Assembly (NCBI GenBank): GCA_020073445.1 | Contig: JAIQFE010000011.1 | Span: forward strand, 62,001 to 126,000 | DNA length: 64,000 nt | Origin: Terriglobia bacterium | GTDB taxonomy: Bacteria; Acidobacteriota; Terriglobia; Bryobacterales; Bryobacteraceae | Direction: 5' to 3' | In this document: in pieces, positions 1 to 64,000 of the stretch | Numbering within the stretch: the first letter of the stretch is position 1 | Layout: every line of letters starts with the position of its first letter | The notes under the pieces: generated by a model | Seen by the model: the letters and a program-made list of their open reading frames with translations, nothing else | Databases searched by the model: none | Told to the model about the DNA's origin: nothing | Translations under genes and position numbers: made by a program

Positions 1-170
1 ACAAGAAGGCTCTGGCCGGCGAGATCGACCACTTCACCGGCATCTCCGATCCATACGAATCTCCGGAAGCGGCCGAGCTGATCATTCATTCCTCCGTGGA
101 GACTCCCGAGCAAAGCGCCGATAGAGTCTGGCATACACTCAAGAGCTTGGGACTGATCGCTTATGCCTGA
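1..170 (+). CDS. cysC: Adenylylsulfate (APS) kinase, C-terminal part
   Basis: This is the 3' end of a gene that begins outside the window; the reading frame starts at base 3 and stops with TGA at 168-170. The 55 visible residues begin [20 protein letters not shown], which matches the conserved C-terminal stretch of APS kinases, where a GEI-FTGI-SPYE-P pattern follows the nucleotide and substrate sites. APS kinase phosphorylates adenosine 5'-phosphosulfate to PAPS in sulfate assimilation. Whether the missing N-terminus is a stand-alone CysC or a CysN-CysC fusion cannot be told from here. Confidence 0.85.
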
Positions 171-179
171 TTCTTGCTT

Positions 180-1475
180 ATGATCGATTTGCACTCGCAC
201 ACCACCGCGTCGGACGGGACTTTTTCGCCGGCGCAGCTGGTGGATGAGGCGGGACGCACCGGTGTCCGCATCCTGGGAATCACCGATCACGATACGTTTT
301 CCGGATATGACCAGGCTTTGCCGCTGGCCCGGCAGACGGGGCTGGAACTGGTCTGCGGGATCGAGCTATCCACCAAGCTGCACGGGCATTCGGTGCACCT
401 GCTGGGCTATTTCCTCAACCCATCCCTCAACCCAGACGGCTTAGGCGATTTTCGAACGTGGATCGGCGACTTGCAGGCGTCGCGCCGCGATCGCAACGTC
501 CGGTTAATCGCGCGGCTCCGCGAGCTTGGCGTGAACATCACGCTCGAGGAGGTGCAGGCGCGCGGCGGCGGGATGACGGGCCGTCCCCACTTCGCCAAGT
601 TGCTGCTCGAGAAAGGCTACGTGAGCAGCATGCAACAGGCCTTCGATGATTATCTGGACGAATCCGCCAAGGGCTACGTGACGCGGCGCGAGCCTCAGTT
701 TGCCGAAGCCGTGCAGCACATTCGGGACGCGGGCGGAATCGCGTCATTGGCTCACCCGATCCGGATTCGCGAGGACGTCGCTGCTGTCCTTTCGGAGTTG
801 CGCGCCGCGGGGCTGAACGCGATCGAGGCCTATCACAGCGATCACAGCCCGGAGCAGACCAAGTTATATCTGGAGCTTGCCGGGCAGCACGGTCTGCTGA
901 TCACCGGCGGCTCGGATTTCCATGGCGCGGTTAAGCCGGAGATCCAGCTGGGCACGGGCCGTGGCGGGAATCTCCGGGTTCCAGATGATTTAGTCGATCG
1001 CCAGCGGTGTCAGATCGCTCACCTGGTTTTGATCCAGGTACAAGCCCCGCCATGCGGTGAGACTGGTCAGCGGCGAAAGGTCAGCCACGCGATTCTGTTT
1101 GATGCTCAACGTCTGCAGCGACTTGAGGCTGGCCAGCGGCTTGAGGTCGCTAATCTGGTTGCCATCCAGGTACAGAGATTGGAGCGCGGCCATGCCTTGC
1201 AGCGGGCCCAACTGCACAATCGCATTGCTAGAAAGCTTCAGCGTCTGCAGGTCCTTGAGGTTGGCGAGCGGCGTGAGATCGGAGATTTGATTCAGCGACA
1301 GGTCCAGATAACGCAGATGCGTGAGACCGGCCAACGGCGTCAGATCCTTGATCTTGCTCGCCGCAATGGTGAGCTGCTCAAGGTTGGTGAGTTTGCTGAG
1401 GGGACTAAGGTCAGAGACCTGCGATCCCGTCAGAAAGATGGTGTTGAGATTAGGACAGTTCTCCAAACCGGCTAG
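180..1475 (+). CDS. PHP-domain phosphoesterase (RNase AM/YciV-like) with an aberrant read-through tail
   Basis: Residues 1-270 form a PHP metal-dependent phosphoesterase domain. Visible motifs are DLHSHTTASDG (HxH metal ligands), GITDHDT, GIELS and, near the end, GGSDFHG. The closest known family is YciV/TrpH (RNase AM, 3',5'-nucleotide bisphosphate phosphatase), normally about 280-290 residues. Here the frame stays open for another 160 codons, to 1475, and that tail is exactly the antisense of the convergent leucine-rich-repeat gene (990-1673 minus). The tail is therefore low-complexity (repeats of LQRL, VGER and similar) and unlikely to be a true domain. ATG 180 was chosen; a TTG lies in frame at 174. 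The stop of cysC is only 9 bases upstream, so the two are probably cotranscribed. The domain call is secure; the biological 3' end is not. Confidence 0.8.
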   Translation: MIDLHSHTTASDGTFSPAQLVDEAGRTGVRILGITDHDTFSGYDQALPLARQTGLELVCGIELSTKLHGHSVHLLGYFLNPSLNPDGLGDFRTWIGDLQASRRDRNVRLIARLRELGVNITLEEVQARGGGMTGRPHFAKLLLEKGYVSSMQQAFDDYLDESAKGYVTRREPQFAEAVQHIRDAGGIASLAHPIRIREDVAAVLSELRAAGLNAIEAYHSDHSPEQTKLYLELAGQHGLLITGGSDFHGAVKPEIQLGTGRGGNLRVPDDLVDRQRCQIAHLVLIQVQAPPCGETGQRRKVSHAILFDAQRLQRLEAGQRLEVANLVAIQVQRLERGHALQRAQLHNRIARKLQRLQVLEVGERREIGDLIQRQVQITQMRETGQRRQILDLARRNGELLKVGEFAEGTKVRDLRSRQKDGVEIRTVLQTG

Positions 1476-1673
1476 ATCTCGGATCGGCTGGTTCGAAGCG
1501 GAGACCAGGTACACATGGCTCAACTGGTCTTGCGTCAGGGGCTTGGATGGGTCCGCGCCATGGATGAAATTCCTGACGTTCGCCTCGAGGCTCGAATCTT
1601 TGAAGACCGCCGGGTTGTCGGCGGCGAATGCGATCAGGCTCGTCGAAAGAACCATCCGGATGATCGGTTTCAT
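990..1673 (-). CDS. Secreted leucine-rich-repeat protein (internalin/SDS22 type)
   Basis: The 227-residue protein starts with a basic-hydrophobic N-terminus (MKPIIRMVLSTSLIAFAA) typical of a signal peptide, so it is probably exported. From about residue 60 it holds roughly seven 22-residue leucine-rich repeats of the SDS22 type (for example DLTPLAGLTHLRYLDLSLNQIS). The start is well supported by a perfect GGAGGT ribosome binding site (complement of 1682-1687), 8 bases upstream of ATG 1673. The last repeat is cut after DLTPLA by a TAA, so the C-terminus looks truncated, at exactly the point where the convergent PHP gene loses its stop. LRR proteins bind other proteins; the ligand is unknown. 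Confidence 0.8.
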   Translation of the reverse strand: MKPIIRMVLSTSLIAFAADNPAVFKDSSLEANVRNFIHGADPSKPLTQDQLSHVYLVSASNQPIRDLAGLENCPNLNTIFLTGSQVSDLSPLSKLTNLEQLTIAASKIKDLTPLAGLTHLRYLDLSLNQISDLTPLANLKDLQTLKLSSNAIVQLGPLQGMAALQSLYLDGNQISDLKPLASLKSLQTLSIKQNRVADLSPLTSLTAWRGLYLDQNQVSDLTPLAID

Positions 1674-1758
1674 CGGATGCTACCTCCGGAAAGATTGATT
1701 TTACATGTCCATTATATTTCGAGACGAAACGCGGCTACAATGCTAAAGACGAAGAATC

Positions 1759-2460
1759 ATGTCTAGACGGTATGATCCCTACGATGACCGCACCCAGCTG
1801 GCGCGCTACATCGACCGCTACCCGCTTAGCTTTAAGCGGACGCCCCTTGCGCCCTTGGTTCCGCGGCCGCTGACGCTCTCGGAGCAAACGGGACCCGTGG
1901 CGGCCGACTTGTTCACGCTCGGGCCAATGGATCTTTCCAAGACTTCTGCGGACGGGCCTCGGGCCACGGGTCAGCTCATCCAGATCAGCGGGCGCGTCAC
2001 GGATGAGGACGGATCGCCACTCGCCGGCGCAGCGATCGAGATCTGGCAGGCTAACTCGGCCGGCAAGTACATTCATGACGCCGATCGGCACAATGCGCCC
2101 ATCGATCCCAACTTCACGGGCGAAGGCCGTCTGATGACCGACTCCGAAGGCAACTTCCAGTTCTTCTCGATCAAGCCCGGAGCGTATCCGGTGCTCGAAT
2201 CGGGCTGGTGGTGGCGGCCGCCGCACATCCATTTCTCGATCCTCGGGAAGAGCTGGATGGACCGCTTCGTGACTCAGATCTTCTTTCCGGGCGAGCTGCT
2301 GAATGAAACCGACCTGTTGCTCAACGCCGTATCGGATCGCGAGGTCCGCGAGCGCCTCATCTTCCAGTTCGAAGGAACGTCAATGGGTGAGGTGAATGCG
2401 ATGGGTTTCCGCCGCGACTTTGTTCTGCGGGGGCGGCGGCAAACGCCCGAGGTCGATTGA
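1759..2460 (+). CDS. pcaH: Protocatechuate 3,4-dioxygenase, beta subunit
   Basis: Catalytic, iron-carrying subunit of an intradiol ring-cleavage dioxygenase that opens protocatechuate to 3-carboxy-cis,cis-muconate in the beta-ketoadipate pathway. The 233-residue length fits PcaH. The N-terminal PcaH-type segment (YPLSFKRTPLAPLVPRP, residues 21-37) precedes the dioxygenase fold. All four non-haem Fe(III) ligands expected for the family can be placed: Tyr104 in GKYIH, Tyr143 in GAYP, and His156 and His158 in PPHIHFSI. It is divergent from the LRR gene (85-base gap) and its TGA overlaps the start of pcaG. No other pca genes are adjacent, although an aromatic-acid MFS transporter lies at 15966. 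Confidence 0.92.
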   Translation: MSRRYDPYDDRTQLARYIDRYPLSFKRTPLAPLVPRPLTLSEQTGPVAADLFTLGPMDLSKTSADGPRATGQLIQISGRVTDEDGSPLAGAAIEIWQANSAGKYIHDADRHNAPIDPNFTGEGRLMTDSEGNFQFFSIKPGAYPVLESGWWWRPPHIHFSILGKSWMDRFVTQIFFPGELLNETDLLLNAVSDREVRERLIFQFEGTSMGEVNAMGFRRDFVLRGRRQTPEVD

Positions 2461-3011
2461 TGAAAGATCGATTGATGATCGTCTCTCCGTATTGCACAAT
2501 TGGTCCCTTCTTCCCTGCGTCGTTTGTCGAGGGGCATGACGATCTGACGCACTATCGCGGCGGCACGGCTCGCGGCCAGCACATCGTACTCACTGGGCGG
2601 GTCTTGCAAGAGGGCGGGGATCCCACAAGGAACACGATTCTCGAAATCTGGCAGCCGGATGCAAACGGCATCTTTTCGAGTCGCGAGGGAGCGGACCCTG
2701 GATTCGCCGGCTGGGGCCGCGCGCGTACCGACGCGGAGGGATGGTACAAGATCCGGACCGTGGTTCCAGGCAGTTATGGCGACCGCTGTCCGCATGCCAA
2801 TCTGATGATCCTGGCAATCGGGCTGACGCGCCGCTTGGTTACTACCGTGTTCTTTGCGGACGATCCGGATGCCGTGCGGGATCCTGTGCTCGATTGCGTG
2901 AAGGATGCCGCCGCGCGAAAACGGCTTTTCGCCAAGCGCGAAAACGCTGGCGAGTATCGGTTCGATCTGATCTTACGCGGCGAGGGTGAGACGCCGTTCT
3001 TCCTGGATTAA
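2460..3011 (+). CDS. pcaG: Protocatechuate 3,4-dioxygenase, alpha subunit
   Basis: 183-residue partner of PcaH. The N-terminus (SPYCTIGPFFP) is the PcaG signature TxGPFF, and the intradiol dioxygenase core follows (LEIWQPDANGIF, GWGRARTDAEGWYKIRTVVPG, CPHANLMILAIGL). The iron-binding histidine pair of the beta subunit is missing (CPHANLMI instead of PHIHFSI), as expected for the non-catalytic structural subunit. ATG 2460 overlaps the TGA of pcaH by one base (TGATG), indicating translational coupling. TTG 2457 and ATG 2475 are alternative starts; 2475 would begin directly at MIVSPY. The gene ends 12 bases before the inverted repeat of the neighbouring transposase element. Confidence 0.9.
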   Translation: MKDRLMIVSPYCTIGPFFPASFVEGHDDLTHYRGGTARGQHIVLTGRVLQEGGDPTRNTILEIWQPDANGIFSSREGADPGFAGWGRARTDAEGWYKIRTVVPGSYGDRCPHANLMILAIGLTRRLVTTVFFADDPDAVRDPVLDCVKDAAARKRLFAKRENAGEYRFDLILRGEGETPFFLD

Positions 3012-3022
3012 AGACCGCCGCC

Positions 3023-3053
3023 CTTCCGAGCCGCGACAGTCATGGAGCGGTGT
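3023..3053. repeat. Left arm of 31-bp inverted repeat of transposase element
   Basis: Begins CTTCCGAGCCGCGACAGT and pairs with 3574-3604 (30/31). It contains the TGA stop codon of the minus-strand transposase gene. Confidence 0.75.
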
Positions 3054-3585
3054 TCAGAAATACGGCCATTGGCTCACCTTGACCATCGATCACATAACGC
3101 ACAGCTCCCGCCACATTTTCTGTTTTCCATAAGTATCTTGTACTGCCGTGTCGTGTCCATCGGTGAATTCTGGCCCTCTCGTGCACGTTTAGCAGTCGCG
3201 AGGCATATGCCTTAAATGCCTGCATCGGGATCTCCGGCACGAGGTCGGCTGACACGACCACATGTACATGGGTCATGCGCACATGTGCGGCAATCAGCAG
3301 CCATCCCCGATGCACGCACACTTGACGGATTGCCGCCAGCACAACCCGCCGCCGCGCGTTGTTGAGCGCGTAGATCGGCTCGGCCATTTGCCCCGCTCTC
3401 GCCCGTAGTAGACCGGGCTCCGGCGCGACACAGGGTCCACCCAAAACATTGTGGTTCCGGTCCACGGATCCGTCTTCTGAGCCATGCAGATGCGAACCGT
3501 AACAACTGAATGTGATCAGGAAAGCCAGCGGATGGCCCACGTACATGAGTGCATGGGAAACCGTGGAATTCTCACACCGCTCCAT
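3040..3585 (-). CDS. REP-associated tyrosine (Y1, HUH) transposase-like protein
   Basis: A protein of about 181 residues of the IS200/REP-associated transposase superfamily, which nicks and joins single-stranded DNA with one tyrosine. Visible signatures are the HUH motif in THVHVVVSA (around residue 107) and a downstream tyrosine in AFKAYASRLLN, the expected catalytic Tyr position. The N-terminus LITFSCYGSHLHG is typical of the bacterial RAYT-like group. ATG 3585 follows an in-frame GTG (3588); both lie in the right inverted-repeat arm, so promoter and ribosome site would have to lie outside the arm or within it. The gene appears intact. RAYTs move or maintain REP/REPIN palindromes, but the repeats flanking this gene do not match the REPIN-like family seen elsewhere in the window. 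Confidence 0.85.
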   Translation of the reverse strand: MERCENSTVSHALMYVGHPLAFLITFSCYGSHLHGSEDGSVDRNHNVLGGPCVAPEPGLLRARAGQMAEPIYALNNARRRVVLAAIRQVCVHRGWLLIAAHVRMTHVHVVVSADLVPEIPMQAFKAYASRLLNVHERARIHRWTRHGSTRYLWKTENVAGAVRYVIDGQGEPMAVFLNTAP

Positions 3586-3604
3586 CACTGTCGCGGCTCG
3601 GAAG
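3574..3604. repeat. Right arm of 31-bp inverted repeat of transposase element
   Basis: Inverted copy of 3023-3053 (30/31). It contains the start codon of the transposase and ends 11 bases before the 3' end of the PQQ dehydrogenase gene. Confidence 0.75.
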
Positions 3605-3615
3605 TTGAATTGCGC

Positions 3616-5331
3616 CTACGGCAGGCTGAACACGTAGATCGAGTTGTGCCCTTTCGGCGTCTTCATCTCCGGCACCTCGGCGGCCAGCTCGGGAACCTTC
3701 AGATTGTCGCCGGTCATCACGCAGATGTACTGCTTGCCGTTCACTGCGTAACTGATGGTGCTGACCGAAATGTTCCCGCCCAGAATCGATTCCCAGAGTT
3801 GTTTTCCGGTTTCCGCATCGAAGGCCCGGAAGCGACGATTCATGTCTCCATGAAATACGAGATCCCCCGCTGTTGCCAACATGGCCCCGTTGCCGGGCGC
3901 GCGGCCTTGATCGAAGCGCAGGATTTCGCCGGTCGAAAGGTTGATTTTCGCGAGCCCCGTAAGCGCCTTCGGATCCGAGCCCGGACGCGGCACGACCTTC
4001 CAGCTTTCGCGTTTGCCGGGGCTGGCAGTGGTCAGCTGGCGGCAGTTATCGATGTAAGACGTGTACAGCGAATTCGTAGAAGGAGAATACGCCGTCGGCC
4101 AGTAACTGCGTGTGTTCCAGTAGCAGATCGTGTGGGTCTCGCCGGGCGTCTTGAATACGTTGTCCCAATTAATGGACGTCTTGCCGGTCTTGACGTCGAT
4201 ACCTGTTATGACGCTCTCCTTCGCGTCAAACGGGAACGGCTCAGCCCACAGAAACTTTCCCGTGGAACGATCCAGCACGAATAACCCGCCTGCCTCGCCG
4301 ATGGTCACCGCCAGATCGACCTCTTGACCGCGCGGGATGTCCGGATTAATCCACTTCACAAATTTGGGATCGGGATTCACCCGCGTGCGCACCAGCGTGC
4401 GTTCGTGGGTGTAATCGGAGTCCCAGTCGTCGCCGGGAAGATGCTGGTAATACCACGCGAGTTTTCCAGTCGCGGGATCGATTGCCACCGTGGAGTTGCT
4501 GTAGAGATCGGACGGTGCTGTCCGAGAGACCGCGTCGGGATTTCCGTCATGGCGCAAAGCGCGCTGGTCCGGCATCGGATTGGCGATGCCCCAATAGAGC
4601 ATCTTGCGGGCGGGGTCGTAAGCGCCTGGAAGTCCCCAGGTCGAAGCCAGCCGCTTATCCACCGCTGCGCCTGCCCAGGTTTCATCGCCAGGCTCACCGA
4701 CGGCCGGAGTCGTATAGAACCGCCAGGCTTCCTTGCCCGTGAGGGCGTCGTGAGCCGAGATGTAGCAGTTCGCTCGATTGCCGGCGCAGGCGCCGCCGGA
4801 GATGACTTTACCCTCGACGATCAGCGGGCCCGAGGTGTTCCCGCGCGAGTCGACCTTGGTCTGCCAGCGCGGTTCGCCGGTGCGCGCATCCAGCCCGACC
4901 ACGAAACTATCGGGCGCGGTGTAGGCGACGATATCCTGGTAAATCGCCAGCGATTTCGTGCGTCCCTGAGCAGCGACGTTGGCGGGCACATCGCGCTTGT
5001 ACTCCCAGAGCACGTCCCCGTTGGTCGCATCCAGGGCTTGTACAACGGCCCCGGGATTCACCACGTACATGACGCCGTTGTGGACGATCGGGATCGTCTC
5101 GGTCTGGCCCGCGCCCATACCGCGTTCCCAGGCGAGGCGGAGTTGTCCCACGTTCTGTTTGGTGATCTGCTTCAGAGGGCTGAAGCGCTGGGCATCGTAG
5201 GTGCGGCTGAACATCAGCCAGTCGTCCGGGCTCGGGTTCTCGAGCATCTGCTGCGTGACGGGCACATAGCGCTGGACCTGTCCGATTGCCAGCAAGGAGG
5301 AGCATGCGAGAAGACATAGGAGGCGAGTCAT
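3616..5331 (-). CDS. PQQ-dependent alcohol dehydrogenase-like quinoprotein
   Basis: 571-residue exported quinoprotein. A signal peptide (MTRLLCLLACSSLLAIGQ) is followed by an eight-bladed propeller of the methanol/ethanol dehydrogenase family; tryptophan-docking repeats (for example ALDATNGDVLWEY, GLDARTGEPRWQTK, DALTGKEAWRFY, DAETGKQLWES) are easy to see. The DDWDSDYTHER segment fits the region of the catalytic aspartates. It would oxidise an alcohol in the periplasm and pass electrons through PQQ to a cytochrome c; no cytochrome domain is fused. Substrate unknown. Its ATG lies one base from the GTG start of the divergent VOC gene, so the two share essentially no intergenic promoter space. 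Confidence 0.85.
   Translation of the reverse strand: MTRLLCLLACSSLLAIGQVQRYVPVTQQMLENPSPDDWLMFSRTYDAQRFSPLKQITKQNVGQLRLAWERGMGAGQTETIPIVHNGVMYVVNPGAVVQALDATNGDVLWEYKRDVPANVAAQGRTKSLAIYQDIVAYTAPDSFVVGLDARTGEPRWQTKVDSRGNTSGPLIVEGKVISGGACAGNRANCYISAHDALTGKEAWRFYTTPAVGEPGDETWAGAAVDKRLASTWGLPGAYDPARKMLYWGIANPMPDQRALRHDGNPDAVSRTAPSDLYSNSTVAIDPATGKLAWYYQHLPGDDWDSDYTHERTLVRTRVNPDPKFVKWINPDIPRGQEVDLAVTIGEAGGLFVLDRSTGKFLWAEPFPFDAKESVITGIDVKTGKTSINWDNVFKTPGETHTICYWNTRSYWPTAYSPSTNSLYTSYIDNCRQLTTASPGKRESWKVVPRPGSDPKALTGLAKINLSTGEILRFDQGRAPGNGAMLATAGDLVFHGDMNRRFRAFDAETGKQLWESILGGNISVSTISYAVNGKQYICVMTGDNLKVPELAAEVPEMKTPKGHNSIYVFSLP
5318..5323 (+). promoter_or_regulatory. Shine-Dalgarno site deciding the GTG start at 5333
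   Basis: A perfect AGGAGG lies 9 bases before GTG 5333 and supports that start over the downstream GTG 5354 and ATG 5384. The site lies inside the signal-peptide codons of the divergent PQQ dehydrogenase. Confidence 0.7.
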
Positions 5332-5332
5332 C

Positions 5333-6253
5333 GTGACGAATTATACTCGATTTGTGCGCGCTGCCTGGCGGTTCCTGCTTTCAATGACACTTCTTATGAC
5401 GCTGACTGCCGCGGACCTGACAATCGATCATGTGACCATCGCCGGGAAGGATCTGAAGGCGATGCAGGCCACCCTGGCCGCAGCGGGGATCCCGGCCGAA
5501 TATGGCGGGCCGCACAGCAACCACGCGACGGAGATGGCGCTGGCCAGCTTCCCGGACGGCTCGTACCTGGAACTGATTGCGATCCAACCCAAGGCGGATC
5601 CAGTGGCGGTCGCGGCGCATTACTGGTCGAAGCACATGCAGAACGATGCGGGACCCGCCGCGTGGGCAGTCCGGCCGATGGATTTGGCGGCCGAGGTCAA
5701 GCGTCTGCAGGCTAGCGGTGTCGCCGTGACCACGCCCGCGCGTGCCGGACGCGCGCGACCCGATGGCGTAACTCTTGATTGGGAGACCGCGAATGTCGGC
5801 AAGGAACCGAACGGCACCTTCTTCCCGTTCCTGATTCGCGATTTCACGCCGCGCGATCAGCGAGCGTATCCGAGCGGAAAGCCGACCACGCAGGATTTCA
5901 GTGGCGTGGCGCGCGTGGTCATCGCGGTTCGCGACCTCGGGGCATCGATCCAGCGCTATCGCGAGGCTTACGGCCTGCCGGTCCCGGTCCAGCAGGAGGA
6001 TTCACGTTTCGGCGCGCATCTGGCTTCGTTCCTGGGCACGCCCGTGGTGCTCGCCGCGCCTCTCAACGCGCAATCTTGGCTGACGGCGCGGCTCGACAAA
6101 ATCGGCGAAGGGCCGTGCGCGTTTCTCTTGCGCCTGCAGAATCCTGCGCAAAACGCAAAATCGTACCGGGTCACGTCGCAAGCCACCTGGTTCGGAATCG
6201 AAATTTCCTGGCTGAATACCCGGAAAGCCGGCTGGTGGCTCGGTTTCGAATAA
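5333..6253 (+). CDS. Secreted glyoxalase-like (VOC) domain protein
   Basis: 306-residue protein. The N-terminus has basic residues followed by FLLSMTLLMTLTAA, a likely signal peptide. The body resembles the glyoxalase-like domain family: TIDHVTIAGKDLKAMQATLAAAGI at the start and a second betaalphabetabetabeta-like unit from about residue 195 (VARVVIAVRDLGASIQRYREAYGL). The second unit lacks obvious metal ligands. VOC proteins bind small molecules or metal-dependent substrates; nothing here fixes the reaction. The GTG start is supported by the AGGAGG at 5318. It is divergent from the PQQ dehydrogenase and only 20 bases upstream of the next gene, so it may lead the catabolic cluster. Confidence 0.75.
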   Translation: MTNYTRFVRAAWRFLLSMTLLMTLTAADLTIDHVTIAGKDLKAMQATLAAAGIPAEYGGPHSNHATEMALASFPDGSYLELIAIQPKADPVAVAAHYWSKHMQNDAGPAAWAVRPMDLAAEVKRLQASGVAVTTPARAGRARPDGVTLDWETANVGKEPNGTFFPFLIRDFTPRDQRAYPSGKPTTQDFSGVARVVIAVRDLGASIQRYREAYGLPVPVQQEDSRFGAHLASFLGTPVVLAAPLNAQSWLTARLDKIGEGPCAFLLRLQNPAQNAKSYRVTSQATWFGIEISWLNTRKAGWWLGFE

Positions 6254-6273
6254 ATCTGCGATCATTAGCGTTT

Positions 6274-7152
6274 ATGACCAAGTTTGTCATCGCGCCGCAC
6301 ATGCGACTGCAGGAATGGGTCGCCGAAGAGAAGGGCTATTTTGCCGCCGAGGGCCTGGAGTACGAATTCCGCGACGAGCTGATCTCCAAAGAAGGCAAGA
6401 AGCACGACCTGGGTGACAAGTTCGGCGCTTATCAAACGTTCGAGAAAGGGCGTACCAGCGACATTAGCTGCGCCTGCCACTGGACAGTGAACGTCGCGGC
6501 GACGAATGGCCATGGCAAGCTGTATCGGGACGCTTACTCGGTATCGCCCGCGGGCGTTTTTGTACCGCAGGATTCGCCGATCAAAACTCCCGCCGACCTG
6601 GCGGGCGTGCCTATCTCAGTGGGATTTCAATCCGGAAGCCATTATTCGACCATCCAGGCTCTGGAGCAGTACCTGAAGCCTGATCAGATCAACTTGTCCT
6701 TCTCCGAGGGGCTGCTGTTCCACCGCATGGAGCAGCTCATCGACGGGAAGACTCCGGCGGCGTCGCTGTTCAGCGGTCCGTATTATTTCCTGGAGCAACT
6801 GGGATTTCGGAAAGTCATCGACAGTACGTTTATGATGGCGACGCTGATCACGGGCGATCCACGGCCGGAAGACGTGAGCAAATTCTTCCGGGCGCTGCGG
6901 CGCGCCCAGCGCGACATCGACCTGCGGCCCGAGCTCTACACGCACTATTACAAGAAGGAATTTCCGGAACGCTTCCACGACCAGATGGATACGCGCCGCT
7001 GGGGACCGGGCGAGCGCATCGTGTTCGAGCCGTATACCCGCGACGTGTTCGAAGAATCGTTCCAGTGGATCGCCGAGCGGCCCATTTTCGCCGAGGGCGG
7101 CATGGGCGAGTGCAACTACGACGAAGCCACTTGCTCGGGGCCAGTCGAGTAG
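6274..7152 (+). CDS. Cytoplasmic substrate-binding-fold protein (SsuA/THI5-like)
   Basis: 292 residues with the start of the NMT1/THI5/SsuA periplasmic-binding family (APHMRLQEWVAEEKGYFAAEGLEYEF) and the characteristic PADLAGVPISVGFQSGSHYST and DGKTPAASLFSGPYYFLEQLG regions. Unlike ABC-transporter binding proteins it has no signal peptide: ATG 6274 begins directly at MTKFVIAPHM. No permease or ATPase genes are nearby. A cytoplasmic enzyme or sensor on this fold (as for THI5 or 4,5-dihydroxyphthalate decarboxylase) is therefore as likely as transport. Cysteines cluster in SCACHW (around residue 69) and in the last 20 residues; the THI5 CCCFC motif is absent. A frame extending upstream to 5779 overlaps the VOC gene and was not used. 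Confidence 0.7.
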   Translation: MTKFVIAPHMRLQEWVAEEKGYFAAEGLEYEFRDELISKEGKKHDLGDKFGAYQTFEKGRTSDISCACHWTVNVAATNGHGKLYRDAYSVSPAGVFVPQDSPIKTPADLAGVPISVGFQSGSHYSTIQALEQYLKPDQINLSFSEGLLFHRMEQLIDGKTPAASLFSGPYYFLEQLGFRKVIDSTFMMATLITGDPRPEDVSKFFRALRRAQRDIDLRPELYTHYYKKEFPERFHDQMDTRRWGPGERIVFEPYTRDVFEESFQWIAERPIFAEGGMGECNYDEATCSGPVE

Positions 7153-7173
7153 CTTGAGCCGTCGCCGGTGCGC

Positions 7174-8232
7174 ATGAAAATCGCAGTGCTTCCCGGGGAC
7201 GGGATCGGCAAGGAAGTTACCTCGCAGGGAGTTAAAGTACTGCGGGCTGTGCTGGGTGACGCGCACGCTCTCGAACTGCACGAGGCTCCCATCGGCGGAG
7301 CGGGTTTCGATGCCGCCGGCGATTCGTTGCCACCCGCGACCCTGGAACTCGCGCGGCAATCGGACGCGATCCTGCATGGAGCTTCCGGCGTCGCCGAAGA
7401 TGAGAAACGTCTTCCCCAGCAGGCGGCCGGGTTCGCACTGCTCCGTTTGCGGAAGGCTCTGAACCTGTTTGCGAACCTTCGCCCGGCGTTCATGTTCCCG
7501 GAGCTCATCGGGTCATCGACACTGAAACGCGAAGTCGTCGATGGGCTCGATCTGCTGATCCTGCGCGAATTGAACGGCGATGTTTATTACGGCGAGCCGC
7601 GTGGGATCGATGCCTCCTCGGGATTCAATACCATGCGCTACACGGAGCCGGAAGTCGAACGCATCGGACGTGTGGCCTTCCAGCTCGCCCGGCAGCGGCG
7701 CAAGAAAGTCTGCTCGGTGGACAAGGCGAATGTGCTCGAGACCAGCGCGCTGTGGCGCCAAGTGATGATCCGCGTGGGCCGGGACTATCCGGACGTGGAG
7801 CTGTCTCACATGCTGGTGGATGCGGCCGCGATGATGCTGGTGCGCAATCCCAAACAGTTCGACGTGATGGTCACCGGAAACATTTTCGGCGATATTCTTT
7901 CGGATGAAGCGGGCATGCTGACGGGGTCGATCGGTATGCTGCCCTCGGCGTCACTTGGGGATGACAAAAAAGGGCTGTATGAGCCGGTTCACGGCAGCGC
8001 GCCCGATATCGCCGGGAAGGATATCGCGAATCCGCTGGCGTCGATTCTCTCCGTGGCGATGATGTTGCGGTATTCTTTCGATCTGGAGGAGCACGCGTTG
8101 CGGATCGAACGGGCCGTGCGCGAAGTGCTGCGCAAAGGCCTCCGGACGGCAGATATCGTGGAGCCCGGCACCCGCCGCGTGGGAACGGAAGAGATGGGCG
8201 AGGCAGTCGCGGTAGCAATCTCCCAGGTCTAG
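7174..8232 (+). CDS. leuB: 3-Isopropylmalate dehydrogenase-like beta-decarboxylating dehydrogenase
   Basis: 352-residue NAD-dependent oxidative decarboxylase of the isocitrate/isopropylmalate dehydrogenase family. Landmarks: [15 protein letters not shown] (nucleotide-side start), the LRPA arginine region, [15 protein letters not shown] (LeuB-type motif), [12 protein letters not shown] (catalytic Lys), and [29 protein letters not shown] with the metal-binding Asp residues. The YGEPRG motif favours isopropylmalate over isocitrate. No leuA, leuC or leuD lies nearby; the neighbours are a transporter, an SDR and aconitase X, so a related hydroxy diacid is also possible. ATG 7174 was chosen over GTG 7168. 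The stop abuts the MFS start. Confidence 0.8.
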
Positions 8233-10361
<2,129 letters not shown>

Positions 10362-10377
10362 TAATTGGGTTCGCATC

Positions 10378-11682
10378 TTGATCGATAAACCTTTTCGTCC
10401 CGAGACTCGCATCGTGAAACAAGTCGGATCCCCGCCGGTCCGCGAGCATAAGGCCGATATCTGCGTCGTCGGCGCGGGCATCTCTGGCGTCTCCGCGGCG
10501 ATTGAAGCCGCGCGCCTCGGCCGCAACGTGATCCTGATCGATGGACTTCCCGCGCTGGGCGGCCAAGCGGTGAATTCGATCATCGGTATGATCGTCGGCC
10601 TGTTCGGCAATCCACCAGGCAACAAACAACTGACTCACGGCATCGCCGACGATCTGATCCGCGATCTGGGCGCGACTGGCGATCTGCACCTGGTCATGGG
10701 CGGCGTCTCGCTCAACGCTCTCTATAACGAAGTCGCTCTGGGCCGCTGGGTGGAACGCAAGATTCTCGAACTGAAGATCACACCTTTGTTGGGTGCGGTC
10801 CTCCGCCGCGTCCGCATGGATGGTCAGGCCGGGCGCAGGATTTCCGCACTGGAGTTTGCCACGCGTTACGGCGACGTCGTGGTTCGCGCGAACGGATTCG
10901 TGGATGCCACCGGCGATGCGGCCGTCGTCTGGCAGGCGGGACTTGAATGCCGCGAGCCCGCGGAAGGCTTGATCTACGGATCGCAGATGATCGTGATCGA
11001 GAATTTCGACGACGCGAAGAAGCCCAGCCGGGAAGAAATGTCGGCACGGATTCGTGAACGCGGCGCGAAATACGGGCTGGTCCGCCGCGACGGATTCGCG
11101 ATGAGTTTCCCGGGACGCGCTACCGCGGTGGTCAACATGACGCACATCGAAACGCCGCTCGATCCGCTGGAGTCGTCGCGCATCGGCATCGAAGGCAAAG
11201 AGCAGGCCGACCGCACGATGAACTTTCTTCGTGGCGAATTTCCCGAAGCATTCGGTCAGGCGCGGGTGCGGGCTTACGGACTGCCTGGTATCCGCCAGAC
11301 CCGCTGGATCGTCGGTCGGCACCATCTGACAGTCGATGAGGTTCGGCACGGCGTGAAATTCCCGGACAGCATCGCGCGCACGGCGTGGCCGCTCGAGCAG
11401 CATCATCACGCCGAGGGTTACGTATGGGAACCGTTCGACGCCGAGCATGTTCACTACGTGCCGCTCGGCAGCATGACGCCTCCGGGCGCCGACAATTTGC
11501 TAGCCGCGGGGCGCTGCATCGATGGCGACGCGACGGCGCTCTCGAGCGTACGCGTGATGGGTCCCTGTATCGCGATGGGAGCGGCCGCGGCGCACGCGCT
11601 GGACCTCGCGGGCACCGGCAGTGTGCAAGACTTCGATCTCGCCGCGTTGCGCGACCGGCTGCGGCCCAATATCGAGAACTAA
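10378..11682 (+). CDS. FAD-dependent oxidoreductase
   Basis: 434 residues of the FAD_oxidored family. The N-terminal dinucleotide site is CVVGAGISGVSAAIEAARLGRNVILID, followed by GGQAVNSIIGMIVGLFG, as in fumarate-reductase-like and xanthan-lyase-associated FAD proteins. The C-terminal FAD contact is NLLAAGRCIDGDATALSSVRVMGPCIAMGAAAAHAL. It probably oxidises or isomerises a hydroxy or unsaturated acid of the neighbouring pathway; the substrate is unknown. The start is uncertain: TTG 10378 is the first plausible codon 17 bases after the SDR stop, and GTG 10414 is an alternative. Confidence 0.8.
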   Translation: MIDKPFRPETRIVKQVGSPPVREHKADICVVGAGISGVSAAIEAARLGRNVILIDGLPALGGQAVNSIIGMIVGLFGNPPGNKQLTHGIADDLIRDLGATGDLHLVMGGVSLNALYNEVALGRWVERKILELKITPLLGAVLRRVRMDGQAGRRISALEFATRYGDVVVRANGFVDATGDAAVVWQAGLECREPAEGLIYGSQMIVIENFDDAKKPSREEMSARIRERGAKYGLVRRDGFAMSFPGRATAVVNMTHIETPLDPLESSRIGIEGKEQADRTMNFLRGEFPEAFGQARVRAYGLPGIRQTRWIVGRHHLTVDEVRHGVKFPDSIARTAWPLEQHHHAEGYVWEPFDAEHVHYVPLGSMTPPGADNLLAAGRCIDGDATALSSVRVMGPCIAMGAAAAHALDLAGTGSVQDFDLAALRDRLRPNIEN

Positions 11683-11716
11683 AGCGAAGGTTTGTGGGAG
11701 AATAACCTCAGGCTGA

Positions 11717-11977
11717 GTGCACTTAATTGTGGTGACGAATCAACAACTTTATCTCGCCATCGGGATTCCAATCTTATTTAACGCTGCCTCGATCGGTTTG
11801 GTGTTGGCACTTATCAGCTCCAAGTTCGCCGCCGTGGACGCGAAGTTCGACGCGGTGTACGCCCGTCTCGACGCCATCGATAAGCGCTTTGACGATATGC
11901 GCGATCTCTGGCGCGCCGAACTCCATCGAGTCGAAGAAGTTCTCGACGCCCGCCTGAAGCATCTCGAATCCCGCTAA
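11717..11977 (+). CDS. Small membrane-anchored coiled-coil protein
   Basis: 86-residue protein of unknown function. One hydrophobic segment (YLAIGIPILFNAASIGLVLALIS, about residues 12-34) is followed by a heptad-rich helix (SSKFAAVDAKFDAVYARLDAIDKRFDD) and a charged tail. Such small membrane-helix proteins are often found as singletons in Acidobacteriota and Bacteroidota. Start uncertain among GTG codons 11717, 11729 and 11732. It lies between the FAD oxidoreductase and aconitase X genes, on the same strand. Confidence 0.6.
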   Translation: MHLIVVTNQQLYLAIGIPILFNAASIGLVLALISSKFAAVDAKFDAVYARLDAIDKRFDDMRDLWRAELHRVEEVLDARLKHLESR

Positions 11978-12008
11978 GATTCTGGCGCAGCTGGCGCACA
12001 ATAGAAGC

Positions 12009-13298
12009 ATGCGCCTGACCGATCAGGAGAAAGCCATGCTCGACGGCGCCGAAGGTCCCGCCAAGCAGAAGGCCATGGATCTCCTGGTCCGCTACGGCGA
12101 AGCCTTGGGTGCCGAGCGCTTTGTCGGCGTCACCAACATCGCGGGCGTTCCCGGATCCTCGACGATGTTCCTGCATGAGTACTACAAAGAACACGGCGGG
12201 GGCAGCTTCGAGGACGTTTTTTCACGCTTCGATCTGGATAGCGATGAGACCGTCCCGTTCCCCAAGGTCGGAGGCAACTGCTGTCATCTGCAAGGCGGCA
12301 TGGATCCCGAACTGTGGGCGGAGCAGGGCATGAGCCGCGAAGCCTTCGAGCATCAGCAGCAGGATGAAGCCGAACTCATTCGCCACGGAGTCAAGTTGCT
12401 CAAGACGTGCACGCCTTACCTGGCCGGTAACATGCCCGCGTTCGGCGAGCACTGCGCGTGGATGGAATCGTCCGCCGTAGTCTTCTGCAATTCGGTGGTC
12501 GGCGCGCGCACCAACACCGAAGGCCGGGAGAGCACCAGCGCCGCCATGCTCACGGGCAAAGTTCCCGACTGGGGTTTCCATCGCGATGAACATCGCCGCG
12601 GCACCCACATGATTCAGGTCGACGTGCCGGTAGAGAGCGTGATGGATTGGGGTATGCTCGGCTATTTCATCGGCGATGCCGTGCAGGAGAATATCCCCGT
12701 CGTGGTTGGAAAAATCGGACAGCCCGATCTCATCCGCCACAAACATTTCGGAGCGGCGGCTGCATCGTCGGGCGGCGTCGAGATGTACCACATTGTCGGT
12801 GTTACGCCCGAAGCTCCTTCACTCGATGCTGCCTTCGGTCCGACGAAGCCTGTGGCGACAATCCACTACGGTCCCGCCGAACGGCGTCGCGTTTACGAAT
12901 CGCTCAATTCCAACGGCCGCGATCGCAATGTCGACTACGTCATGCTTGGCTGCCCGCACGCCTCGATCGAACAGATCGGCGAGGCCGCGCAGTTGCTGGC
13001 TGGCAAGAGAATCCGTAGCGGATCCAGCCTGTGGCTCTTTACTTCCCGTGCGGTGAAGAGCGTGGCCGACTTGCACGGCTATACCAAAACGATTCGTGAC
13101 GCGGGTGGTCTGGTGATGACGGACACGTGCTCCGCCATCGGAAAAATGCTGCCCGAGGGAACCAAGGTAGTCGCGCTCGATTCCGCCAAGCAGGTCCACT
13201 ATCTTCCCGCGATCATGGGCATCGAAGCGTGGTTCGGCTCGACCGAGGATTGTATTCGCGCGGCGCTGACGGGCCGTTGGGCTGGGGAACTCCGATGA
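12009..13298 (+). CDS. Aconitase X catalytic (large) subunit
   Basis: 429 residues of the aconitase X family (formerly DUF521). Typical elements are LTDQEKAMLDG at the start, AEALGAERFVGVTNIAG-like text, CTPYLAGNMPAFGEHCAWMESSAVVFCNSVVGARTN with the cluster/metal Cys region, and GCPHASIEQI and TDTCSAIG near the end. Characterised relatives dehydrate cis-3-hydroxy-L-proline or mevalonate 5-phosphate, using a mono- or [2Fe-2S]-type centre. The two-gene form (large plus small swivel subunit) is found here; the stop overlaps the next start by 4 bases (ATGA). Context points to dehydration of a hydroxy acid or hydroxyproline in the same pathway. Substrate unproven. Confidence 0.88.
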   Translation: MRLTDQEKAMLDGAEGPAKQKAMDLLVRYGEALGAERFVGVTNIAGVPGSSTMFLHEYYKEHGGGSFEDVFSRFDLDSDETVPFPKVGGNCCHLQGGMDPELWAEQGMSREAFEHQQQDEAELIRHGVKLLKTCTPYLAGNMPAFGEHCAWMESSAVVFCNSVVGARTNTEGRESTSAAMLTGKVPDWGFHRDEHRRGTHMIQVDVPVESVMDWGMLGYFIGDAVQENIPVVVGKIGQPDLIRHKHFGAAAASSGGVEMYHIVGVTPEAPSLDAAFGPTKPVATIHYGPAERRRVYESLNSNGRDRNVDYVMLGCPHASIEQIGEAAQLLAGKRIRSGSSLWLFTSRAVKSVADLHGYTKTIRDAGGLVMTDTCSAIGKMLPEGTKVVALDSAKQVHYLPAIMGIEAWFGSTEDCIRAALTGRWAGELR

Positions 13299-13741
13299 TC
13301 GTCCTGCGCGGACGCAAAGTGGTCGGCGGGTGCGCGGAAGGCGAGGCGCTGGTCACACACGACACGATTTCTGGCTGGGGCGGGATCGATCCCATGACCG
13401 GGACCGTTATCGAGACGCATCACGAGCTTCGCGGCGTGAGTTTCAAGGACAAAGTTTTAGTATTCCCGGGTGCCAAAGGATCGTCGGGCTGGTCGGCAGC
13501 ATTCCATTTGGCACGCATCGCCGGCTTTGCGCCCAAGGCGATGGTCTTCAACGTAATGACCACTAAGATTGCGCTGGGCGCCGTGGTCATGCGCGCTCCC
13601 GCGGTGACGGAGTTCGATCAGGACCCGCTCACTGTAATCGAAACCGGCGATTGGGTGAAGGTCGACGGCGATCGCGGGATCGTTGAAGTAACCAAAGCCG
13701 AAGTGACCAAAGCCGTGATCACCGAGAAGTCCCCGGTATAG
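13295..13741 (+). CDS. Aconitase X swivel (small) subunit
   Basis: 148-residue partner (formerly DUF126) with the family's GCAEGEALVTHDTISGWGGIDPMTGTVIETHHELRG segment and PGAKGSSGWSAAFHLARIAG, the swivelling Ser loop. It supplies the mobile domain that closes over the large-subunit active site. The ATG at 13295 overlaps the large-subunit TGA by 4 bases. The last 20 residues carry a tandem pentad, VTKAE-VTKAV, encoded by a near-perfect 15-base repeat. Confidence 0.88.
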   Translation: MIVLRGRKVVGGCAEGEALVTHDTISGWGGIDPMTGTVIETHHELRGVSFKDKVLVFPGAKGSSGWSAAFHLARIAGFAPKAMVFNVMTTKIALGAVVMRAPAVTEFDQDPLTVIETGDWVKVDGDRGIVEVTKAEVTKAVITEKSPV

Positions 13742-13748
13742 TGAAGAT

Positions 13749-15002
13749 ATGGATCGGAACCTTGGCTTTGCGCTAATGGCCGTGACCGCCGCGGTCACAG
13801 TACTGGTCGCACAGCAGCTGGAAGACACGTTCTACATCCCTCTTGACGATCCCGCCATTCAGTACGGCGAGCGGCCAGTGGACGATCCGGTGGCGCGCCT
13901 TCAACGTCGTCTGGAAAGCGGTCAGGCAAAGCTGGAAGTCGCTGCTAACGGCTGGGGATACTTGCCTTCCGTCCTCAAGCAACTCAATGTGAATCCCGAT
14001 TCCCAGGCTTTGGTATTTTCGAAAACCAGCACGCAGGTGGAAAACATCAATCCCCGAACGCCGCGCGCCCTCTACTTCAATGACGATGTCATGGTCGGGT
14101 TCGTGCGCAACAGCGACGTTCTGGAAATCGCCTCGCTTGATCCGAAACAAGGCGTGCAGTTTTATGTGCTGGTGAAAGCCTCGGAACCCGCATTCGCCCC
14201 GAGCCAAGGCTGTTTGCGCTGCCATCAGGGCGCGATCACGCTCGGCATCCCGGGACTGGTCATCAGCTCGGTTCATCCGGTCTCGCAAACGCGCTCGGAA
14301 CACGGCAACGCCTTCATGACCGACCATCGCAGCCCTATCAGCGGCCGATGGGGAGGATGGTACGTCACCGGCAATACCGGTTCGCAAACGCATTTGGGGA
14401 ACAATACCAATCTGGTGGATCCGGTCCGCTCCGGCGGCCCATCCACGGAGCCGACGCAGAACCTCACCAGCCTGGCGCAGATGTTCGATACATCGAAATA
14501 CATCGAGCCGACCAGCGACGTTGTTGCGCTGATGACACTGGAGCATCAGAGCCGCATGACCAACCTGATGATTCGCGTCGGTTGGGATTCGCGCATGGGC
14601 ATGGCGCAGGACAAACTTGATCCGGAGATTGAGGAGCTGCTCAAGTACATGCTCTTCGCGGATGAGGCGCCGTTGAAGGCTCCCGTCAAAGGCGTCTCCA
14701 CGTTCATGGAAACCTTTCCACAGCGCGGTCCTCGCGATCCCCAGGGCCGCTCGCTGCGCGATTTCGACCTGAAGACGCGGCTGTTCCGGTATCCGCTCTC
14801 TTACATGATTTACAGCGCCGCCTTCGATGGAATGCCGGATGCCGTTCGCAATCGTGTGTATCAGCGGTTGTTCGAGATCCTTACCGGCAAGGACACCAGC
14901 AAGACGTTCGTAGGTTTGACGCCGGAAAGTCGCAGCGCGATTTTGGAGATCCTGCGCGCCACCAAGCCGAACCTGCCTGCGGCTTGGGCAGCCAAGGGAT
15001 AG
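13749..15002 (+). CDS. Exported protein with one c-type haem motif
   Basis: 417 residues. The N-terminus (MDRNLGFALMAVTAAVTVLVAQQ) is a signal peptide or anchor. A single CLRCH haem c-binding site occurs around residue 156 (SQGCLRCHQGAITLGIPGLVISS), followed by conserved-looking Gly/Thr-rich and helical regions. Proteins of this type occur in Acidobacteriota and Planctomycetota and are likely periplasmic electron-transfer components, but no function is known to me. The C-terminal half has no recognised domain. It is 7 bases downstream of aconitase X and overlaps nothing; it is probably translated with the next gene. Confidence 0.75.
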   Translation: MDRNLGFALMAVTAAVTVLVAQQLEDTFYIPLDDPAIQYGERPVDDPVARLQRRLESGQAKLEVAANGWGYLPSVLKQLNVNPDSQALVFSKTSTQVENINPRTPRALYFNDDVMVGFVRNSDVLEIASLDPKQGVQFYVLVKASEPAFAPSQGCLRCHQGAITLGIPGLVISSVHPVSQTRSEHGNAFMTDHRSPISGRWGGWYVTGNTGSQTHLGNNTNLVDPVRSGGPSTEPTQNLTSLAQMFDTSKYIEPTSDVVALMTLEHQSRMTNLMIRVGWDSRMGMAQDKLDPEIEELLKYMLFADEAPLKAPVKGVSTFMETFPQRGPRDPQGRSLRDFDLKTRLFRYPLSYMIYSAAFDGMPDAVRNRVYQRLFEILTGKDTSKTFVGLTPESRSAILEILRATKPNLPAAWAAKG

Positions 15003-15013
15003 GAATCCTGGCC

Positions 15014-15934
15014 ATGCGCGTTGCCCTCATTCCTCTTCTATTCCTTATCGCGATCGCTGCGTTCTCACTGGACACGAAGGTCCTTCCGGATTCGGATCTC
15101 CGCAAGCGTGTTCCCATGACGGTGGTGTTCTATCAGAACTCTGCTCTAACTAGACCCGTTCGAACACCGGACTTCACTGTCACCCGTAGACCGGATGGGT
15201 CCGTTCTGGCTCAAGGCAAGCGATGGCGGGCGGTCCTTTCTCCGGCCATACACGGCTTATGGAACACCAATTCGAACGGCCATCGCGCGTATTATTTCGC
15301 CGGCTACACAGGCGGCACCGGAATGGCGCCGGGCAGTTGGCTTCTCATTCTTTCTTTTGACGAGCGCGGAAAACCCGTTCCGTTTTACATAGTCGGGCGC
15401 GTTCAATATGACAGCCGTGGAGTTGTCGATGTCTTGAATCTGGATGGAACGGGCCCTGAGTTACTCCAACAAGACTGGGCGGAGACGAATTGGATGCCAG
15501 ATTCGCGATCCGGATACTACATCACCACGCTCTACCAGCAACGAGGCCTCTACTGGTATCGCACCGATGGCAAGCACGGGGAGAGTTTGTTCCCACTCTA
15601 TGAGAAATGGGCGATCATTGTGAACACGAAGCCTGAGCTAGTGACCGGTCCAACCCTTCCGCAGGGAGCGCTGGCCGACTACGGAAACGATCCCAGCGGT
15701 GGCGTTCGCGCCAAAGTCCAGAGTCCTGACGGGCGCACACTCCAGGTGGGATCCGAACTCGGTTGCAAGCTGAACTCTGACCCGTTAGTAGTCCGGGACA
15801 CTCGAGAAGGACGCGAAATGACGACAGATCCAAGCGGCTTGCCGACCGACTTTCAGGCAACATTCACCGGGGTCCGCCGCTGGCCCAATGCCGATCTCTG
15901 CTCAGCCTCAATCATGTGGGTCACGGCCGAGTAG
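15014..15934 (+). CDS. Secreted protein of unknown function
   Basis: 306 residues beginning MRVALIPLLFLIAIAAFS, a clear signal peptide. The mature part is rich in Tyr, Trp and Gly (GYTGGTGMAPGSWLLILSFDERGKPVPFY, QQRGLYWYRTDGKHGESLFPLYEKW), suggesting a beta-rich extracytoplasmic domain. Two cysteines (CKLNSD and ADLCSA) could form a disulfide. I recognise no family. ATG 15014 begins 11 bases after the haem protein's stop. An in-frame start at 14984 would overlap that gene and would spoil the signal peptide. Confidence 0.6.
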   Translation: MRVALIPLLFLIAIAAFSLDTKVLPDSDLRKRVPMTVVFYQNSALTRPVRTPDFTVTRRPDGSVLAQGKRWRAVLSPAIHGLWNTNSNGHRAYYFAGYTGGTGMAPGSWLLILSFDERGKPVPFYIVGRVQYDSRGVVDVLNLDGTGPELLQQDWAETNWMPDSRSGYYITTLYQQRGLYWYRTDGKHGESLFPLYEKWAIIVNTKPELVTGPTLPQGALADYGNDPSGGVRAKVQSPDGRTLQVGSELGCKLNSDPLVVRDTREGREMTTDPSGLPTDFQATFTGVRRWPNADLCSASIMWVTAE

Positions 15935-15965
15935 AAGGCACGGCGGGTTCTGATATCGTAGATCC

Positions 15966-17363
15966 TTGCCTGGAAACACGATCGACGTTTCCGACGTCAT
16001 TGAGAGACAGAAGCTCAGCGGCTTTCTGATCGGCCTCGCCGTCGTCTCCTGGATCATCACCTTCTTCGACGGCCTGGACGCCAATCTGGTCACCTTCGCC
16101 GCGCCCTACTTCCGTTCCGAGTACGGCCTCACGACGATTCAAACCGGCAACATCTTCGGCATGCACCAATTGGGCACGCTGATCGGCGGATTCCTGCTGG
16201 GCTATCTGGGCGATCGCATCGGCCGCCGCCCCACGATCATCCTCGCGACAGCCGCGTTCGGCGCGCTGACCATGTGTTTCTACTTCACCAGCAGCTACGG
16301 AACGCTGTTCTGGCTGCGGCTGATCGACGGGATTCCGCTCGGAGGCATGCTGCCGCTGGCCTGGGCGCTGAATATCGAATACGCGCCTAAGCGGTATCGC
16401 GCCACCATCGTGACGGTCATCATGGTCGGCTATTCGCTGGGCACCGCGCTCGGCGGACCATTCGCGAATTGGCTGATTCCGAAACTCGGGTGGAAATCAG
16501 TATTCATCAGCGGCGGTGTTGCCGCACTGGTCAGCGCAGTCATCCTGTTCGCGGTTCTGCCCGAATCCGTCCGTTTTCTCGCCACCATGGGCAAGCGTCC
16601 CGATCGGATCGTCGCCATGCTCCGCCGCGTTGCTCCGGGTCAGACTTTTTCAACGGACGCGAACTTCGTGGTCGGCGACGAAGCCGGCCATAGCAAGGAC
16701 TTCAAGCCCTCGCTGCTGTTCAAGGGCGAGCTGCGCACCATCACGCCTCTGCTCTGGATCGCCTATATCGCCAGCTCTTTCGCGGTGTTCTTCATCGTGA
16801 ACTGGACGCCGCTGGTGTTCGAAGCGCTGCATTACGCGCGTGCGCAAGCTGCCACCGCCGCCACGATGAATTCGATCATGGGCGCCATCGGCGGAATTCT
16901 GCTGATGCGGTTTACCGATGCTAAGGGTGCGATCGCGATTACGATCATGCCCGTGATGACGTTCGGGCTGCTATTGATCGCCGCCTTCACGCCCATGAGC
17001 CAGGGGGCCTTTCTGGTTCTCAGCGCGATGATCGGCGGATTCCTGATCGGCGGACACTTCGGGATGCACAGCATCTCCGGAATTTTTTATCCCACGGCGT
17101 ACCGCGGAAACGGCGCGAGCTGGGCCACTTCAATCGCCAAGATCGGGTCGATCAGTGGCCCGATGGTCGGCGGCTGGGTACTCGCCACGAGCCTGCCGGT
17201 GAAACACATTTTCGCGCTCCTGGCGATCTTCCCCGCGATTTTCGCTGTTTGTATCTTCGCCGTTGGCCGGAGGCATAGCCGCATGCTAGGGCGGGAAGCA
17301 ATCGCGGTGGAAGCAGCGTCTATACCGCCTGCGGAGCGATTTCCAGCCGCTCGCCGAGCGTGA
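15966..17363 (+). CDS. MFS aromatic-acid:H+ symporter (PcaK/AAHS-like)
   Basis: 465 residues, twelve predicted helices. Helix 1 carries the AAHS-type acidic motif (ITFFDGLDANLVTFAAPYF), and the loop 2-3 motif is LGYLGDRIGRRPTII. These are the features of 4-hydroxybenzoate/protocatechuate transporters such as PcaK. With pcaHG in the same region, uptake of an aromatic acid is plausible but unproven. It starts with TTG 15966 and overlaps the convergent Bcr-type MFS gene by 44 bases at its 3' end. Confidence 0.8.
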   Translation: MPGNTIDVSDVIERQKLSGFLIGLAVVSWIITFFDGLDANLVTFAAPYFRSEYGLTTIQTGNIFGMHQLGTLIGGFLLGYLGDRIGRRPTIILATAAFGALTMCFYFTSSYGTLFWLRLIDGIPLGGMLPLAWALNIEYAPKRYRATIVTVIMVGYSLGTALGGPFANWLIPKLGWKSVFISGGVAALVSAVILFAVLPESVRFLATMGKRPDRIVAMLRRVAPGQTFSTDANFVVGDEAGHSKDFKPSLLFKGELRTITPLLWIAYIASSFAVFFIVNWTPLVFEALHYARAQAATAATMNSIMGAIGGILLMRFTDAKGAIAITIMPVMTFGLLLIAAFTPMSQGAFLVLSAMIGGFLIGGHFGMHSISGIFYPTAYRGNGASWATSIAKIGSISGPMVGGWVLATSLPVKHIFALLAIFPAIFAVCIFAVGRRHSRMLGREAIAVEAASIPPAERFPAARRA

Positions 17364-18546
17364 GGTAGTTCAGCACGGCAGACGCCACGGCGCATCCCGC
17401 GATCACCATCGCCATCGGGACGGCCGGGTTCTCGAGCAGGCCGAGAAAGATGGTCGCGATGGCCGCGATCAGGAACTGGTTGGTCCCCAGCAGCGCGGAC
17501 GCCGTACCCGCGATATCTCCATGGCGCATCATGGCGATTGCGGAACCGTTCGGGAACACGAACCCCTGCCCCGCAATATACACGAAAATGCACCCGAAGA
17601 CCGCGGCTAAGCCGCCGGTGTTCGTCAGCACCACGGCCAGCAGCAGCAAGCCGGCGGCGAGCTGTACCAGATTCGCGTTCCGCAGCACCTTCCACAGCGG
17701 CGTCTTGTGGGACATCCGGCCGTTGATCTGCGAGGCCGTGACCATGCCGGCCGCGGCGGCTCCAAACAGCCAGCCGAACTCCGCCGGGGGGACGTGATAC
17801 AGGCTGATGTACACGAAGGGAGCACTGGTGATGTAGGCGAAGGTGCCCGCCGAGCTGAATCCGCAGACCACCGATGCGCCCAGGAACGTTTTGTCTTTGA
17901 TCAGCCGCGAATACGCCGAGACGATCGTGTCCACTCGCAAGGGGATGCGTGCGCTCTTAGGCAATGACTCGGACAGCCGGAAGTGCATTCCGGCGAGACA
18001 AGCAATGCCGATCAGCGTCTGCGTCACGAACGCGGCTCTCCATCCGAACCAGATCAGCAGGTAGCTGCCAAGCATCGGCGCAATCACCGGAGAAACGCCC
18101 ACGACCAGGATCAGCATCGAAAAGATGCGGCGCAGTTGCGAGGGCGGGAAGAGGTCCCGCACGATCGCGCGCGAAATTACGGATCCCCCGCATGCGCCGA
18201 TCGCTTGCAGCAGCCGGAAGAACGACATGATTTTGATCGACGGGGCGAAGGCGCATGCCGCGGAAGAAACGATGAAAAGCGCCAGGCTGGCGTACAGCGG
18301 AGGCTTGCGTCCGAAGCGGTCCGTGATGGGTCCGTAGAGGCTCTGGCCCAGCGCGAATCCCACCAGGAACGTGACCATGGTGTACTGCACGGCCGCGGCC
18401 GAGGTGTGAAATACCTGCTCCATCTGCGGCATCGCCGGAAGATACATGTCGATTGAAACCGGCGCGAAAGCCTGCAGCATCCCGAGCAGGAACAGCAGCT
18501 CTAGGTACCGGAATCGTGACACGGAGGCGGTTTGTTGCGCGATCAC
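17320..18546 (-). CDS. Bcr/CflA-type drug-resistance MFS transporter
   Basis: 408 residues with twelve helices. The signature of the Bcr/CflA subgroup is the N-terminal FLLGMLQAFAPVSIDMYLPAMPQM followed by QYTMVTFLVGFALGQSLYGPITDRFGRKPPL; RAIVRDLFPP with the conserved ARG/Asp pair follows helix 4. It probably exports drugs or small metabolites. It starts with GTG 18546 (GTG 18519 also possible). Convergent overlap with the AAHS transporter gene; divergent from trpE(G), with 85 bases between. Confidence 0.85.
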   Translation of the reverse strand: MIAQQTASVSRFRYLELLFLLGMLQAFAPVSIDMYLPAMPQMEQVFHTSAAAVQYTMVTFLVGFALGQSLYGPITDRFGRKPPLYASLALFIVSSAACAFAPSIKIMSFFRLLQAIGACGGSVISRAIVRDLFPPSQLRRIFSMLILVVGVSPVIAPMLGSYLLIWFGWRAAFVTQTLIGIACLAGMHFRLSESLPKSARIPLRVDTIVSAYSRLIKDKTFLGASVVCGFSSAGTFAYITSAPFVYISLYHVPPAEFGWLFGAAAAGMVTASQINGRMSHKTPLWKVLRNANLVQLAAGLLLLAVVLTNTGGLAAVFGCIFVYIAGQGFVFPNGSAIAMMRHGDIAGTASALLGTNQFLIAAIATIFLGLLENPAVPMAMVIAGCAVASAVLNYLTLGERLEIAPQAV

Positions 18547-18631
18547 TGGAGAAGTGATCAGTTTAGCAGCCTGGTATGCGGGGAGTGGTGGCCTCGCGTG
18601 ATATCCTTGGGGTACTTCCCAGCGGTGTTTT

Positions 18632-20806
18632 ATGCGCCCCGACAGTTATTCCACACCTAGCGGCATTGTTGTCGAACGCACCTTTTCGAAGATCGCGTTT
18701 GAAAAAGGCCTGCGCGGTTTGCTCCACAAGCTCGATACCCAGCGCGGCATCTATCTTTCCTCGGGTTACGAATACCCCGAACGCTATTCGCGCTGGGACG
18801 TGGCATCGGTCGCACCGCCGCTTGAGATCGTCGCCGCCGATTGCGACATTACCCTGACTCCGCTGAACGCGCGCGGCGAGGTTATCAATCGCCTGCTCGA
18901 ACCCGTTCTGCGTCCGCATCCTCACTGGGAATCCTTTGAGATGGTGAACGGCATCATCCATGGCCATCTGAAGCCGCTGTCCGAGCTGTTCCCCGAAGAG
19001 GAACGCAGCAAGCAGCCGTCGGCCTTTTCCCTGCTGCGCGCGCTGATGGCCGAGTTTCACGGACCATTGGCAGGCCGGCTCGCGCTGGTAGGCGCATTTG
19101 GCTACGATCTGCTGTTCCGTTTCGATCCGATTCGCCTCAAGCATCCCCGCTCCGGCGTCAAGGATCTGCGTTTGTTCCTGTGCGATGACATCTATTTCAT
19201 GGATCGCAAGAAGGAGCAGATCGAGCGCTACCGCTTTGACTTCACGCGCGATGAGGACTCGACTCGCGGACTTCCCCACGCGGCCCAGCGCGTGAAACAG
19301 AGCAAGAAGAAGCCGGCCCCGGGCCCGATTGTCAGCGATCACACTTCCGCCGAATACGCCGCGAAAGTCGAAACCGTCCGCGAAGGCATGCGCCTGGGTG
19401 ATTACTACGAAGTCGTTCTTCGCCAGACGTTCCGCACGCCTTACTCCGGCGGAGCCGCGGAATTGTTCCAGCGTATTCAGAAGGCCAGCCCCAGCCCGTA
19501 CGAGTTCCTGCTCCAGTTCGGCGATGAGCAGTTGATCGGCGCCTCGCCCGAGATGTTCGTGCGCGTGGAACAGCGCGAGGATGGCGCGCGAGTGGAGACT
19601 TGCCCCATCGCCGGCACGGCCCGCCGCACGGGCGATCCGCTGCGCGACGCCGATAATATTCGCGAGCTGCTGTCCTCGGCTAAAGAAGAATCTGAGCTCA
19701 CGATGTGCACGGATGTGGACCGCAACGATAAATCGCGGGTCTGCAAGCCCGGCACGGTAAAAGTGATTGCTCGCCGCCTGATCGAAAGCTACGCGGGACT
19801 GTTCCACACTGTGGATCACGTCGAGGGAATCCTGGCCGACGGCTTCGATTCGCTCGATGCCTTCCTCACGCACATGTGGGCCGTTACTCTCATCGGAGCG
19901 CCCAAGAAGTGGGCCGCACAGGCCATCGAGGATCTGGAGATCGACGCGCGCGGCTGGTACGGCGGCGCCGTGGGGCTGATCTCGCTGGACGGCGGCATCA
20001 ACACCGGAATTACGATTCGCACGGTTCATCTGCGCGACGGGGTCGCGGCGTACGGCGCCGGCGCCACTCTGCTCTACGATTCCATCCCCGAAGAAGAAGA
20101 TCGGGAGTGCCATTTGAAGGCCACCGGCTTCTTCCGCGTGCTCGATCCGCAATTCAAAGCCCCGCCGGCCTACGCCCCCACGAAGGAGCACAGCCACGGC
20201 GTTCGCATGCTGCTGGTCGATAACGAGGACTGCTTCATCCATACGCTGGCGAATTACGCGCGCCAGACCGGAGCCGAGGTCATCACCTACCGTGCGGGTT
20301 TTCCGCTGGAGATGATCGAGAAGCTGGCGCCTTCGCTGATTCTGGTTTCGCCCGGTCCCGGGCGACCCGAGGATTTCGGTGTGCCCGCGCTGGTGAAGTA
20401 TGCCGCCAAGCTCGAAATCCCGGTGTTCGGCGTGTGCCTGGGCTTGCAGGGCATGGTGGAGGCGTTCGGCGGCGAGCTAGGGGTTCTGGATTACCCTATG
20501 CATGGCAAGCCATCCACCGTACGCCATCACGGCAAGGGCGTTTTCGAAGGCCTGCCCGAAACATTTCGAGTCGGAAGGTACCATTCCCTTTTCGCTATCC
20601 GCAATCGGCTGCCTAGCTGCCTGGAAGTGACCGCCGAGAGCGAAGACGGCGTCATTATGGGCGTCCGCCACCGCGATTTGCCCATGGAAGCCGTGCAATT
20701 CCATCCGGAATCGATCCTGACGCTGGAAGGCGATTGCGGCCTGCGCCTTATCGAGAACGTCGTCAAGACGCTAGGCCATGCCCGCGCCGGTGCAGGTACT
20801 CGGTAA
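18632..20806 (+). CDS. trpE(G): Fused anthranilate synthase, TrpE-TrpG
   Basis: 724-residue fusion converting chorismate and glutamine to anthranilate, the first step of tryptophan synthesis. The TrpE part (about 1-510) has the chorismate-binding region: PSPYEFLLQFGDEQLIGASPEMFVRVE, CPIAGTARRTGDPLRDADNIRELLSSAKEESEL, CTDVDRNDKSRVC and GWYGGAVGLIS. The TrpG glutamine amidotransferase part (about 525-720) shows GVCLGLQGM with the catalytic Cys and the His in VQFHPES. The fused arrangement is best known from rhizobia (about 730 residues). No other trp genes lie in the window. The region upstream (18547-18631) has no clear attenuator. Confidence 0.92.
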   Translation: MRPDSYSTPSGIVVERTFSKIAFEKGLRGLLHKLDTQRGIYLSSGYEYPERYSRWDVASVAPPLEIVAADCDITLTPLNARGEVINRLLEPVLRPHPHWESFEMVNGIIHGHLKPLSELFPEEERSKQPSAFSLLRALMAEFHGPLAGRLALVGAFGYDLLFRFDPIRLKHPRSGVKDLRLFLCDDIYFMDRKKEQIERYRFDFTRDEDSTRGLPHAAQRVKQSKKKPAPGPIVSDHTSAEYAAKVETVREGMRLGDYYEVVLRQTFRTPYSGGAAELFQRIQKASPSPYEFLLQFGDEQLIGASPEMFVRVEQREDGARVETCPIAGTARRTGDPLRDADNIRELLSSAKEESELTMCTDVDRNDKSRVCKPGTVKVIARRLIESYAGLFHTVDHVEGILADGFDSLDAFLTHMWAVTLIGAPKKWAAQAIEDLEIDARGWYGGAVGLISLDGGINTGITIRTVHLRDGVAAYGAGATLLYDSIPEEEDRECHLKATGFFRVLDPQFKAPPAYAPTKEHSHGVRMLLVDNEDCFIHTLANYARQTGAEVITYRAGFPLEMIEKLAPSLILVSPGPGRPEDFGVPALVKYAAKLEIPVFGVCLGLQGMVEAFGGELGVLDYPMHGKPSTVRHHGKGVFEGLPETFRVGRYHSLFAIRNRLPSCLEVTAESEDGVIMGVRHRDLPMEAVQFHPESILTLEGDCGLRLIENVVKTLGHARAGAGTR

Positions 20807-21052
20807 CAATTTAGCTCAGTACTATGTCCTCTGGGACTTGTCGAGTGGCGCGGTCTAGGGTCATACTGTAGATTCCTAGTATGGATTTGCAAGACGTCCT
20901 GTTTATCGTTTTGGTCGTGATGGTGGCGCTCGATCTCATTGGTCGGGATTCGGGCGGCGGACGTCGCGGCCGCGTTCCCGTCGTCTAGGCACGACGTATA
21001 AACGCGAGGTCGTGTAAACATAGAATTTCATGTTTCCACGACACGGCTCCGC
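20807..21052. other. Intergenic region between trpE(G) and hpnE
   Basis: 246 bases. It holds one short plausible coding frame (20881-20988, listed separately) and an AT-richer stretch before hpnE (about 20995-21030). I see no clear terminator or consensus promoter. Confidence 0.5.
20881..20988 (+). CDS. Possible 35-residue membrane microprotein
   Basis: ATG to TAG frame of 35 codons. The predicted peptide has an acidic start (MDLQD), one hydrophobic helix (VLFIVLVVMVALDLIG) and a glycine/arginine-rich tail (RDSGGGRRGRVPVV), giving a positive-inside single-pass topology. No convincing Shine-Dalgarno sequence precedes it. It is too short for gene callers, and conservation elsewhere would decide whether it is real. 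Confidence 0.35.
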   Translation: MDLQDVLFIVLVVMVALDLIGRDSGGGRRGRVPVV

Positions 21053-22375
21053 ATGGCGGAGGTAATCGTCATTGGCGGCGGGCTGGCGGGGCTGGCATCC
21101 GCGGCAGCATTAGCCGGCGCAGGGCACACCGTTCGGGTTCTCGAATCGCGGCGCTTTCTGGGTGGCCGGGCTACGTCCTACGAAATCGGCACGGGCGAAA
21201 ACGCCGAGACCATCGATAACTGCCAGCACATCCTGCTGCGCTGCTGCGTCAATCTTCTGGACTTCTACCGCCGTCTCGGCGTCGAAGACCAGATCACTTT
21301 CTATCGCGACTTCATCTTTATCGAGCCCGGCGGGCGGCGCAGTACGATGCGCTCGGGCCTGCTGCCTGCTCCCGCACATTTCATCGAGTCCTTCCTCAGT
21401 CTGAAGTTTCTGAATTTTTCCGAAAAGCTGGCGGTGATGCGCGGGATCAACGCCATCAAGAGCCAATACAAGACGCGCACCGATCTCGACAAGATTTCGA
21501 TGCTCGACTGGTTGAAGGAACAGCGTCAGCCGCCGCGCGTGATCGAACGGTTCTGGCGGCAGGTGATGGTAAGCGCGATCAGCGAGGAACTGGACGCCAC
21601 TGCGGCTGCGCATGGATTCCAGGTGTTCCGGCTCGTTTTCTTGGCGAACAAAAACTCTTATGAAATGGGCGTCCCTGCGGTTCCCCTGGGCGATTTCTAC
21701 GGCGTAGATAGGTGGAAGAACGTCGGACCGGTCGAATTCCAGTTGCGGTCTCCGGTGGAACGGATCGTAATCGAGGATGGAACGGTGCAATCGGTGGTCG
21801 CGCGCGGTGAGGAGCTGCGGGCGGATCAGTATATCTGCGCACTTCCCTTCGATCGGGTGGCCGAGGTGGCGCCGGGGCTGGATCTGGATGTATCGGGGTT
21901 CGAATACTCGCCCATCACCGGAATCCACCTGTGGTTCGATCGGCCGGTGATCGACGTTCCTCAGGCGACATTGCTCGACCGGACCATTCAGTGGATCTTC
22001 AACAAACACGAAGGCCGCGCGGTTCAACTGGTCGTGAGCGCGTCGCGCAGTTTGCTGGACATGCCGCGCGCGGATGTCATCGCTTTGGCGATTCGGGAGC
22101 TGGAAGAGTTTCTTCCCGCAGCTCGCGGCGCGAAACTCGAAAAGGCCCACGTGGTGAAGGAAGTCAAAGCTGTCCTCTCGGCCAAGCCGGGTTTGGAATC
22201 GCGGCGGCCGGTGACCCGCACGAACGTGTCGAACCTGTTTCTGGCGGGCGACTGGACGCGGTCTGGATGGCCGGCGATCATGGAAGGCGCCGTGCGTAGC
22301 GGGTATCTTGCCGCGGAAGCCGTGGCCGAAGCGGTAGGCGCCCCTCGGCGGTTCCTGCTGCCGGATATCGCGTAG
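21053..22375 (+). CDS. hpnE: Hydroxysqualene dehydroxylase (hopanoid synthesis)
   Basis: 440-residue FAD amine-oxidase-type enzyme. The Rossmann FAD site is VIVIGGGLAGLASAAALAGAGHTVRVLESRRFLGGRATS (the GR motif included), and DNCQHILLRCCVNLLDFYRRLG is a strong HpnE hallmark. The C-terminal FAD site is LFLAGDWTRSGWPAIMEGAVRSGYLAAEAV. HpnE reduces hydroxysqualene to squalene, downstream of HpnC/HpnD, feeding squalene-hopene cyclase. No other hpn gene is in the window. The TAG stop (22373-22375) shares its last base with the REPIN-like repeat that follows. Confidence 0.9.
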   Translation: MAEVIVIGGGLAGLASAAALAGAGHTVRVLESRRFLGGRATSYEIGTGENAETIDNCQHILLRCCVNLLDFYRRLGVEDQITFYRDFIFIEPGGRRSTMRSGLLPAPAHFIESFLSLKFLNFSEKLAVMRGINAIKSQYKTRTDLDKISMLDWLKEQRQPPRVIERFWRQVMVSAISEELDATAAAHGFQVFRLVFLANKNSYEMGVPAVPLGDFYGVDRWKNVGPVEFQLRSPVERIVIEDGTVQSVVARGEELRADQYICALPFDRVAEVAPGLDLDVSGFEYSPITGIHLWFDRPVIDVPQATLLDRTIQWIFNKHEGRAVQLVVSASRSLLDMPRADVIALAIRELEEFLPAARGAKLEKAHVVKEVKAVLSAKPGLESRRPVTRTNVSNLFLAGDWTRSGWPAIMEGAVRSGYLAAEAVAEAVGAPRRFLLPDIA

Positions 22376-22454
22376 GGGACAGACTACTCTGTCCCTAACC
22401 GCAAGTGCTTAACTTCTCCTGCAAGCGTGGAAGTGGACAGAGCTGTCTGTCCCC
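22375..22454. repeat. REPIN-like double-hairpin repeat, copy A (inverted orientation)
   Basis: 80 bp, ends GGGGACAG (22375) and CTGTCCCC (22454). Read on the minus strand it aligns with copies B (42873-42952) and C (61304-61382) over its whole length. Each end can fold on itself (GGACAG with CTGTCC), giving two hairpins around a variable centre. It begins on the last base of the hpnE stop codon. Confidence 0.8.
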
Positions 22455-22489
22455 TTTTCTGCACAATGGCCCATGAGATAATAAGCCCG

Positions 22490-22867
22490 ATGCGGAAACT
22501 GGTCCTTCTGCTTGCTCTGCTGTTGCCGCTCAAGCGGGTAAACGCAGACGATCTCACGCGGCTGCAGATTCACGTGACCAACGAGCGCGGCAAGCCGGTG
22601 GATCGCGCGACCGTGATCGTCAAGTTCGTGAGCGGGCGTTCCCTCAAAGCTCTTGGATTGAAAAAGGCCCGGCTGTCCTGGGAACTAAAGAGTACTCAGG
22701 AGGGTATGGCTAAGATCCCCGGAATCCCCAAGGGTAAGATCCTGATCCAGATCAACGCCAAGAACTACCAGACGTTCGGCGATACCTTCGATATCGACGA
22801 AGACGAGCGCGTGGTGGATATCGTACTCAAGGATCCGCAGTCGCAATATTCCGCGCACGATCATTAA
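22490..22867 (+). CDS. Small secreted carboxypeptidase-regulatory-like protein
   Basis: 125 residues. The signal peptide is MRKLVLLLALLLPLKRVNA. The mature part (LTRLQIHVTNERGKPVDRATVIVKFVSG ... GKILIQINAKNYQTFGDTFDIDEDERVVDIVLKD) has the spacing of a carboxypeptidase-regulatory-like/transthyretin-type beta sandwich. Such domains are common in acidobacterial exported proteins. Ligand and role unknown. It starts 36 bases after REPIN copy A and is followed, 12 bases downstream, by the ankyrin gene. Confidence 0.7.
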   Translation: MRKLVLLLALLLPLKRVNADDLTRLQIHVTNERGKPVDRATVIVKFVSGRSLKALGLKKARLSWELKSTQEGMAKIPGIPKGKILIQINAKNYQTFGDTFDIDEDERVVDIVLKDPQSQYSAHDH

Positions 22868-22879
22868 AAGGCCGCCTGG

Positions 22880-23503
22880 ATGGTGAAATCCGACCTGGCC
22901 CTCTGGAAGTTGGTGGGCTCCATCGTCGCCGGCGATCTTGCCGGTGTTTCCCGGTTGCTGGCCGAGTCGCCACAATTGGCGAACGCCAGTTTCCAAACGG
23001 GAGCGAGTCGTCAGGCGGCGAAGACGTTCTTCCTCGATCCGATTGGACGCTATGTCTACGCGGGCAATACCGCTCTTCACATCGCTGCCGCGGCGTACCA
23101 AACAGATATCGTCCGCAAGCTCATCGCCGCGGGCGCGGACGTGCGCGCAAGGAACCGCCACGGCGCCGAGCCCCTGCACTCCGCGGCGGTGGGCGCTCCC
23201 GGTTCGACCTGGTGGAATCCGTCCGCGCAATCGGCCACAATTGCCTGCCTCGTTCAAGCGGGGGCGGATCCCAATGTTGTCGACAAGATCGGCGTAACGC
23301 CTTTACACCGAGCCGTGCGAACGCGCTGCGCCGCAGCCGTGCAGACCCTTCTCGAATGCGGCGCCGACCCCGGCCGCAAGAACAAAAGCGGTTCCACGCC
23401 CATGCTGCTTGCGACCGTAAATTCCGGCCGGGGTGGCACCGGCTCACCGGCGGCCAAGTCGCAGCAGCAAGAAATCCTGCGACTGTTCCAGCAGCGCGCC
23501 TGA
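22880..23503 (+). CDS. Ankyrin-repeat protein
   Basis: 207 residues without a signal peptide. After an N-terminal helix pair (DLAGVSRLLAESPQLANA) come ankyrin repeats: GNTALHIAAAAYQTDIVRKLIAAGADVRARNRHG, then AEPLHSAAVGAPG with an insertion, SATIACLVQAGADPNVVDKIG, and VTPLHRAVRTRCAAAVQTLLECGADPGRKNKSG. Probably a cytoplasmic protein-protein interaction module; partner unknown. Confidence 0.8.
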   Translation: MVKSDLALWKLVGSIVAGDLAGVSRLLAESPQLANASFQTGASRQAAKTFFLDPIGRYVYAGNTALHIAAAAYQTDIVRKLIAAGADVRARNRHGAEPLHSAAVGAPGSTWWNPSAQSATIACLVQAGADPNVVDKIGVTPLHRAVRTRCAAAVQTLLECGADPGRKNKSGSTPMLLATVNSGRGGTGSPAAKSQQQEILRLFQQRA

Positions 23504-23582
23504 CTCCCCGTGGTATACGATGGAGAACGGCGCCCCGGATCGCACAGGGTGGAGCGCGCCTGAAAAACAAGGAGAAATAACG

Positions 23583-24857
23583 ATGAAATTGGTGAAAGCG
23601 GGATTGCTTTTTACCCTGGCATCGGTGGCAGCCTGGGCCCAGGTGAATGCGGGCGAACAGAAGCCCGAAGCCAGCGTGCCCTTCAACATGACCACGACGA
23701 CCACCTTTGAGCTGCCGTGGCGGATCGCTTTCCTCCCGGATGGCCAGATGCTGGTCACCGAAAAGATCGGACCGATTTGGCTGGTGTCCGCAAAGGGAGA
23801 CAAGATCGCGCCGGTGGCCGGAACGCCTCCCGTTTATTGGCAGGGCCAGAGTGGCATGCTGGGCGTCTACGTCTCTCCCACGTACGTCACCGACCAGACT
23901 ATATATTTCACGTACTCCGAACCGGGTGACTACGGCGGAGGGCTGGCGCTGGCTCGTGCCAAGCTGACCATCACCGGCCCCGGCGGTAGAGGCGGCGCCG
24001 GCGCGCGACTGGGTTGCGTGACCGGTGACCGATGTCCTCCTCAAACCGGCTACGCCGTGCTCTGGCATCAGATGCCCAAGGGCAAGGGCGGCCAGGAAGG
24101 CGGGGCACTCGCCTTCGCACCCGACGGCCGGTCTCTGTTCCTCACGGTTGGCGACCGCCAGCGCTTCACGCCGGCTCAGGATCCGGACCAGCCTGTCGGC
24201 AAGATCCTGCACCTGACGCTGGACGGCAAACCCGCTCCGGACAATCCCAACGCCGGCAAGACCGGCGCCCGCACTATTTCTCTGATCGATCCGCCTAGCG
24301 ACACTGAAACCGCCAAAACGGCGAAGGTAGTGAGCACCTATACCTTCCCGGCTGAGAACCTGACACCAGCGGAAACCTGGACCATGGGCCATCGCACGCC
24401 CTACGGCCTGGCGTTCTCTCCCACTGGCGAACTGTGGGAGGTCGAACACGGTCCGCGCGGCGGCGACGAGCTGAACCTGATCGAGAAAGGCAAAAATTAT
24501 GGCTGGCCGCTGGTCGAGTACGCCGACAACTATAACGGCGTCCCCATTCCCCGGCCCGAGACCCGTCCCGACTTGGCGAAGCCCGTGATCTATTGGGTAC
24601 CGGTGGTTGCGCCGGGCAATCTAATGTTCTACCGCGGCACCCAGACCTTCCCGCAGTGGAACGGGAACGCCTTCATCAGCGGCATGGGAACTCAGTCGCT
24701 CAACCGCGTCATCATGGACGGCAAAGGCGGCGCAAAAATGGCCGAGCGCTGGAGTATCGGCAAGCGCGTCCGCGATGTGGCGGAAGCCCCGGATGGCTCG
24801 CTGTGGCTGCTCGAAGACGCCAATCCCGGCGCTTTGATCCACGTCACGCCCAAGTAA
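23583..24857 (+). CDS. PQQ-dependent soluble aldose/glucose dehydrogenase-like protein
   Basis: 424 residues, signal peptide MKLVKAGLLFTLASVAAWAQ. The six-bladed propeller of the soluble glucose/aldose dehydrogenase family follows: LPWRIAFLPDGQMLVTEKIGPIWLV, EGGALAFAPDGRSLFLTVGDR, HRTPYGLAFSPTGELWEVEHGPRGGDELNLIEKGKNYGWP, with the catalytic His expected in the QEGG/Gly-rich neighbourhood and calcium/PQQ residues in HGPRGGDE. It would oxidise aldose sugars in the periplasm with PQQ. An AAGGAG Shine-Dalgarno sits before ATG 23583. A bidirectional terminator follows. Confidence 0.85.
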   Translation: MKLVKAGLLFTLASVAAWAQVNAGEQKPEASVPFNMTTTTTFELPWRIAFLPDGQMLVTEKIGPIWLVSAKGDKIAPVAGTPPVYWQGQSGMLGVYVSPTYVTDQTIYFTYSEPGDYGGGLALARAKLTITGPGGRGGAGARLGCVTGDRCPPQTGYAVLWHQMPKGKGGQEGGALAFAPDGRSLFLTVGDRQRFTPAQDPDQPVGKILHLTLDGKPAPDNPNAGKTGARTISLIDPPSDTETAKTAKVVSTYTFPAENLTPAETWTMGHRTPYGLAFSPTGELWEVEHGPRGGDELNLIEKGKNYGWPLVEYADNYNGVPIPRPETRPDLAKPVIYWVPVVAPGNLMFYRGTQTFPQWNGNAFISGMGTQSLNRVIMDGKGGAKMAERWSIGKRVRDVAEAPDGSLWLLEDANPGALIHVTPK

Positions 24858-24873
24858 TTCCTTCGCGTTAGAC

Positions 24874-24921
24874 GAAAAAAAACAGAAAGGGCCGGAGCGA
24901 TCCGGTCCTTTTTGCTTTTTG
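24874..24921. terminator. Bidirectional Rho-independent terminator
   Basis: A 10-bp stem (24887-24896 with 24901-24910; one mismatch) with a GCGA loop is preceded by eight A's and followed by two runs of five T's. It separates two convergent genes (PQQ sugar dehydrogenase and serine hydrolase) and can serve both. Confidence 0.85.
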
Positions 24922-24931
24922 ACGATCGCCT

Positions 24932-26170
24932 CTAGCCATCCGCACATGCCAGACTCTGAAACGTCTCAATAGCCGCCCACACACCAAACCCGATCCCCTT
25001 GGCCATCTGCGCCAGATCGATCATGTTGTGCGCCAGGAAGATGAGCACGGAGCCGTCGTTCGGGTCGGCCTGCCACCATCCTCCGAAGGCACCAGGCCAA
25101 CTGACCGATCCCACGCCGCCCCGCCCCATAATGTCGGTCTTGTCCGTCGCCAGCACCACTGAAACACCCAAGCCAAATCCGCGGCCTCCGGCGAAAGGCT
25201 TCCGTCCGAGATATCCGGAGTTCGCACGTTGGCTGTCCGTAAGCTGATTCGTGACCATCCTCGCGAGCGTTTCCGGACGCAGCAGACGTACGCCATCCAC
25301 TTCACCGTCACCCACGAATAGTCGTGCGAATTTCAGATAATCGTCGATGGTGGACCATAGCCCGGCACCGCCCGATTCGTAGGCCATATCGTCCGGCCGC
25401 TCTGCAACCACAGGCCGTTCCGCAGCGACCACTCCGCCCCATGTGAGCCGCTTGATCAACCGGCCCTCTTCATCGAAGCCGTGTGCGGCAGCACGGCGAT
25501 CCCGCTTCTCTTGAGGGACCAGGAAACTGGTGTCTTTCATCCCCAACGGATCGAAAATCCGCCGTTTGAGCACTTCTCCCAGTGGGGCGCCTTCGATTCT
25601 TGCGATCAGCAACCCCAGAAGGTCCGTCGAGCGCCCGTAGTGCATCGCCGACCCCGGCTGGCCGATCAATGGCAGCTTCGCGAGTCTCGCGATCCAGTCG
25701 TCGGGTGCGACGTCACTGTCGATGTCGCCGCCCAGCGCATCGCGGTATGCCTGGGCGATCGGGCCGAGGTGAAAGTCCGCATAAGTGAGGCCTGCCCGGT
25801 GGGTCAGCAAGTCTTCAAAGGTAATCGCGCGTTCCGCGGGATCGGTCTCGGCTTCGTCTAGCGGACCCTCCGCGGATCGCAAGACCCGCATGTGTGAGAA
25901 CTCTGGCGCATAGCGAGAAATGGGGTCCGCCAGTGCGATCCGGCCTTCATCGACCAGCATGAGAGCCGCCACGGAGGTGATTGGCTTCGTCATGGAAGCG
26001 ATCCGGAAAATAGTGTCCCGCTCGATCGGCAGATTGGCTTCTATATCCCGCCAGCCCACGCAGGCGATTTGAGCTTCTCCCTCTCGCCAGATCAGTGTGG
26101 CTGCCCCGGCGAGCTGACGGGCATCCACGACTTTCTGCAATCCCACGGTCACCTGGCTTTCTATATTCAT
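24932..26170 (-). CDS. Serine hydrolase of the beta-lactamase class C/EstB family
   Basis: 412 residues without a signal peptide. The nucleophile motif is SMTK (Ser59, Lys62) and the second motif is a YGRS Tyr (in SAMHYGRSTDLLG); the third motif (typically HxG/KTG) region is GFGLGVSV/GSVSWPGAFGGWW. Probably a cytoplasmic esterase (EstB-like) or peptidase rather than a resistance enzyme. It is divergent from a tetR gene across 71 AT-rich bases, so it may be that repressor's target. Begins at ATG 26170. Confidence 0.85.
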   Translation of the reverse strand: MNIESQVTVGLQKVVDARQLAGAATLIWREGEAQIACVGWRDIEANLPIERDTIFRIASMTKPITSVAALMLVDEGRIALADPISRYAPEFSHMRVLRSAEGPLDEAETDPAERAITFEDLLTHRAGLTYADFHLGPIAQAYRDALGGDIDSDVAPDDWIARLAKLPLIGQPGSAMHYGRSTDLLGLLIARIEGAPLGEVLKRRIFDPLGMKDTSFLVPQEKRDRRAAAHGFDEEGRLIKRLTWGGVVAAERPVVAERPDDMAYESGGAGLWSTIDDYLKFARLFVGDGEVDGVRLLRPETLARMVTNQLTDSQRANSGYLGRKPFAGGRGFGLGVSVVLATDKTDIMGRGGVGSVSWPGAFGGWWQADPNDGSVLIFLAHNMIDLAQMAKGIGFGVWAAIETFQSLACADG

Positions 26171-26204
26171 TTCAGTAGCTTACGCCTTCCCGCCAAATAA
26201 TATG

Positions 26205-26235
26205 GTTTTACTATAAAATAAAACTGCTATAAAAT
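26205..26235. promoter_or_regulatory. Candidate TetR operator and overlapping divergent promoters
   Basis: A palindrome GTTTTA-8 bases-TAAAAC (26205-26210 and 26219-26224) lies between the divergent hydrolase and tetR genes. The direct repeat CTATAAAAT occurs twice (26211-26219 and 26227-26235), 16 bases apart, and each copy resembles a -10 element. The stretch is strikingly AT-rich for this genome. Binding is inferred, not shown. Confidence 0.5.
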
Positions 26236-26241
26236 CAAGAC

Positions 26242-26838
26242 ATGGCGATCGATCCTGAAGCAAGTTCAGCCCGGCGACAGCCCAAAGGCGATAAGCGGGA
26301 TCGCACTCGCGCCAAACTCCTGGAGGCTGCCCGTTGGCTGATCCGCGAAAAGGGCTACGAGCACACCACGCTCGAAGAGATCGCGGAAAGGGCGGGGATG
26401 ACCACGGGAGCCATCTACGGGAACTTCAAGAATCGCGACGAGCTTTTTGTCTCGCTCGGACAGACCTACTGGCCTCCGATTAAGCCCCAGGTGAGACCAG
26501 GATCGAGTTTTTCGGAGATCATGCGCGCCATGGCCGACGCCACGATAGCAGTGCTCCCGGAACGCAGAGCCGCCGCGGTGGGTCGCCTGACTGGCTTGGC
26601 ATACACGCTGACGCACGAAGAGATGCGTGCCCAGGTAAGAGAGATCACTGCCCAGAGCTACGCTTTCGGTGAGCAGTGGATTCGCTCGGTGACCAAAGAG
26701 GAAGATCTCCCCATGCCGGCGGACCAGCTGGTGCGCGTCATCCATGCCCTGAGCGAAGGGTTGGTGTTCCAGAGACTGCTAACCCCCGAACTGGTGCCGG
26801 ACGAAGTTATCCGCGCGGCTTTCGCAGCCCTGGGCTAA
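26242..26838 (+). CDS. TetR family transcriptional repressor
   Basis: 198 residues. The N-terminal helix-turn-helix is RAKLLEAARWLIREKGYEHTTLEEIAERAGMTTGAIYGNFKNRDELFVSLG (about residues 24-73); the C-terminal helical ligand domain is undefined. It is divergent from the serine hydrolase gene and followed by a DUF1801 gene 31 bases downstream; the operator between the divergent genes suggests autoregulation plus control of the hydrolase. Ligand unknown. Confidence 0.88.
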   Translation: MAIDPEASSARRQPKGDKRDRTRAKLLEAARWLIREKGYEHTTLEEIAERAGMTTGAIYGNFKNRDELFVSLGQTYWPPIKPQVRPGSSFSEIMRAMADATIAVLPERRAAAVGRLTGLAYTLTHEEMRAQVREITAQSYAFGEQWIRSVTKEEDLPMPADQLVRVIHALSEGLVFQRLLTPELVPDEVIRAAFAALG

Positions 26839-26869
26839 CCCGCATGTAAAGCCACATAAAGGAGCGATC

Positions 26870-27271
26870 ATGAAAACGGACTTGCTGCGATTCAACGGCG
26901 CTGTCGAGCGCGACCCCGCCATCGACGCGTGGATGAAAGAGCATTCTGCTGAATTGGGAGCCATCGCACATCACTGGTTTGAGGTGATGCGAAAATGCGG
27001 GGACGAGGTCCGGGAGCTCTTGCATGACGGCTGTCCGGTTGCATGCCTGGGAGACGCGCCCTTCGGCTACGTCAATGTGTTCCGTTCGCACGTAAACGTG
27101 GGGTTCTTTCAGGGCGCGGCGCTGCCGGATCCGGCTCGCTTGCTGCAAGGCGCCGGCAGGTTCATGCGCCATGTGAAGCTGAGGCCGGAAACGGCTACAA
27201 ACGCCGCGGCCCTAAGCAGGCTCATCGATGATGCGTACTCGGATATAAAGGCCCGCGTCGAACACGGCTAG
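26870..27271 (+). CDS. DUF1801-type protein
   Basis: 133 residues. The segment GYVNVFRSHVNVGFFQGAALPDPARLLQGAGRFMRHVKLRP matches the conserved core of DUF1801 proteins, which have a YdhG-like fold and unknown function. It is cotranscribed with the TetR regulator by position (31-base gap, GGAG before ATG). Confidence 0.8.
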   Translation: MKTDLLRFNGAVERDPAIDAWMKEHSAELGAIAHHWFEVMRKCGDEVRELLHDGCPVACLGDAPFGYVNVFRSHVNVGFFQGAALPDPARLLQGAGRFMRHVKLRPETATNAAALSRLIDDAYSDIKARVEHG

Positions 27272-27306
27272 CTCAGCCACCAAAACGCACCGTGGGACCA
27301 CTTGCC

Positions 27307-29250
27307 CTACTTTTGCTGCCGCTGTTTCCGCCGCGCTTCGATCGAGTTAATGATCACCTGGAAACGCGGATCTTGACGGATGCTCGCGAGCCTCGGATCC
27401 CTGCGAAACCAATCCACCCGCTCGTCGCCGTTGCGATAGGCCCGTTCCAGCCATTCAATCGCCTTCGAACTGTCCTGCAGCACCGCGTAAAACTCCGCGG
27501 CTGCCAGCGTTGACGGAAACGCGGCGGCAGCGAACTTCAGCGTTTCCTGGTCCATTGTCTGAAGAGCCTCTTGGCGCTTACCCTGTACGGCAAGCAATAG
27601 GGCTCGGGCTTCGCGCCACATAAAATTACCCGCGAAGGCAGGCCGTTTCTCCTCCAGCAGCGCTTCCGCCTTTTCTAATTGACCGCTATCGAGGTAGGAC
27701 AAATTCAGCAGCGAGACACCACTGATGTTTAGAGGCGCCTGCTCCAGGATTCTTTGCTGCTCGAGAATGGCTCCCGGGAGGTCTCCCTCGGTCCGAAGAG
27801 TGTCGCTCAGGAACATGCGGGCCGGCATGAGCAGCGGCGCGCGGTCCAGGAGGCCCTGGGCCAATTCTTTGACCTGTGCGCGTTCTTCGTTTTGCCAGTG
27901 ATAAATCTCACGCCACAAGAGGGCTTCATCCGCCAGCGGATTCCGCACCAACGCCAGGTCTAGTTGCGCGGGCACCAGCTCCTTGCGGCCTTGCATCAGA
28001 TAGACCGCTGCCAGTGCGCTGTGAACATCGTCCAGGCCGGGTTCTTCCTGAGCGGCACGTCCCAGTTCCTCTTCGGCCCGATAGAGCAGGTTCGTATCGT
28101 TTACATAGCCGTTGAGAATCTCGATCGCGTAGTTGAATGCGTGGTATCGGAGCGCTTCCGCGAAGTGGGGATCAAGCGCCAGCGCCCGTTCGAGCAATTC
28201 CTGGGACTTCGGAATATCGTTCTGTCCCCGCTGAAATTGCATTGCCAGCGCGAAGTTGGCGTTAGCCTCCTGGTTCGATGACGGTTGGAAGGCTGTACCG
28301 GGGGGCTGCTTGCTTCGGGACACTTGCCACACAAGTCCCGCTGTCAAAACCACAATCGCAGCTGCCGCTGCCCACAACCAACGTTTCCCACGGTCTGTCC
28401 CGAACTTGTGGGCCGCGCCAGACGGCAAACCTTCGAGCTCCGACCTGATCTGAGCCGCGTTTTGGAACCGCTCTTCAGGTTTCTTGGCCAAACAGCGCTC
28501 GACGATCGCCCTTAGTCCGGAAGGCACACCTGCGGGAAGCGCTGGCGCCGGTTCGCGGAGGATCGCCGAACTCACCTCGAACATCGTCGGCCCGTTGAAT
28601 GGCCGCCGGCCGCTCAGCATTTCATAGAGGACCACTCCGAATGCCCACAGATCAGCGCGAGCATCCGCGGGCTGACCTTGCAGGATCTCGGGCGCCATGT
28701 AGTGAGGAGTGCCCACCACGGTTCCCGCGGCGGTCAACGACTCCAGCGTGAGGGTGTCGTCCGTTTCCGCAGCGGTCATTTGTTTGGCCAGCCCGAAATC
28801 CAGCACCTTTATATGCAGCCGGGCGTTCACCATGATGTTCCCCGGCTTGATGTCGCGGTGCAGGATGCCCTTGGAGTGCGCGGCTTCCAGAGCGTCCACT
28901 ATCTGTCTGGCCAGCGCCAGTGCTGCTGCGGTCTCCACGGGCTTCTTGCCGATATGGACACCAAGGGTTTCGCCCTCCAGCAGTTCCATCACCAGGAACG
29001 GCCGTCCGTCCGCTTCGCCCACGTCGTAAATTGCGCAGATGTTCGGATGATTCAGCGCCGAGGCCGCGCGCGCCTCGCGCTCGAATCGTTCCCAGGCGCC
29101 GCTGCGAGCAATCGTTTCCGTCAGGACCTTGATTGCAACCTCCCGGCGCAGGCGCGGGTCCCGCGCCCGATAAACCTCACCCATGCCGCCGGCGCCGATC
29201 GGTGCAAGGATTTCATAAAAACCGAGTTTGTCGCCGACAGAGAGCGGCAT
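27307..29250 (-). CDS. Membrane Ser/Thr protein kinase with extracytoplasmic TPR-like region
   Basis: 647 residues. The cytoplasmic Hanks-type kinase domain (about 8-275) has the P-loop IGAGGMGEVYRA, the VAIKVL lysine, HRDIKPGN catalytic loop, DFGLA and APE motifs. A single transmembrane helix (WLWAAAAAIVVLTAGLVW, about 296-313) follows. The rest, about 330 residues, is helical with TPR-like repeats (SQELLERALALDPHFAEALRYHAFN; repeats of ALALD type). This domain layout is frequent in Acidobacteriota. It probably senses an envelope signal; substrate unknown. No phosphatase gene lies adjacent. Confidence 0.9.
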   Translation of the reverse strand: MPLSVGDKLGFYEILAPIGAGGMGEVYRARDPRLRREVAIKVLTETIARSGAWERFEREARAASALNHPNICAIYDVGEADGRPFLVMELLEGETLGVHIGKKPVETAAALALARQIVDALEAAHSKGILHRDIKPGNIMVNARLHIKVLDFGLAKQMTAAETDDTLTLESLTAAGTVVGTPHYMAPEILQGQPADARADLWAFGVVLYEMLSGRRPFNGPTMFEVSSAILREPAPALPAGVPSGLRAIVERCLAKKPEERFQNAAQIRSELEGLPSGAAHKFGTDRGKRWLWAAAAAIVVLTAGLVWQVSRSKQPPGTAFQPSSNQEANANFALAMQFQRGQNDIPKSQELLERALALDPHFAEALRYHAFNYAIEILNGYVNDTNLLYRAEEELGRAAQEEPGLDDVHSALAAVYLMQGRKELVPAQLDLALVRNPLADEALLWREIYHWQNEERAQVKELAQGLLDRAPLLMPARMFLSDTLRTEGDLPGAILEQQRILEQAPLNISGVSLLNLSYLDSGQLEKAEALLEEKRPAFAGNFMWREARALLLAVQGKRQEALQTMDQETLKFAAAAFPSTLAAAEFYAVLQDSSKAIEWLERAYRNGDERVDWFRRDPRLASIRQDPRFQVIINSIEARRKQRQQK

Positions 29251-29682
29251 GTGAGTGAGTCAGCTAAGTTTACCCCATGAAGGAGGCGGATAGCGCCCGA
29301 ATTACGGCGTACCCGCAAGCTATCTGGCTTTCAGTCGCTGTCCGAAAGTCGGGTCCCAGGAACGCTGCAATTACTCTTGCCGGCTCCCCGGAGACCTGCG
29401 CAACTTTCGCAGTCTCAAGCTCCAAACGAATCTCTTCCCAATCCCATCAGACAGATGGACCTTTCGTCTCTCCTCGTCCGCCAATCTGGATGCTAAACCT
29501 TGAATTGGAACCCGCTCACAGCCTCGCGGGAATTGAACGCCGGAAGGAGCCATTGGAAACCGGTCATGAAAAGCCACACGCTTAAAATGCCCACCCTTGT
29601 AGTCTCAAGCACTTGTTGGGTTCGTTTTGTCGCTGGCGTTTTTTCGTGCCCCGCGGACCCGGCATGTTAGGATTTTGAGTTC
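29251..29682. other. 432-base intergenic region between kinase and RNB exonuclease genes
   Basis: Divergent control region. Short frames exist on both strands (29277-29585 plus; 29371-29577 minus), but neither has a recognisable motif or ribosome site and they shadow each other, so none is called. No palindrome resembling the local repeat families is present. Promoters for both flanking genes must lie here, but I see no strong consensus. Confidence 0.5.
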
Positions 29683-31140
29683 ATGTCTCAACCCTCCTTC
29701 GATCTTCGCGCCGCCGCGCACCAGGAAATGCTTACCGAAGGATTTCAGCCGGACTTTTCACCGGCCGTCGACCAGCAAGTCAAGGCACTGGAAGAGCGGA
29801 AAGGCCTGCCGAATGCCGATGGCATCCGCGACCTGCGGTCTTTGCTGTGGTCGTCCATCGATAACGATTCCTCGCGCGATCTGGATCAGGCTGAGGTGGC
29901 CGAGCGCGTGAACGGCGGGATCCGTGTGCTGGTTGCGATCGCCGACGTGGATACCGATGTGCCCATCGATTCTCCCATCGACAAGCATGCAGCGTATGAA
30001 ACGACGTCGGTGTACGCCGGTGTCAAAACCTTCCCCATGCTGCCGGAGGAACTCTCGACGGGCCTGACCTCGTTGAATGAGAATGCGGACCGGCTGGCGG
30101 TGGTGGTCGAGTTGGTGGTGGGTGCCGACGGGACGATATCTTCCCCATCCGTGTATCGGGCGCTGGTCCGTAACCAGGCGCAGTTGACGTATAACGGCGT
30201 CGGGCCGTGGCTGGAAGGGACCGCTGCGGTGCCTCCCAAAGTGGCCGCGTCCTCCGATCTGGCGGCGCAACTCAAACTGCAGGATGAGGCTGCACGGATT
30301 CTGCACGACGAGCGTTGCCGGATGGGCGCACTGAGCCTCGATCGCGTGGAAGCCGAGGCCGTGATCTCCGACGGCGAGGTGCAGGGTATCAACGCACGCA
30401 AAAAGAATCGCGCCAGTGAGCTAATCGAAAACTTCATGGTGGCCGCGAACGGCGTGATGGCTCGCGCGCTTCAGGACGCGAAGGTAAGCTCGATCCGGCG
30501 CGTGGTCAAGACGCCTGAGCGGTGGCCGCGCATCGTCGAACTGGCGGCGCAGCACGGCGGGAAACTTCCGGCGGAGCCGGATTCCGCAGCCCTCAACGAG
30601 TTCCTGCAAAAGAGAAAGGCGGCCGATCCGGATCACTACGCGGACGTTTCTCTGGCGGTGGTCAAGCTGATGGGGCCCGGCGAGTACGTGCTGGCGCGGA
30701 GCGGCGAAGATTCGCCCGGACACTTTGCGCTGGCCGCACATGACTACACCCATTCGACGGCTCCCAACCGGCGCTTTGCCGATACGGTGACGCAGCGGCT
30801 GATCAAGTCTGTTCTGGGCAAGCAGCCCTGTCCGTATTCGGATTCGCAACTGGATGTGATCGCCCAAAACTGCACGCTGAAAGAAGACGCCGCTCGCAAG
30901 GTAGAGCGGGTGATGGGCAAACGCATCGCGGCCGTGGCTCTCCGGCATCGAATCGGAGAAACCTTCAGCGCGATCGTGACCGGAGCGGGACCGAAAGGCG
31001 TGTTCGTGCGGGCGCTAGGGCCTCCTGTCGAGGGAATGCTGGTCCAAGGGCAGCAAGGCGCCGACGTGGGAGACCGTCTGCAGGTGAAACTGGTCGGCAC
31101 CGATCCGCGGCGCGGATATATCGACTTCGCGAAGGTCTAA
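29683..31140 (+). CDS. RNB-domain exoribonuclease (RNase II/R family)
   Basis: 485 residues, shorter than RNase II or R and lacking clear N-terminal cold-shock domains. The RNB catalytic region begins early: [25 protein letters not shown] (Asp ligands for magnesium) and [32 protein letters not shown] is the conserved C-terminal RNB motif. A C-terminal S1-like segment ([32 protein letters not shown]) completes the enzyme. Degrades RNA 3'-5'. Its TAA overlaps the stop codon of convergent ridA. Confidence 0.85.
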
Positions 31141-31514
31141 TCGACGGTTGCGATGCAGTCGATTTCCACTCGGACGTCGCGCGGAAGCCGCGCGGCTTCC
31201 ACTGTGGCTCGCGCCGGCGGGCTGGCCGGAAAATAGCGCGCGTAGACTTCGTTCATCTGCGCGAACTCGCCCATGTCCTTCAGGTACACGGTGGTTTTGA
31301 CGACCTTCGTTAAGGACGACCCGCAGGCTTCGAGCACCGCCTTGAGGTTTTCGAGCACCCGCTCGGTCTGCCCGGCGATGTCCCCGTCCACGATCTTGCC
31401 GGTGGCGGGATCAAGCGGAATCTGGCCGCTCAGGAACGCAAAACCGTTGGACACGACGGCTTGGGAGTACGGCCCAATCGCTGCTGGAGCATTCGGAGTC
31501 GAGACGATTTTCAT
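31137..31514 (-). CDS. ridA: RidA enamine/imine deaminase
   Basis: 125 residues. Conserved: [25 protein letters not shown], and a C-terminal [23 protein letters not shown] including the family's catalytic Arg. RidA hydrolyses reactive 2-aminoacrylate. It is translationally coupled to pyrD (4-base overlap) and convergent with the exonuclease gene (overlapping stops). Confidence 0.93.
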
Positions 31515-32434
31515 AACTTGAGAGTCCCAATGATTTTGCTGACGTGGTCGATGCCTTCCTGTTGCAGGAACTCATCCAGCTCGCGGGCGATGCGCACGGG
31601 AGCCGAAGGATCCCAGAAATTGGCCGTGCCGACTTCAACGGCGGACGCGCCCGCGATGAGGAATTCGGCCGCGTCGAGGCCGTTTGAGATCCCACCTAAC
31701 CCCACCACGGGTATCTTGACCGATCGAGCGGCTTCGTAAACCATTCGCAGGGCGATGGGTTTAATCGCCGGGCCCGACAATCCCCCGAATCCAGCACCCA
31801 GGCGCGATTTCCGCGTCTTGGGATCGATCGCCAAGGCGACGAACGTGTTCACCAGCGACAACGCGTCCGCACCAGACTCCTCGGCAGCTTTCGCCAGGGG
31901 TTCGATCCGCGCGACGTTCGGAGAAAGTTTCACTATCAGAGGCCGCCGGGCGATCTTCCGCACCGCGCCGATCACTTCGGCCAGCAAGGCCGGGTCGCTA
32001 GAAAAGAAGATCCCTCCGTGCTTGGTGTTGGGACACGAGACGTTGAGCTCGTAGGCGGCGACGCCTTCGGCATCTTCGAGCACCCGAACGACTTCGAGAT
32101 AGTCTTCAATGGCGTAGCCGAATACGTTGGCAAAGATGGTAACGCCCGCGGTGCCGGCCGTGCGCAATTGAGGCAACTTTTCGGCGACGAAGGCCCGGAC
32201 GCCGATGTTCTGCAAGCCGATGGAGTTAATCATGCCGGCCTGAGTCTCCCAGACGCGGGGAGGCGGGTTGCCGTCCATGGGCTCGCGCGAAAGACCCTTG
32301 ACCACGATGCCGCCGACAGCGGAAAGGTCCACCAAATCCTTCAGCTCGACGCCGTAGGCGTATGTGCCCGACGCTGCCAGAACCGGGGTCTTAAGAGGAA
32401 TGCCGCACAGCGAAGTAGCCAGGCGGGAAGACAT
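31511..32434 (-). CDS. pyrD: Dihydroorotate dehydrogenase, class 1B type catalytic subunit
   Basis: 307 residues oxidising dihydroorotate to orotate in pyrimidine synthesis. Landmarks: [21 protein letters not shown] at the start, [14 protein letters not shown] with the catalytic Cys of class 1 enzymes, LIVKLSPNV, and [29 protein letters not shown] near the C-terminus. A Cys base marks class 1. Class 1B usually needs a PyrK electron-transfer subunit, which is not in the window. It forms an operon with ridA. Confidence 0.92.
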
Positions 32435-32548
32435 TTTGTTACAGAGTAGCAGGGTAGCCCGAAGGTTCTGTGGCTAGTTGGCAAAAAGACGGAGTACTAA
32501 GGTCTTCGACCGATGGCCGGGTCCCTTAGAAGGGCGGAACATTAGAGT

Positions 32549-34468
32549 GTGGGAAAGCCTCGCATAGGCAAGCTTCGCTCGCTGTCGTCGAAGTACTCGG
32601 CGTTCACGTCGATCCTGCTGCTTTGGGTGGTGGCGACGAGCCTCTGGTGGGACATCCACCTCCACACGTTCGACTGGACCAAGGGAATCATCCTGTGCGG
32701 AATCGTGCTGGGAGTGGCGGCGGCCATTTCGCGCTTCACGAATCGCCTGCTGGCGAGGCCGCTGACGTTGCTCGAAGCCGGTATCACTTCGGTACGCGAA
32801 GGACGCTTGGAGCCCATTCGAGTCAGCCGGACCGGCGACGAGATCGAGTACCTGGGAGAGAGCTTCAACCGGATGATCACGGCCTTGGCTTCCTCTCAGG
32901 AGGAAATCCGGCAGTACCAGGAGTTGCTCGAAGAGCGCATCCGGCAGCGCACTCAGGAACTGGAAAAGGCCATGCACGGAGCGCTGGCGGCCAGCCAGGC
33001 GAAGAGCGAGTTTCTGGCGAACATTTCCCATGAACTGCGGACGCCGATGAACGGCCTGCTGGGCATGCTGGATCTGGTTCTCGACAGCCCCGTGGCCGGC
33101 GAGCAGCGGGAGCAGGTGGAGATCGCGCAACGCTGCGCCTATTCGCTCCTGGATCTGCTGAACGACATTCTCGATCTCTCTAAGATCGAGGCGGGCCGCA
33201 TGATCCTGGAAAAGGTACCGTTCGATCTGCGCTCGGTGGCCGAGGACTGCGTGCGCGCGCAAGGGGCCAAGGCGCAACAGAAGGGCATCGATCTCCGCTT
33301 CCAATTCGTCGGCGAGGTGACCAACGTAACCGGAGATCCGCTGCGGCTGCGTCAGATCGTCGCGAACCTGCTTTCGAACGCCATCAAGTTTACCGAGAAG
33401 GGCTGGGTCAGCGTGCGCCAAGCCGTTTCGGAAGGCGCGGATGGAAAACTCAGCATGGTGCTTGACGTGGTCGACACAGGGGCGGGCATTCCAGCTGAAA
33501 AGGTTCCGCTGATTTTCGAAAAATTCACGCAGGCCGATTCCAGTATCAGCCGAAAGTATGGAGGAACCGGCCTGGGGCTGGCCATCACGAAGAGGCTGGT
33601 GGAGCTGCAGGGAGGACAGATCCGCGTGGAAAGCCGGGTAGGACGAGGGAGTACGTTTACCGTGGAAATACCTTTTGAGACAGCGCCGGCGGTGGAGGCC
33701 ACCGTGGAGCCTCGGCTGGAACAACGAATCGCCGCGCCGGCCGCAAAACAGGCAAGGCTGCTTTTAGTGGAAGACAACGCCGTCAACCAGCGCGTGGTTC
33801 TGGCGATGCTCCGGAAGAAGAACTATGCGATCGACGTGGCCAACAACGGGCAGGAAGCGTTGGACAAGCTGGAGCGCGCTACCGAACCGTACAACCTGAT
33901 TCTGATGGACGTCCAGATGCCGGTCCTGGATGGGCTCGAAACCACGAAGGCTATCCGCCGCAACAACAACTGGGATTATCTGCCGATCATCGCCATGACG
34001 GCCCACGCCATGATCGGAGATCGCGAGCGCTGCCTGCAAGCGGGCATGAACGCCTATATCTCCAAGCCGGTCCAGCAGGCCGGTTTGATCGCCGTGATCG
34101 AACAGTACCTGGCGTCCGGAACGGGCCAGTTCGCGATACCGAAAGCGAGTGGCGTGGAACGAATTCTGACCGACAAGCTGATGCAGCAGGATCGGGCCCT
34201 GGTCAGCGAAATGCTGCGCCTCTTCATGGAAGTTGCGCCGGAGCGGCTGGAGAAGCTCGAAACAGCGGCGGCTCGCGGAGACGCGCAGACACTTTCGGAT
34301 GAAGCCAAGCGAATCGGGGCGGCCGCCGAGCACATCATGTCCACGAATCTGGGCCAACTGGCCCGGAGCATCGGAGAAGCGGCTGCGCAAGGCGACTTCG
34401 GCGCGGTCAAAGCGGACGTAGAGGCTCTGCGGCGGGAGATCCAGTCGCTGGAATCGCTGACGACCTGA
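32549..34468 (+). CDS. Hybrid histidine kinase (two helices, HAMP, HisKA, HATPase, REC, degenerate HPt)
   Basis: 639 residues. Two membrane helices (about 19-36 and 44-63) with a short external loop are followed by a HAMP-like segment to about 116. A coiled coil (to 150) leads to HisKA with the phosphoacceptor in NISHELRTPMNG (His161). The ATPase domain shows NLLSNAIKFT and GGTGLGLAI. The receiver domain begins LLLVEDNAVNQ and has Asp454 in LILMDVQMPVLDG. The final about 90 residues look like an HPt domain, but the position expected for the phosphoacceptor His is Ala (about residue 586, EAKRIGAAAE). No sizeable periplasmic sensor exists, so it senses within the membrane or by partners. Start GTG; the 3' end overlaps the convergent decarboxylase by 62 bases. 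Confidence 0.88.
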   Translation: MGKPRIGKLRSLSSKYSAFTSILLLWVVATSLWWDIHLHTFDWTKGIILCGIVLGVAAAISRFTNRLLARPLTLLEAGITSVREGRLEPIRVSRTGDEIEYLGESFNRMITALASSQEEIRQYQELLEERIRQRTQELEKAMHGALAASQAKSEFLANISHELRTPMNGLLGMLDLVLDSPVAGEQREQVEIAQRCAYSLLDLLNDILDLSKIEAGRMILEKVPFDLRSVAEDCVRAQGAKAQQKGIDLRFQFVGEVTNVTGDPLRLRQIVANLLSNAIKFTEKGWVSVRQAVSEGADGKLSMVLDVVDTGAGIPAEKVPLIFEKFTQADSSISRKYGGTGLGLAITKRLVELQGGQIRVESRVGRGSTFTVEIPFETAPAVEATVEPRLEQRIAAPAAKQARLLLVEDNAVNQRVVLAMLRKKNYAIDVANNGQEALDKLERATEPYNLILMDVQMPVLDGLETTKAIRRNNNWDYLPIIAMTAHAMIGDRERCLQAGMNAYISKPVQQAGLIAVIEQYLASGTGQFAIPKASGVERILTDKLMQQDRALVSEMLRLFMEVAPERLEKLETAAARGDAQTLSDEAKRIGAAAEHIMSTNLGQLARSIGEAAAQGDFGAVKADVEALRREIQSLESLTT

Positions 34469-35843
34469 TCCATTCCCACGTCTGACGAACGTCGTCCCCG
34501 GTAGTGGCCACATTGCCGATCGCGAGACGCAATACGAATTTCCCATGCAGCGTGGTCCCGGACAGGAACGCGCGGCCGCTGGAGTTGATACGTTCGAGCA
34601 GATCGCGATTGTCCTGATCTGACCCCAAGTAGCGAAAGCACACCAGAGAAAACAGAACGGGCGCGGCGACTTCGAATCGCGGATCGGCGGAGATACTCTG
34701 CGCGAGATGTTGCGCCATTTCCATGTGGCCGCGCAGAATCCGGATGATTCCTTCGCGGCCGAAATACCGCAGCACAAACCACAGCTTTAGAGATCGGAAA
34801 CGCCTGCCCAGCGCCAGGCTGTATTCCGAGAGATTGACGGCGCGGTCCTGTTCGGGCGCTTGAAGATAGGGAGGCGCCTCTTCAAGCGACAGCATGCGTC
34901 GCATGACGTCTTTTCTGCGAGTAAAAAGAACACTCAGATCCACCGGCGTGAAGAGCCACTTGTGAGGGTTGACCACGAGCGAATCAGCCTGCGCCGCTCC
35001 GTCGAGGATGTGTCGGTGCTCTTCGAGCAATGCGGCGGATCCGGCATAGGCGGCGTCGACGTGAAACCAGAGCTTGTGGCGCCGCGCGATCTCGCCGATT
35101 TCTGCCACGGGATCGATGCTGGTAGTCGACGTGGTGCCCGCGGTCGCGACCACGCAGAAGGGCTTCCGCCCGGCTGCAAGGTCGGCTTCGATCATCGCGG
35201 CGAGGGCATCCGGGCGCATGCGGAATTCGTCATCGGAGGGAACGTGACGGATGTTGTCGAGGCCGATACCGGCCGCCAGAGCGCCGCGGTCGATGGACGA
35301 ATGCGCGTGCTCGGACGCATAGAGCACGAGCTCAGGATGTTTTCCAGTGCGGTGCGCGTCCGGGGCCGCGAGGTCGCGCGCGGCCAGAATCGCGTGCAAG
35401 CTTCCGGTGGAAGCGGTGTCGTGAATGATGCCGAAGAAGTCGTCGGGCAAACCGAGCCACTGCCGGAGCCAGCCGAGCGTTACTTGCTCGAGTTCGGTGG
35501 CCGCGGGCGACGTCTTCCACAGCATGTGGTTGACATTGAGCGCAGCCGCGAGCATTTCGCCCAGGATGCCGGGTCCCGAAGCGGAGATCGAGAAGTAAGC
35601 GAAGAAGCGCGGATGGTTCCAGTGAGTGATGCCGGGGACGATCAGGTTCCGGAAATCGGCCAGAATCGCATCCATGGATTCGCCTTTTTCCGGGCCCGCG
35701 GCAGGCAGGGCATCCACGAGCGCGCCGGGTTGCACATCGGGCAGCACGGGAAGATCGCGTATGTCGCGCAGATAGTCGGCGATCCAATCCACAACTTCGT
35801 GGCCCGCGGCGCGGAATTCTTCGGGAGACATTTCAGAAGGCAT
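34407..35843 (-). CDS. PLP-dependent aromatic-L-amino-acid decarboxylase family protein
   Basis: About 478 residues of group II PLP decarboxylases. Conserved: VVDWIADYLRDIRDLPVLPDVQPG, THWNHPRFFAYF, the cofactor His/Ala region, HVDAAYAGSAALLEE (Asp binding the pyridine nitrogen) and NPHKWLFTPVD with the Schiff-base Lys. Decarboxylates aromatic amino acids (dopa, tyrosine, tryptophan types) or an amine-pathway substrate; specificity cannot be set by sequence. ATG 35843 (MPSEMSPEEF) is preferred; a TTG at 35873 lies in the adjacent palindromic repeat. Convergent overlap with the histidine kinase gene. Confidence 0.88.
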   Translation of the reverse strand: MPSEMSPEEFRAAGHEVVDWIADYLRDIRDLPVLPDVQPGALVDALPAAGPEKGESMDAILADFRNLIVPGITHWNHPRFFAYFSISASGPGILGEMLAAALNVNHMLWKTSPAATELEQVTLGWLRQWLGLPDDFFGIIHDTASTGSLHAILAARDLAAPDAHRTGKHPELVLYASEHAHSSIDRGALAAGIGLDNIRHVPSDDEFRMRPDALAAMIEADLAAGRKPFCVVATAGTTSTTSIDPVAEIGEIARRHKLWFHVDAAYAGSAALLEEHRHILDGAAQADSLVVNPHKWLFTPVDLSVLFTRRKDVMRRMLSLEEAPPYLQAPEQDRAVNLSEYSLALGRRFRSLKLWFVLRYFGREGIIRILRGHMEMAQHLAQSISADPRFEVAAPVLFSLVCFRYLGSDQDNRDLLERINSSGRAFLSGTTLHGKFVLRLAIGNVATTGDDVRQTWEWIRSSAIPATGSPAAEPLRPL

Positions 35844-35850
35844 AGCAGGG

Positions 35851-35939
35851 AAAAAATGGGGACAGCCAGCCAATTTCGGGGTCCTGATGCGGACAAAGCG
35901 GCGTTCGTTCTTCGAAATTGGAGGCAGTCCCCATTTTTA
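35851..35939. repeat. 89-bp imperfect inverted repeat (mobile-palindrome type)
   Basis: The arms start with a run of A's then TGGGGACxGCC and CCAATTTCG and mirror one another: 35851-35877 and 35913-35939. The centre (about 35 bases) is unrelated. The repeat lies between the 5' end of the decarboxylase gene and the 3' end of the ACT-domain gene, so it separates two minus-strand genes. It differs from the 80-bp REPIN family although both begin with a GGGGACAG-like word. Confidence 0.7.
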
Positions 35940-36593
35940 GAAAACGCGGCGCGTGAGGCGCTCGACGGTGAATTTGGCGGTATCGGCGACCGCCATCACG
36001 GTCATCACGCCGGCTTGAACCGGATCGGTGACCACCAGATCGGCGGCATCGGGAACGCTTCCGGCCATGTTGAGGCTGACGACCAGGAGACCGTGTGCGC
36101 GGACCTCCCGCACGGCGATTTCGATTTCGCCGCCCATGAGCGATCCGGCCAGCACCAACGCCTTTACGCGCGGTAGGCGTCCGGCGGCCCGAACGGCATC
36201 GGCCAGCGGCTGCTCGCCGACCAGCGGAATGGTATCGACCGAGATATGTTCGCCGCGAATGTTGTGCCGGTCGGCCTCCGCGATTGCCCCCAGCGCCACC
36301 TGGCCCACCTGTGCACCGCCGCCCACGATGATGATGCGCTTGCCGAAGATCTTCTGCATGGTCTGGACCAGCGCCACGCGATGGACCACCGGCAGGGCTC
36401 GGAGACCCTGCAAAAGCTTCTCTGGGTCGCCCGGAACGTCGATCTCGAAATAGGTGACGGTCTCCGGAGATTTCTCCTCCACGATTTCGATGCTCAAGAT
36501 GTTGCCCTGCTCCTGCGCGATGACGCCGCTCAGCTGGTGCAGCACGCCGGGGCCGGGATCGGCGCCCACTTCTACTCCGATTCGCTGCGACAC
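35937..36593 (-). CDS. ACT-domain regulatory protein (ACT plus DUF5612-like)
   Basis: 218 residues. An N-terminal ACT domain (VEVGADPGPGVLHQLSGVIAQEQGNILSIEIVEEKSPETVTYFEIDV) is followed by a P-loop-free nucleotide-fold region, IIIVGGGAQVGQVALGAIAEADRHN, resembling the ACT-DUF5612 proteins otherwise known mostly from archaea. Such ACT proteins are taken to bind amino acids allosterically. The GTG start lies 2 bases after the kdsC stop, so the two genes are cotranscribed; the last gene of the FGGY-kdsC-ACT unit. The function in this operon is unknown. Confidence 0.75.
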   Translation of the reverse strand: MSQRIGVEVGADPGPGVLHQLSGVIAQEQGNILSIEIVEEKSPETVTYFEIDVPGDPEKLLQGLRALPVVHRVALVQTMQKIFGKRIIIVGGGAQVGQVALGAIAEADRHNIRGEHISVDTIPLVGEQPLADAVRAAGRLPRVKALVLAGSLMGGEIEIAVREVRAHGLLVVSLNMAGSVPDAADLVVTDPVQAGVMTVMAVADTAKFTVERLTRRVF

Positions 36594-36595
36594 TC

Positions 36596-37177
36596 TTAGT
36601 CCACCTCGTATTTCTTCAAGATATCCGACCAGCGGCCCTGAGCCTGGAGGAGCAGCTCGGCGACCTCGCGAATTGCGCCCTGGCCACCCGATGCCGTGGT
36701 GACGTAATGAGCGGAGCGCCTGACCTCCGGCCGCGCGTTGGCGGTGGCAATGGCCAGGCCCACGCGGCGCATGACGACGACGTCGGTAAGATCGTCGCCG
36801 GCGTATGCGGTTTCCTCCGCCGGGATGCCGCTCTTCGCGAGAATCTCCTGGAGAATCGGGATTTTCTCGATGTGGCCCTGGTAGACGTAGGTCATCTTGA
36901 CCTGGCGGGCTCGCTCGACGGTGGCGGGCGAGACACGTCCGCTGATGACGCCGGTGTCGATGCCGTTCCAGGAGAGCCACTGCAACGCGATGCCGTCCTG
37001 CGAATCGAAAGCCTTGGTCTCGAACATGGTCCCGTCGGGCGCGGGAACGTTGATCAGGCGGCCGTCGGTGAGAACGCCGTCGACATCCATGAGCAGGAGT
37101 TTGATGCGGGAGGCGCGCAACCGCACCTCGTCTTGGATGAGGTCATCCTGGGTTGTATGAGGGGTAGAGGCGTTCAT
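36596..37177 (-). CDS. kdsC: KDO-8-phosphate phosphatase (HAD C0)
   Basis: 193 residues. C0-type HAD phosphatase without a cap: LLMDVDGVLTDG (catalytic Asp pair), VISGRVSPATVERARQV (motif II), and a C-terminal AYAGDDLTDVVVMRRVGLAIATANARPEV (motif IV). KdsC dephosphorylates KDO-8-P for lipopolysaccharide; a YrbI/CMP-sialate phosphatase is the alternative. Start at ATG 37177, overlapping the FGGY kinase 3' end by 35 bases. It is odd that kdsA and kdsB are not nearby. Confidence 0.85.
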   Translation of the reverse strand: MNASTPHTTQDDLIQDEVRLRASRIKLLLMDVDGVLTDGRLINVPAPDGTMFETKAFDSQDGIALQWLSWNGIDTGVISGRVSPATVERARQVKMTYVYQGHIEKIPILQEILAKSGIPAEETAYAGDDLTDVVVMRRVGLAIATANARPEVRRSAHYVTTASGGQGAIREVAELLLQAQGRWSDILKKYEVD

Positions 37178-38630
37178 AGAGTTGGTTTTGTTGGGCAAGG
37201 AGTTCCTGGTAGGCGGACTGATATTCGGGACGCGGCGTGAACACCGCGCCAGTAGAAGCCGGCAGCGCGCCGATTCCGTCGATGATGTCGAGGCGTTCAA
37301 GCGCCCAGAGCGCCGCGCCGCGGCAGGAGGCTTCATTTTCGGTGCAAATGGTAACAGGGCGGCCGAGGGCGTCCGCCATCATCTGGGTCCAGGCGGGCGA
37401 ATGGAGCAGGGCTCCGCCGGATGCGATCACTTCCGCGGGCGCTCCCCAAGGCGCGGCGAGCAGGCTATAGATTTCGCGAAAGCGCAACGCGACCGATTCG
37501 AGGGCTGCGTGGGCGATGTCGAAAGCTCCGGTGGAAGCGGAAAGGCCGGTTATGGAGGCTCGCAGATCGGCGCGCCAGTAGGGCGTGCGCTCGCCCGAGA
37601 AAAAAGGCAGCATCTTTAAACCGTGGCTGCCGGGGGCGGCGGATTCCAGTCGAGCCTCAATGTCCTTGGGCAGCGCCAGGTTGCGCTTCATCCAGGCGTA
37701 GACGTCGCCGCCGTTCGACAGCGCGCCGCCGGTGACGATTCGCGACTTGTCGACGCGATAGCGCCAGAGACCCGGAGCGATCTTTGCTTGCGGGGATTGC
37801 GCTTCCGGCGCATCGGAGACCAGGCGCATCGCTCCCGTGGTGCCCACCATCAGCGCGGCGCGATCGGTCGAGACGCATCCGCTGCCGATGCTGTTGCAGG
37901 CTCCATCGCCGAGAGCGGGAAACCAGCGGGCCTTGGCGAATTCCGGCCATAGACGGCGATATTGGGGCAGCAGTTGATTTTCGCTCTGATCGAGCGATAC
38001 CGGATCGGCAAGCTGTTCGCGGCAGATGGGCAGAGCGGCGAGCGTTTCGGCGTCATAATCCGAATTGTTCTGATCCCACAGGCCCGTGGCGGAGACCATC
38101 GAGGTAGATGCCCGGGGGCTCCCAAATAGTTTCAGATATAGATACTCGGGGAAGCTGAGAAAACGCTTGGTGGCGCGAAATTCGTCGGGACGATTGGCCG
38201 CCAGCCACAGCAGCTTTGCGGGCCAGTAGCTGGAGTGGGGCACGCAACCCGTGCGTTCGTGAGCATCCGGCACTTTCGAGACCTGATCTCCGCTGCGCGT
38301 ATCGAGAAGATGCAGGATCGGGAGCGTGGGTTTGCCCTTTGCGTCGACGCCGCAGAAGCTGTGCCAGAAGGCGCTGCCGGCCACGGCGGCGATCTGGAAT
38401 CCAGCGGCTTCGATCTGGCGGTGGAGCTCGTCCAGACAGTCGATGGTCAGCTCCGCCAGCGCATCGGGATCGACTTCCGCGCCGCCATCGGGCGTGGTGC
38501 GGATGCGGTAAGGGAGCTGCGCGCCGTAGCCCTCCATCTGCCGCGCGCCGCAGTCGAACAGCAGAGCGCGCACGGAAGAGCTGCCGACGTCGAGGCTGAC
38601 GATGAAGGGATCGCCTGAGGGGGTGCTCAC
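37143..38630 (-). CDS. FGGY-family carbohydrate kinase (gluconokinase-like)
   Basis: 495 residues. FGGY kinases phosphorylate sugars or polyols: N-terminal phosphate site VSLDVGSSSVRALLFD, catalytic-domain segments SAFWHSFCGVDAKG, and C-terminal signature IASGGALLHSPAWTQMMADALGRPVTI. The HSFCGVD and LLDTRSG segments fit the gluconate-kinase-like group, but specificity is not certain. It starts with GTG 38630 and is divergent from a secreted protein gene; it heads the minus-strand unit with kdsC and the ACT gene. Confidence 0.85.
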   Translation of the reverse strand: MSTPSGDPFIVSLDVGSSSVRALLFDCGARQMEGYGAQLPYRIRTTPDGGAEVDPDALAELTIDCLDELHRQIEAAGFQIAAVAGSAFWHSFCGVDAKGKPTLPILHLLDTRSGDQVSKVPDAHERTGCVPHSSYWPAKLLWLAANRPDEFRATKRFLSFPEYLYLKLFGSPRASTSMVSATGLWDQNNSDYDAETLAALPICREQLADPVSLDQSENQLLPQYRRLWPEFAKARWFPALGDGACNSIGSGCVSTDRAALMVGTTGAMRLVSDAPEAQSPQAKIAPGLWRYRVDKSRIVTGGALSNGGDVYAWMKRNLALPKDIEARLESAAPGSHGLKMLPFFSGERTPYWRADLRASITGLSASTGAFDIAHAALESVALRFREIYSLLAAPWGAPAEVIASGGALLHSPAWTQMMADALGRPVTICTENEASCRGAALWALERLDIIDGIGALPASTGAVFTPRPEYQSAYQELLAQQNQLYERLYPSYNPG

Positions 38631-38657
38631 GACAAGTTCCCGTTATAGCATGGGTGC

Positions 38658-39395
38658 ATGGGACGCATAGCTGTATTGATTCTGGCGGTAGCAACGCTGG
38701 CAGCCGGGCAAACGAAAACCCCATCGAAGCCGACCCCGAGGATGCCGGACGGCAAGCCGGATCTTTCGGGATTCTGGCAAGGGCCGTTGCTGCGGAACAT
38801 GTTCGAGAGCGTGGGCGGTCCTCCGTTCACGCCGGCGGGCGAAGCCGCCTATCGCTACAACATGACTCAGTCGGTCAATCCAGAAGGACTCTGCCTGTTC
38901 GCGGGGATCCCGCGGGCCAGCATCAGCGGCGTGCCGTTTGAGATCCTGCAGAACTCGAACCGCTTGGCGTTCCTGTACGAGCTGATGACCGCGTGGCGCT
39001 CGATACCCATTGACGGACGGAAGCAGCCGCCGATGAAGGATATCGAGGAGTCGTATTTCGGGCACGGCGTCGGCCGCTGGGACGGCGATACGCTGGTGAT
39101 CGACTCGATCGGGTTTAAAGATAAGCTGAGCTGGGTGGACGACGACGCGCATCCGCACAGCGACGCGATGCATGTGGTGGAGCGCTGGTCGCGGCCCGAT
39201 TGGGACCATCTGAAACACGATCTGTGGGTGGAAGATCCCAAGTTCTACACCAAACCGTGGACCTATAGCCGCGTGTTCACTCACATGGCTCCGGGTAAGC
39301 AACCCATGGAGTACGCCTGTAACGAGAACAACAAGGATCTAGCGCACGGGTTAGGGTTCGGTCCGCAGAATCCGGAATTGGACGGAAGGAATTAG
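38658..39395 (+). CDS. Secreted acidobacterial protein of unknown function
   Basis: 245 residues. The signal peptide is MGRIAVLILAVATLAAGQ. The sequence MPDGKPDLSGFWQG after the cleavage site is a conspicuous feature of a large family of exported proteins in Acidobacteriota, function unknown to me. The rest has conserved-looking Trp and His residues (GRWDGDTLVIDSIGFKDKLSW, DAHPHSDAMHVVERW) compatible with a ligand-binding beta-rich fold. Confidence 0.7.
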   Translation: MGRIAVLILAVATLAAGQTKTPSKPTPRMPDGKPDLSGFWQGPLLRNMFESVGGPPFTPAGEAAYRYNMTQSVNPEGLCLFAGIPRASISGVPFEILQNSNRLAFLYELMTAWRSIPIDGRKQPPMKDIEESYFGHGVGRWDGDTLVIDSIGFKDKLSWVDDDAHPHSDAMHVVERWSRPDWDHLKHDLWVEDPKFYTKPWTYSRVFTHMAPGKQPMEYACNENNKDLAHGLGFGPQNPELDGRN

Positions 39396-39399
39396 ACCA

Positions 39400-39433
39400 G
39401 CGGGACTAAAGTCCCGCGCGGGCTGAAGCCCGC
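39400..39433. repeat. Tandem pair of short hairpins
   Basis: Two adjoining perfect palindromes, GCGGGACTAAAGTCCCGC (39400-39417) and GCGGGCTGAAGCCCGC (39418-39433), follow the secreted-protein gene. Without a T tract they are not a classic terminator. The arrangement is that of REP doublets seen in Solibacter-like genomes. Confidence 0.75.
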
Positions 39434-39457
39434 CCCACGCCGCGACATAATGGGAGC

Positions 39458-40837
39458 GTGCTGGAACGCGTAGCCGCGACCATTTCCCGTTACAACATGC
39501 TGGCGCCGGGCGCTCGCGTCATCGTGGCGGTATCGGGCGGACCGGACTCGGTCTGCCTCCTGCACGTTCTGCGGGAACTGAAAATCCGGGTCACCGGTGT
39601 CGCCCACGTCAATCATAAGCTTCGGGGCGAAGACTCGGAGGAAGACCAGCGGTTCGTGGCGGGCTTGGCTCGCGAAATGGAGTTGGCGTTCTATTCCACG
39701 GCCGCAGCTTGCGAAGGCGGCAACCTGGAGCAGACTGCGCGCCGCGCCCGGCGGGCGTTTTTTGACGATCTGATCCGGCAGGGCAGGGCGGACCGGATTG
39801 CCCTGGGCCACACGCATGACGATCAGGCGGAGACGGTACTGTTCCGGATGTTACGCGGTTCGGGGCTGGCGGGACTCGCGGGGATTCTGCCCGTAACCGC
39901 CGAAGGGCTGATCCGGCCGCTTCTCGGCGTAACCCGCGGCGACGTGGAGACATTCCTCCGCGAACGCGGCATCCGCTGGCGTGAAGACTCGAGCAATCGG
40001 GAGCCGAGGTTCGCGCGCAATCGTATCCGCCAGGAACTGCTGCCGCGCCTGAAGCGGGAATGGAACCCGAATCTGGCCGAGGCCCTGGCCCACATGGCGG
40101 ATCTGGCTTATGAGGAGGAGCGCTGGTGGGCGCCTGAGATCGCTCGGCTCGCTCAGGAGATGGTCACGCGGTCCCCCGGCGCGGTAGAGGTCTCAGCGCG
40201 CGAGCTTGCCCGGTTGCCTCGCGCGGTGGCCCGCCGGCTGATCCGGCACGCGATCCGGTCGGCCAAAGGGAACTTGCACGGCGTCCAATTCAGCCATATC
40301 GAATGCGTCCTGGAACTGTCCGAATCCGGGGGGAAGGCTGAGTTGCCGGGGATCCACGCGATCCGGTCTTTCGACTGGCTACGTCTAGAAGTACCAGGCC
40401 AGACGCCTCGCGATCCCATGGCGAGGGACATCGCGGGCGAAGTGTCGGTTCCCGGCCGCTACCTGGCTCCCGACGGCAATTCCATGATTTGTTTGGAGGT
40501 TATCCGCCAAAAGCAGGGGGCGGATGCGTGTGCTACGCTGAAGTCGGACCTATATTTCCGGAGGCTTCCGGAGAGGTTGGTACTCCGTGGTTGGAAGCCG
40601 GGGGACCGTTATTGTCCGGTTGGACACACCAATGATCGGAAAATCAAAGAATTATTCCAGCGGCAGCGCATACCCTCTTGGCGCCGTCCGTTCTGGCCGA
40701 TTCTCTGTTGTGGGGATAAGATCCTGTGGGCGCGGGACTTCGGACCGGCAGCGGAGCATGGGCAGCATTCGGGCCGCGGGACGCAATTCCGGCTGCGCGT
40801 CACTGAGGTCCGGCGCAAGCTTCCGGTGGAAGCATGA
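39458..40837 (+). CDS. tilS: tRNA(Ile)-lysidine synthase
   Basis: 459 residues. The PP-loop is VIVAVSGGPDSVCLLHVL (SGGPDS 26-31), with HVNHKLRGEDSEEDQRFV, GHTHDDQAETVLFRMLRGSGLAGL and EDSSNREPRFARNRIRQELLP. The C-terminal TilS domain (PGDRYCPVGHTNDRKIKELFQRQRIPSWRRPFWP) is present. Makes lysidine at C34 of tRNA-Ile2 so that it reads AUA; essential. Starts at GTG 39458 with GGGAG just upstream. FtsH is 84 bases downstream, as in many bacteria (tilS-ftsH). Confidence 0.95.
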   Translation: MLERVAATISRYNMLAPGARVIVAVSGGPDSVCLLHVLRELKIRVTGVAHVNHKLRGEDSEEDQRFVAGLAREMELAFYSTAAACEGGNLEQTARRARRAFFDDLIRQGRADRIALGHTHDDQAETVLFRMLRGSGLAGLAGILPVTAEGLIRPLLGVTRGDVETFLRERGIRWREDSSNREPRFARNRIRQELLPRLKREWNPNLAEALAHMADLAYEEERWWAPEIARLAQEMVTRSPGAVEVSARELARLPRAVARRLIRHAIRSAKGNLHGVQFSHIECVLELSESGGKAELPGIHAIRSFDWLRLEVPGQTPRDPMARDIAGEVSVPGRYLAPDGNSMICLEVIRQKQGADACATLKSDLYFRRLPERLVLRGWKPGDRYCPVGHTNDRKIKELFQRQRIPSWRRPFWPILCCGDKILWARDFGPAAEHGQHSGRGTQFRLRVTEVRRKLPVEA

Positions 40838-40921
40838 ATCTTTTAGCGTCTGCCCAACGTCTTTAATGTTGAGGGGCCGTGTCATTTTTGAAAGGCCGTA
40901 CCGGGGGAAGTCGAGATACTC

Positions 40922-42838
<1,917 letters not shown>

Positions 42839-42872
42839 TGCGCGACGACAGGCCGAGCCTGGGAAAGAAAAA

Positions 42873-42952
42873 GGGGACAGGCAGCTCTGTCCACTCCCAC
42901 GCTGGCAGGCGAAGTCAGGAGTTTACCGGAGGGGACAGAGTAGCCTGTCCCC
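42873..42952. repeat. REPIN-like double-hairpin repeat, copy B
   Basis: 80 bp. Left hairpin GGACAG/CTGTCC (42875-42892), right hairpin GGGGACAG/CTGTCCCC (42931-42952), and the outer ends GGGGACAG/CTGTCCCC also pair. Nearly identical at the ends to C and to the reverse complement of A. It lies between ftsH and the phosphatase gene and is flanked by A-rich and T-rich runs (AAAAAGG..., ...CCTTTTT), so its right hairpin may also act as a terminator. Confidence 0.85.
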
Positions 42953-42959
42953 TTTTTCA

Positions 42960-43601
42960 ATGACACCCTTCCCCGTCTACTTGTTCGACGTAGACGGAAC
43001 GTTGATGGACTCCGCGCCGGATATCTGCGCGGCGCAGCTCGCTGTTCTGGCCGCGAATGGCCGGGACAATGTTTCCGAAGAATTCCTGCGGCGCTACATC
43101 GGCCGTCATCTGACCGATCTATTTCAGGACCTGGGTTTCGGCAATGAGGCCATGGAGCCTCTCATCCAGAGCTACCGCACCACCTACTGGGCTCGAAAAC
43201 ACGCTGCCACACGGGTGTTTTCGGGCGTCGCGGAGATGCTCGATTCTCTAGGCGGGCGCAAATCGACCGCCACCATCAAAACCACGCAGACCACGCGCGG
43301 CGTACTGGAGCAGTTCGGATTGCTCCAGCATTTCGATCATGTGCAGGGGACCGACGGATTCCCGGCCAAGCCGGAACCGGATGTGATTCTGGCGTCGTTG
43401 CGAGCGTTGGGCGCGAGTCCCGAGCAGTGTCTGATGGTGGGTGACGCGGCCTCGGACATGGAAGCAGGCCGTCGCGCCGGCGTCAAGACCTGTGCCGTGC
43501 GATGGGGATATGGCAACCACGAGGAGATGGCCCGGTGGGAACCGGATTACTGGATCGACGAGCCGCGGCAGCTACTATTGCAGGCGGGCAAGCTCGCCTA
43601 G
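42960..43601 (+). CDS. HAD phosphatase, phosphoglycolate-phosphatase-like
   Basis: 213 residues. HAD motifs: YLFDVDGTLMDSAPDI, ATIKTTQTTRGVLEQFG, KPEPDVILASLRALG (motif III Lys-containing) and CLMVGDAASDMEAGRRAGVKT (motif IV). The four-helix cap type fits Gph/YieH-like enzymes; substrate uncertain. ATG 42960 comes only 7 bases after REPIN copy B, without an obvious Shine-Dalgarno, so translation starts in an unusual setting. Its 3' end overlaps convergent hisA by 27 bases. Confidence 0.85.
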   Translation: MTPFPVYLFDVDGTLMDSAPDICAAQLAVLAANGRDNVSEEFLRRYIGRHLTDLFQDLGFGNEAMEPLIQSYRTTYWARKHAATRVFSGVAEMLDSLGGRKSTATIKTTQTTRGVLEQFGLLQHFDHVQGTDGFPAKPEPDVILASLRALGASPEQCLMVGDAASDMEAGRRAGVKTCAVRWGYGNHEEMARWEPDYWIDEPRQLLLQAGKLA

Positions 43602-44252
43602 GTCCAGCCGGCCCGTATAGATCGCCATCCCGAGCGCTGCGTGAACGTTGATCGCGGATAGAGCGCGGATGTCGTCGAGCGTGGTGATGCCGCCGGCCGC
43701 CGTGATCTCGTGGTTGGTGGCAGCGCGCAGACGGCGAAACCAATCGAGATCCGTCCCCTGCATCATGCCTTCTTTATCGACGTAGGTGCACAGGAATCCT
43801 CTGCAGAACGGCTCCAGGCGGCCGATCACTTCTTCCGCGGTGAAATTCGTGGCCTCCTGCCAGCCCTTGACGACGATCTTCCCGCCTTTCGAATCCAGCG
43901 CCACGATTACACGTTCGGGGCCGACCGCTGACGCGATCTGTTCCAGCGCGGGTGTAAATGCCGCCGTGCCAACGATCACACGGAACGCGCCCTGGTCGAT
44001 CAGTTTTTTCGCGCGCTCGGGGGTTCGTACTCCGCCGCCAACGCGGCAGCGGGCTTTCCCGGCGACGAGTTCCACCAGCGACGAATTCTCGCCCTTGCCC
44101 ATGGCGGCATCCAGATCGATGACTTGGATTTCGGGGAACGCGGCGAACTTGCGCAGCATCTCGAGCGGCGCGTCGCCTTCGAGAGCTTTGTCACGGCCTT
44201 GAACCAGCTGAACGACCTTGCCGTCCATGAGATCGATGCAGGGAATAATCAT
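43575..44252 (-). CDS. hisA: ProFAR isomerase
   Basis: 225 residues, beta-alpha barrel isomerase of the fourth step of histidine synthesis. Typical [46 protein letters not shown], and [14 protein letters not shown]. It is last in the operon. The 3' end overlaps the HAD phosphatase gene on the opposite strand by 27 bases. A 4-base overlap joins it to hisF. Confidence 0.93.
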
Positions 44253-45016
44253 CGGCGTATAGGGACATTGTGCCCCGCCAGGAATTGCTTCAGATCGCCG
44301 ACGGTGTAGGTGCCGTAATGGAAGATAGAGGCAGCGAGAGCGGCGTCAGCGAATTCAAGCACCTTAAGAAAATCTTCGGGTTTCCCGGCGCCGCCGGAAG
44401 CGATCACCGGAATGTGCGTGGCGTTGTGCACCGCGAGAGTCAGCGGGCAATCGAAGCCCGTCTGGACTCCATCGGTATCCATGGATGTGAGCAAGATCTC
44501 GCCTGCGCCCAGTTGTTCACCGCGGGCGGCCCACTCCACTGCATCCATGCCTTCGTCGTGGCGGCCGCCGCGGGTGTAGACATTCCATCCGCCGCCGCTC
44601 TGATTTGCGTTGGCCCTCCTGCGCGCGTCGATGGCGAGGACCACTGCCTGTGATCCGAATTCTTCGCTCAGTTCGGTGATGAGCTCGGGCCGGCGCACCG
44701 CGGCGGTATTGACGCTGACCTTGTCCGCGCCCGCGTGCAGGATGCTGCGCGCATCGTCGACGCTGCGGATCCCCCCGCCCACCGTAAGCGGAATGAAAAC
44801 CTCGCGCGCGGTGCGGGAGACCACGTCGATCATGGTGTCGCGATTGTCGCTCGACGCGGTGATGTCGAGGAACACCAACTCGTCGGCGCCTTGTTCGTTA
44901 TAGCGCGCGGCCAGCTCCACGGGATCACCGGCGTCGCGAAGGTTGACGAAGTTCACGCCTTTGACCACACGGCCGGCGGTGACGTCGAGACACGGAATGA
45001 TTCTTTTAGCCAGCAT
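44249..45016 (-). CDS. hisF: Imidazole-glycerol-phosphate synthase, cyclase subunit
   Basis: 255 residues. Barrel with the two half-barrel phosphate sites: [84 protein letters not shown] and [14 protein letters not shown]. With HisH makes IGP and AICAR from PRFAR and glutamine. Start ATG 45016 (MLAKRII) is the family's usual start; GTG 45031 is in frame upstream. A long inverted repeat at 45026-45088 lies between it and hisH. Confidence 0.94.
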
Positions 45017-45025
45017 TTTTGAATC

Positions 45026-45088
45026 GCGCACAACGCAGCGGGATGCGAGCGTTAAGAGAAAAATCGGCGCGCATCCCGCGCTGTGCGC
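45026..45088. repeat. Inverted repeat (about 21-bp arms) between hisH and hisF
   Basis: Left arm 45026-45047 (begins GCGCACAACGCAGCGGGATG) and right arm 45068-45088 mirror each other with one or two indels, leaving a loop of about 20 bases. It fills most of the 72-base gap between hisH (stop 45089) and hisF (start 45016) and has no T tract. It could be a mobile palindrome or an intra-operonic hairpin that adjusts relative expression. Confidence 0.65.
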
Positions 45089-45679
45089 TCATGCCTCGCT
45101 CTCCACGAAATTCTTCACAATCTGGAGCCCCGCGGGTCCCGATTTTTCGGGGTGAAACTGCACACCCCGGACGTTGGCTTGCTCGAGGATGGCTGTGTAC
45201 GGCACTATGTAATCGCACACGGCAGCGGTTTCCGGAATCACCGGACAGTAATAACTGTGCGCGAAATATAGGTACGTCGGGGACGCGAGCAAAGTGTTCG
45301 GCCGGCAGGGTTGCACCTGATTCCAGCCCATGTGCGGGATACGAAGTTCCCCGCGAAAGCGCTTGACTTCGCCGGGATAGATCCCGAGTCCGCGCTGATC
45401 GGGTGCCTCTTCGCTCGACTCGAACAGAGCCTGCAAGCCAAGGCAGATGCCGAGAAAGGGAACGCCCGCGCGAATGCGCTCGATCAGGGCGTCGCGAACC
45501 TGCAGATCGTCGAGCGCGCGCATCATCTGCCCGAAGTGGCCGACGCCGGGGAGGATCAGCTTTGTAGCTTGTCGAATACCTCCGGCATCGCGAATGAGTT
45601 CGTACTCGGCTCCGATGGCGCCCAGGGTGTTCTGAACCGACCGAAGATTGCCGGCGCCGTAGTCGAATACGCTGATCAC
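45089..45679 (-). CDS. hisH: Imidazole-glycerol-phosphate synthase, glutaminase subunit
   Basis: 196 residues. The class I amidotransferase shows [37 protein letters not shown] with the catalytic Cys, and [20 protein letters not shown] with the His-Glu of the triad. Supplies ammonia to HisF. It overlaps hisB by 4 bases, while hisF follows after a 72-base palindromic gap. Confidence 0.94.
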
Positions 45680-46263
45680 AGCAGCCCCTTAGTCGACGGC
45701 AGCTGCTTCTTCAGGCGCGCGTCTTTCGAGCACGCGTAGCGCATGGCGCGGGCGAAGCATTTGAAGATCGCCTCGATCTTGTGGTGATTGGACCGGCCGT
45801 AGAGCACCTTGGCGTGCAGATTCGCGGCGGCGTGGTTGACGAAGCCGTCGAAGAAATCATGGACGAGTTCGGTTTGCAAATCGCCGACCAGCCGCGTCTT
45901 CACCAGATCTTTGTAGACGAGCGCCGGGCGTCCGCCCAGATCGACGGCGACAACCGCCAGCGTTTCGTCCATCGGCAACACGAAATAACCGGCCCGATTG
46001 ATCCCGCGGCGGTCACCCAGGGCTTTCGCGAACAACTGGCCCAGAACGATACCCACATCTTCCACGGTGTGATGCTGGTCTACGTCTAAGTCGCCTTTGG
46101 CGACTAGCTTCAGGTCGAAGCCGCCGTGCTTCGTGAACAATTCCAGCATGTGATCGAAGAAGCGGATGCCGGTGGAGATCTGGTAGGCTCCTTGACCTTC
46201 AATGGTGAGGCTGCCGCGGATCTGCGTCTCTTTGGTGTCGCGCTGGATGGAGGCTTTTCTCAC
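45676..46263 (-). CDS. hisB: Imidazoleglycerol-phosphate dehydratase
   Basis: 195 residues, monofunctional dehydratase (no N-terminal histidinol phosphatase). Metal-binding motifs: [54 protein letters not shown]. Starts with GTG. It overlaps the HAD phosphatase gene by 4 bases, suggesting that the phosphatase function of bifunctional HisB is delivered by that neighbour. Confidence 0.94.
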
Positions 46264-46931
46264 AGTGCACCTTCGATCTCGTTCACGTTTTCCAGAACAG
46301 CCACCGCATTCTCTTCGCGAAACAGCCGCAGAATCTCGTCTCGCCGGGAATGGCTCTGCGCCGCGATCCCGATGAACGGGACTCCGGCCGCGCGGGCCGA
46401 GCGTGCGTCGTCGACGGTATCGCCGACATACCAGAGTTTGCGCCCCGGATGGCGGCCCTGAATCGCGAGCAAACCCTCGGGATCAGGCTTGGCTCTGGCG
46501 ACGTGCTCCGCACACAGCAGCGGATCGAACCGGCAACCCGCGGCGAAGCGCTTGAGCGTGATTTCAGCCTCGTATTGCAGGCGGCCGGTGAAGATTGCCA
46601 GGCCAAATCGCTCGCGCAGGCGTTCCAGCAGGCCGGGCTTGGGGAACCATTGTTCACGCTGGATCAGGCCGTCACCGTTTTTGCCGATGAAAATCTCGTT
46701 GAAATAATCCACGACGGTGTTGTACGGAACGGCTACGCCCAGATCAGCGGCGATCTTCTGCGAGAGAGCCCAGTCGTTGTTCCAGCCACCCTGGTTCTTG
46801 TAGTCCTGGATGAGGTCGCGCTCGATCCGCTTGCCGGTGAAATGTTCGACGGTTTGCACGATCGCCTCGCGGTAGGATTCGGTCACTTCCGCCAGCACAC
46901 CGTCCATGTCGAACACGACTATTCCTTCCAC
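46260..46931 (-). CDS. HAD phosphatase inside the his operon, candidate histidinol-phosphatase
   Basis: 223 residues. HAD core motifs: [20 protein letters not shown] (Asp nucleophile), [18 protein letters not shown] (Thr), [14 protein letters not shown] (Lys) and [28 protein letters not shown] (Asp). A cap domain of the IA type lies between (about residues 16-90). It is embedded in the operon with overlaps on both sides (13 and 4 bases), and the operon has no hisN, bifunctional hisB or hisK. The simplest reading is that it carries out histidinol-phosphate dephosphorylation. Related HAD proteins linked to his genes are known (I recall a TIGR01548-type family), but the activity is inferred. Confidence 0.75.
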
Positions 46932-47977
46932 AACGTCTCCAGTTCAGTGAAAAAACGCTCGACCTGCGATCGCGTGCCGATGGTGACACGCACGCATCCC
47001 GGGATTTCGTAACTGCGGTCGCGCACCAGAACGCCGCGCTCGCGAAGTGCGTCGCGGATCGGGATCGCACGGTCGCCTGCTTGGAACAGCACGAAGTTTG
47101 CCTGGCTTGGGAAATATTGGATACCGAGCCGCTCGAAGCCGACGTAGGCCATTTCGCGAGCGGCCAGCGCCTCGCCGACGTACTTCGCGATGTGCTCGCG
47201 ATCCTGTACAGCCGCGCGTGCCGCGATCACCGCGAGCATGTTCACGCTGTAGGGCGACTGCGCCTTCCGAACCCACGCGATATTCTCCGCGCAGCTGAAC
47301 AGACAGCCGCAGCGCATGGCGGCCATGCCGTAGGTTTTTGAAAACGTCCGGCTGACGAACAGGTTCTTATATTTGTTGATCCAGCGGAGCGCTGTGACAC
47401 CGTAGAACTCGAAATACGCTTCGTCGATCAGTACGGCAGCATCGGGAGCAGTTTCGAGGATCAGCTCGATCTGGTCGAGCCCGATTGCGGACCCGGTGGG
47501 ATTGTTGGGATTGGCGATCAGGATCGCGCGAGTCTCCGGCCGCATCGCATCCAGGAACTCGGTGACCGGGAAGCTGAGATCGCCGGCGTATTCGACTTCG
47601 CGCACGGACGCCCCCGCCACCTCCGCGTAGAACTTGTACATCGCATAGGAAGGCTTGAGCAGCAGGACGTCGTCGCCATCATCGACAAACGTGTTGATCA
47701 GGAGCTGGATCGCCTCATCGGTGCCGTTGGTGATGGCGAATTCCTCGGGCGAGACGCCGAAGAACGCGCCCAGGTCGCGCCGGGCATCCTGATATTCGGG
47801 ATAGATGGTCAGATGGTCGGCAGTCAGGTACTGCTGCACGCACTCGATCACTTTCGGCGAGCAGCCTACTGTGTTCTCGTTGAAATCCAGGCGCAGTTTC
47901 CCGGCACGCCCGGCCGAGGGCGGGGAATAGGGCGCCATCGCCTCGATGGCCTCGCGTGGCGTGAGAGCATCAGCCAT
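46919..47977 (-). CDS. hisC: Histidinol-phosphate aminotransferase
   Basis: 352 residues of fold type I. Features: LRLDFNENTVGCSPKVIE, NANNPTG-like IANPNNPTGSAI, VLIDEAYFEFYG, and the PLP lysine in SRTFSKTYGMAAMRCG. Transfers an amino group to imidazole acetol phosphate. It overlaps hisD by 8 bases upstream and the HAD gene by 13 downstream. Confidence 0.93.
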   Translation of the reverse strand: MADALTPREAIEAMAPYSPPSAGRAGKLRLDFNENTVGCSPKVIECVQQYLTADHLTIYPEYQDARRDLGAFFGVSPEEFAITNGTDEAIQLLINTFVDDGDDVLLLKPSYAMYKFYAEVAGASVREVEYAGDLSFPVTEFLDAMRPETRAILIANPNNPTGSAIGLDQIELILETAPDAAVLIDEAYFEFYGVTALRWINKYKNLFVSRTFSKTYGMAAMRCGCLFSCAENIAWVRKAQSPYSVNMLAVIAARAAVQDREHIAKYVGEALAAREMAYVGFERLGIQYFPSQANFVLFQAGDRAIPIRDALRERGVLVRDRSYEIPGCVRVTIGTRSQVERFFTELETLWKE

Positions 47978-49193
47978 GGCGAACCTCGACCGATCGCGCG
48001 TGCGCTTCCAGGCCCTCGGCGCGAGCCAGAGTGGTGACCGCGGGCCCCAAGGATTTGAGCGCGGCCGGACTCAGTTCCTGCACTGAGATCACCTTGACGA
48101 AGTCCGCCGCTGACAGGCCGCCGCGCAAACGGGCTTGGCCCGAAGTCGGCAGCACGTGATTGGGACCCGAAGCGTAATCTCCCGCAGCTTCGGGGCTCGA
48201 AGGTCCCAGAAACACAGAGCCAGCGTTCTGAATCGAACTGAGTAGGGCGGGATCGTGCAACGCAAGGTGCTCCGGCGCGAGCGAGTTCGAAAACTCGACG
48301 GCGCGTTCCAAGGAATCGACGATCACGATTGCGCCATTGTTGTCGATCGACGGGCGCGCGACGGCGGCGGTCGGCAAGGAATGAAGCTGACGCTCAACCG
48401 CTTCAGCTACGGCGTTCGCCAGCTCGCGCGACGTCGTGAGCAAGATCGCCGAGGCATCCACATCGTGCTCGGCCTGAGCCAGCATATCGGCGGCAATCCA
48501 CTCCGCATTGCCTTCCGCGGCTATGATCACGATCTCGGTCGGCCCGGCCACAAAGTCGATGCCGGTTTCCCCGGCGATCAGCTTTTTCGCAGCGGCGACG
48601 TAGATGTTTCCGGGACCAACGATACGATCGACGCGCGGAACGGTGGCCGTTCCGAACGCCAGCGCGGCAATCGCCTGCGCTCCGCCCATCTGGAAAAAAT
48701 GCGTCACGCCGAGCCATGCGGCGATCCCCAGGATTTCGGCGCTGGGGTGCGGGCAGGCGACGCAGGTAGTCTTCACGCCGGCCACCTGCGCCGGGATGAT
48801 GTTCATCAGCAGCGTGGAGGGCAGAGGATAGCGGCCCGCGGGCGTGTACGCGCCCATGGAATCGAGCGGCCGGACGATCTGGCCCAGCTTGCGGCCGTCC
48901 GGATATTCCACCATCTTCTCCACGGGAAGCTGCAGGCGGGCGTATTCGCGGACGTTGGTATCGGCGATGCGCACGGCGCGCCCGAATTCCGGCTCAAGTG
49001 TGCCATGCACCGGGATGCGCACGCTGGATCCTTCGAAGCCGTCGAATTTGCGTGCGTACGCCAGTAGGGCGGCGTCGCCCTCACGGCGGACATCTTCCAG
49101 GATCGGCGCGACGATGCGCTCGGCGTCTTCCAGCCGCTGCGTTTTGCGCGCGACGAGAGTCTGCGCTTCCCGATGATTGATGATCCTGATCAT
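47970..49193 (-). CDS. hisD: Histidinol dehydrogenase
   Basis: 407 residues. Zinc- and NAD-dependent enzyme of the last two oxidations. Conserved regions: GAYTPAGRYPLPSTLLM, GGAQAIAALAFGT, DRIVGPGNIYVAAAKK, AEHDVDASAILLTTS, and APEHLALHDP with the general-base Glu-His. It lies 9 bases after hisG and overlaps hisC by 8. Confidence 0.95.
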   Translation of the reverse strand: MIRIINHREAQTLVARKTQRLEDAERIVAPILEDVRREGDAALLAYARKFDGFEGSSVRIPVHGTLEPEFGRAVRIADTNVREYARLQLPVEKMVEYPDGRKLGQIVRPLDSMGAYTPAGRYPLPSTLLMNIIPAQVAGVKTTCVACPHPSAEILGIAAWLGVTHFFQMGGAQAIAALAFGTATVPRVDRIVGPGNIYVAAAKKLIAGETGIDFVAGPTEIVIIAAEGNAEWIAADMLAQAEHDVDASAILLTTSRELANAVAEAVERQLHSLPTAAVARPSIDNNGAIVIVDSLERAVEFSNSLAPEHLALHDPALLSSIQNAGSVFLGPSSPEAAGDYASGPNHVLPTSGQARLRGGLSAADFVKVISVQELSPAALKSLGPAVTTLARAEGLEAHARSVEVRHG

Positions 49194-49202
49194 GTGGATG
49201 GC

Positions 49203-50072
49203 CTACATCACGATTTTGTTCAGCGGATATTCGACGATGCCCTGTGCGCCGGCTTCCTTCAGACGTGGAATGATGGTGCGCACGGTGGCTTCGTCAAGGA
49301 TAGTGTTGAGCGCCAGCCAGTCGCCATCGCTCAGGGGCGAGATGGTCGGCTTCTTCAGCGCGGGCAGGACGCCCAGAACGCTGTCCAGGTTTTTCTTTTC
49401 CACGTTCAGCATCAGTCCGACTTTGCCGAGCGCGTTAATGGCGCCTTCCAGCAGCATCCGCATGTCTTCCAGCTTGCGCCGCTTCCACGAATCCTTCCAG
49501 GAGTTGACGTTGGCGATGAGCTGAGTATTCGATTCCATCACGGTCTCGACGATCCGCAGCTTGTTAGCGCGCAGAGAGGAGCCCGTTTCGGTAACTTCCA
49601 CGATGGCGTCGGCCAGCTCGGGAGGTTTCACCTCGGTCGCACCCCAACTGAATTCGACCTTCGCGGTCACGCCGTGGGACTTTAGATAGCGCTCGGTGGC
49701 AGCTACCAGCTCGGTGGCGATGATTTTGCCTTGCAGGTCCTTGACGGTTTGCACTGGCGAGGATTCCGGCACCGCCAGCACCCAGCGCACTTTGCCGAAG
49801 CTCTGCTTGGCGTAGATCAGATCGGCGACCGTCTGGACCTGAGCGTCGTTTTCCTGGACCCAGTCGCGGCCGGTGAGGCCGGCATCGAGCACGCCGTCTT
49901 CTACGTAGCGCGCCATTTCCTGAGCGCGAATCAACATGCACTCGATTTCGGGATCGTCGATCGCAGGGAAATAGGAGCGGCTGCTAACGGTGATCTGGAA
50001 TCCCGCGCGGCGAAAGAGATCGACGGTCGCATTTTCGAGACTGCCTTTAGGAATACCGAGTTTGAGTTTCAT
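49203..50072 (-). CDS. hisG: ATP phosphoribosyltransferase, long (HisG_L) form
   Basis: 289 residues. First and committed step. The catalytic core has [51 protein letters not shown], and [22 protein letters not shown] (PRPP loop). The last about 75 residues ([32 protein letters not shown]) form the C-terminal allosteric histidine-binding domain, so no HisZ is needed. Follows hisI with no gap. Confidence 0.95.
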
Positions 50073-50447
50073 TTAATTTCCGTAGACGGCCTTGGGGTCG
50101 TAGGCTTGAGTATCGGTAATCTTCCATTCGTTGCCGTCGAGCTTGCGGAAGAAACAGCTTTCATAACCTTCGTGGCAAACGCCTGGGCCGAGCGCCTCAC
50201 ACTTCAGAAGCACCGCATCGCGATCGCAATCGGTCGAGATTTCCTTGACCACCAGCTTGTGGCCGGAACTCTCGCCCTTGAGCCAAAGCTTGTTGCGCGA
50301 GCGACTGTAGAAGACGGCGTTGCCCGTCTCGACAGTCTTGCGGAAGCTTTCCTCGTTCATGAAGCCGACCATCAGGACGCGCCCCGTTTTCCAATCTTGA
50401 ATCACTGCGGCCACCAGGCCATCCAGTTTGCTGAAGTCCAGTTCCAT
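50073..50447 (-). CDS. hisI: Phosphoribosyl-AMP cyclohydrolase (HisI, without HisE)
   Basis: 124 residues. Typical VAAVIQDWKTGRVLMVGFMNEESFRKTVETGNAVFYSRSRNKLWLKGE, DCDRDAVLLKCEALGPGVCHEGYESCFFR with the zinc cysteines. It lacks the phosphoribosyl-ATP pyrophosphatase (HisE) domain fused in many bacteria. It is first in the operon, with AGGA about 8 bases before ATG 50447, and lies 14 bases downstream of the attenuator terminator's T run. Confidence 0.94.
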   Translation of the reverse strand: MELDFSKLDGLVAAVIQDWKTGRVLMVGFMNEESFRKTVETGNAVFYSRSRNKLWLKGESSGHKLVVKEISTDCDRDAVLLKCEALGPGVCHEGYESCFFRKLDGNEWKITDTQAYDPKAVYGN

Positions 50448-50460
50448 AGTTGTTTCCTAT

Positions 50461-50491
50461 AACAAAAAAGCCCACCGTTTCCGGCGGGCTC
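50461..50491 (-). terminator. his attenuator terminator
   Basis: On the minus strand, AGCCCGCCG (50490-50482), loop GAAA, then CGGTGGGCT (50477-50469) form a 9-bp stem with one G-T pair, followed by six T's. It lies between the leader peptide and hisI and would stop transcription when histidine-tRNA is plentiful. Confidence 0.85.
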
Positions 50492-50519
50492 AGTTGATCT
50501 CACTTCCAGTTGACTTGGT

Positions 50520-50588
50520 TTATGCGTGAGCCCGTAACGCACCATTTGCGTGGTGATGATGGTGCATATGATGGCGGGCCACAAACAT
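50520..50588 (-). CDS. hisL: his operon leader peptide, 22 residues
   Basis: ATG 50588 to TAA 50520. After MFVAR come seven histidines in a row of eight residues (HHMHHHHH), and an eighth near the end. The peptide ends RAHA. Its codons lie directly before the attenuator stems, so ribosome stalling at the His codons would report charged tRNA-His. There is no Shine-Dalgarno; the predicted transcription start lies within a few bases of the ATG, implying leaderless translation. Confidence 0.85.
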   Translation of the reverse strand: MFVARHHMHHHHHANGALRAHA

Positions 50589-50597
50589 AGAAACTAC

Positions 50598-50606
50598 AGT
50601 ATACCA
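50598..50606 (-). promoter_or_regulatory. Extended -10 promoter of the his operon
   Basis: Minus-strand TGGTATACT: an extended -10 element (TGn followed by TATACT). No good -35 is visible. It puts the transcription start near 50591, 3-4 bases upstream of the leader ATG. Confidence 0.6.
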
Positions 50607-50638
50607 GATTCTCAAGCCAACGCTTGCTCCAGGTCGGC

Positions 50639-51820
50639 CTAGGCGCGGAGCGCCTGTTCCAAATCCGCGATGATGTCCTCCACCGCCTCGATACCCACCG
50701 ATATCCGCATCAGATTGTCGCGAATCCCCAGACGTTCGCGATGCTTGGGCGAAAGATCGCGATGCGATCCCATGACCGGATACATCATCAAAGTGTGCAC
50801 ATCGCCGAGCGAGGTGGCACGCACCACCATCTGCAGCTTTTCCATGAATCGGAAGACTTCCGTGCGACCCGCGCCCTTCAGCTCAAATGACACCAGCCCG
50901 CCGTAACGATTCGGCGGAAACAACCGGCCGATGGAATCGGCATCCGGATGTTTCGGATCGCCCGGGAAAAATGTTCGCTCCACGCGCGGGTGCGCCGCCA
51001 GCCAGGACGCGACCTTGCAGGCGTTGGCGCACTGCCGCTCGACGCGCAATGCGAGTGTCTTGATCCCGCGCAGCGTCAAATAACTTTCGAACGGACCCAT
51101 GACCGGACCGATCGTACGGGAAAGCGTCCGCAGCGCGTCAAAGTTCGCCTGATCCGCCACGATCACGCCGCCGAGAACGTCGCCATGGCCGGCCAGGTAT
51201 TTGGTGGCGCTGTGGCAAACGATATTCGCGCCGAGCTCCAGCGGCCGGACGAGCATTGGCGTGGCGAACGTGTTATCGACGATCAGCGGCACATCCGCGG
51301 CACGGCAGATCGCCGCTATTTTATCGAGCGCCGGCACGCGCAGTAGAGGATTCGCGATGGTTTCGACGACCACTGCAGCGGTCTTCTCTTCGTTCAGCGT
51401 CGCTTCGAAGGCGGCCAGATCGCAGGGATCGACCTGCGCCGTCTCCACTCCCAGAGGGCCGAATATGTTCATCAGCATGGAAGTGGTGGCGCCGTACATC
51501 ATGTTCGCGGCGACCACGCGTTTGGGCCGGTCCATCAACGCGGCGAGCACAGCCATGTGGATGCCGGCCATCCCCGAAGCGCAGGCGATCGCGCCGGCAC
51601 CGCTTTCGAGCTCCCGGACTAATTCCTCCAGCGCCGAACGCGTGGGGTTATCGTAACGCGCGTAGGACGGGCCGGATTCCTCCAGCGCAAACACGCGATC
51701 GAGCTGCTCCATCGATTCGTAGACGTAGCTTGCCGCCGTGTAGATCGGAGTCGTAACAGGAGTGAAATTGCCAGCCTTGCGGCGGTCGCCCCAGTGAACG
51801 GTCTTGCTTTCGATTTTCAT
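50639..51820 (-). CDS. Cys/Met-metabolism PLP enzyme (cystathionine gamma-synthase/methionine gamma-lyase type)
   Basis: 393 residues. Fold type I: TTPIYTAASYVYESMEQL, YARYDNPTR, ACASGMAGIHMAVLAALM, VDNTFATPMLVRPLELGANIVCHSATKYLAGHGDVLGG with the Schiff-base Lys, and the family Arg in RISVGIE. Could be cystathionine gamma-synthase, gamma-lyase or methionine gamma-lyase; context does not decide. It overlaps cysS by 4 bases, so both may serve cysteine metabolism. Confidence 0.9.
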   Translation of the reverse strand: MKIESKTVHWGDRRKAGNFTPVTTPIYTAASYVYESMEQLDRVFALEESGPSYARYDNPTRSALEELVRELESGAGAIACASGMAGIHMAVLAALMDRPKRVVAANMMYGATTSMLMNIFGPLGVETAQVDPCDLAAFEATLNEEKTAAVVVETIANPLLRVPALDKIAAICRAADVPLIVDNTFATPMLVRPLELGANIVCHSATKYLAGHGDVLGGVIVADQANFDALRTLSRTIGPVMGPFESYLTLRGIKTLALRVERQCANACKVASWLAAHPRVERTFFPGDPKHPDADSIGRLFPPNRYGGLVSFELKGAGRTEVFRFMEKLQMVVRATSLGDVHTLMMYPVMGSHRDLSPKHRERLGIRDNLMRISVGIEAVEDIIADLEQALRA

Positions 51821-53217
51821 GACCGTTTCCAGCGTACTCCTTCCTTGGTGTCTTCGAGGATCACGCCCTGGGCTGCCAGTTGCGCCCGAATCTCATCGGA
51901 GCGTCCGAAATTCTTGGCTTTCTTGGCGGCAGTGCGTTCGGCGATGAGCGCGTTCACGTCGGCGTCTAAGAGTCCGCCGGCGTGCGCGGTAGGTTTCAGC
52001 ACATCGAAGATCGAGTCAAAGCGCCCCAGGAATTCGAGCGCGTCAGCAACATTACCGGCGGGAAACTCCCCCGCGTCCATAGCGGTGTTGGTATCGCGGA
52101 CGTATTCGAAGACGGCTCCTAGTGCCTCGGCCGTGTTGAGATCGTCGTCGAGCGCCGCGTCGAAAGCAGCGCGTGCAGTCTGGGTGCGCTCGGCCAGCGC
52201 CGCGTTGGTACCCGCGGGAAACTTGTCCGTCTCCAGGCGCAACTTGTAATTCCGCAGCCGGTCAATCGAGGTCGCGGCTGCCTTCAGCCCGTCGAACGTG
52301 AAGTTGAGCTTCTTGCGGTATGGCACCGAAGCCAGCAGATAGCGCAAAGCCTCCGGCGCGAAGCCACGCTCCTTCAAATCCCTCAGCGTATAGATGTTGC
52401 CGAGCGATTTCGACATCTTCTGCGAGTCGACGCTCAAATGCTCGGCGTGTAGCCAGAACCGGACGAACTGCTTACCGGTGATCCCCTCGGCCTGCGCGAT
52501 TTCATTCTCGTGATGCGGGAAGGTGAGATCGACGCCGCCGGTGTGGATATCCAGGGTATCGCCCAGATACTTCATCGCCATGGCGGAGCACTCGATATGC
52601 CACCCTGGGCGGCCCTTGCCGATGGGCGTGTCCCACGAAGGCTCGCCTTCCTTGGCGGCTTTCCAAAGAACGAAGTCGCGGGCGTCGTCCTTGTCGTATT
52701 CATCCACGTCGACACGCGCACCGGCCCGGATGCCGCTGAAGTCGTTGTGCGAAAGCTTGCCGTATTCGGGAAATGTCGAGATGCGGTAGTAAACCGAGCC
52801 GTCGCTCACGTAAGTATGGCCGCGTTCGGTGAGATGCTGAACAGCTTCCACCATTTCGGGGATGTGCTGGGTAGCAGGGACAATGCGTTCGGGGCGCTCC
52901 AGCCGCAGAGTGGCGGTGTCTTCCAGAAACGCCTTGGTGTAGACCGCCGTAAACTCATCCAGGGATTTGCCTGCGGCCTTGGAATCGCGGATGATCTTGT
53001 CCTCGATGTCGGTGATGTTCATCACGTGATCGAGCTGGTAGCCGCGCGCACGCAGCCAGCGGCGCAGGATGTCCGGGAACACGAAGGAACGGAAGTTGCC
53101 GATGTGGGCGTAGTTGTAGACGGTCGGCCCGCAGGTGTACATCCGTACGACGTTGTCGTGAAGAGGCTTAAACTCCTCCAACTGCTGGGTCAGGGTGTTA
53201 TAGAACCGCAAGGACAT
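51817..53217 (-). CDS. cysS: Cysteinyl-tRNA synthetase
   Basis: 466 residues. Class I synthetase. HIGN (38-41), KMSKS (267-271), zinc ligands Cys29, Cys210, His235 and Glu239 all match CysRS positions; CGPTVYNYAHIGNFRSF is diagnostic. Charges tRNA-Cys. It is divergent from tgt and transcribed with the downstream PLP gene. Confidence 0.95.
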   Translation of the reverse strand: MSLRFYNTLTQQLEEFKPLHDNVVRMYTCGPTVYNYAHIGNFRSFVFPDILRRWLRARGYQLDHVMNITDIEDKIIRDSKAAGKSLDEFTAVYTKAFLEDTATLRLERPERIVPATQHIPEMVEAVQHLTERGHTYVSDGSVYYRISTFPEYGKLSHNDFSGIRAGARVDVDEYDKDDARDFVLWKAAKEGEPSWDTPIGKGRPGWHIECSAMAMKYLGDTLDIHTGGVDLTFPHHENEIAQAEGITGKQFVRFWLHAEHLSVDSQKMSKSLGNIYTLRDLKERGFAPEALRYLLASVPYRKKLNFTFDGLKAAATSIDRLRNYKLRLETDKFPAGTNAALAERTQTARAAFDAALDDDLNTAEALGAVFEYVRDTNTAMDAGEFPAGNVADALEFLGRFDSIFDVLKPTAHAGGLLDADVNALIAERTAAKKAKNFGRSDEIRAQLAAQGVILEDTKEGVRWKRS

Positions 53218-53289
53218 GAGAGATGTCCTACTATCCTACCAAGGGCCTGTTTTGGCGGGCCTCGATGCCCACCCTACTACAATCTAGAA

Positions 53290-54414
53290 GTGTTCCGATT
53301 CGAGCTACAGGCGGTCTGCCCAGAAACCGGTGCCCGTGCGGGTATCCTCCACACCGCGCACGGCGATGTGGAAACGCCAGTGTTCATGCCGGTCGGCACC
53401 CAGGGGACCGTCAAAGGCATCTTGGCGCGCGATCTGTTGAACGATCTGGACGCCAAAATCATCCTGGGCAACACGTATCACCTGTTTCTCCGGCCCGGCC
53501 ACGAGACGATCCGGAAGCTCGGCGGACTGCACAAGTTCATGAACTGGCCGCGGGCGATCCTTACCGACTCAGGCGGATTCCAGGTTTTTAGTTTGGATAC
53601 GCTGCGCAAGGTCACCGAAGAAGGCGTGCTGTTCCGCTCGCACCTGAACGGCGATCAACACTTCTTTTCGCCCGAATCGACCATCGATGTTCAGCTCGCG
53701 CTCGGCAGCGACATTATGATGGTCCTCGACGAATGCCTGGCCTATCCGGCCAGCCATGAGGCCGCCAGGGCTTCCACCGAACGGACGCTCCGCTGGGCTC
53801 GGGCCGGCTACGACCATTACCGCCGATTGGCAGATGGAGCCCATGCGCTCTTCCCGATCGTCCAAGGTTCCATGTATCCCGACCTGCGCCGCCACTGCGC
53901 CGAGGAACTGCTGTCACTGAACGCAGAAGGCTACGCGATCGGCGGCTTGTCGGTCGGCGAGCCCCGCGCGCTGAGTCTGGAAATGACCGAGATCACCACT
54001 CCCCTGCTGCCAACCGATCGTCCGCGCTATGTCATGGGAGTGGGCATGCCCGACGAGCTGCCGGAATATGTCGCGCGCGGTGTCGACATGATGGATTGCG
54101 TACTACCTTCCCGCAACGCTCGTAACGGGTACTTATTCACATCTCAGGGACGGGTTGTCATCAAGCAAGCGCAGTATAAGGAAGACCCGAGTCCAGTGGA
54201 CGAGTCCTGCTCCTGCTACACTTGCCGCAATTTTTCGAGGGCGTATCTTCGCCATCTGTTCCTCGCGGGAGAGATGACGTTCTCCACGCTTGCGACGCTC
54301 CACAACCTCCACCGGTATCTTGACATCATGCGGCAGATGAGGGAGGCTATACTGGTTGGGGAGTTCCCCACGTTTCTGCGCGCTCAGCGCGTCACCATGT
54401 TGAGTTGGCGGTAA
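53290..54414 (+). CDS. tgt: tRNA-guanine transglycosylase (queuosine)
   Basis: 374 residues. Exchanges G34 for preQ1. Conserved: LTDSGGFQVFSLDTLRKVTEEGVLFRSHLNG (Asp93 region), AIGGLSVGEP, MGVGMPDEL, MMDCVLPSRNARNG and the zinc motif CSCYTC-NFSRAYLRHLF. GTG 53290 was chosen; a long upstream frame overlaps cysS and was ignored. It heads the yajC-secDF gene run, the usual bacterial order. Confidence 0.95.
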   Translation: MFRFELQAVCPETGARAGILHTAHGDVETPVFMPVGTQGTVKGILARDLLNDLDAKIILGNTYHLFLRPGHETIRKLGGLHKFMNWPRAILTDSGGFQVFSLDTLRKVTEEGVLFRSHLNGDQHFFSPESTIDVQLALGSDIMMVLDECLAYPASHEAARASTERTLRWARAGYDHYRRLADGAHALFPIVQGSMYPDLRRHCAEELLSLNAEGYAIGGLSVGEPRALSLEMTEITTPLLPTDRPRYVMGVGMPDELPEYVARGVDMMDCVLPSRNARNGYLFTSQGRVVIKQAQYKEDPSPVDESCSCYTCRNFSRAYLRHLFLAGEMTFSTLATLHNLHRYLDIMRQMREAILVGEFPTFLRAQRVTMLSWR

Positions 54415-54439
54415 TCTAGAAAGCCGTATAAATCTCCCG

Positions 54440-54772
54440 ATGCAAGACCTCGCCTTTTGGCTGCTTCAGCAGAGCGCGCCCGCTTCCAACCCGATTATCG
54501 GCTTCCTGCCTCTCATCTTCATCGTCGCGATCTTTTACTTTCTGGTTTTCATGCCGATGCAGCGGCAGAAGAAACAGCAGGCGTCGATGCTGGCCGGATT
54601 ACAGGCGGGAAATGAAGTGGTCACCACGGGGGGAATCGTCGGAACTGTCGTGAGCGTTGCTCAGGACACCTTGATCGTGCGGGTGAAGCCCGATAACATC
54701 AAGCTGCAGATCACCCGAGCCGCCGTGGCCAGTCTGGTGAGCCCGGAGAAAGCCCTCGAAGAGAAAAAGTAA
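54440..54772 (+). CDS. yajC: SecDF accessory protein YajC
   Basis: 110 residues. One membrane helix (IIGFLPLIFIVAIFYFLVFMPM) followed by RQKKQQASMLAGLQAGNEVVTTGGIVGTVVSVAQDTLIVRV, the YajC signature. Associates with SecDF in Sec translocation. It lies between tgt and secD. Confidence 0.95.
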   Translation: MQDLAFWLLQQSAPASNPIIGFLPLIFIVAIFYFLVFMPMQRQKKQQASMLAGLQAGNEVVTTGGIVGTVVSVAQDTLIVRVKPDNIKLQITRAAVASLVSPEKALEEKK

Positions 54773-54803
54773 ATAAAGACTCAGCAGAAGAAGTGATCCA
54801 ATT

Positions 54804-56429
54804 ATGACCAGCAACACCAAAATACGGCTTCTGATCATCGTGGCGGTGACGCTTGTTTGCATTTACGGCTTGATCCGCGATCCGGACACCATGGGGATTC
54901 CCACCTCCAAGCAGGAACTGGTGGAGCACTGGAGGAAGAACATCCGGCTCGGCACCGACCTTAAAGGCGGCAGCAACCTGGTCTATCAGATCGAGATGCA
55001 GGACGCCTTCAAGCTGGAGGCTGACACGATTATCCAACGCCTGCGCGATGAGCTGGCCAAGGCGTCCATTCCGTTCGCGGACATAACCCGCAACGATCCT
55101 GACTTCGATCACGCCAACAGTATTCAAATCAACATCGCTGGTGTGCCCGGGACCAAGGCGGGCGACTTCCGCACGATCGCGAACGATAATTTTGGCTCGG
55201 TGTGGATTCTCACCCCGGTGAACGAAACCGATTACCGCATGACCATGAAGGCCAGCGAGGCGCTGCGCGTGCGGTCGGATACGCTTTCGCAAACCATCAA
55301 CACCGTCGAAAAGAAGATCAACGGCCTGGGACTCGCGGAATCGAGCGTGCAGCAGCGGGGCGAATCGCAGATTCTGGTCACCCTGCCGGGCGTGGACGAT
55401 CCTGCCCGGATTAAGCAGATCCTGCAGACGGCCGCGATCCTGGAGCTGTATGAGGTCCAGGGCGGTCCCTTCGCCTCCCGTGAAGAGGCCATGCAGAGCA
55501 AGAACGGCATTCTGCCTCTGAGCTCTCAGATTTTGGGCAGCGGCGCGCGCGCCGGCACGCCCAACGAGTTTTACATTCTGGCCCGGACGCCGGTCGTGAC
55601 AGGACGCGATCTCCGCGACGCCAAGCCTACCCAGAACGGCCAGACCGGCGGCTGGGAGACCAATTTCGTTCTGACTCAGGACGCCGCCAAGCGCTTCGAG
55701 AAGTTCACTGGATCGCACATTAACGACCGGCTGGCGATCGTGCTCGACAAAAAGGTCTTGAGTGCGCCCACCATCCAGGCCAAAATCAGCGACAACGGCG
55801 TGATCACCAACATGGGCGGCCATGACGCGGCCGCGGACCTGGCGCTGAACCTGAAAGCCGGATCGCTTCCGGCCAGCCTGCTCAACATGGAAGAGCGGTC
55901 GGTGGGCCCGTCGCTGGGCGCCGATTCTATCCGGCAGGGAATCGTCAGCGGCATCGCGGGCGTGGTTGCCGTAGTCGCCCTGATGCTGATCTACTACAAG
56001 AGAAGTGGCATTAACGCCACCCTGGCGTTGATTCTGAACGCGCTGATCCTGGTCGCGGCGCTGAGCTACTTCGAGGCGGTCCTGACGCTGCCGGGTATCG
56101 CCGGCATCATCTTGACCATCGGTATGGCGGTGGACTCGAATGTGCTGATTTTTGAGCGTATTCGCGAAGAGCTGCGGGCGGGCAAGGCCGTGGTGGCCGC
56201 CGTGGAAGCCGGATTCGGGAAGGCCTTCCTGACGATTATCGACACCCACGTAACTACCATTGTTTCGTGCTGTTTCCTGTTCCTCTTCGGAACCGGTCCG
56301 GTCAAAGGGTTTGCGGTGACGCTGGTCATCGGTTTGTTCGCCAATGTGTTCACGGCGGTGTTCGTTTCCAGAACCATTTTCAACTGGGAGCTCGGGGGGC
56401 AGAAGCGCGCAGTTACGCTTAGCATTTAA
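54804..56429 (+). CDS. secD: Protein translocase subunit SecD
   Basis: 541 residues. N-terminal helix, then D1 motif LGTDLKGGSNLVYQIEMQDAF, large periplasmic P1 region, and the C-terminal five-helix RND core (IVSGIAGVVAVVALMLIYY, ALILNALILVAALSYFEAVLTLPGIAGIILTIGMAVDSNVLIFERIREE). Uses the proton gradient to pull preproteins from SecYEG. Gap of 142 bases to secF. Confidence 0.95.
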   Translation: MTSNTKIRLLIIVAVTLVCIYGLIRDPDTMGIPTSKQELVEHWRKNIRLGTDLKGGSNLVYQIEMQDAFKLEADTIIQRLRDELAKASIPFADITRNDPDFDHANSIQINIAGVPGTKAGDFRTIANDNFGSVWILTPVNETDYRMTMKASEALRVRSDTLSQTINTVEKKINGLGLAESSVQQRGESQILVTLPGVDDPARIKQILQTAAILELYEVQGGPFASREEAMQSKNGILPLSSQILGSGARAGTPNEFYILARTPVVTGRDLRDAKPTQNGQTGGWETNFVLTQDAAKRFEKFTGSHINDRLAIVLDKKVLSAPTIQAKISDNGVITNMGGHDAAADLALNLKAGSLPASLLNMEERSVGPSLGADSIRQGIVSGIAGVVAVVALMLIYYKRSGINATLALILNALILVAALSYFEAVLTLPGIAGIILTIGMAVDSNVLIFERIREELRAGKAVVAAVEAGFGKAFLTIIDTHVTTIVSCCFLFLFGTGPVKGFAVTLVIGLFANVFTAVFVSRTIFNWELGGQKRAVTLSI

Positions 56430-56571
56430 TGGGTTGCATGATTCGTTCGAAGGTTATGGTTTGTGGTAGCCTGAATCGTTTTGCGGATTCCGGATCTTCG
56501 GGATTAGGATCGGCGGGAACTTTTGTATGCAAGCCGGTGTCTGATACTCTAAGCCGGCAGTAACGGGCTCA

Positions 56572-57768
56572 ATGGAATTATTTAAGAACACCAATTTCGA
56601 TTTTCTCGGTAAGAAGTGGCCTTTCATCGGCTTATCGCTCGTGTTGACGGCGGCGGGGTTCATCAGTATCGGAATGAAGGGCATGCGTTACGGCATCGAC
56701 TTCAAGGGGGGCGCGCAAATGTCGCTGCGCTTCGCCCAGGAACCGCCCGTTCAGCAGATCCGCAGCGCGCTCGAAAGCAAGCTGCCCGGCGAGATCTCCG
56801 TACAGCAGATCAGCGGAAAGCCTGAAGTTTTGATCGGTACCGAGATCAAGGATGAGAAGGAGTTGAACGCCAACCGCCAGTTGATCGACGAAACCCTGCG
56901 CGGGATGTTCGGAGGCGCCGACGGCAAGTTCGACTTGAATAACTCTTCTTCCACGGAGCTGGCTGACCGTCTGCGCGGGCCGTTGCAGCAGGCGGGAGTC
57001 CCACTCTCCGAGCAGGACCTGCAGGATCTGTGCGCCGCGATCAATGGCTATCGGGCCGATCACGGCGGAATCCTGCGCTCCGCCGACGAGCTTTCCGGCG
57101 TGAAGGGCGTGACGCCCAAGGTCATCGAAGTCCTCAAGGCCAATGTCAGCTTTGGGCCATTCACAATTTTGTCGACCGAAGTGGTGGGTCCCAAAATCGG
57201 CGACGAACTGCGGCGTCAGGCCGTGCTCGCCACGTTGTATGCGCTGGGCGGGATGCTGGTGTACATCGCTTTCCGTTTCGAATGGATTTACGGCGTGGCC
57301 GCCGTGGTCGCGGTGTTTCACGACACGCTCATCACCATCGGGCTTTTCTCGCTGTTCAACAAGCCGATTTCGCTGACCGTTGTGGCCGCGCTGCTGACCC
57401 TGGTCGGTTATTCGATGAACGACACCATCGTGGTTTTCGATCGAATTCGAGAGAACCTGAAGATGGTGCGCCGCGAGTCGCTGGAAAACGTCATCAACCT
57501 CAGCGTCAATCAAACCTTGAGCCGGACCGTGCTGACCAGCGGCCTCACCTTGCTGACGGCGCTGGCGCTGTTGCTGTTCGGTGGAGACGTGCTGAACGGG
57601 TTTTCCTTTGCGCTGGTGGCGGGTATTATTGTGGGGACGTATTCTTCGGTTTTCGTCGCCAGTCCGATTTTGGTATTCTGGCAGAACTTCCGCGGGACGG
57701 GTAAGCCCGCCGCGGCCGCGCCGGCCCCTCGGGAAACAGCCGGCCAACGGAAAGCTGTACGAGGGTAG
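56572..57768 (+). CDS. secF: Protein translocase subunit SecF, with enlarged periplasmic domain
   Basis: 398 residues, against about 310-320 typical. Standard parts: helix 1, MRYGIDFKGGAQMSLRF, and the C-terminal core STEVVGPKIGDELRRQAV..., YSMNDTIVVFDRIRENL. Between about 120 and 192 an extra, predicted periplasmic segment occurs. It holds ILRSADELSGVKGVTPKVIEVL (about 168-189), a helix-hairpin-helix-like motif of the type seen in GspK/ComEA-like domains. Role of the insertion is unknown. The alanine/proline-rich C-tail is cytoplasmic. Confidence 0.93.
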   Translation: MELFKNTNFDFLGKKWPFIGLSLVLTAAGFISIGMKGMRYGIDFKGGAQMSLRFAQEPPVQQIRSALESKLPGEISVQQISGKPEVLIGTEIKDEKELNANRQLIDETLRGMFGGADGKFDLNNSSSTELADRLRGPLQQAGVPLSEQDLQDLCAAINGYRADHGGILRSADELSGVKGVTPKVIEVLKANVSFGPFTILSTEVVGPKIGDELRRQAVLATLYALGGMLVYIAFRFEWIYGVAAVVAVFHDTLITIGLFSLFNKPISLTVVAALLTLVGYSMNDTIVVFDRIRENLKMVRRESLENVINLSVNQTLSRTVLTSGLTLLTALALLLFGGDVLNGFSFALVAGIIVGTYSSVFVASPILVFWQNFRGTGKPAAAAPAPRETAGQRKAVRG

Positions 57769-57802
57769 TGCGTGCGCTGCTTAGGAAATAGGAGAACGGG
57801 AG

Positions 57803-58540
57803 ATGTTTGATCAGACCTTCGTAGATGGAGTTGGGAAAACAAACAAGAGCTGGACGGTAACGCTGTCGTTCCTGATCCAGGTCGGCATCATCAGTGTGCT
57901 GGTCATCCTCCCCCTGATCTTCACGGATGTTTTGCCGAAGGCGCAGTTAGTCAGTCTGCTGCAAGCGCCGGCGCCGCCGCCTCCTCCGCCACCACCGCCG
58001 CCGCCCACCCCGGTCAAGGTCATCAAAGTTCCGCCACGCCAGTTTGACGCTGGAAAGCTGATGGCGCCCAAGGAAATTCCGAAATCTGTAGCGACTATCG
58101 TGGAGGCGGAGCTTCCACCTTCGGTTTCGAACGTAGCGGTTGTGGTCGGCGTCCCGGGCGGTGTTCCGGGAGGAGCCATCGGCGGACTTGCCGGGCTCGC
58201 GCCGCCGCCTCCGCCTCCTCCGCCACCACCGCCGCCACCCAAGGAATCGAAGCCGGTGACCGTGGGCGGAAAGGTCTTCGAAGGTCGTATCGTGAAGCGC
58301 GTGCCGCCGGATTATCCGAGAGTCGCGAAACTGGCGCGCGTGCAGGGCGCGGTGCGTTACACGGCATTCATTGGAAAAGATGGCAAGATCCGGGACTTGA
58401 AGTACGTCTCCGGTCCCGCCATGCTGGCCACTCCGGAAGTACTGAGGGCGGTCTCGGAATGGGAATACCAGCCTTACTTGTTGAACGGTGAGCCGGTGGA
58501 TGTCCAGACCGAGATTACAGTGAATTTTGTACTGAACTAG
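57803..58540 (+). CDS. tonB: TonB energy-transducing protein
   Basis: 245 residues. N-terminal anchor helix (TLSFLIQVGIISVLVILPLIF, about 20-40), two polyproline tracts (about 57-70 and 134-146, each more than ten prolines), and the TonB C-terminal domain (GRIVKRVPPDYPRVAKLARVQGAVRYTAFIGKDGKIRDLKYVSGPAMLATPEVLRAV...). Transmits proton-motive force from ExbBD to outer-membrane receptors. GGAGAACGGGAG precedes ATG. First in the tonB-exbB-exbD-exbD run, in which it follows secF by 34 bases. Confidence 0.92.
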   Translation: MFDQTFVDGVGKTNKSWTVTLSFLIQVGIISVLVILPLIFTDVLPKAQLVSLLQAPAPPPPPPPPPPPTPVKVIKVPPRQFDAGKLMAPKEIPKSVATIVEAELPPSVSNVAVVVGVPGGVPGGAIGGLAGLAPPPPPPPPPPPPPKESKPVTVGGKVFEGRIVKRVPPDYPRVAKLARVQGAVRYTAFIGKDGKIRDLKYVSGPAMLATPEVLRAVSEWEYQPYLLNGEPVDVQTEITVNFVLN

Positions 58541-58628
58541 TTTTGTATTGAACAAGGTTTGTATTGGAAAGAGGCGGCTGCGGCGTAGAGAAACGTCCGT
58601 GGTCCAAAATCAACTCGCAGGAGACTAA

Positions 58629-59366
58629 ATGATGTTTTTACAGTTGCAATCCCAGGCATTCTTGCTTCTTCAGGAACGGGCGGTCAGCTTCGACCTGATG
58701 ACGATGTGGAACAACATGGAATGGCCGGCCCGCACGGTCGTAATCGTGCTGTTCATTATGTCGGCATGGTCCATCGGTGTGATGATCGACCGCTGGATCG
58801 CTTATAACGGAGCCCGTAGCCAGTCCCGCGCCTTCGCCCCGGCCGTAGCTGGAGCGTTGCGCGAGGGCAAGCTGGATGAAGCGATCAAGATCGCCGACCG
58901 GTACGGCAAGAGCCACCTGGCCAAGGTCGTCGTGGCCGGTCTGCAGGAGTTTCGGGCGCACCAGATGAGCTCGGAAATCTCGGGTGAAGAAATTGAGGCT
59001 TCCCGCCGCGCCCTGGAACGCGCGCAAGCCATCGTGCACGCTGAGCTGAAGCGCGGCGTCTCGACGCTGGCGACCATCGCATCCTCGTCCCCCTTCGTGG
59101 GACTGCTGGGAACGGTCGTCGGCATCATCAACGCGTTCAAGGGAATTGCGAGCGCCAAATCGGCCGGTCTGAGCGCGGTGGCGGGCGGTATTTCGGAAGC
59201 CCTGGTGACCACCGCCGTCGGTCTGTTGGTCGCCATCCCCGCGGTCTGGATGTATAACTACTTCAGCAACCGCGTGGAAGCGTTCGACGTCGAGATGGGT
59301 AACTCCAGCTCGGAACTGATCGACTACTTCCTGAAGCGGACCCAACGGGCCAGCGCAGGGAAGTAG
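58629..59366 (+). CDS. exbB: ExbB/TolQ/MotA proton-channel protein
   Basis: 245 residues. Helix 1 (RTVVIVLFIMSAWSIGVMI), cytoplasmic loop, and the MotA-TolQ-ExbB core ASSSPFVGLLGTVVGIINAFKGIA followed by GGISEALVTTAVGLLVAIPAVWMYNYFSNR. Forms the pentameric channel around an ExbD dimer. Preceded by an AGGAG site. Followed by two exbD genes. Confidence 0.93.
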   Translation: MMFLQLQSQAFLLLQERAVSFDLMTMWNNMEWPARTVVIVLFIMSAWSIGVMIDRWIAYNGARSQSRAFAPAVAGALREGKLDEAIKIADRYGKSHLAKVVVAGLQEFRAHQMSSEISGEEIEASRRALERAQAIVHAELKRGVSTLATIASSSPFVGLLGTVVGIINAFKGIASAKSAGLSAVAGGISEALVTTAVGLLVAIPAVWMYNYFSNRVEAFDVEMGNSSSELIDYFLKRTQRASAGK

Positions 59367-59400
59367 GTTCTCTAGTCTCTTTGCGAATGTTGACGGAGGG

Positions 59401-59419
59401 GGCGCCGCCGAGCGGCGCC
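59401..59419. repeat. Perfect 8-bp stem between exbB and exbD
   Basis: GGCGCCGC-CGA-GCGGCGCC, a 19-base hairpin in the 95-base gap. No T run follows, so it is not a terminator; it may tune downstream expression or stabilise mRNA. Confidence 0.5.
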
Positions 59420-59461
59420 TCGTCTGAAGAGGATTGACGGGAGTGCGTCGGGAGTACTGAT

Positions 59462-59914
59462 ATGAAGAAGCCAGAAGCCCCAGTAGTCGTCTCCGAGATC
59501 AACGTCACGCCGATGGTGGACGTCATGCTCGTGCTGCTGATCATTTTCATTGTGATCACGCCCTTGCTGACCAAGGGGCAGCCGGTGGACTATGTGAAAG
59601 CGAAGAATCCGATTGCGATGCAAAACGCGGACAAGGAAGACGCGATTCTGATATCCGTGACGCGCGATGGGAAGTCTTTCCTGAGCCCCGGCAATAAGCA
59701 GGTGGCCGTGGACGAGTTGCCCACCAAGGTCCAGGATCTGTTGACTAACAAGCTAGACAAGACCGTGTACATCCGCGCGGACGCCCGCTCCAAATATCAG
59801 GCAGTGGAGGACGTGGTGGACAATTTGCGCGCGGCCGGCGTGGACCAGCTGGGACTGATTACGGAGACCCCTGCTGGCGCGGCACAAGCTACGGCTGCGA
59901 CTCCGGTTCAGTAG
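59462..59914 (+). CDS. exbD: ExbD/TolR proton-channel protein, first copy
   Basis: 150 residues. ISEINVTPMVDVMLVLLIIFIVITPLL contains the conserved transmembrane Asp. The periplasmic part (YVKAKNPIAMQNADKEDAILISVTRDGKS ... VYIRADARSKYQAVEDVVDNLRAAGVDQLGLIT) is the ExbD/TolR domain. GGGAG lies just before ATG. Confidence 0.92.
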   Translation: MKKPEAPVVVSEINVTPMVDVMLVLLIIFIVITPLLTKGQPVDYVKAKNPIAMQNADKEDAILISVTRDGKSFLSPGNKQVAVDELPTKVQDLLTNKLDKTVYIRADARSKYQAVEDVVDNLRAAGVDQLGLITETPAGAAQATAATPVQ

Positions 59915-59964
59915 GTTTTCGATTGGATTTAGGGCGAGCTTAGAGCAGGCAAGGAGAATTTCTT

Positions 59965-60387
59965 ATGGCAATGGCAGTCGGCGGCGGGAAGCGGGTCCAG
60001 GCGAACATCAACGTGACGCCGCTCATTGACGTGCTACTGGTGCTGCTGATCATCTTCATGGTGATCACGCCCTTGACGCCGTACGGGCTGGAGGCGATCG
60101 CGCCGCAGCCACCCAAGAAGGATCAGCCTACCAAGCAGGATGAGCGCACGGTAGTGATTCAGATCGAAAAAGACCAGTCCATGAAGATCAACGAGGAGCC
60201 CACCGATTTCGATAAGCTGGGTCCCCGTCTGGAGCAGGTGTTTAAAACCCGCGCCGAACGCGTGGTGTTCGTGAAGGGCGATCCGGACCTGGATTTCCAG
60301 ACTGTGGCGCGGGCCATCGATATCGCCAAAGGGGCCGGCATCGACAAGATTGGTCTGATGACGCCCAAGATCGAAGCAGGCGAGTAA
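59965..60387 (+). CDS. exbD: ExbD/TolR proton-channel protein, second copy
   Basis: 140 residues. VQANINVTPLIDVLLVLLIIFMVITPL again holds the transmembrane Asp. It diverges from the first copy in the periplasmic domain (IAPQPPKKDQPTKQDERTVVIQIEKDQ), so the two may form a heterodimer or serve different complexes. AAGGAG upstream. Confidence 0.92.
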   Translation: MAMAVGGGKRVQANINVTPLIDVLLVLLIIFMVITPLTPYGLEAIAPQPPKKDQPTKQDERTVVIQIEKDQSMKINEEPTDFDKLGPRLEQVFKTRAERVVFVKGDPDLDFQTVARAIDIAKGAGIDKIGLMTPKIEAGE

Positions 60388-60433
60388 TATCATCGCTCCC
60401 GAGTAATTTAACGACGAGGAGAAGAAAGTCTTT

Positions 60434-61276
60434 ATGCGCAGAATACCGACCCTGAGCGCGGCGCTGCTCGCTGCGGCAATGATCCTGGCGGGGACCGGCT
60501 GCAGTTTTCTCAAATCCCGCGATCATATCAATCAGGGAATCGCCTCCTACCGCAACGCCAAATACGGCGAGGCCGTCGATCATTTCGAGAAGGCCATCCA
60601 GCTGGATCCGAATAACCCAACGCCACGGATGTACCTGGCGACCTCTTACATGGTCCAGTGGATCCCCGGCGCGGAATCGCCTGAGAATCTCGAGTATGCC
60701 CGGAAGGCGAAGGAAGAGTTCCTGAAGGTTCTGGATAAGGACCCCAACGAGAAGACGGCCTTGGCGTACCTGGCCACGCTGGCGTTTAACCAGGCTCTAT
60801 CGCTCCCGCAGGACGAGAAGCTGAAGATGTTCGATGAAGCCGCCAAGTGGCATCGCCGCCGCCTGGAAGTGGATCCCAAGGAGAAGGAAGCCTACTACAC
60901 CCTGGGCGTGATCGCGTATCAAAAGTGGATTCCCGCGCTGAATTTGGCCCGCTCCAATCTGCGGATGCGCCCCGAGGATCCCGGTCCGCTCAAGGATAAG
61001 AAGGTCAAGGAAGAGCTGCTAGCGCAGTACGGTCCCATCGTCGACGAAGGGATGATGGATCTCAACAAAGCCCTGGAGATCGATCCCGAGTACGACGATG
61101 CCATGGCGTACCTGAATCTGCTGACGCGCGAGCGCGCCGATCTTCTGGACAGCCAGGACGACTACAAGAAGCAGATCGAGATCGCGGACGCCTGGCTGCA
61201 GAAAGCCTTGGATACCAAGAAGATCAAGGCTGCCCGCGCCGCCAAGCAACCGGGCGGCATCCACGCCGAAAACTAA
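60434..61276 (+). CDS. Exported TPR-repeat protein (possible lipoprotein)
   Basis: 280 residues. N-terminus MRRIPTLSAALLAAAMILAGTGCS has a hydrophobic signal and one Cys, but GTGC is not an ideal lipobox. TPR-like units follow: YRNAKYGEAVDHFEKAIQLDPNNPTPRMYLATSY, later DLNKALEIDPEYDDAMAYLN. It is last in the tonB-exb run and may organise or couple that system at the envelope. GAGGAGAAGAAAG upstream. The REPIN copy C follows 27 bases after its stop. Confidence 0.8.
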   Translation: MRRIPTLSAALLAAAMILAGTGCSFLKSRDHINQGIASYRNAKYGEAVDHFEKAIQLDPNNPTPRMYLATSYMVQWIPGAESPENLEYARKAKEEFLKVLDKDPNEKTALAYLATLAFNQALSLPQDEKLKMFDEAAKWHRRRLEVDPKEKEAYYTLGVIAYQKWIPALNLARSNLRMRPEDPGPLKDKKVKEELLAQYGPIVDEGMMDLNKALEIDPEYDDAMAYLNLLTRERADLLDSQDDYKKQIEIADAWLQKALDTKKIKAARAAKQPGGIHAEN

Positions 61277-61303
61277 GCCCTGTGGGCCAGGATTGCTGAC
61301 ATA

Positions 61304-61382
61304 GGGGATAGGCAGCTCTGTCCACTCCCAGGCTCGTGCGCGAAGTCACAAGTTTAGGGAGGGGACAGAGTAGCCTGTCCCC
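61304..61382. repeat. REPIN-like double-hairpin repeat, copy C
   Basis: 79 bp. Ends GGGGATAG and CTGTCCCC, with one change in the left arm from copies A and B; the same internal GGCAGCTCTGTCCACTCCCA and GGGGACAGAGTAGCCTGTCC blocks occur. It lies 27 bases after the TPR gene and 75 bases before relA. Confidence 0.8.
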
Positions 61383-61457
61383 CCGCGCAGCACGCATCTC
61401 CGCAACCGCTGAAAAACCTGCCCCACACTTAAGGCTTCGATACACTGGTATCACTGG

Positions 61458-63704
61458 ATGCCACCGGAATCCACTGATATCGTTCCGCCCGCCACTCCAA
61501 CGGCTGTAACTGCGCTGGCCGAGCCTCCTCCGTCCGTCGAAACACTGTATCGCGGCCTGGAGGCGCACCTGCGGGAAACCCGTCCCAAGGAGGATCTGGC
61601 GCCCTTAGAACGCGCCTATCGCTTCGCAGCAGACCGCCATCTGGGCCAGACCCGAGTATCCGGCGAGCCTTACATGACCCATCCCCTGCTGGTTACCCGC
61701 CAGCTCGCGGACATGAACATGGACATGGTCTGCCTCCAGACCGGGCTTCTGCACGATGTGGTCGAGGATACCTCGGCGACGCTGGAAGAAGTCCGCAAGG
61801 AATTCGGCGACGAGGTGGCCCGCTGCGTCGACGGCGTTACCAAGCTGAGCAAGCTCGACCTCGCTTCCCGCGAGGAACGCCAGGCCGAAAGCGTGCGCAA
61901 GATGCTGCTGGCCATGGTCGACGATATCCGCGTCATCCTGGTCAAACTGGCCGACCGCCTGCATAACATGCGCACGCTGGGCTCGCTGCCTCCGGAGAAG
62001 CGGCTGCGAATCGCCCAGGAAACCATGGATATCTACGCGCCCATCGCCCACCGCCTGGGAATGGGAAAGATCCGCAGCGAGCTGGAGGATCTGGCGTTTC
62101 GGTACCTGGAGCCCGAGGCCTCCGAAGGCCTGCTGCGCGAATTCGAAGCGGCCCGCCCCGGCAATGAAGCGTTTCTCAACAACGTCAAGCATATTGTCGA
62201 GGTCAACCTGGCTCGCGAAGGGATTCCCGCGCGTGTCGAAACTCGCGTGAAGCGAGCCTACTCCGTATTCCAAAAGCTCAAGCGCCAGAAAATCGTTTTG
62301 GACCAGGTGTACGATCTTCTCGCCGTGCGCATCATTACGGATTCTGTCAAGAACTGTTACGCGGCTCTGGGCGTCATCCACAACGAATGGCATCCCATCC
62401 CCGGCCGGATCAAGGATTTCATCGCTATTCCGCGGCCGAATCTGTACCAGTCCCTGCACACGTCCGTCATGGGCCCGGAAGGCCGCCATTTCGAAGTCCA
62501 GATCCGCACCGATGAAATGCACCGCATCGCCGAGGAGGGTATCGCGGCGCACTGGAAGTACAAGGAAGGCCGCCGAGGCCCCGCCGCCGACGATCAGCGC
62601 ATCTCCTGGCTCCGCCAGCTGGTCGAATGGCAGCGCGATATGCGCGATTCCGGCGAGTTCATGTCCACCCTGAAGGTGGATCTCTATCCGGAAGAAGTTT
62701 ACTGTTTCACCCCCAAGGGCCGCGTAATCGCCTTGCCGCGGGGAGGCACGCCCATTGATTTCGCGTATGCCATCCACTCCGACGTAGGCAACACCTGCGT
62801 GGGTGCCAAGGTCAACGGGCGCATCGTGCAGCTAAAGCATCCGCTTGGCAATGGCGATGTAGTAGAGATTCTGACCCAGACCGGCCATCTGCCCAGCAAA
62901 GATTGGCTCGGGGTGGTGAAAACGGCCCGCGCGCGCAACAAGATCCGGCACGTCATCAATACCACCGAGCGCGCCAAGGCTATCGAAATCGGCCAGAAGT
63001 ATCTGGAACGGGAAGCGCGCCGCCTGGGCGTCCAATTGGGACGGGTATCCAAAGCTCAGCTGGAAGCCGTGGCAGCGGATTACGGCTGTTCCAAGATGGA
63101 GGATCTGCACGCCGCGCTGGGCTATGGAAAATATTCCGCTCGCCAGGTGCTGCAGAAGATTGCGCCCGAGCTGGTGCCCGCGGAAGTTCCCGAACCCGCC
63201 GCACCCACCCCCGAACGTCCGGCGGCCCATCGTCCCGGCGACGACCAGGATCTGGTTATCCAGGTTAAGGGCATCGATGATCTGATGACCTATCGCGCCA
63301 AGTGCTGCAATCCCATCCGCGGCGAACCCATCGTGGGCTACGTGACGCGTGGGAAAGGCATCGCGGTGCATTCGGTCAACTGCAGCAACGTGCAAAACCT
63401 GATGTACGACGCGGAGCGCAAGATCGAGGTGGAGTGGGCGCGCGCTGTAAGCCATACGTTCCCCGTGGCGCTGCACGTCCGCACCGAGGACCGTCCGGGA
63501 ATGCTCAGCCAGATCACCACCGCTCTGTTCACGGAGCAGACCAACATCCTGAGCCTGGAAACGCACGGCAGCGAAACCGACGGCGGCGCCGTCATAGACA
63601 TGACCCTGGAAGTCAAGGACAAACGGCAGCTCGAACGGGTGGTCTCCGCCATCCGCCGCATCTCCGGCGTCCGCGACATCGAACGAGTGAATGAACGCAC
63701 CTGA
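61458..63704 (+). CDS. relA/spoT: Bifunctional (p)ppGpp synthetase/hydrolase
   Basis: 748 residues. N-terminal HD hydrolase with H-D of LLHDVVED (99-104), then the synthetase segment (RVKRAYSVFQKLKRQ, GRIKDFIAIPRPNLYQSLHTSVMGPEGRHFEVQIRT), TGS (about 405-465; VYCFTPKGRVIALPRGGTPIDFAYAIHSDVGN), helical and C-terminal CC/ACT domains (CCNPIRGEPIVGYVTRGKGIAVHSVNC, and the ACT at the end). The retained HD site predicts that it both makes and degrades alarmone. ATG 61458. Confidence 0.94.
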   Translation: MPPESTDIVPPATPTAVTALAEPPPSVETLYRGLEAHLRETRPKEDLAPLERAYRFAADRHLGQTRVSGEPYMTHPLLVTRQLADMNMDMVCLQTGLLHDVVEDTSATLEEVRKEFGDEVARCVDGVTKLSKLDLASREERQAESVRKMLLAMVDDIRVILVKLADRLHNMRTLGSLPPEKRLRIAQETMDIYAPIAHRLGMGKIRSELEDLAFRYLEPEASEGLLREFEAARPGNEAFLNNVKHIVEVNLAREGIPARVETRVKRAYSVFQKLKRQKIVLDQVYDLLAVRIITDSVKNCYAALGVIHNEWHPIPGRIKDFIAIPRPNLYQSLHTSVMGPEGRHFEVQIRTDEMHRIAEEGIAAHWKYKEGRRGPAADDQRISWLRQLVEWQRDMRDSGEFMSTLKVDLYPEEVYCFTPKGRVIALPRGGTPIDFAYAIHSDVGNTCVGAKVNGRIVQLKHPLGNGDVVEILTQTGHLPSKDWLGVVKTARARNKIRHVINTTERAKAIEIGQKYLEREARRLGVQLGRVSKAQLEAVAADYGCSKMEDLHAALGYGKYSARQVLQKIAPELVPAEVPEPAAPTPERPAAHRPGDDQDLVIQVKGIDDLMTYRAKCCNPIRGEPIVGYVTRGKGIAVHSVNCSNVQNLMYDAERKIEVEWARAVSHTFPVALHVRTEDRPGMLSQITTALFTEQTNILSLETHGSETDGGAVIDMTLEVKDKRQLERVVSAIRRISGVRDIERVNERT

Positions 63705-64000
63705 ACCCGAGCACATCGCCATTTCCAAATCGAAGGGCATCAAGATCGATTGGAAAGACGGCCATCATAGCGATTACGAACTGGGCTACCTGCGCGACGA
63801 GTGTCCCTGCGCCACTTGCACCGGCGCGCACGGCACGGTGCCGCAGAAGACCAGCTATGCGGCTCCTGAGCCGGCCAATCCCTTCAAAATGTTCACGCCC
63901 ACGCTCAAGATGCTGAACGTCGAGCCGGTCGGCGGTTACGCTATTCGCGTGGATTGGAGCGACGGACACGGCTCGGGAATCTATTCGTTCGATTACCTGC
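63691..64000 (+). CDS. DUF971 (gamma-butyrobetaine hydroxylase-like N-terminal domain) protein, partial
   Basis: The start of a gene that runs past the window. ATG 63691 overlaps the relA stop by 14 bases. The 103 visible residues show KSKGIKIDWKDGHHSDYELGYLRDECPCATCTG, the DUF971 zinc-type CxxC motif, and VEPVGGYAIRVDWSDGHGSGIYSFDYL. This family is often encoded next to apbC/mrp-like genes; role in Fe-S handling is suggested but not settled. Confidence 0.85.
   Translation, partial: MNAPEPEHIAISKSKGIKIDWKDGHHSDYELGYLRDECPCATCTGAHGTVPQKTSYAAPEPANPFKMFTPTLKMLNVEPVGGYAIRVDWSDGHGSGIYSFDYL

Follow-up and report, generated by a model that had tools for sequence, protein, structure and literature searches.

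The minus strand of the window, by which we mean the whole 64-kb stretch of DNA analysed, carries a histidine biosynthesis operon with the gene order hisI-G-D-C-HAD-B-H-F-A (Table 1). The HAD-family hydrolase encoded between hisC and hisB is a candidate histidinol-phosphate phosphatase; by inspection, neither a hisE nor a histidinol-phosphate phosphatase besides this candidate was noticed among the ORFs of the operon. A short leader region precedes hisI, and upstream of the leader a PLP-enzyme gene runs on the same strand, its end lying ~30 bp from a -10 box and ~50 nt from the leader ORF.

Table 1. Features of the his operon and its leader (window coordinates).
Feature	Position	Strand	Sequence or basis
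PLP-enzyme gene	50639-51820	minus	upstream of leader; stop at 50639
Extended -10 promoter element	50598-50606	minus	TGGTATACT; read in sequence
Leader peptide ORF	50520-50588	minus	MFVARHHMHHHHHANGALRAHA*; 22 codons, 7 His in 8 codons
His-rich stretch of leader ORF	50573-50550	minus	
Segment 1, protector strand	50575-50582	minus	GUGGCCCG; pairs with segment 2 when ribosome absent (folding)
Segment 2, antiterminator 5′ arm	50527-50534	minus	CGGGCUCA / CGGGCTCA; first base 12 nt ahead of leader stop codon
Segment 3, antiterminator 3′ arm	50485-50492	minus	UGAGCCCG / TGAGCCCG; overlaps terminator 5′ arm
Intrinsic terminator (segments 3:4)	50491-50468; with U run to 50464	minus	GAGCCCGCCG-GAAA-CGGTGGGCTT
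U run of terminator	50469-50464	minus	six T's
hisI, phosphoribosyl-AMP cyclohydrolase	50073-50447	minus	first gene of operon; NCBIfam NF000768, 150.8 bits, cut-off 126
hisG	49203-50072	minus	TIGR00070 and TIGR03455 above cut-off
hisD	47970-49193	minus	TIGR00069 above cut-off
hisC	46919-47977	minus	TIGR01141 above cut-off
HAD-family hydrolase	46260-46931	minus	TIGR01548, 130.5 bits, under cut-off 140.2
hisB (dehydratase)	45676-46263	minus	NF002111 above cut-off
hisH	45089-45679	minus	inspection of sequence and gene order
hisF	44249-45031	minus	inspection of sequence and gene order
hisA	43575-44252	minus	inspection of sequence and gene order

The leader holds the parts that the sequence-only reading had described: a 22-residue peptide with seven His in eight residues directly before hisI, two antiterminator arms that are complementary over 8 pairs, and a terminator stem followed by six T's. 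Among the 1928 start-to-stop short ORFs of the window, with the leader ORF counted together with its alternative starts, this ORF alone exceeds four His in eight residues, and five was the most reached in 20 mononucleotide-shuffled windows (1.28 Mb). The fold check proposed in the same reading gave z = -2.95 for the 146-nt leader, with none of 200 shuffles equally stable. An extended -10 element also lies inside the interval singled out there (50461-50606) and had gone unmentioned.

The terminator is the sole terminator-like site found in a scan of 50400-50800, and it could conceivably serve the PLP-enzyme gene that ends so close upstream on the same strand, with the His-rich ORF being a chance occurrence or an unrelated small gene. 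Relatives of the operon bear on this point. The best 80 of 522 HisI relatives, 97-69% identical, come nearly all from Bryobacteraceae, Bryobacterales, Solibacter, Terriglobia or Acidobacteria, and the acidobacterial host that had been suspected from the sequence is thus borne out. One contig titled Bordetella parapertussis (L086, CALQCC020000041.1) encodes a HisI 77% identical to that of the window, and its 200 bases before hisI are identical to those in a genome of the window's genus; it is apparently a mislabelled acidobacterial MAG.

The hisI loci compared numbered 137, of which 57 came from 61 genomes searched (the window's own included) and 80 from further contigs; a second HisI place in G052 (46% identity) was left out. 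Merging loci with identical last 200 bases gave 120 distinct upstream regions. The relatives keep the His peptide: a leader ORF in which codons for the operon's own amino acid are clustered, as is expected of ribosome-mediated attenuators, is found in 105/120 of the regions (at least 3 His in 10 residues; 7 His in 8 in the window). An intrinsic terminator before the first structural gene, also characteristic of the class, was found by script in 103 of the 105 (hence both parts in 103/120), the remaining 2 giving none, and at least one of the script-found terminators (L121) looks spurious by eye. Inspection of alignment A1 shows that the leader peptides differ between relatives yet keep the His run, with CAT and CAC codons mixed, a pattern that points to selection acting on the peptide.

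A His-rich leader is lacking in fifteen of the 120 regions, of which 12 belong to f3 genomes and the others are L015/L112 (where the flank is cut off at 269 nt), L019/L088 and L027. The f3 genomes (L337-L344, L346-L350) are relatives in the window's order, and the leader at hisI is missing in 12/18. In 8 f3 genomes the window's HisG gave no more than weak partial matches, and the 1.5 kb upstream of these held no His-rich leader. Because these matches are weak and partial, f3 genomes seem to use a different HisG, probably the short form, and it is possible that their his genes were replaced and the attenuator lost. In L027 (Bryobacteraceae) the TGGTATACT box and the terminator are kept at about 1420-1500 with no leader ORF between them, a gap that may reflect a deletion or an assembly error.

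The distribution of the leader across the phylum was followed with an RNA model, R1, built on alignment A1. From 103 leaders, 90 had a -10 match, 79 passed a length and redundancy filter, and 73 were left in the alignment after a further six were removed (L076, L099, L101, L114, L115, L121). R1 gives one match at E ≤ 0.001 in the window's 6.58-Mb assembly. Against 396 genomes of the phylum it matched 98 genomes at E ≤ 0.001, in 100 places, of which 96 were examined; G064, G072, G323 and G354, where only the 3′ part of the model matched, were left out, and L168 and L169, two weak matches in the window's own genome, were likewise left out of the locus classification. A his gene stands downstream in 82 of the 96 loci, one per genome (3 of them training genomes), which is a lower bound for the 396 genomes. 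The first gene behind these 82 leaders is hisI in 71, hisG in 9 and hisD in 2, and every one of the leader ORFs has at least 4 His in 10 residues. The leader-bearing genomes span 14 families and 42 genera; 40 of them belong to the window's class and 42 to other classes.

Fourteen R1 loci had no his match by tblastn; of these, L203, whose leader and terminator lie at the end of a contig, looks real, as does L221, and the other 12 are without a convincing His leader. The His-rich leader of L221 has a TAGACT box 10 nt upstream and precedes what by inspection are a hisZ-like gene and, after it, a short hisG. R1 undercounts leaders, because among the 11 f8 genomes that it had missed, 9 gave a HisG match and all 9 carried a leader there. 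Among 8 genomes missed by R1 outside the window's class, HisG matched in 5 (four weakly) and a leader was present in 1/5; in some lineages outside the class the leader may thus be absent or placed elsewhere. The recurrence of such leaders before his operons with different first genes in many families, and the co-occurrence of the His run, the antiterminator and the -10 box, make it hardly credible that the terminator belongs to the PLP-enzyme gene, a reading that conservation had already contradicted.

Compensatory changes in relatives had been named as the comparative test of the antiterminator, and the leaders passed it both by permutation of the arms in two sets of loci and by co-variation in the alignment. 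In the hisI set (103 loci) the arms of the same leader pair at -16.1 kcal/mol as against -15.0 kcal/mol for swapped arms, and in the phylum set (75 loci) the values are -15.9 and -14.4 kcal/mol; 0/5000 permutations reached the observed value in either set, with ancestry ignored. Without the training genomes L138-L140, 79 loci were available for the phylum set, which holds 77 of them, L187 and L215 having fallen outside the limits of the script; a terminator was found in 75/77 of its leaders. In the alignment of 73 leaders, 74.4% of antiterminator cells are paired compared with 34-47% in slid registers, and 95.7% of terminator cells are paired. Antiterminator cells with double changes number 50 against a shuffled mean of 32, and the covariation score is 0.179 against 0.120 in shuffles (0/500 for each, relatedness ignored).

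The co-variation lies in the three outer pairs of the antiterminator, for example columns 111-175 (CG 13, GC 12, UA 6, AU 4), and these pairs are unpaired in 29, 34 and 41 of the 73 rows; the five inner pairs show hardly any change on both sides. Across the antiterminator, neither pairs changed on both sides (3 vs 3.3 in shuffles) nor further pair types (16 vs 15.2) exceed the shuffled values, and a register slid by -3 gives 64 double-change cells, more than the 50 of the true register. An antiterminator that excludes the terminator, with co-variation support from an analysis that ignores relatedness, is among the attenuator features present.

The geometry of translation was modelled with an assumed ribosome footprint of -15 to +12 nt. 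Under this assumption segment 2 is exposed at the His codons and masked at the stop codon, as the attenuator class requires: it stays clear of a ribosome whose A site holds the first His codon of the run in 100/103 loci, although clear at each His codon of the run in only 72/103, and a ribosome at the stop codon overlaps it in 97/103. The segment 1:2 duplex is stronger than the shuffled mean in 80/103 leaders. For the window's leader, the predicted fold without a ribosome contains segments 1:2 and the terminator; with a stalled ribosome and segment 4 unmade it contains the antiterminator (-20.7 kcal/mol for a ribosome at the first His, -15.8 kcal/mol at the last); and with a ribosome at the stop codon it contains the terminator alone. 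Once segment 4 is present the terminator appears in the minimum-energy fold in all ribosome states, and therefore the order of synthesis matters: the antiterminator is assumed, as is usual for attenuators, to win only before segment 4 is made.

The start of the leader ORF sets this attenuator apart. In the window the ORF begins 9 nt past the -10 hexamer, without a Shine-Dalgarno-like 4-mer. The distance from the end of a TANNNT box to the leader start codon is 8-10 nt in 98/105 hisI leaders and 58/77 phylum leaders; it is 18-20 nt in 1/105 and 2/77, and 28-30 nt in 0 and 1. Occurrences of the box at 8-10 nt number 101 and 58 in the two sets, compared with shuffled means of 5.1 and 2.3. The 105-leader set was picked by His content alone; the 58/77 figure is not fully independent, as the R1 training leaders all had a TATACT-like box. 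In the f8 leaders missed by R1 and found via HisG, the box stands at 8-10 nt in 9/9. At least one of the seven exceptions in the hisI set, L035, was given a start too far downstream by the script, and has an in-frame upstream ATG 8 nt after a TATAAT. TATACT is matched at 5 or more of 6 positions in 90/103 leaders, with TGn before the hexamer in 75/90 and a -35 match (at least 4 of 6) in only 20/90. Shine-Dalgarno-like 4-mers precede the leader start in 7/103 and 7/77 leaders, but by the same test hisI itself has one in only 26/103, and since it fails in 77/103 a missing Shine-Dalgarno sequence is, alone, weak evidence.

In 3 acidobacterial genomes an average of 13.3% of genes have been predicted to be leaderless, with a TANNNT about 10-12 bp before the start as the criterion (Zheng et al. 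2011, PMC3160421). By the criterion as given there, the position of the box would class the leader ORFs as leaderless: it is so placed that transcription is predicted to start at the start codon. With the box 8-10 nt before the start, and mostly no Shine-Dalgarno sequence, the transcript from which the leader peptide is translated is probably leaderless. The same attenuator might instead be Shine-Dalgarno-led or have a longer 5′ untranslated region, if the main promoter is other than the TANNNT box or the transcript begins farther upstream. Transcripts of the upstream gene could run into the leader, and such read-through transcripts would not be leaderless because that same-strand gene ends so shortly before the -10 box; moreover, in the first leader of the tandem f22 form (see below) the TANNNT is, by eye, separated from the ATG by 17-18 nt in three genomes and by 11 nt in one, and a GAGG stands near the start, so that this ORF is not clearly leaderless. 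A longer 5′ untranslated region is nevertheless unlikely as the general arrangement, given the narrow spacing of the box, which occurs at the greater distances in at most 2 leaders of a set, the frequent TGn extension, and, by eye, no other shared promoter-like element in the 48 nt upstream.

The element is thus very likely a histidine-responsive, ribosome-mediated his operon attenuator with a leaderless sensor ORF, as judged from sequence comparison and modelled folds; from these we infer the transcription start, the translation of the leader and the response to histidine. RNA polymerase, to judge from the -10 position, would start at the leader AUG or no more than about 3 nt from it, and a ribosome would load straight onto this 5′-terminal AUG and trail the polymerase. 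When charged His-tRNA is scarce, the ribosome would stall in the His run, upstream of segment 2, allowing segments 2:3 to pair as the antiterminator while segment 4 is still to be synthesized, and transcription would continue into the his genes. When histidine is plentiful, the ribosome would move on to the stop codon, which lies 12 nt beyond the first base of segment 2, and cover this segment, so that the 3:4 terminator forms. If no ribosome loads, 1:2 and 3:4 would form and transcription would end too.

Control by a T-box, a riboswitch or a protein-binding leader, with the peptide being secondary, is a further option, given that T-boxes or HisR control his genes in other phyla (from the part of PMC9413887 concerned). 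For the acidobacterial leader it is highly improbable: the window contains no match at the gathering score of any Rfam family, a T-box covariance model finds no match there or at E ≤ 10 in 50400-50680, none of the eight families listed at E ≤ 10 in that interval is a T-box or riboswitch, and the alignment shows little conservation in the 19-72 nt that separate the ORF from the terminator. Among Rfam families, Trp_leader comes closest to a match in 50400-50680, with 23.4 bits against a cut-off of 41.

In the enterobacterial hisL scheme the leader stop codon lies near segment 2. The leader ORF of the window shares this position with hisL (RF00514), as it does the run of His codons and a terminator directly before the his operon, so that the comparison drawn in the sequence-only reading holds for peptide, pairings and operon position. 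It fails in that the ORF appears leaderless and that the leader falls outside the Rfam family as modelled: RF00514 His_leader (gathering score 49 bits) has no match in the window, nor at E ≤ 10 in 50400-50680, and none in L002, L146 and L233, whereas E. coli scores 131.6 bits. Conversely, R1 finds E. coli hisL with 28.9 bits over model positions 14-148, the promoter part left out, a match that is a general resemblance. The two systems also differ in that the hisL operon begins with hisG, and the acidobacterial operon begins with hisI here and with hisG or hisD elsewhere, and in that 38 nt separate the AUG of E. coli hisL from TAGGTT, which we take to be its -10 hexamer, compared with 8-10 nt from -10 to start codon in Acidobacteriota.

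Several attenuators in other phyla share single properties with this one. The mycobacterial poly-cysteine sORFs (Canestrari et al. 2020, as described in PMC9031893) are likewise leaderless sORFs of contiguous codons for one amino acid that regulate the genes downstream, but with another amino acid and in another phylum. In Sinorhizobium meliloti the 5′ end of the trpL attenuator RNA (rnTrpL) is at the ATG of the leader ORF, as stated in the passage concerned of PMC7298713; that system responds to Trp and belongs to Alphaproteobacteria, and there the 5′ end is stated whereas for Acidobacteriota we infer it. Corynebacterium glutamicum (passages on his genes in PMC3896937) combines leaderless his mRNAs with attenuation control of a his operon, but the leaderless ORFs are structural genes, and for the hisD leader, which lacks a His-rich ORF, a T-box has been proposed. 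Histidine leader-peptide attenuators, with His-rich peptides, terminators and antiterminators, have also been predicted in non-Proteobacteria, namely Firmicutes (PMC2965389; PMC9413887, with 17 genomes in its table), another phylum, and a leaderless start goes unmentioned in the sections concerned.

The occurrence of such an attenuator outside the Proteobacteria, which the sequence-only reading had stressed, is therefore correct for Acidobacteriota and not new by itself. In the passages on Acidobacteria, leader genes are reported by distance only in PMC4833913, and the predicted attenuators had almost no assigned function in PMC2965389. No acidobacterial His attenuator is described in the literature searched, with the likeliest survey (Lopatovskaya et al. 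2010) outside that search, and no leaderless His leader peptide was met in it. His attenuators outside the Proteobacteria and leaderless attenuators (mycobacteria, S. meliloti) are already in print; what is probably new here is the leaderless start of a His attenuator, in Acidobacteriota, which is well supported by comparison.

A tandem form is found in 4/4 f22 genomes inspected (L187, L190, L215, L333), where two successive His-rich ORFs, with a terminator after each, precede hisG. Attenuators placed in series in this way would be expected to multiply their effects. Attenuation by this means may be limited to his in the genomes related to that of the window: among trpE-like (25), leuA-like (30) and ilvB-like (30) loci (L236-L320) from 25 related genomes each, one scan found no leader and terminator together, although the same scan found both parts in 38/57 hisI loci. 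It gave isolated terminator-like sites at L258 and L288, and isolated short ORFs behind a TANNNT at L252, L261, L262 and L292. For each locus the scan covered the 350 nt that precede the longest frame, or a shorter stretch in L252, L283, L290 and L312; paralogues and cut genes are among the loci, and some of them may not head their operon.

In teaching, ribosome-mediated attenuation is usually presented as a device of enterobacteria. With regard to the phylum, we lean slightly towards the view that the leaderless poly-His attenuator is an ancestral, phylum-wide histidine control that stayed in place as the first gene of the operon changed (hisI, hisG, hisD, apparently hisZ) and that was doubled in one family. 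If this is true, no Shine-Dalgarno step would be needed for leaderless loading to link the first ribosome to the polymerase, and ribosome-polymerase coupling would take a simple, testable form, with no 5′ untranslated region and no Shine-Dalgarno-dependent loading to vary; the tandem form of f22 would offer a natural test of attenuation in series. Attenuation appears to be the standing control of his operons in much of Acidobacteriota, a large and little-studied phylum, and the conserved box and ORF would provide a direct handle for annotating his operon promoters there.
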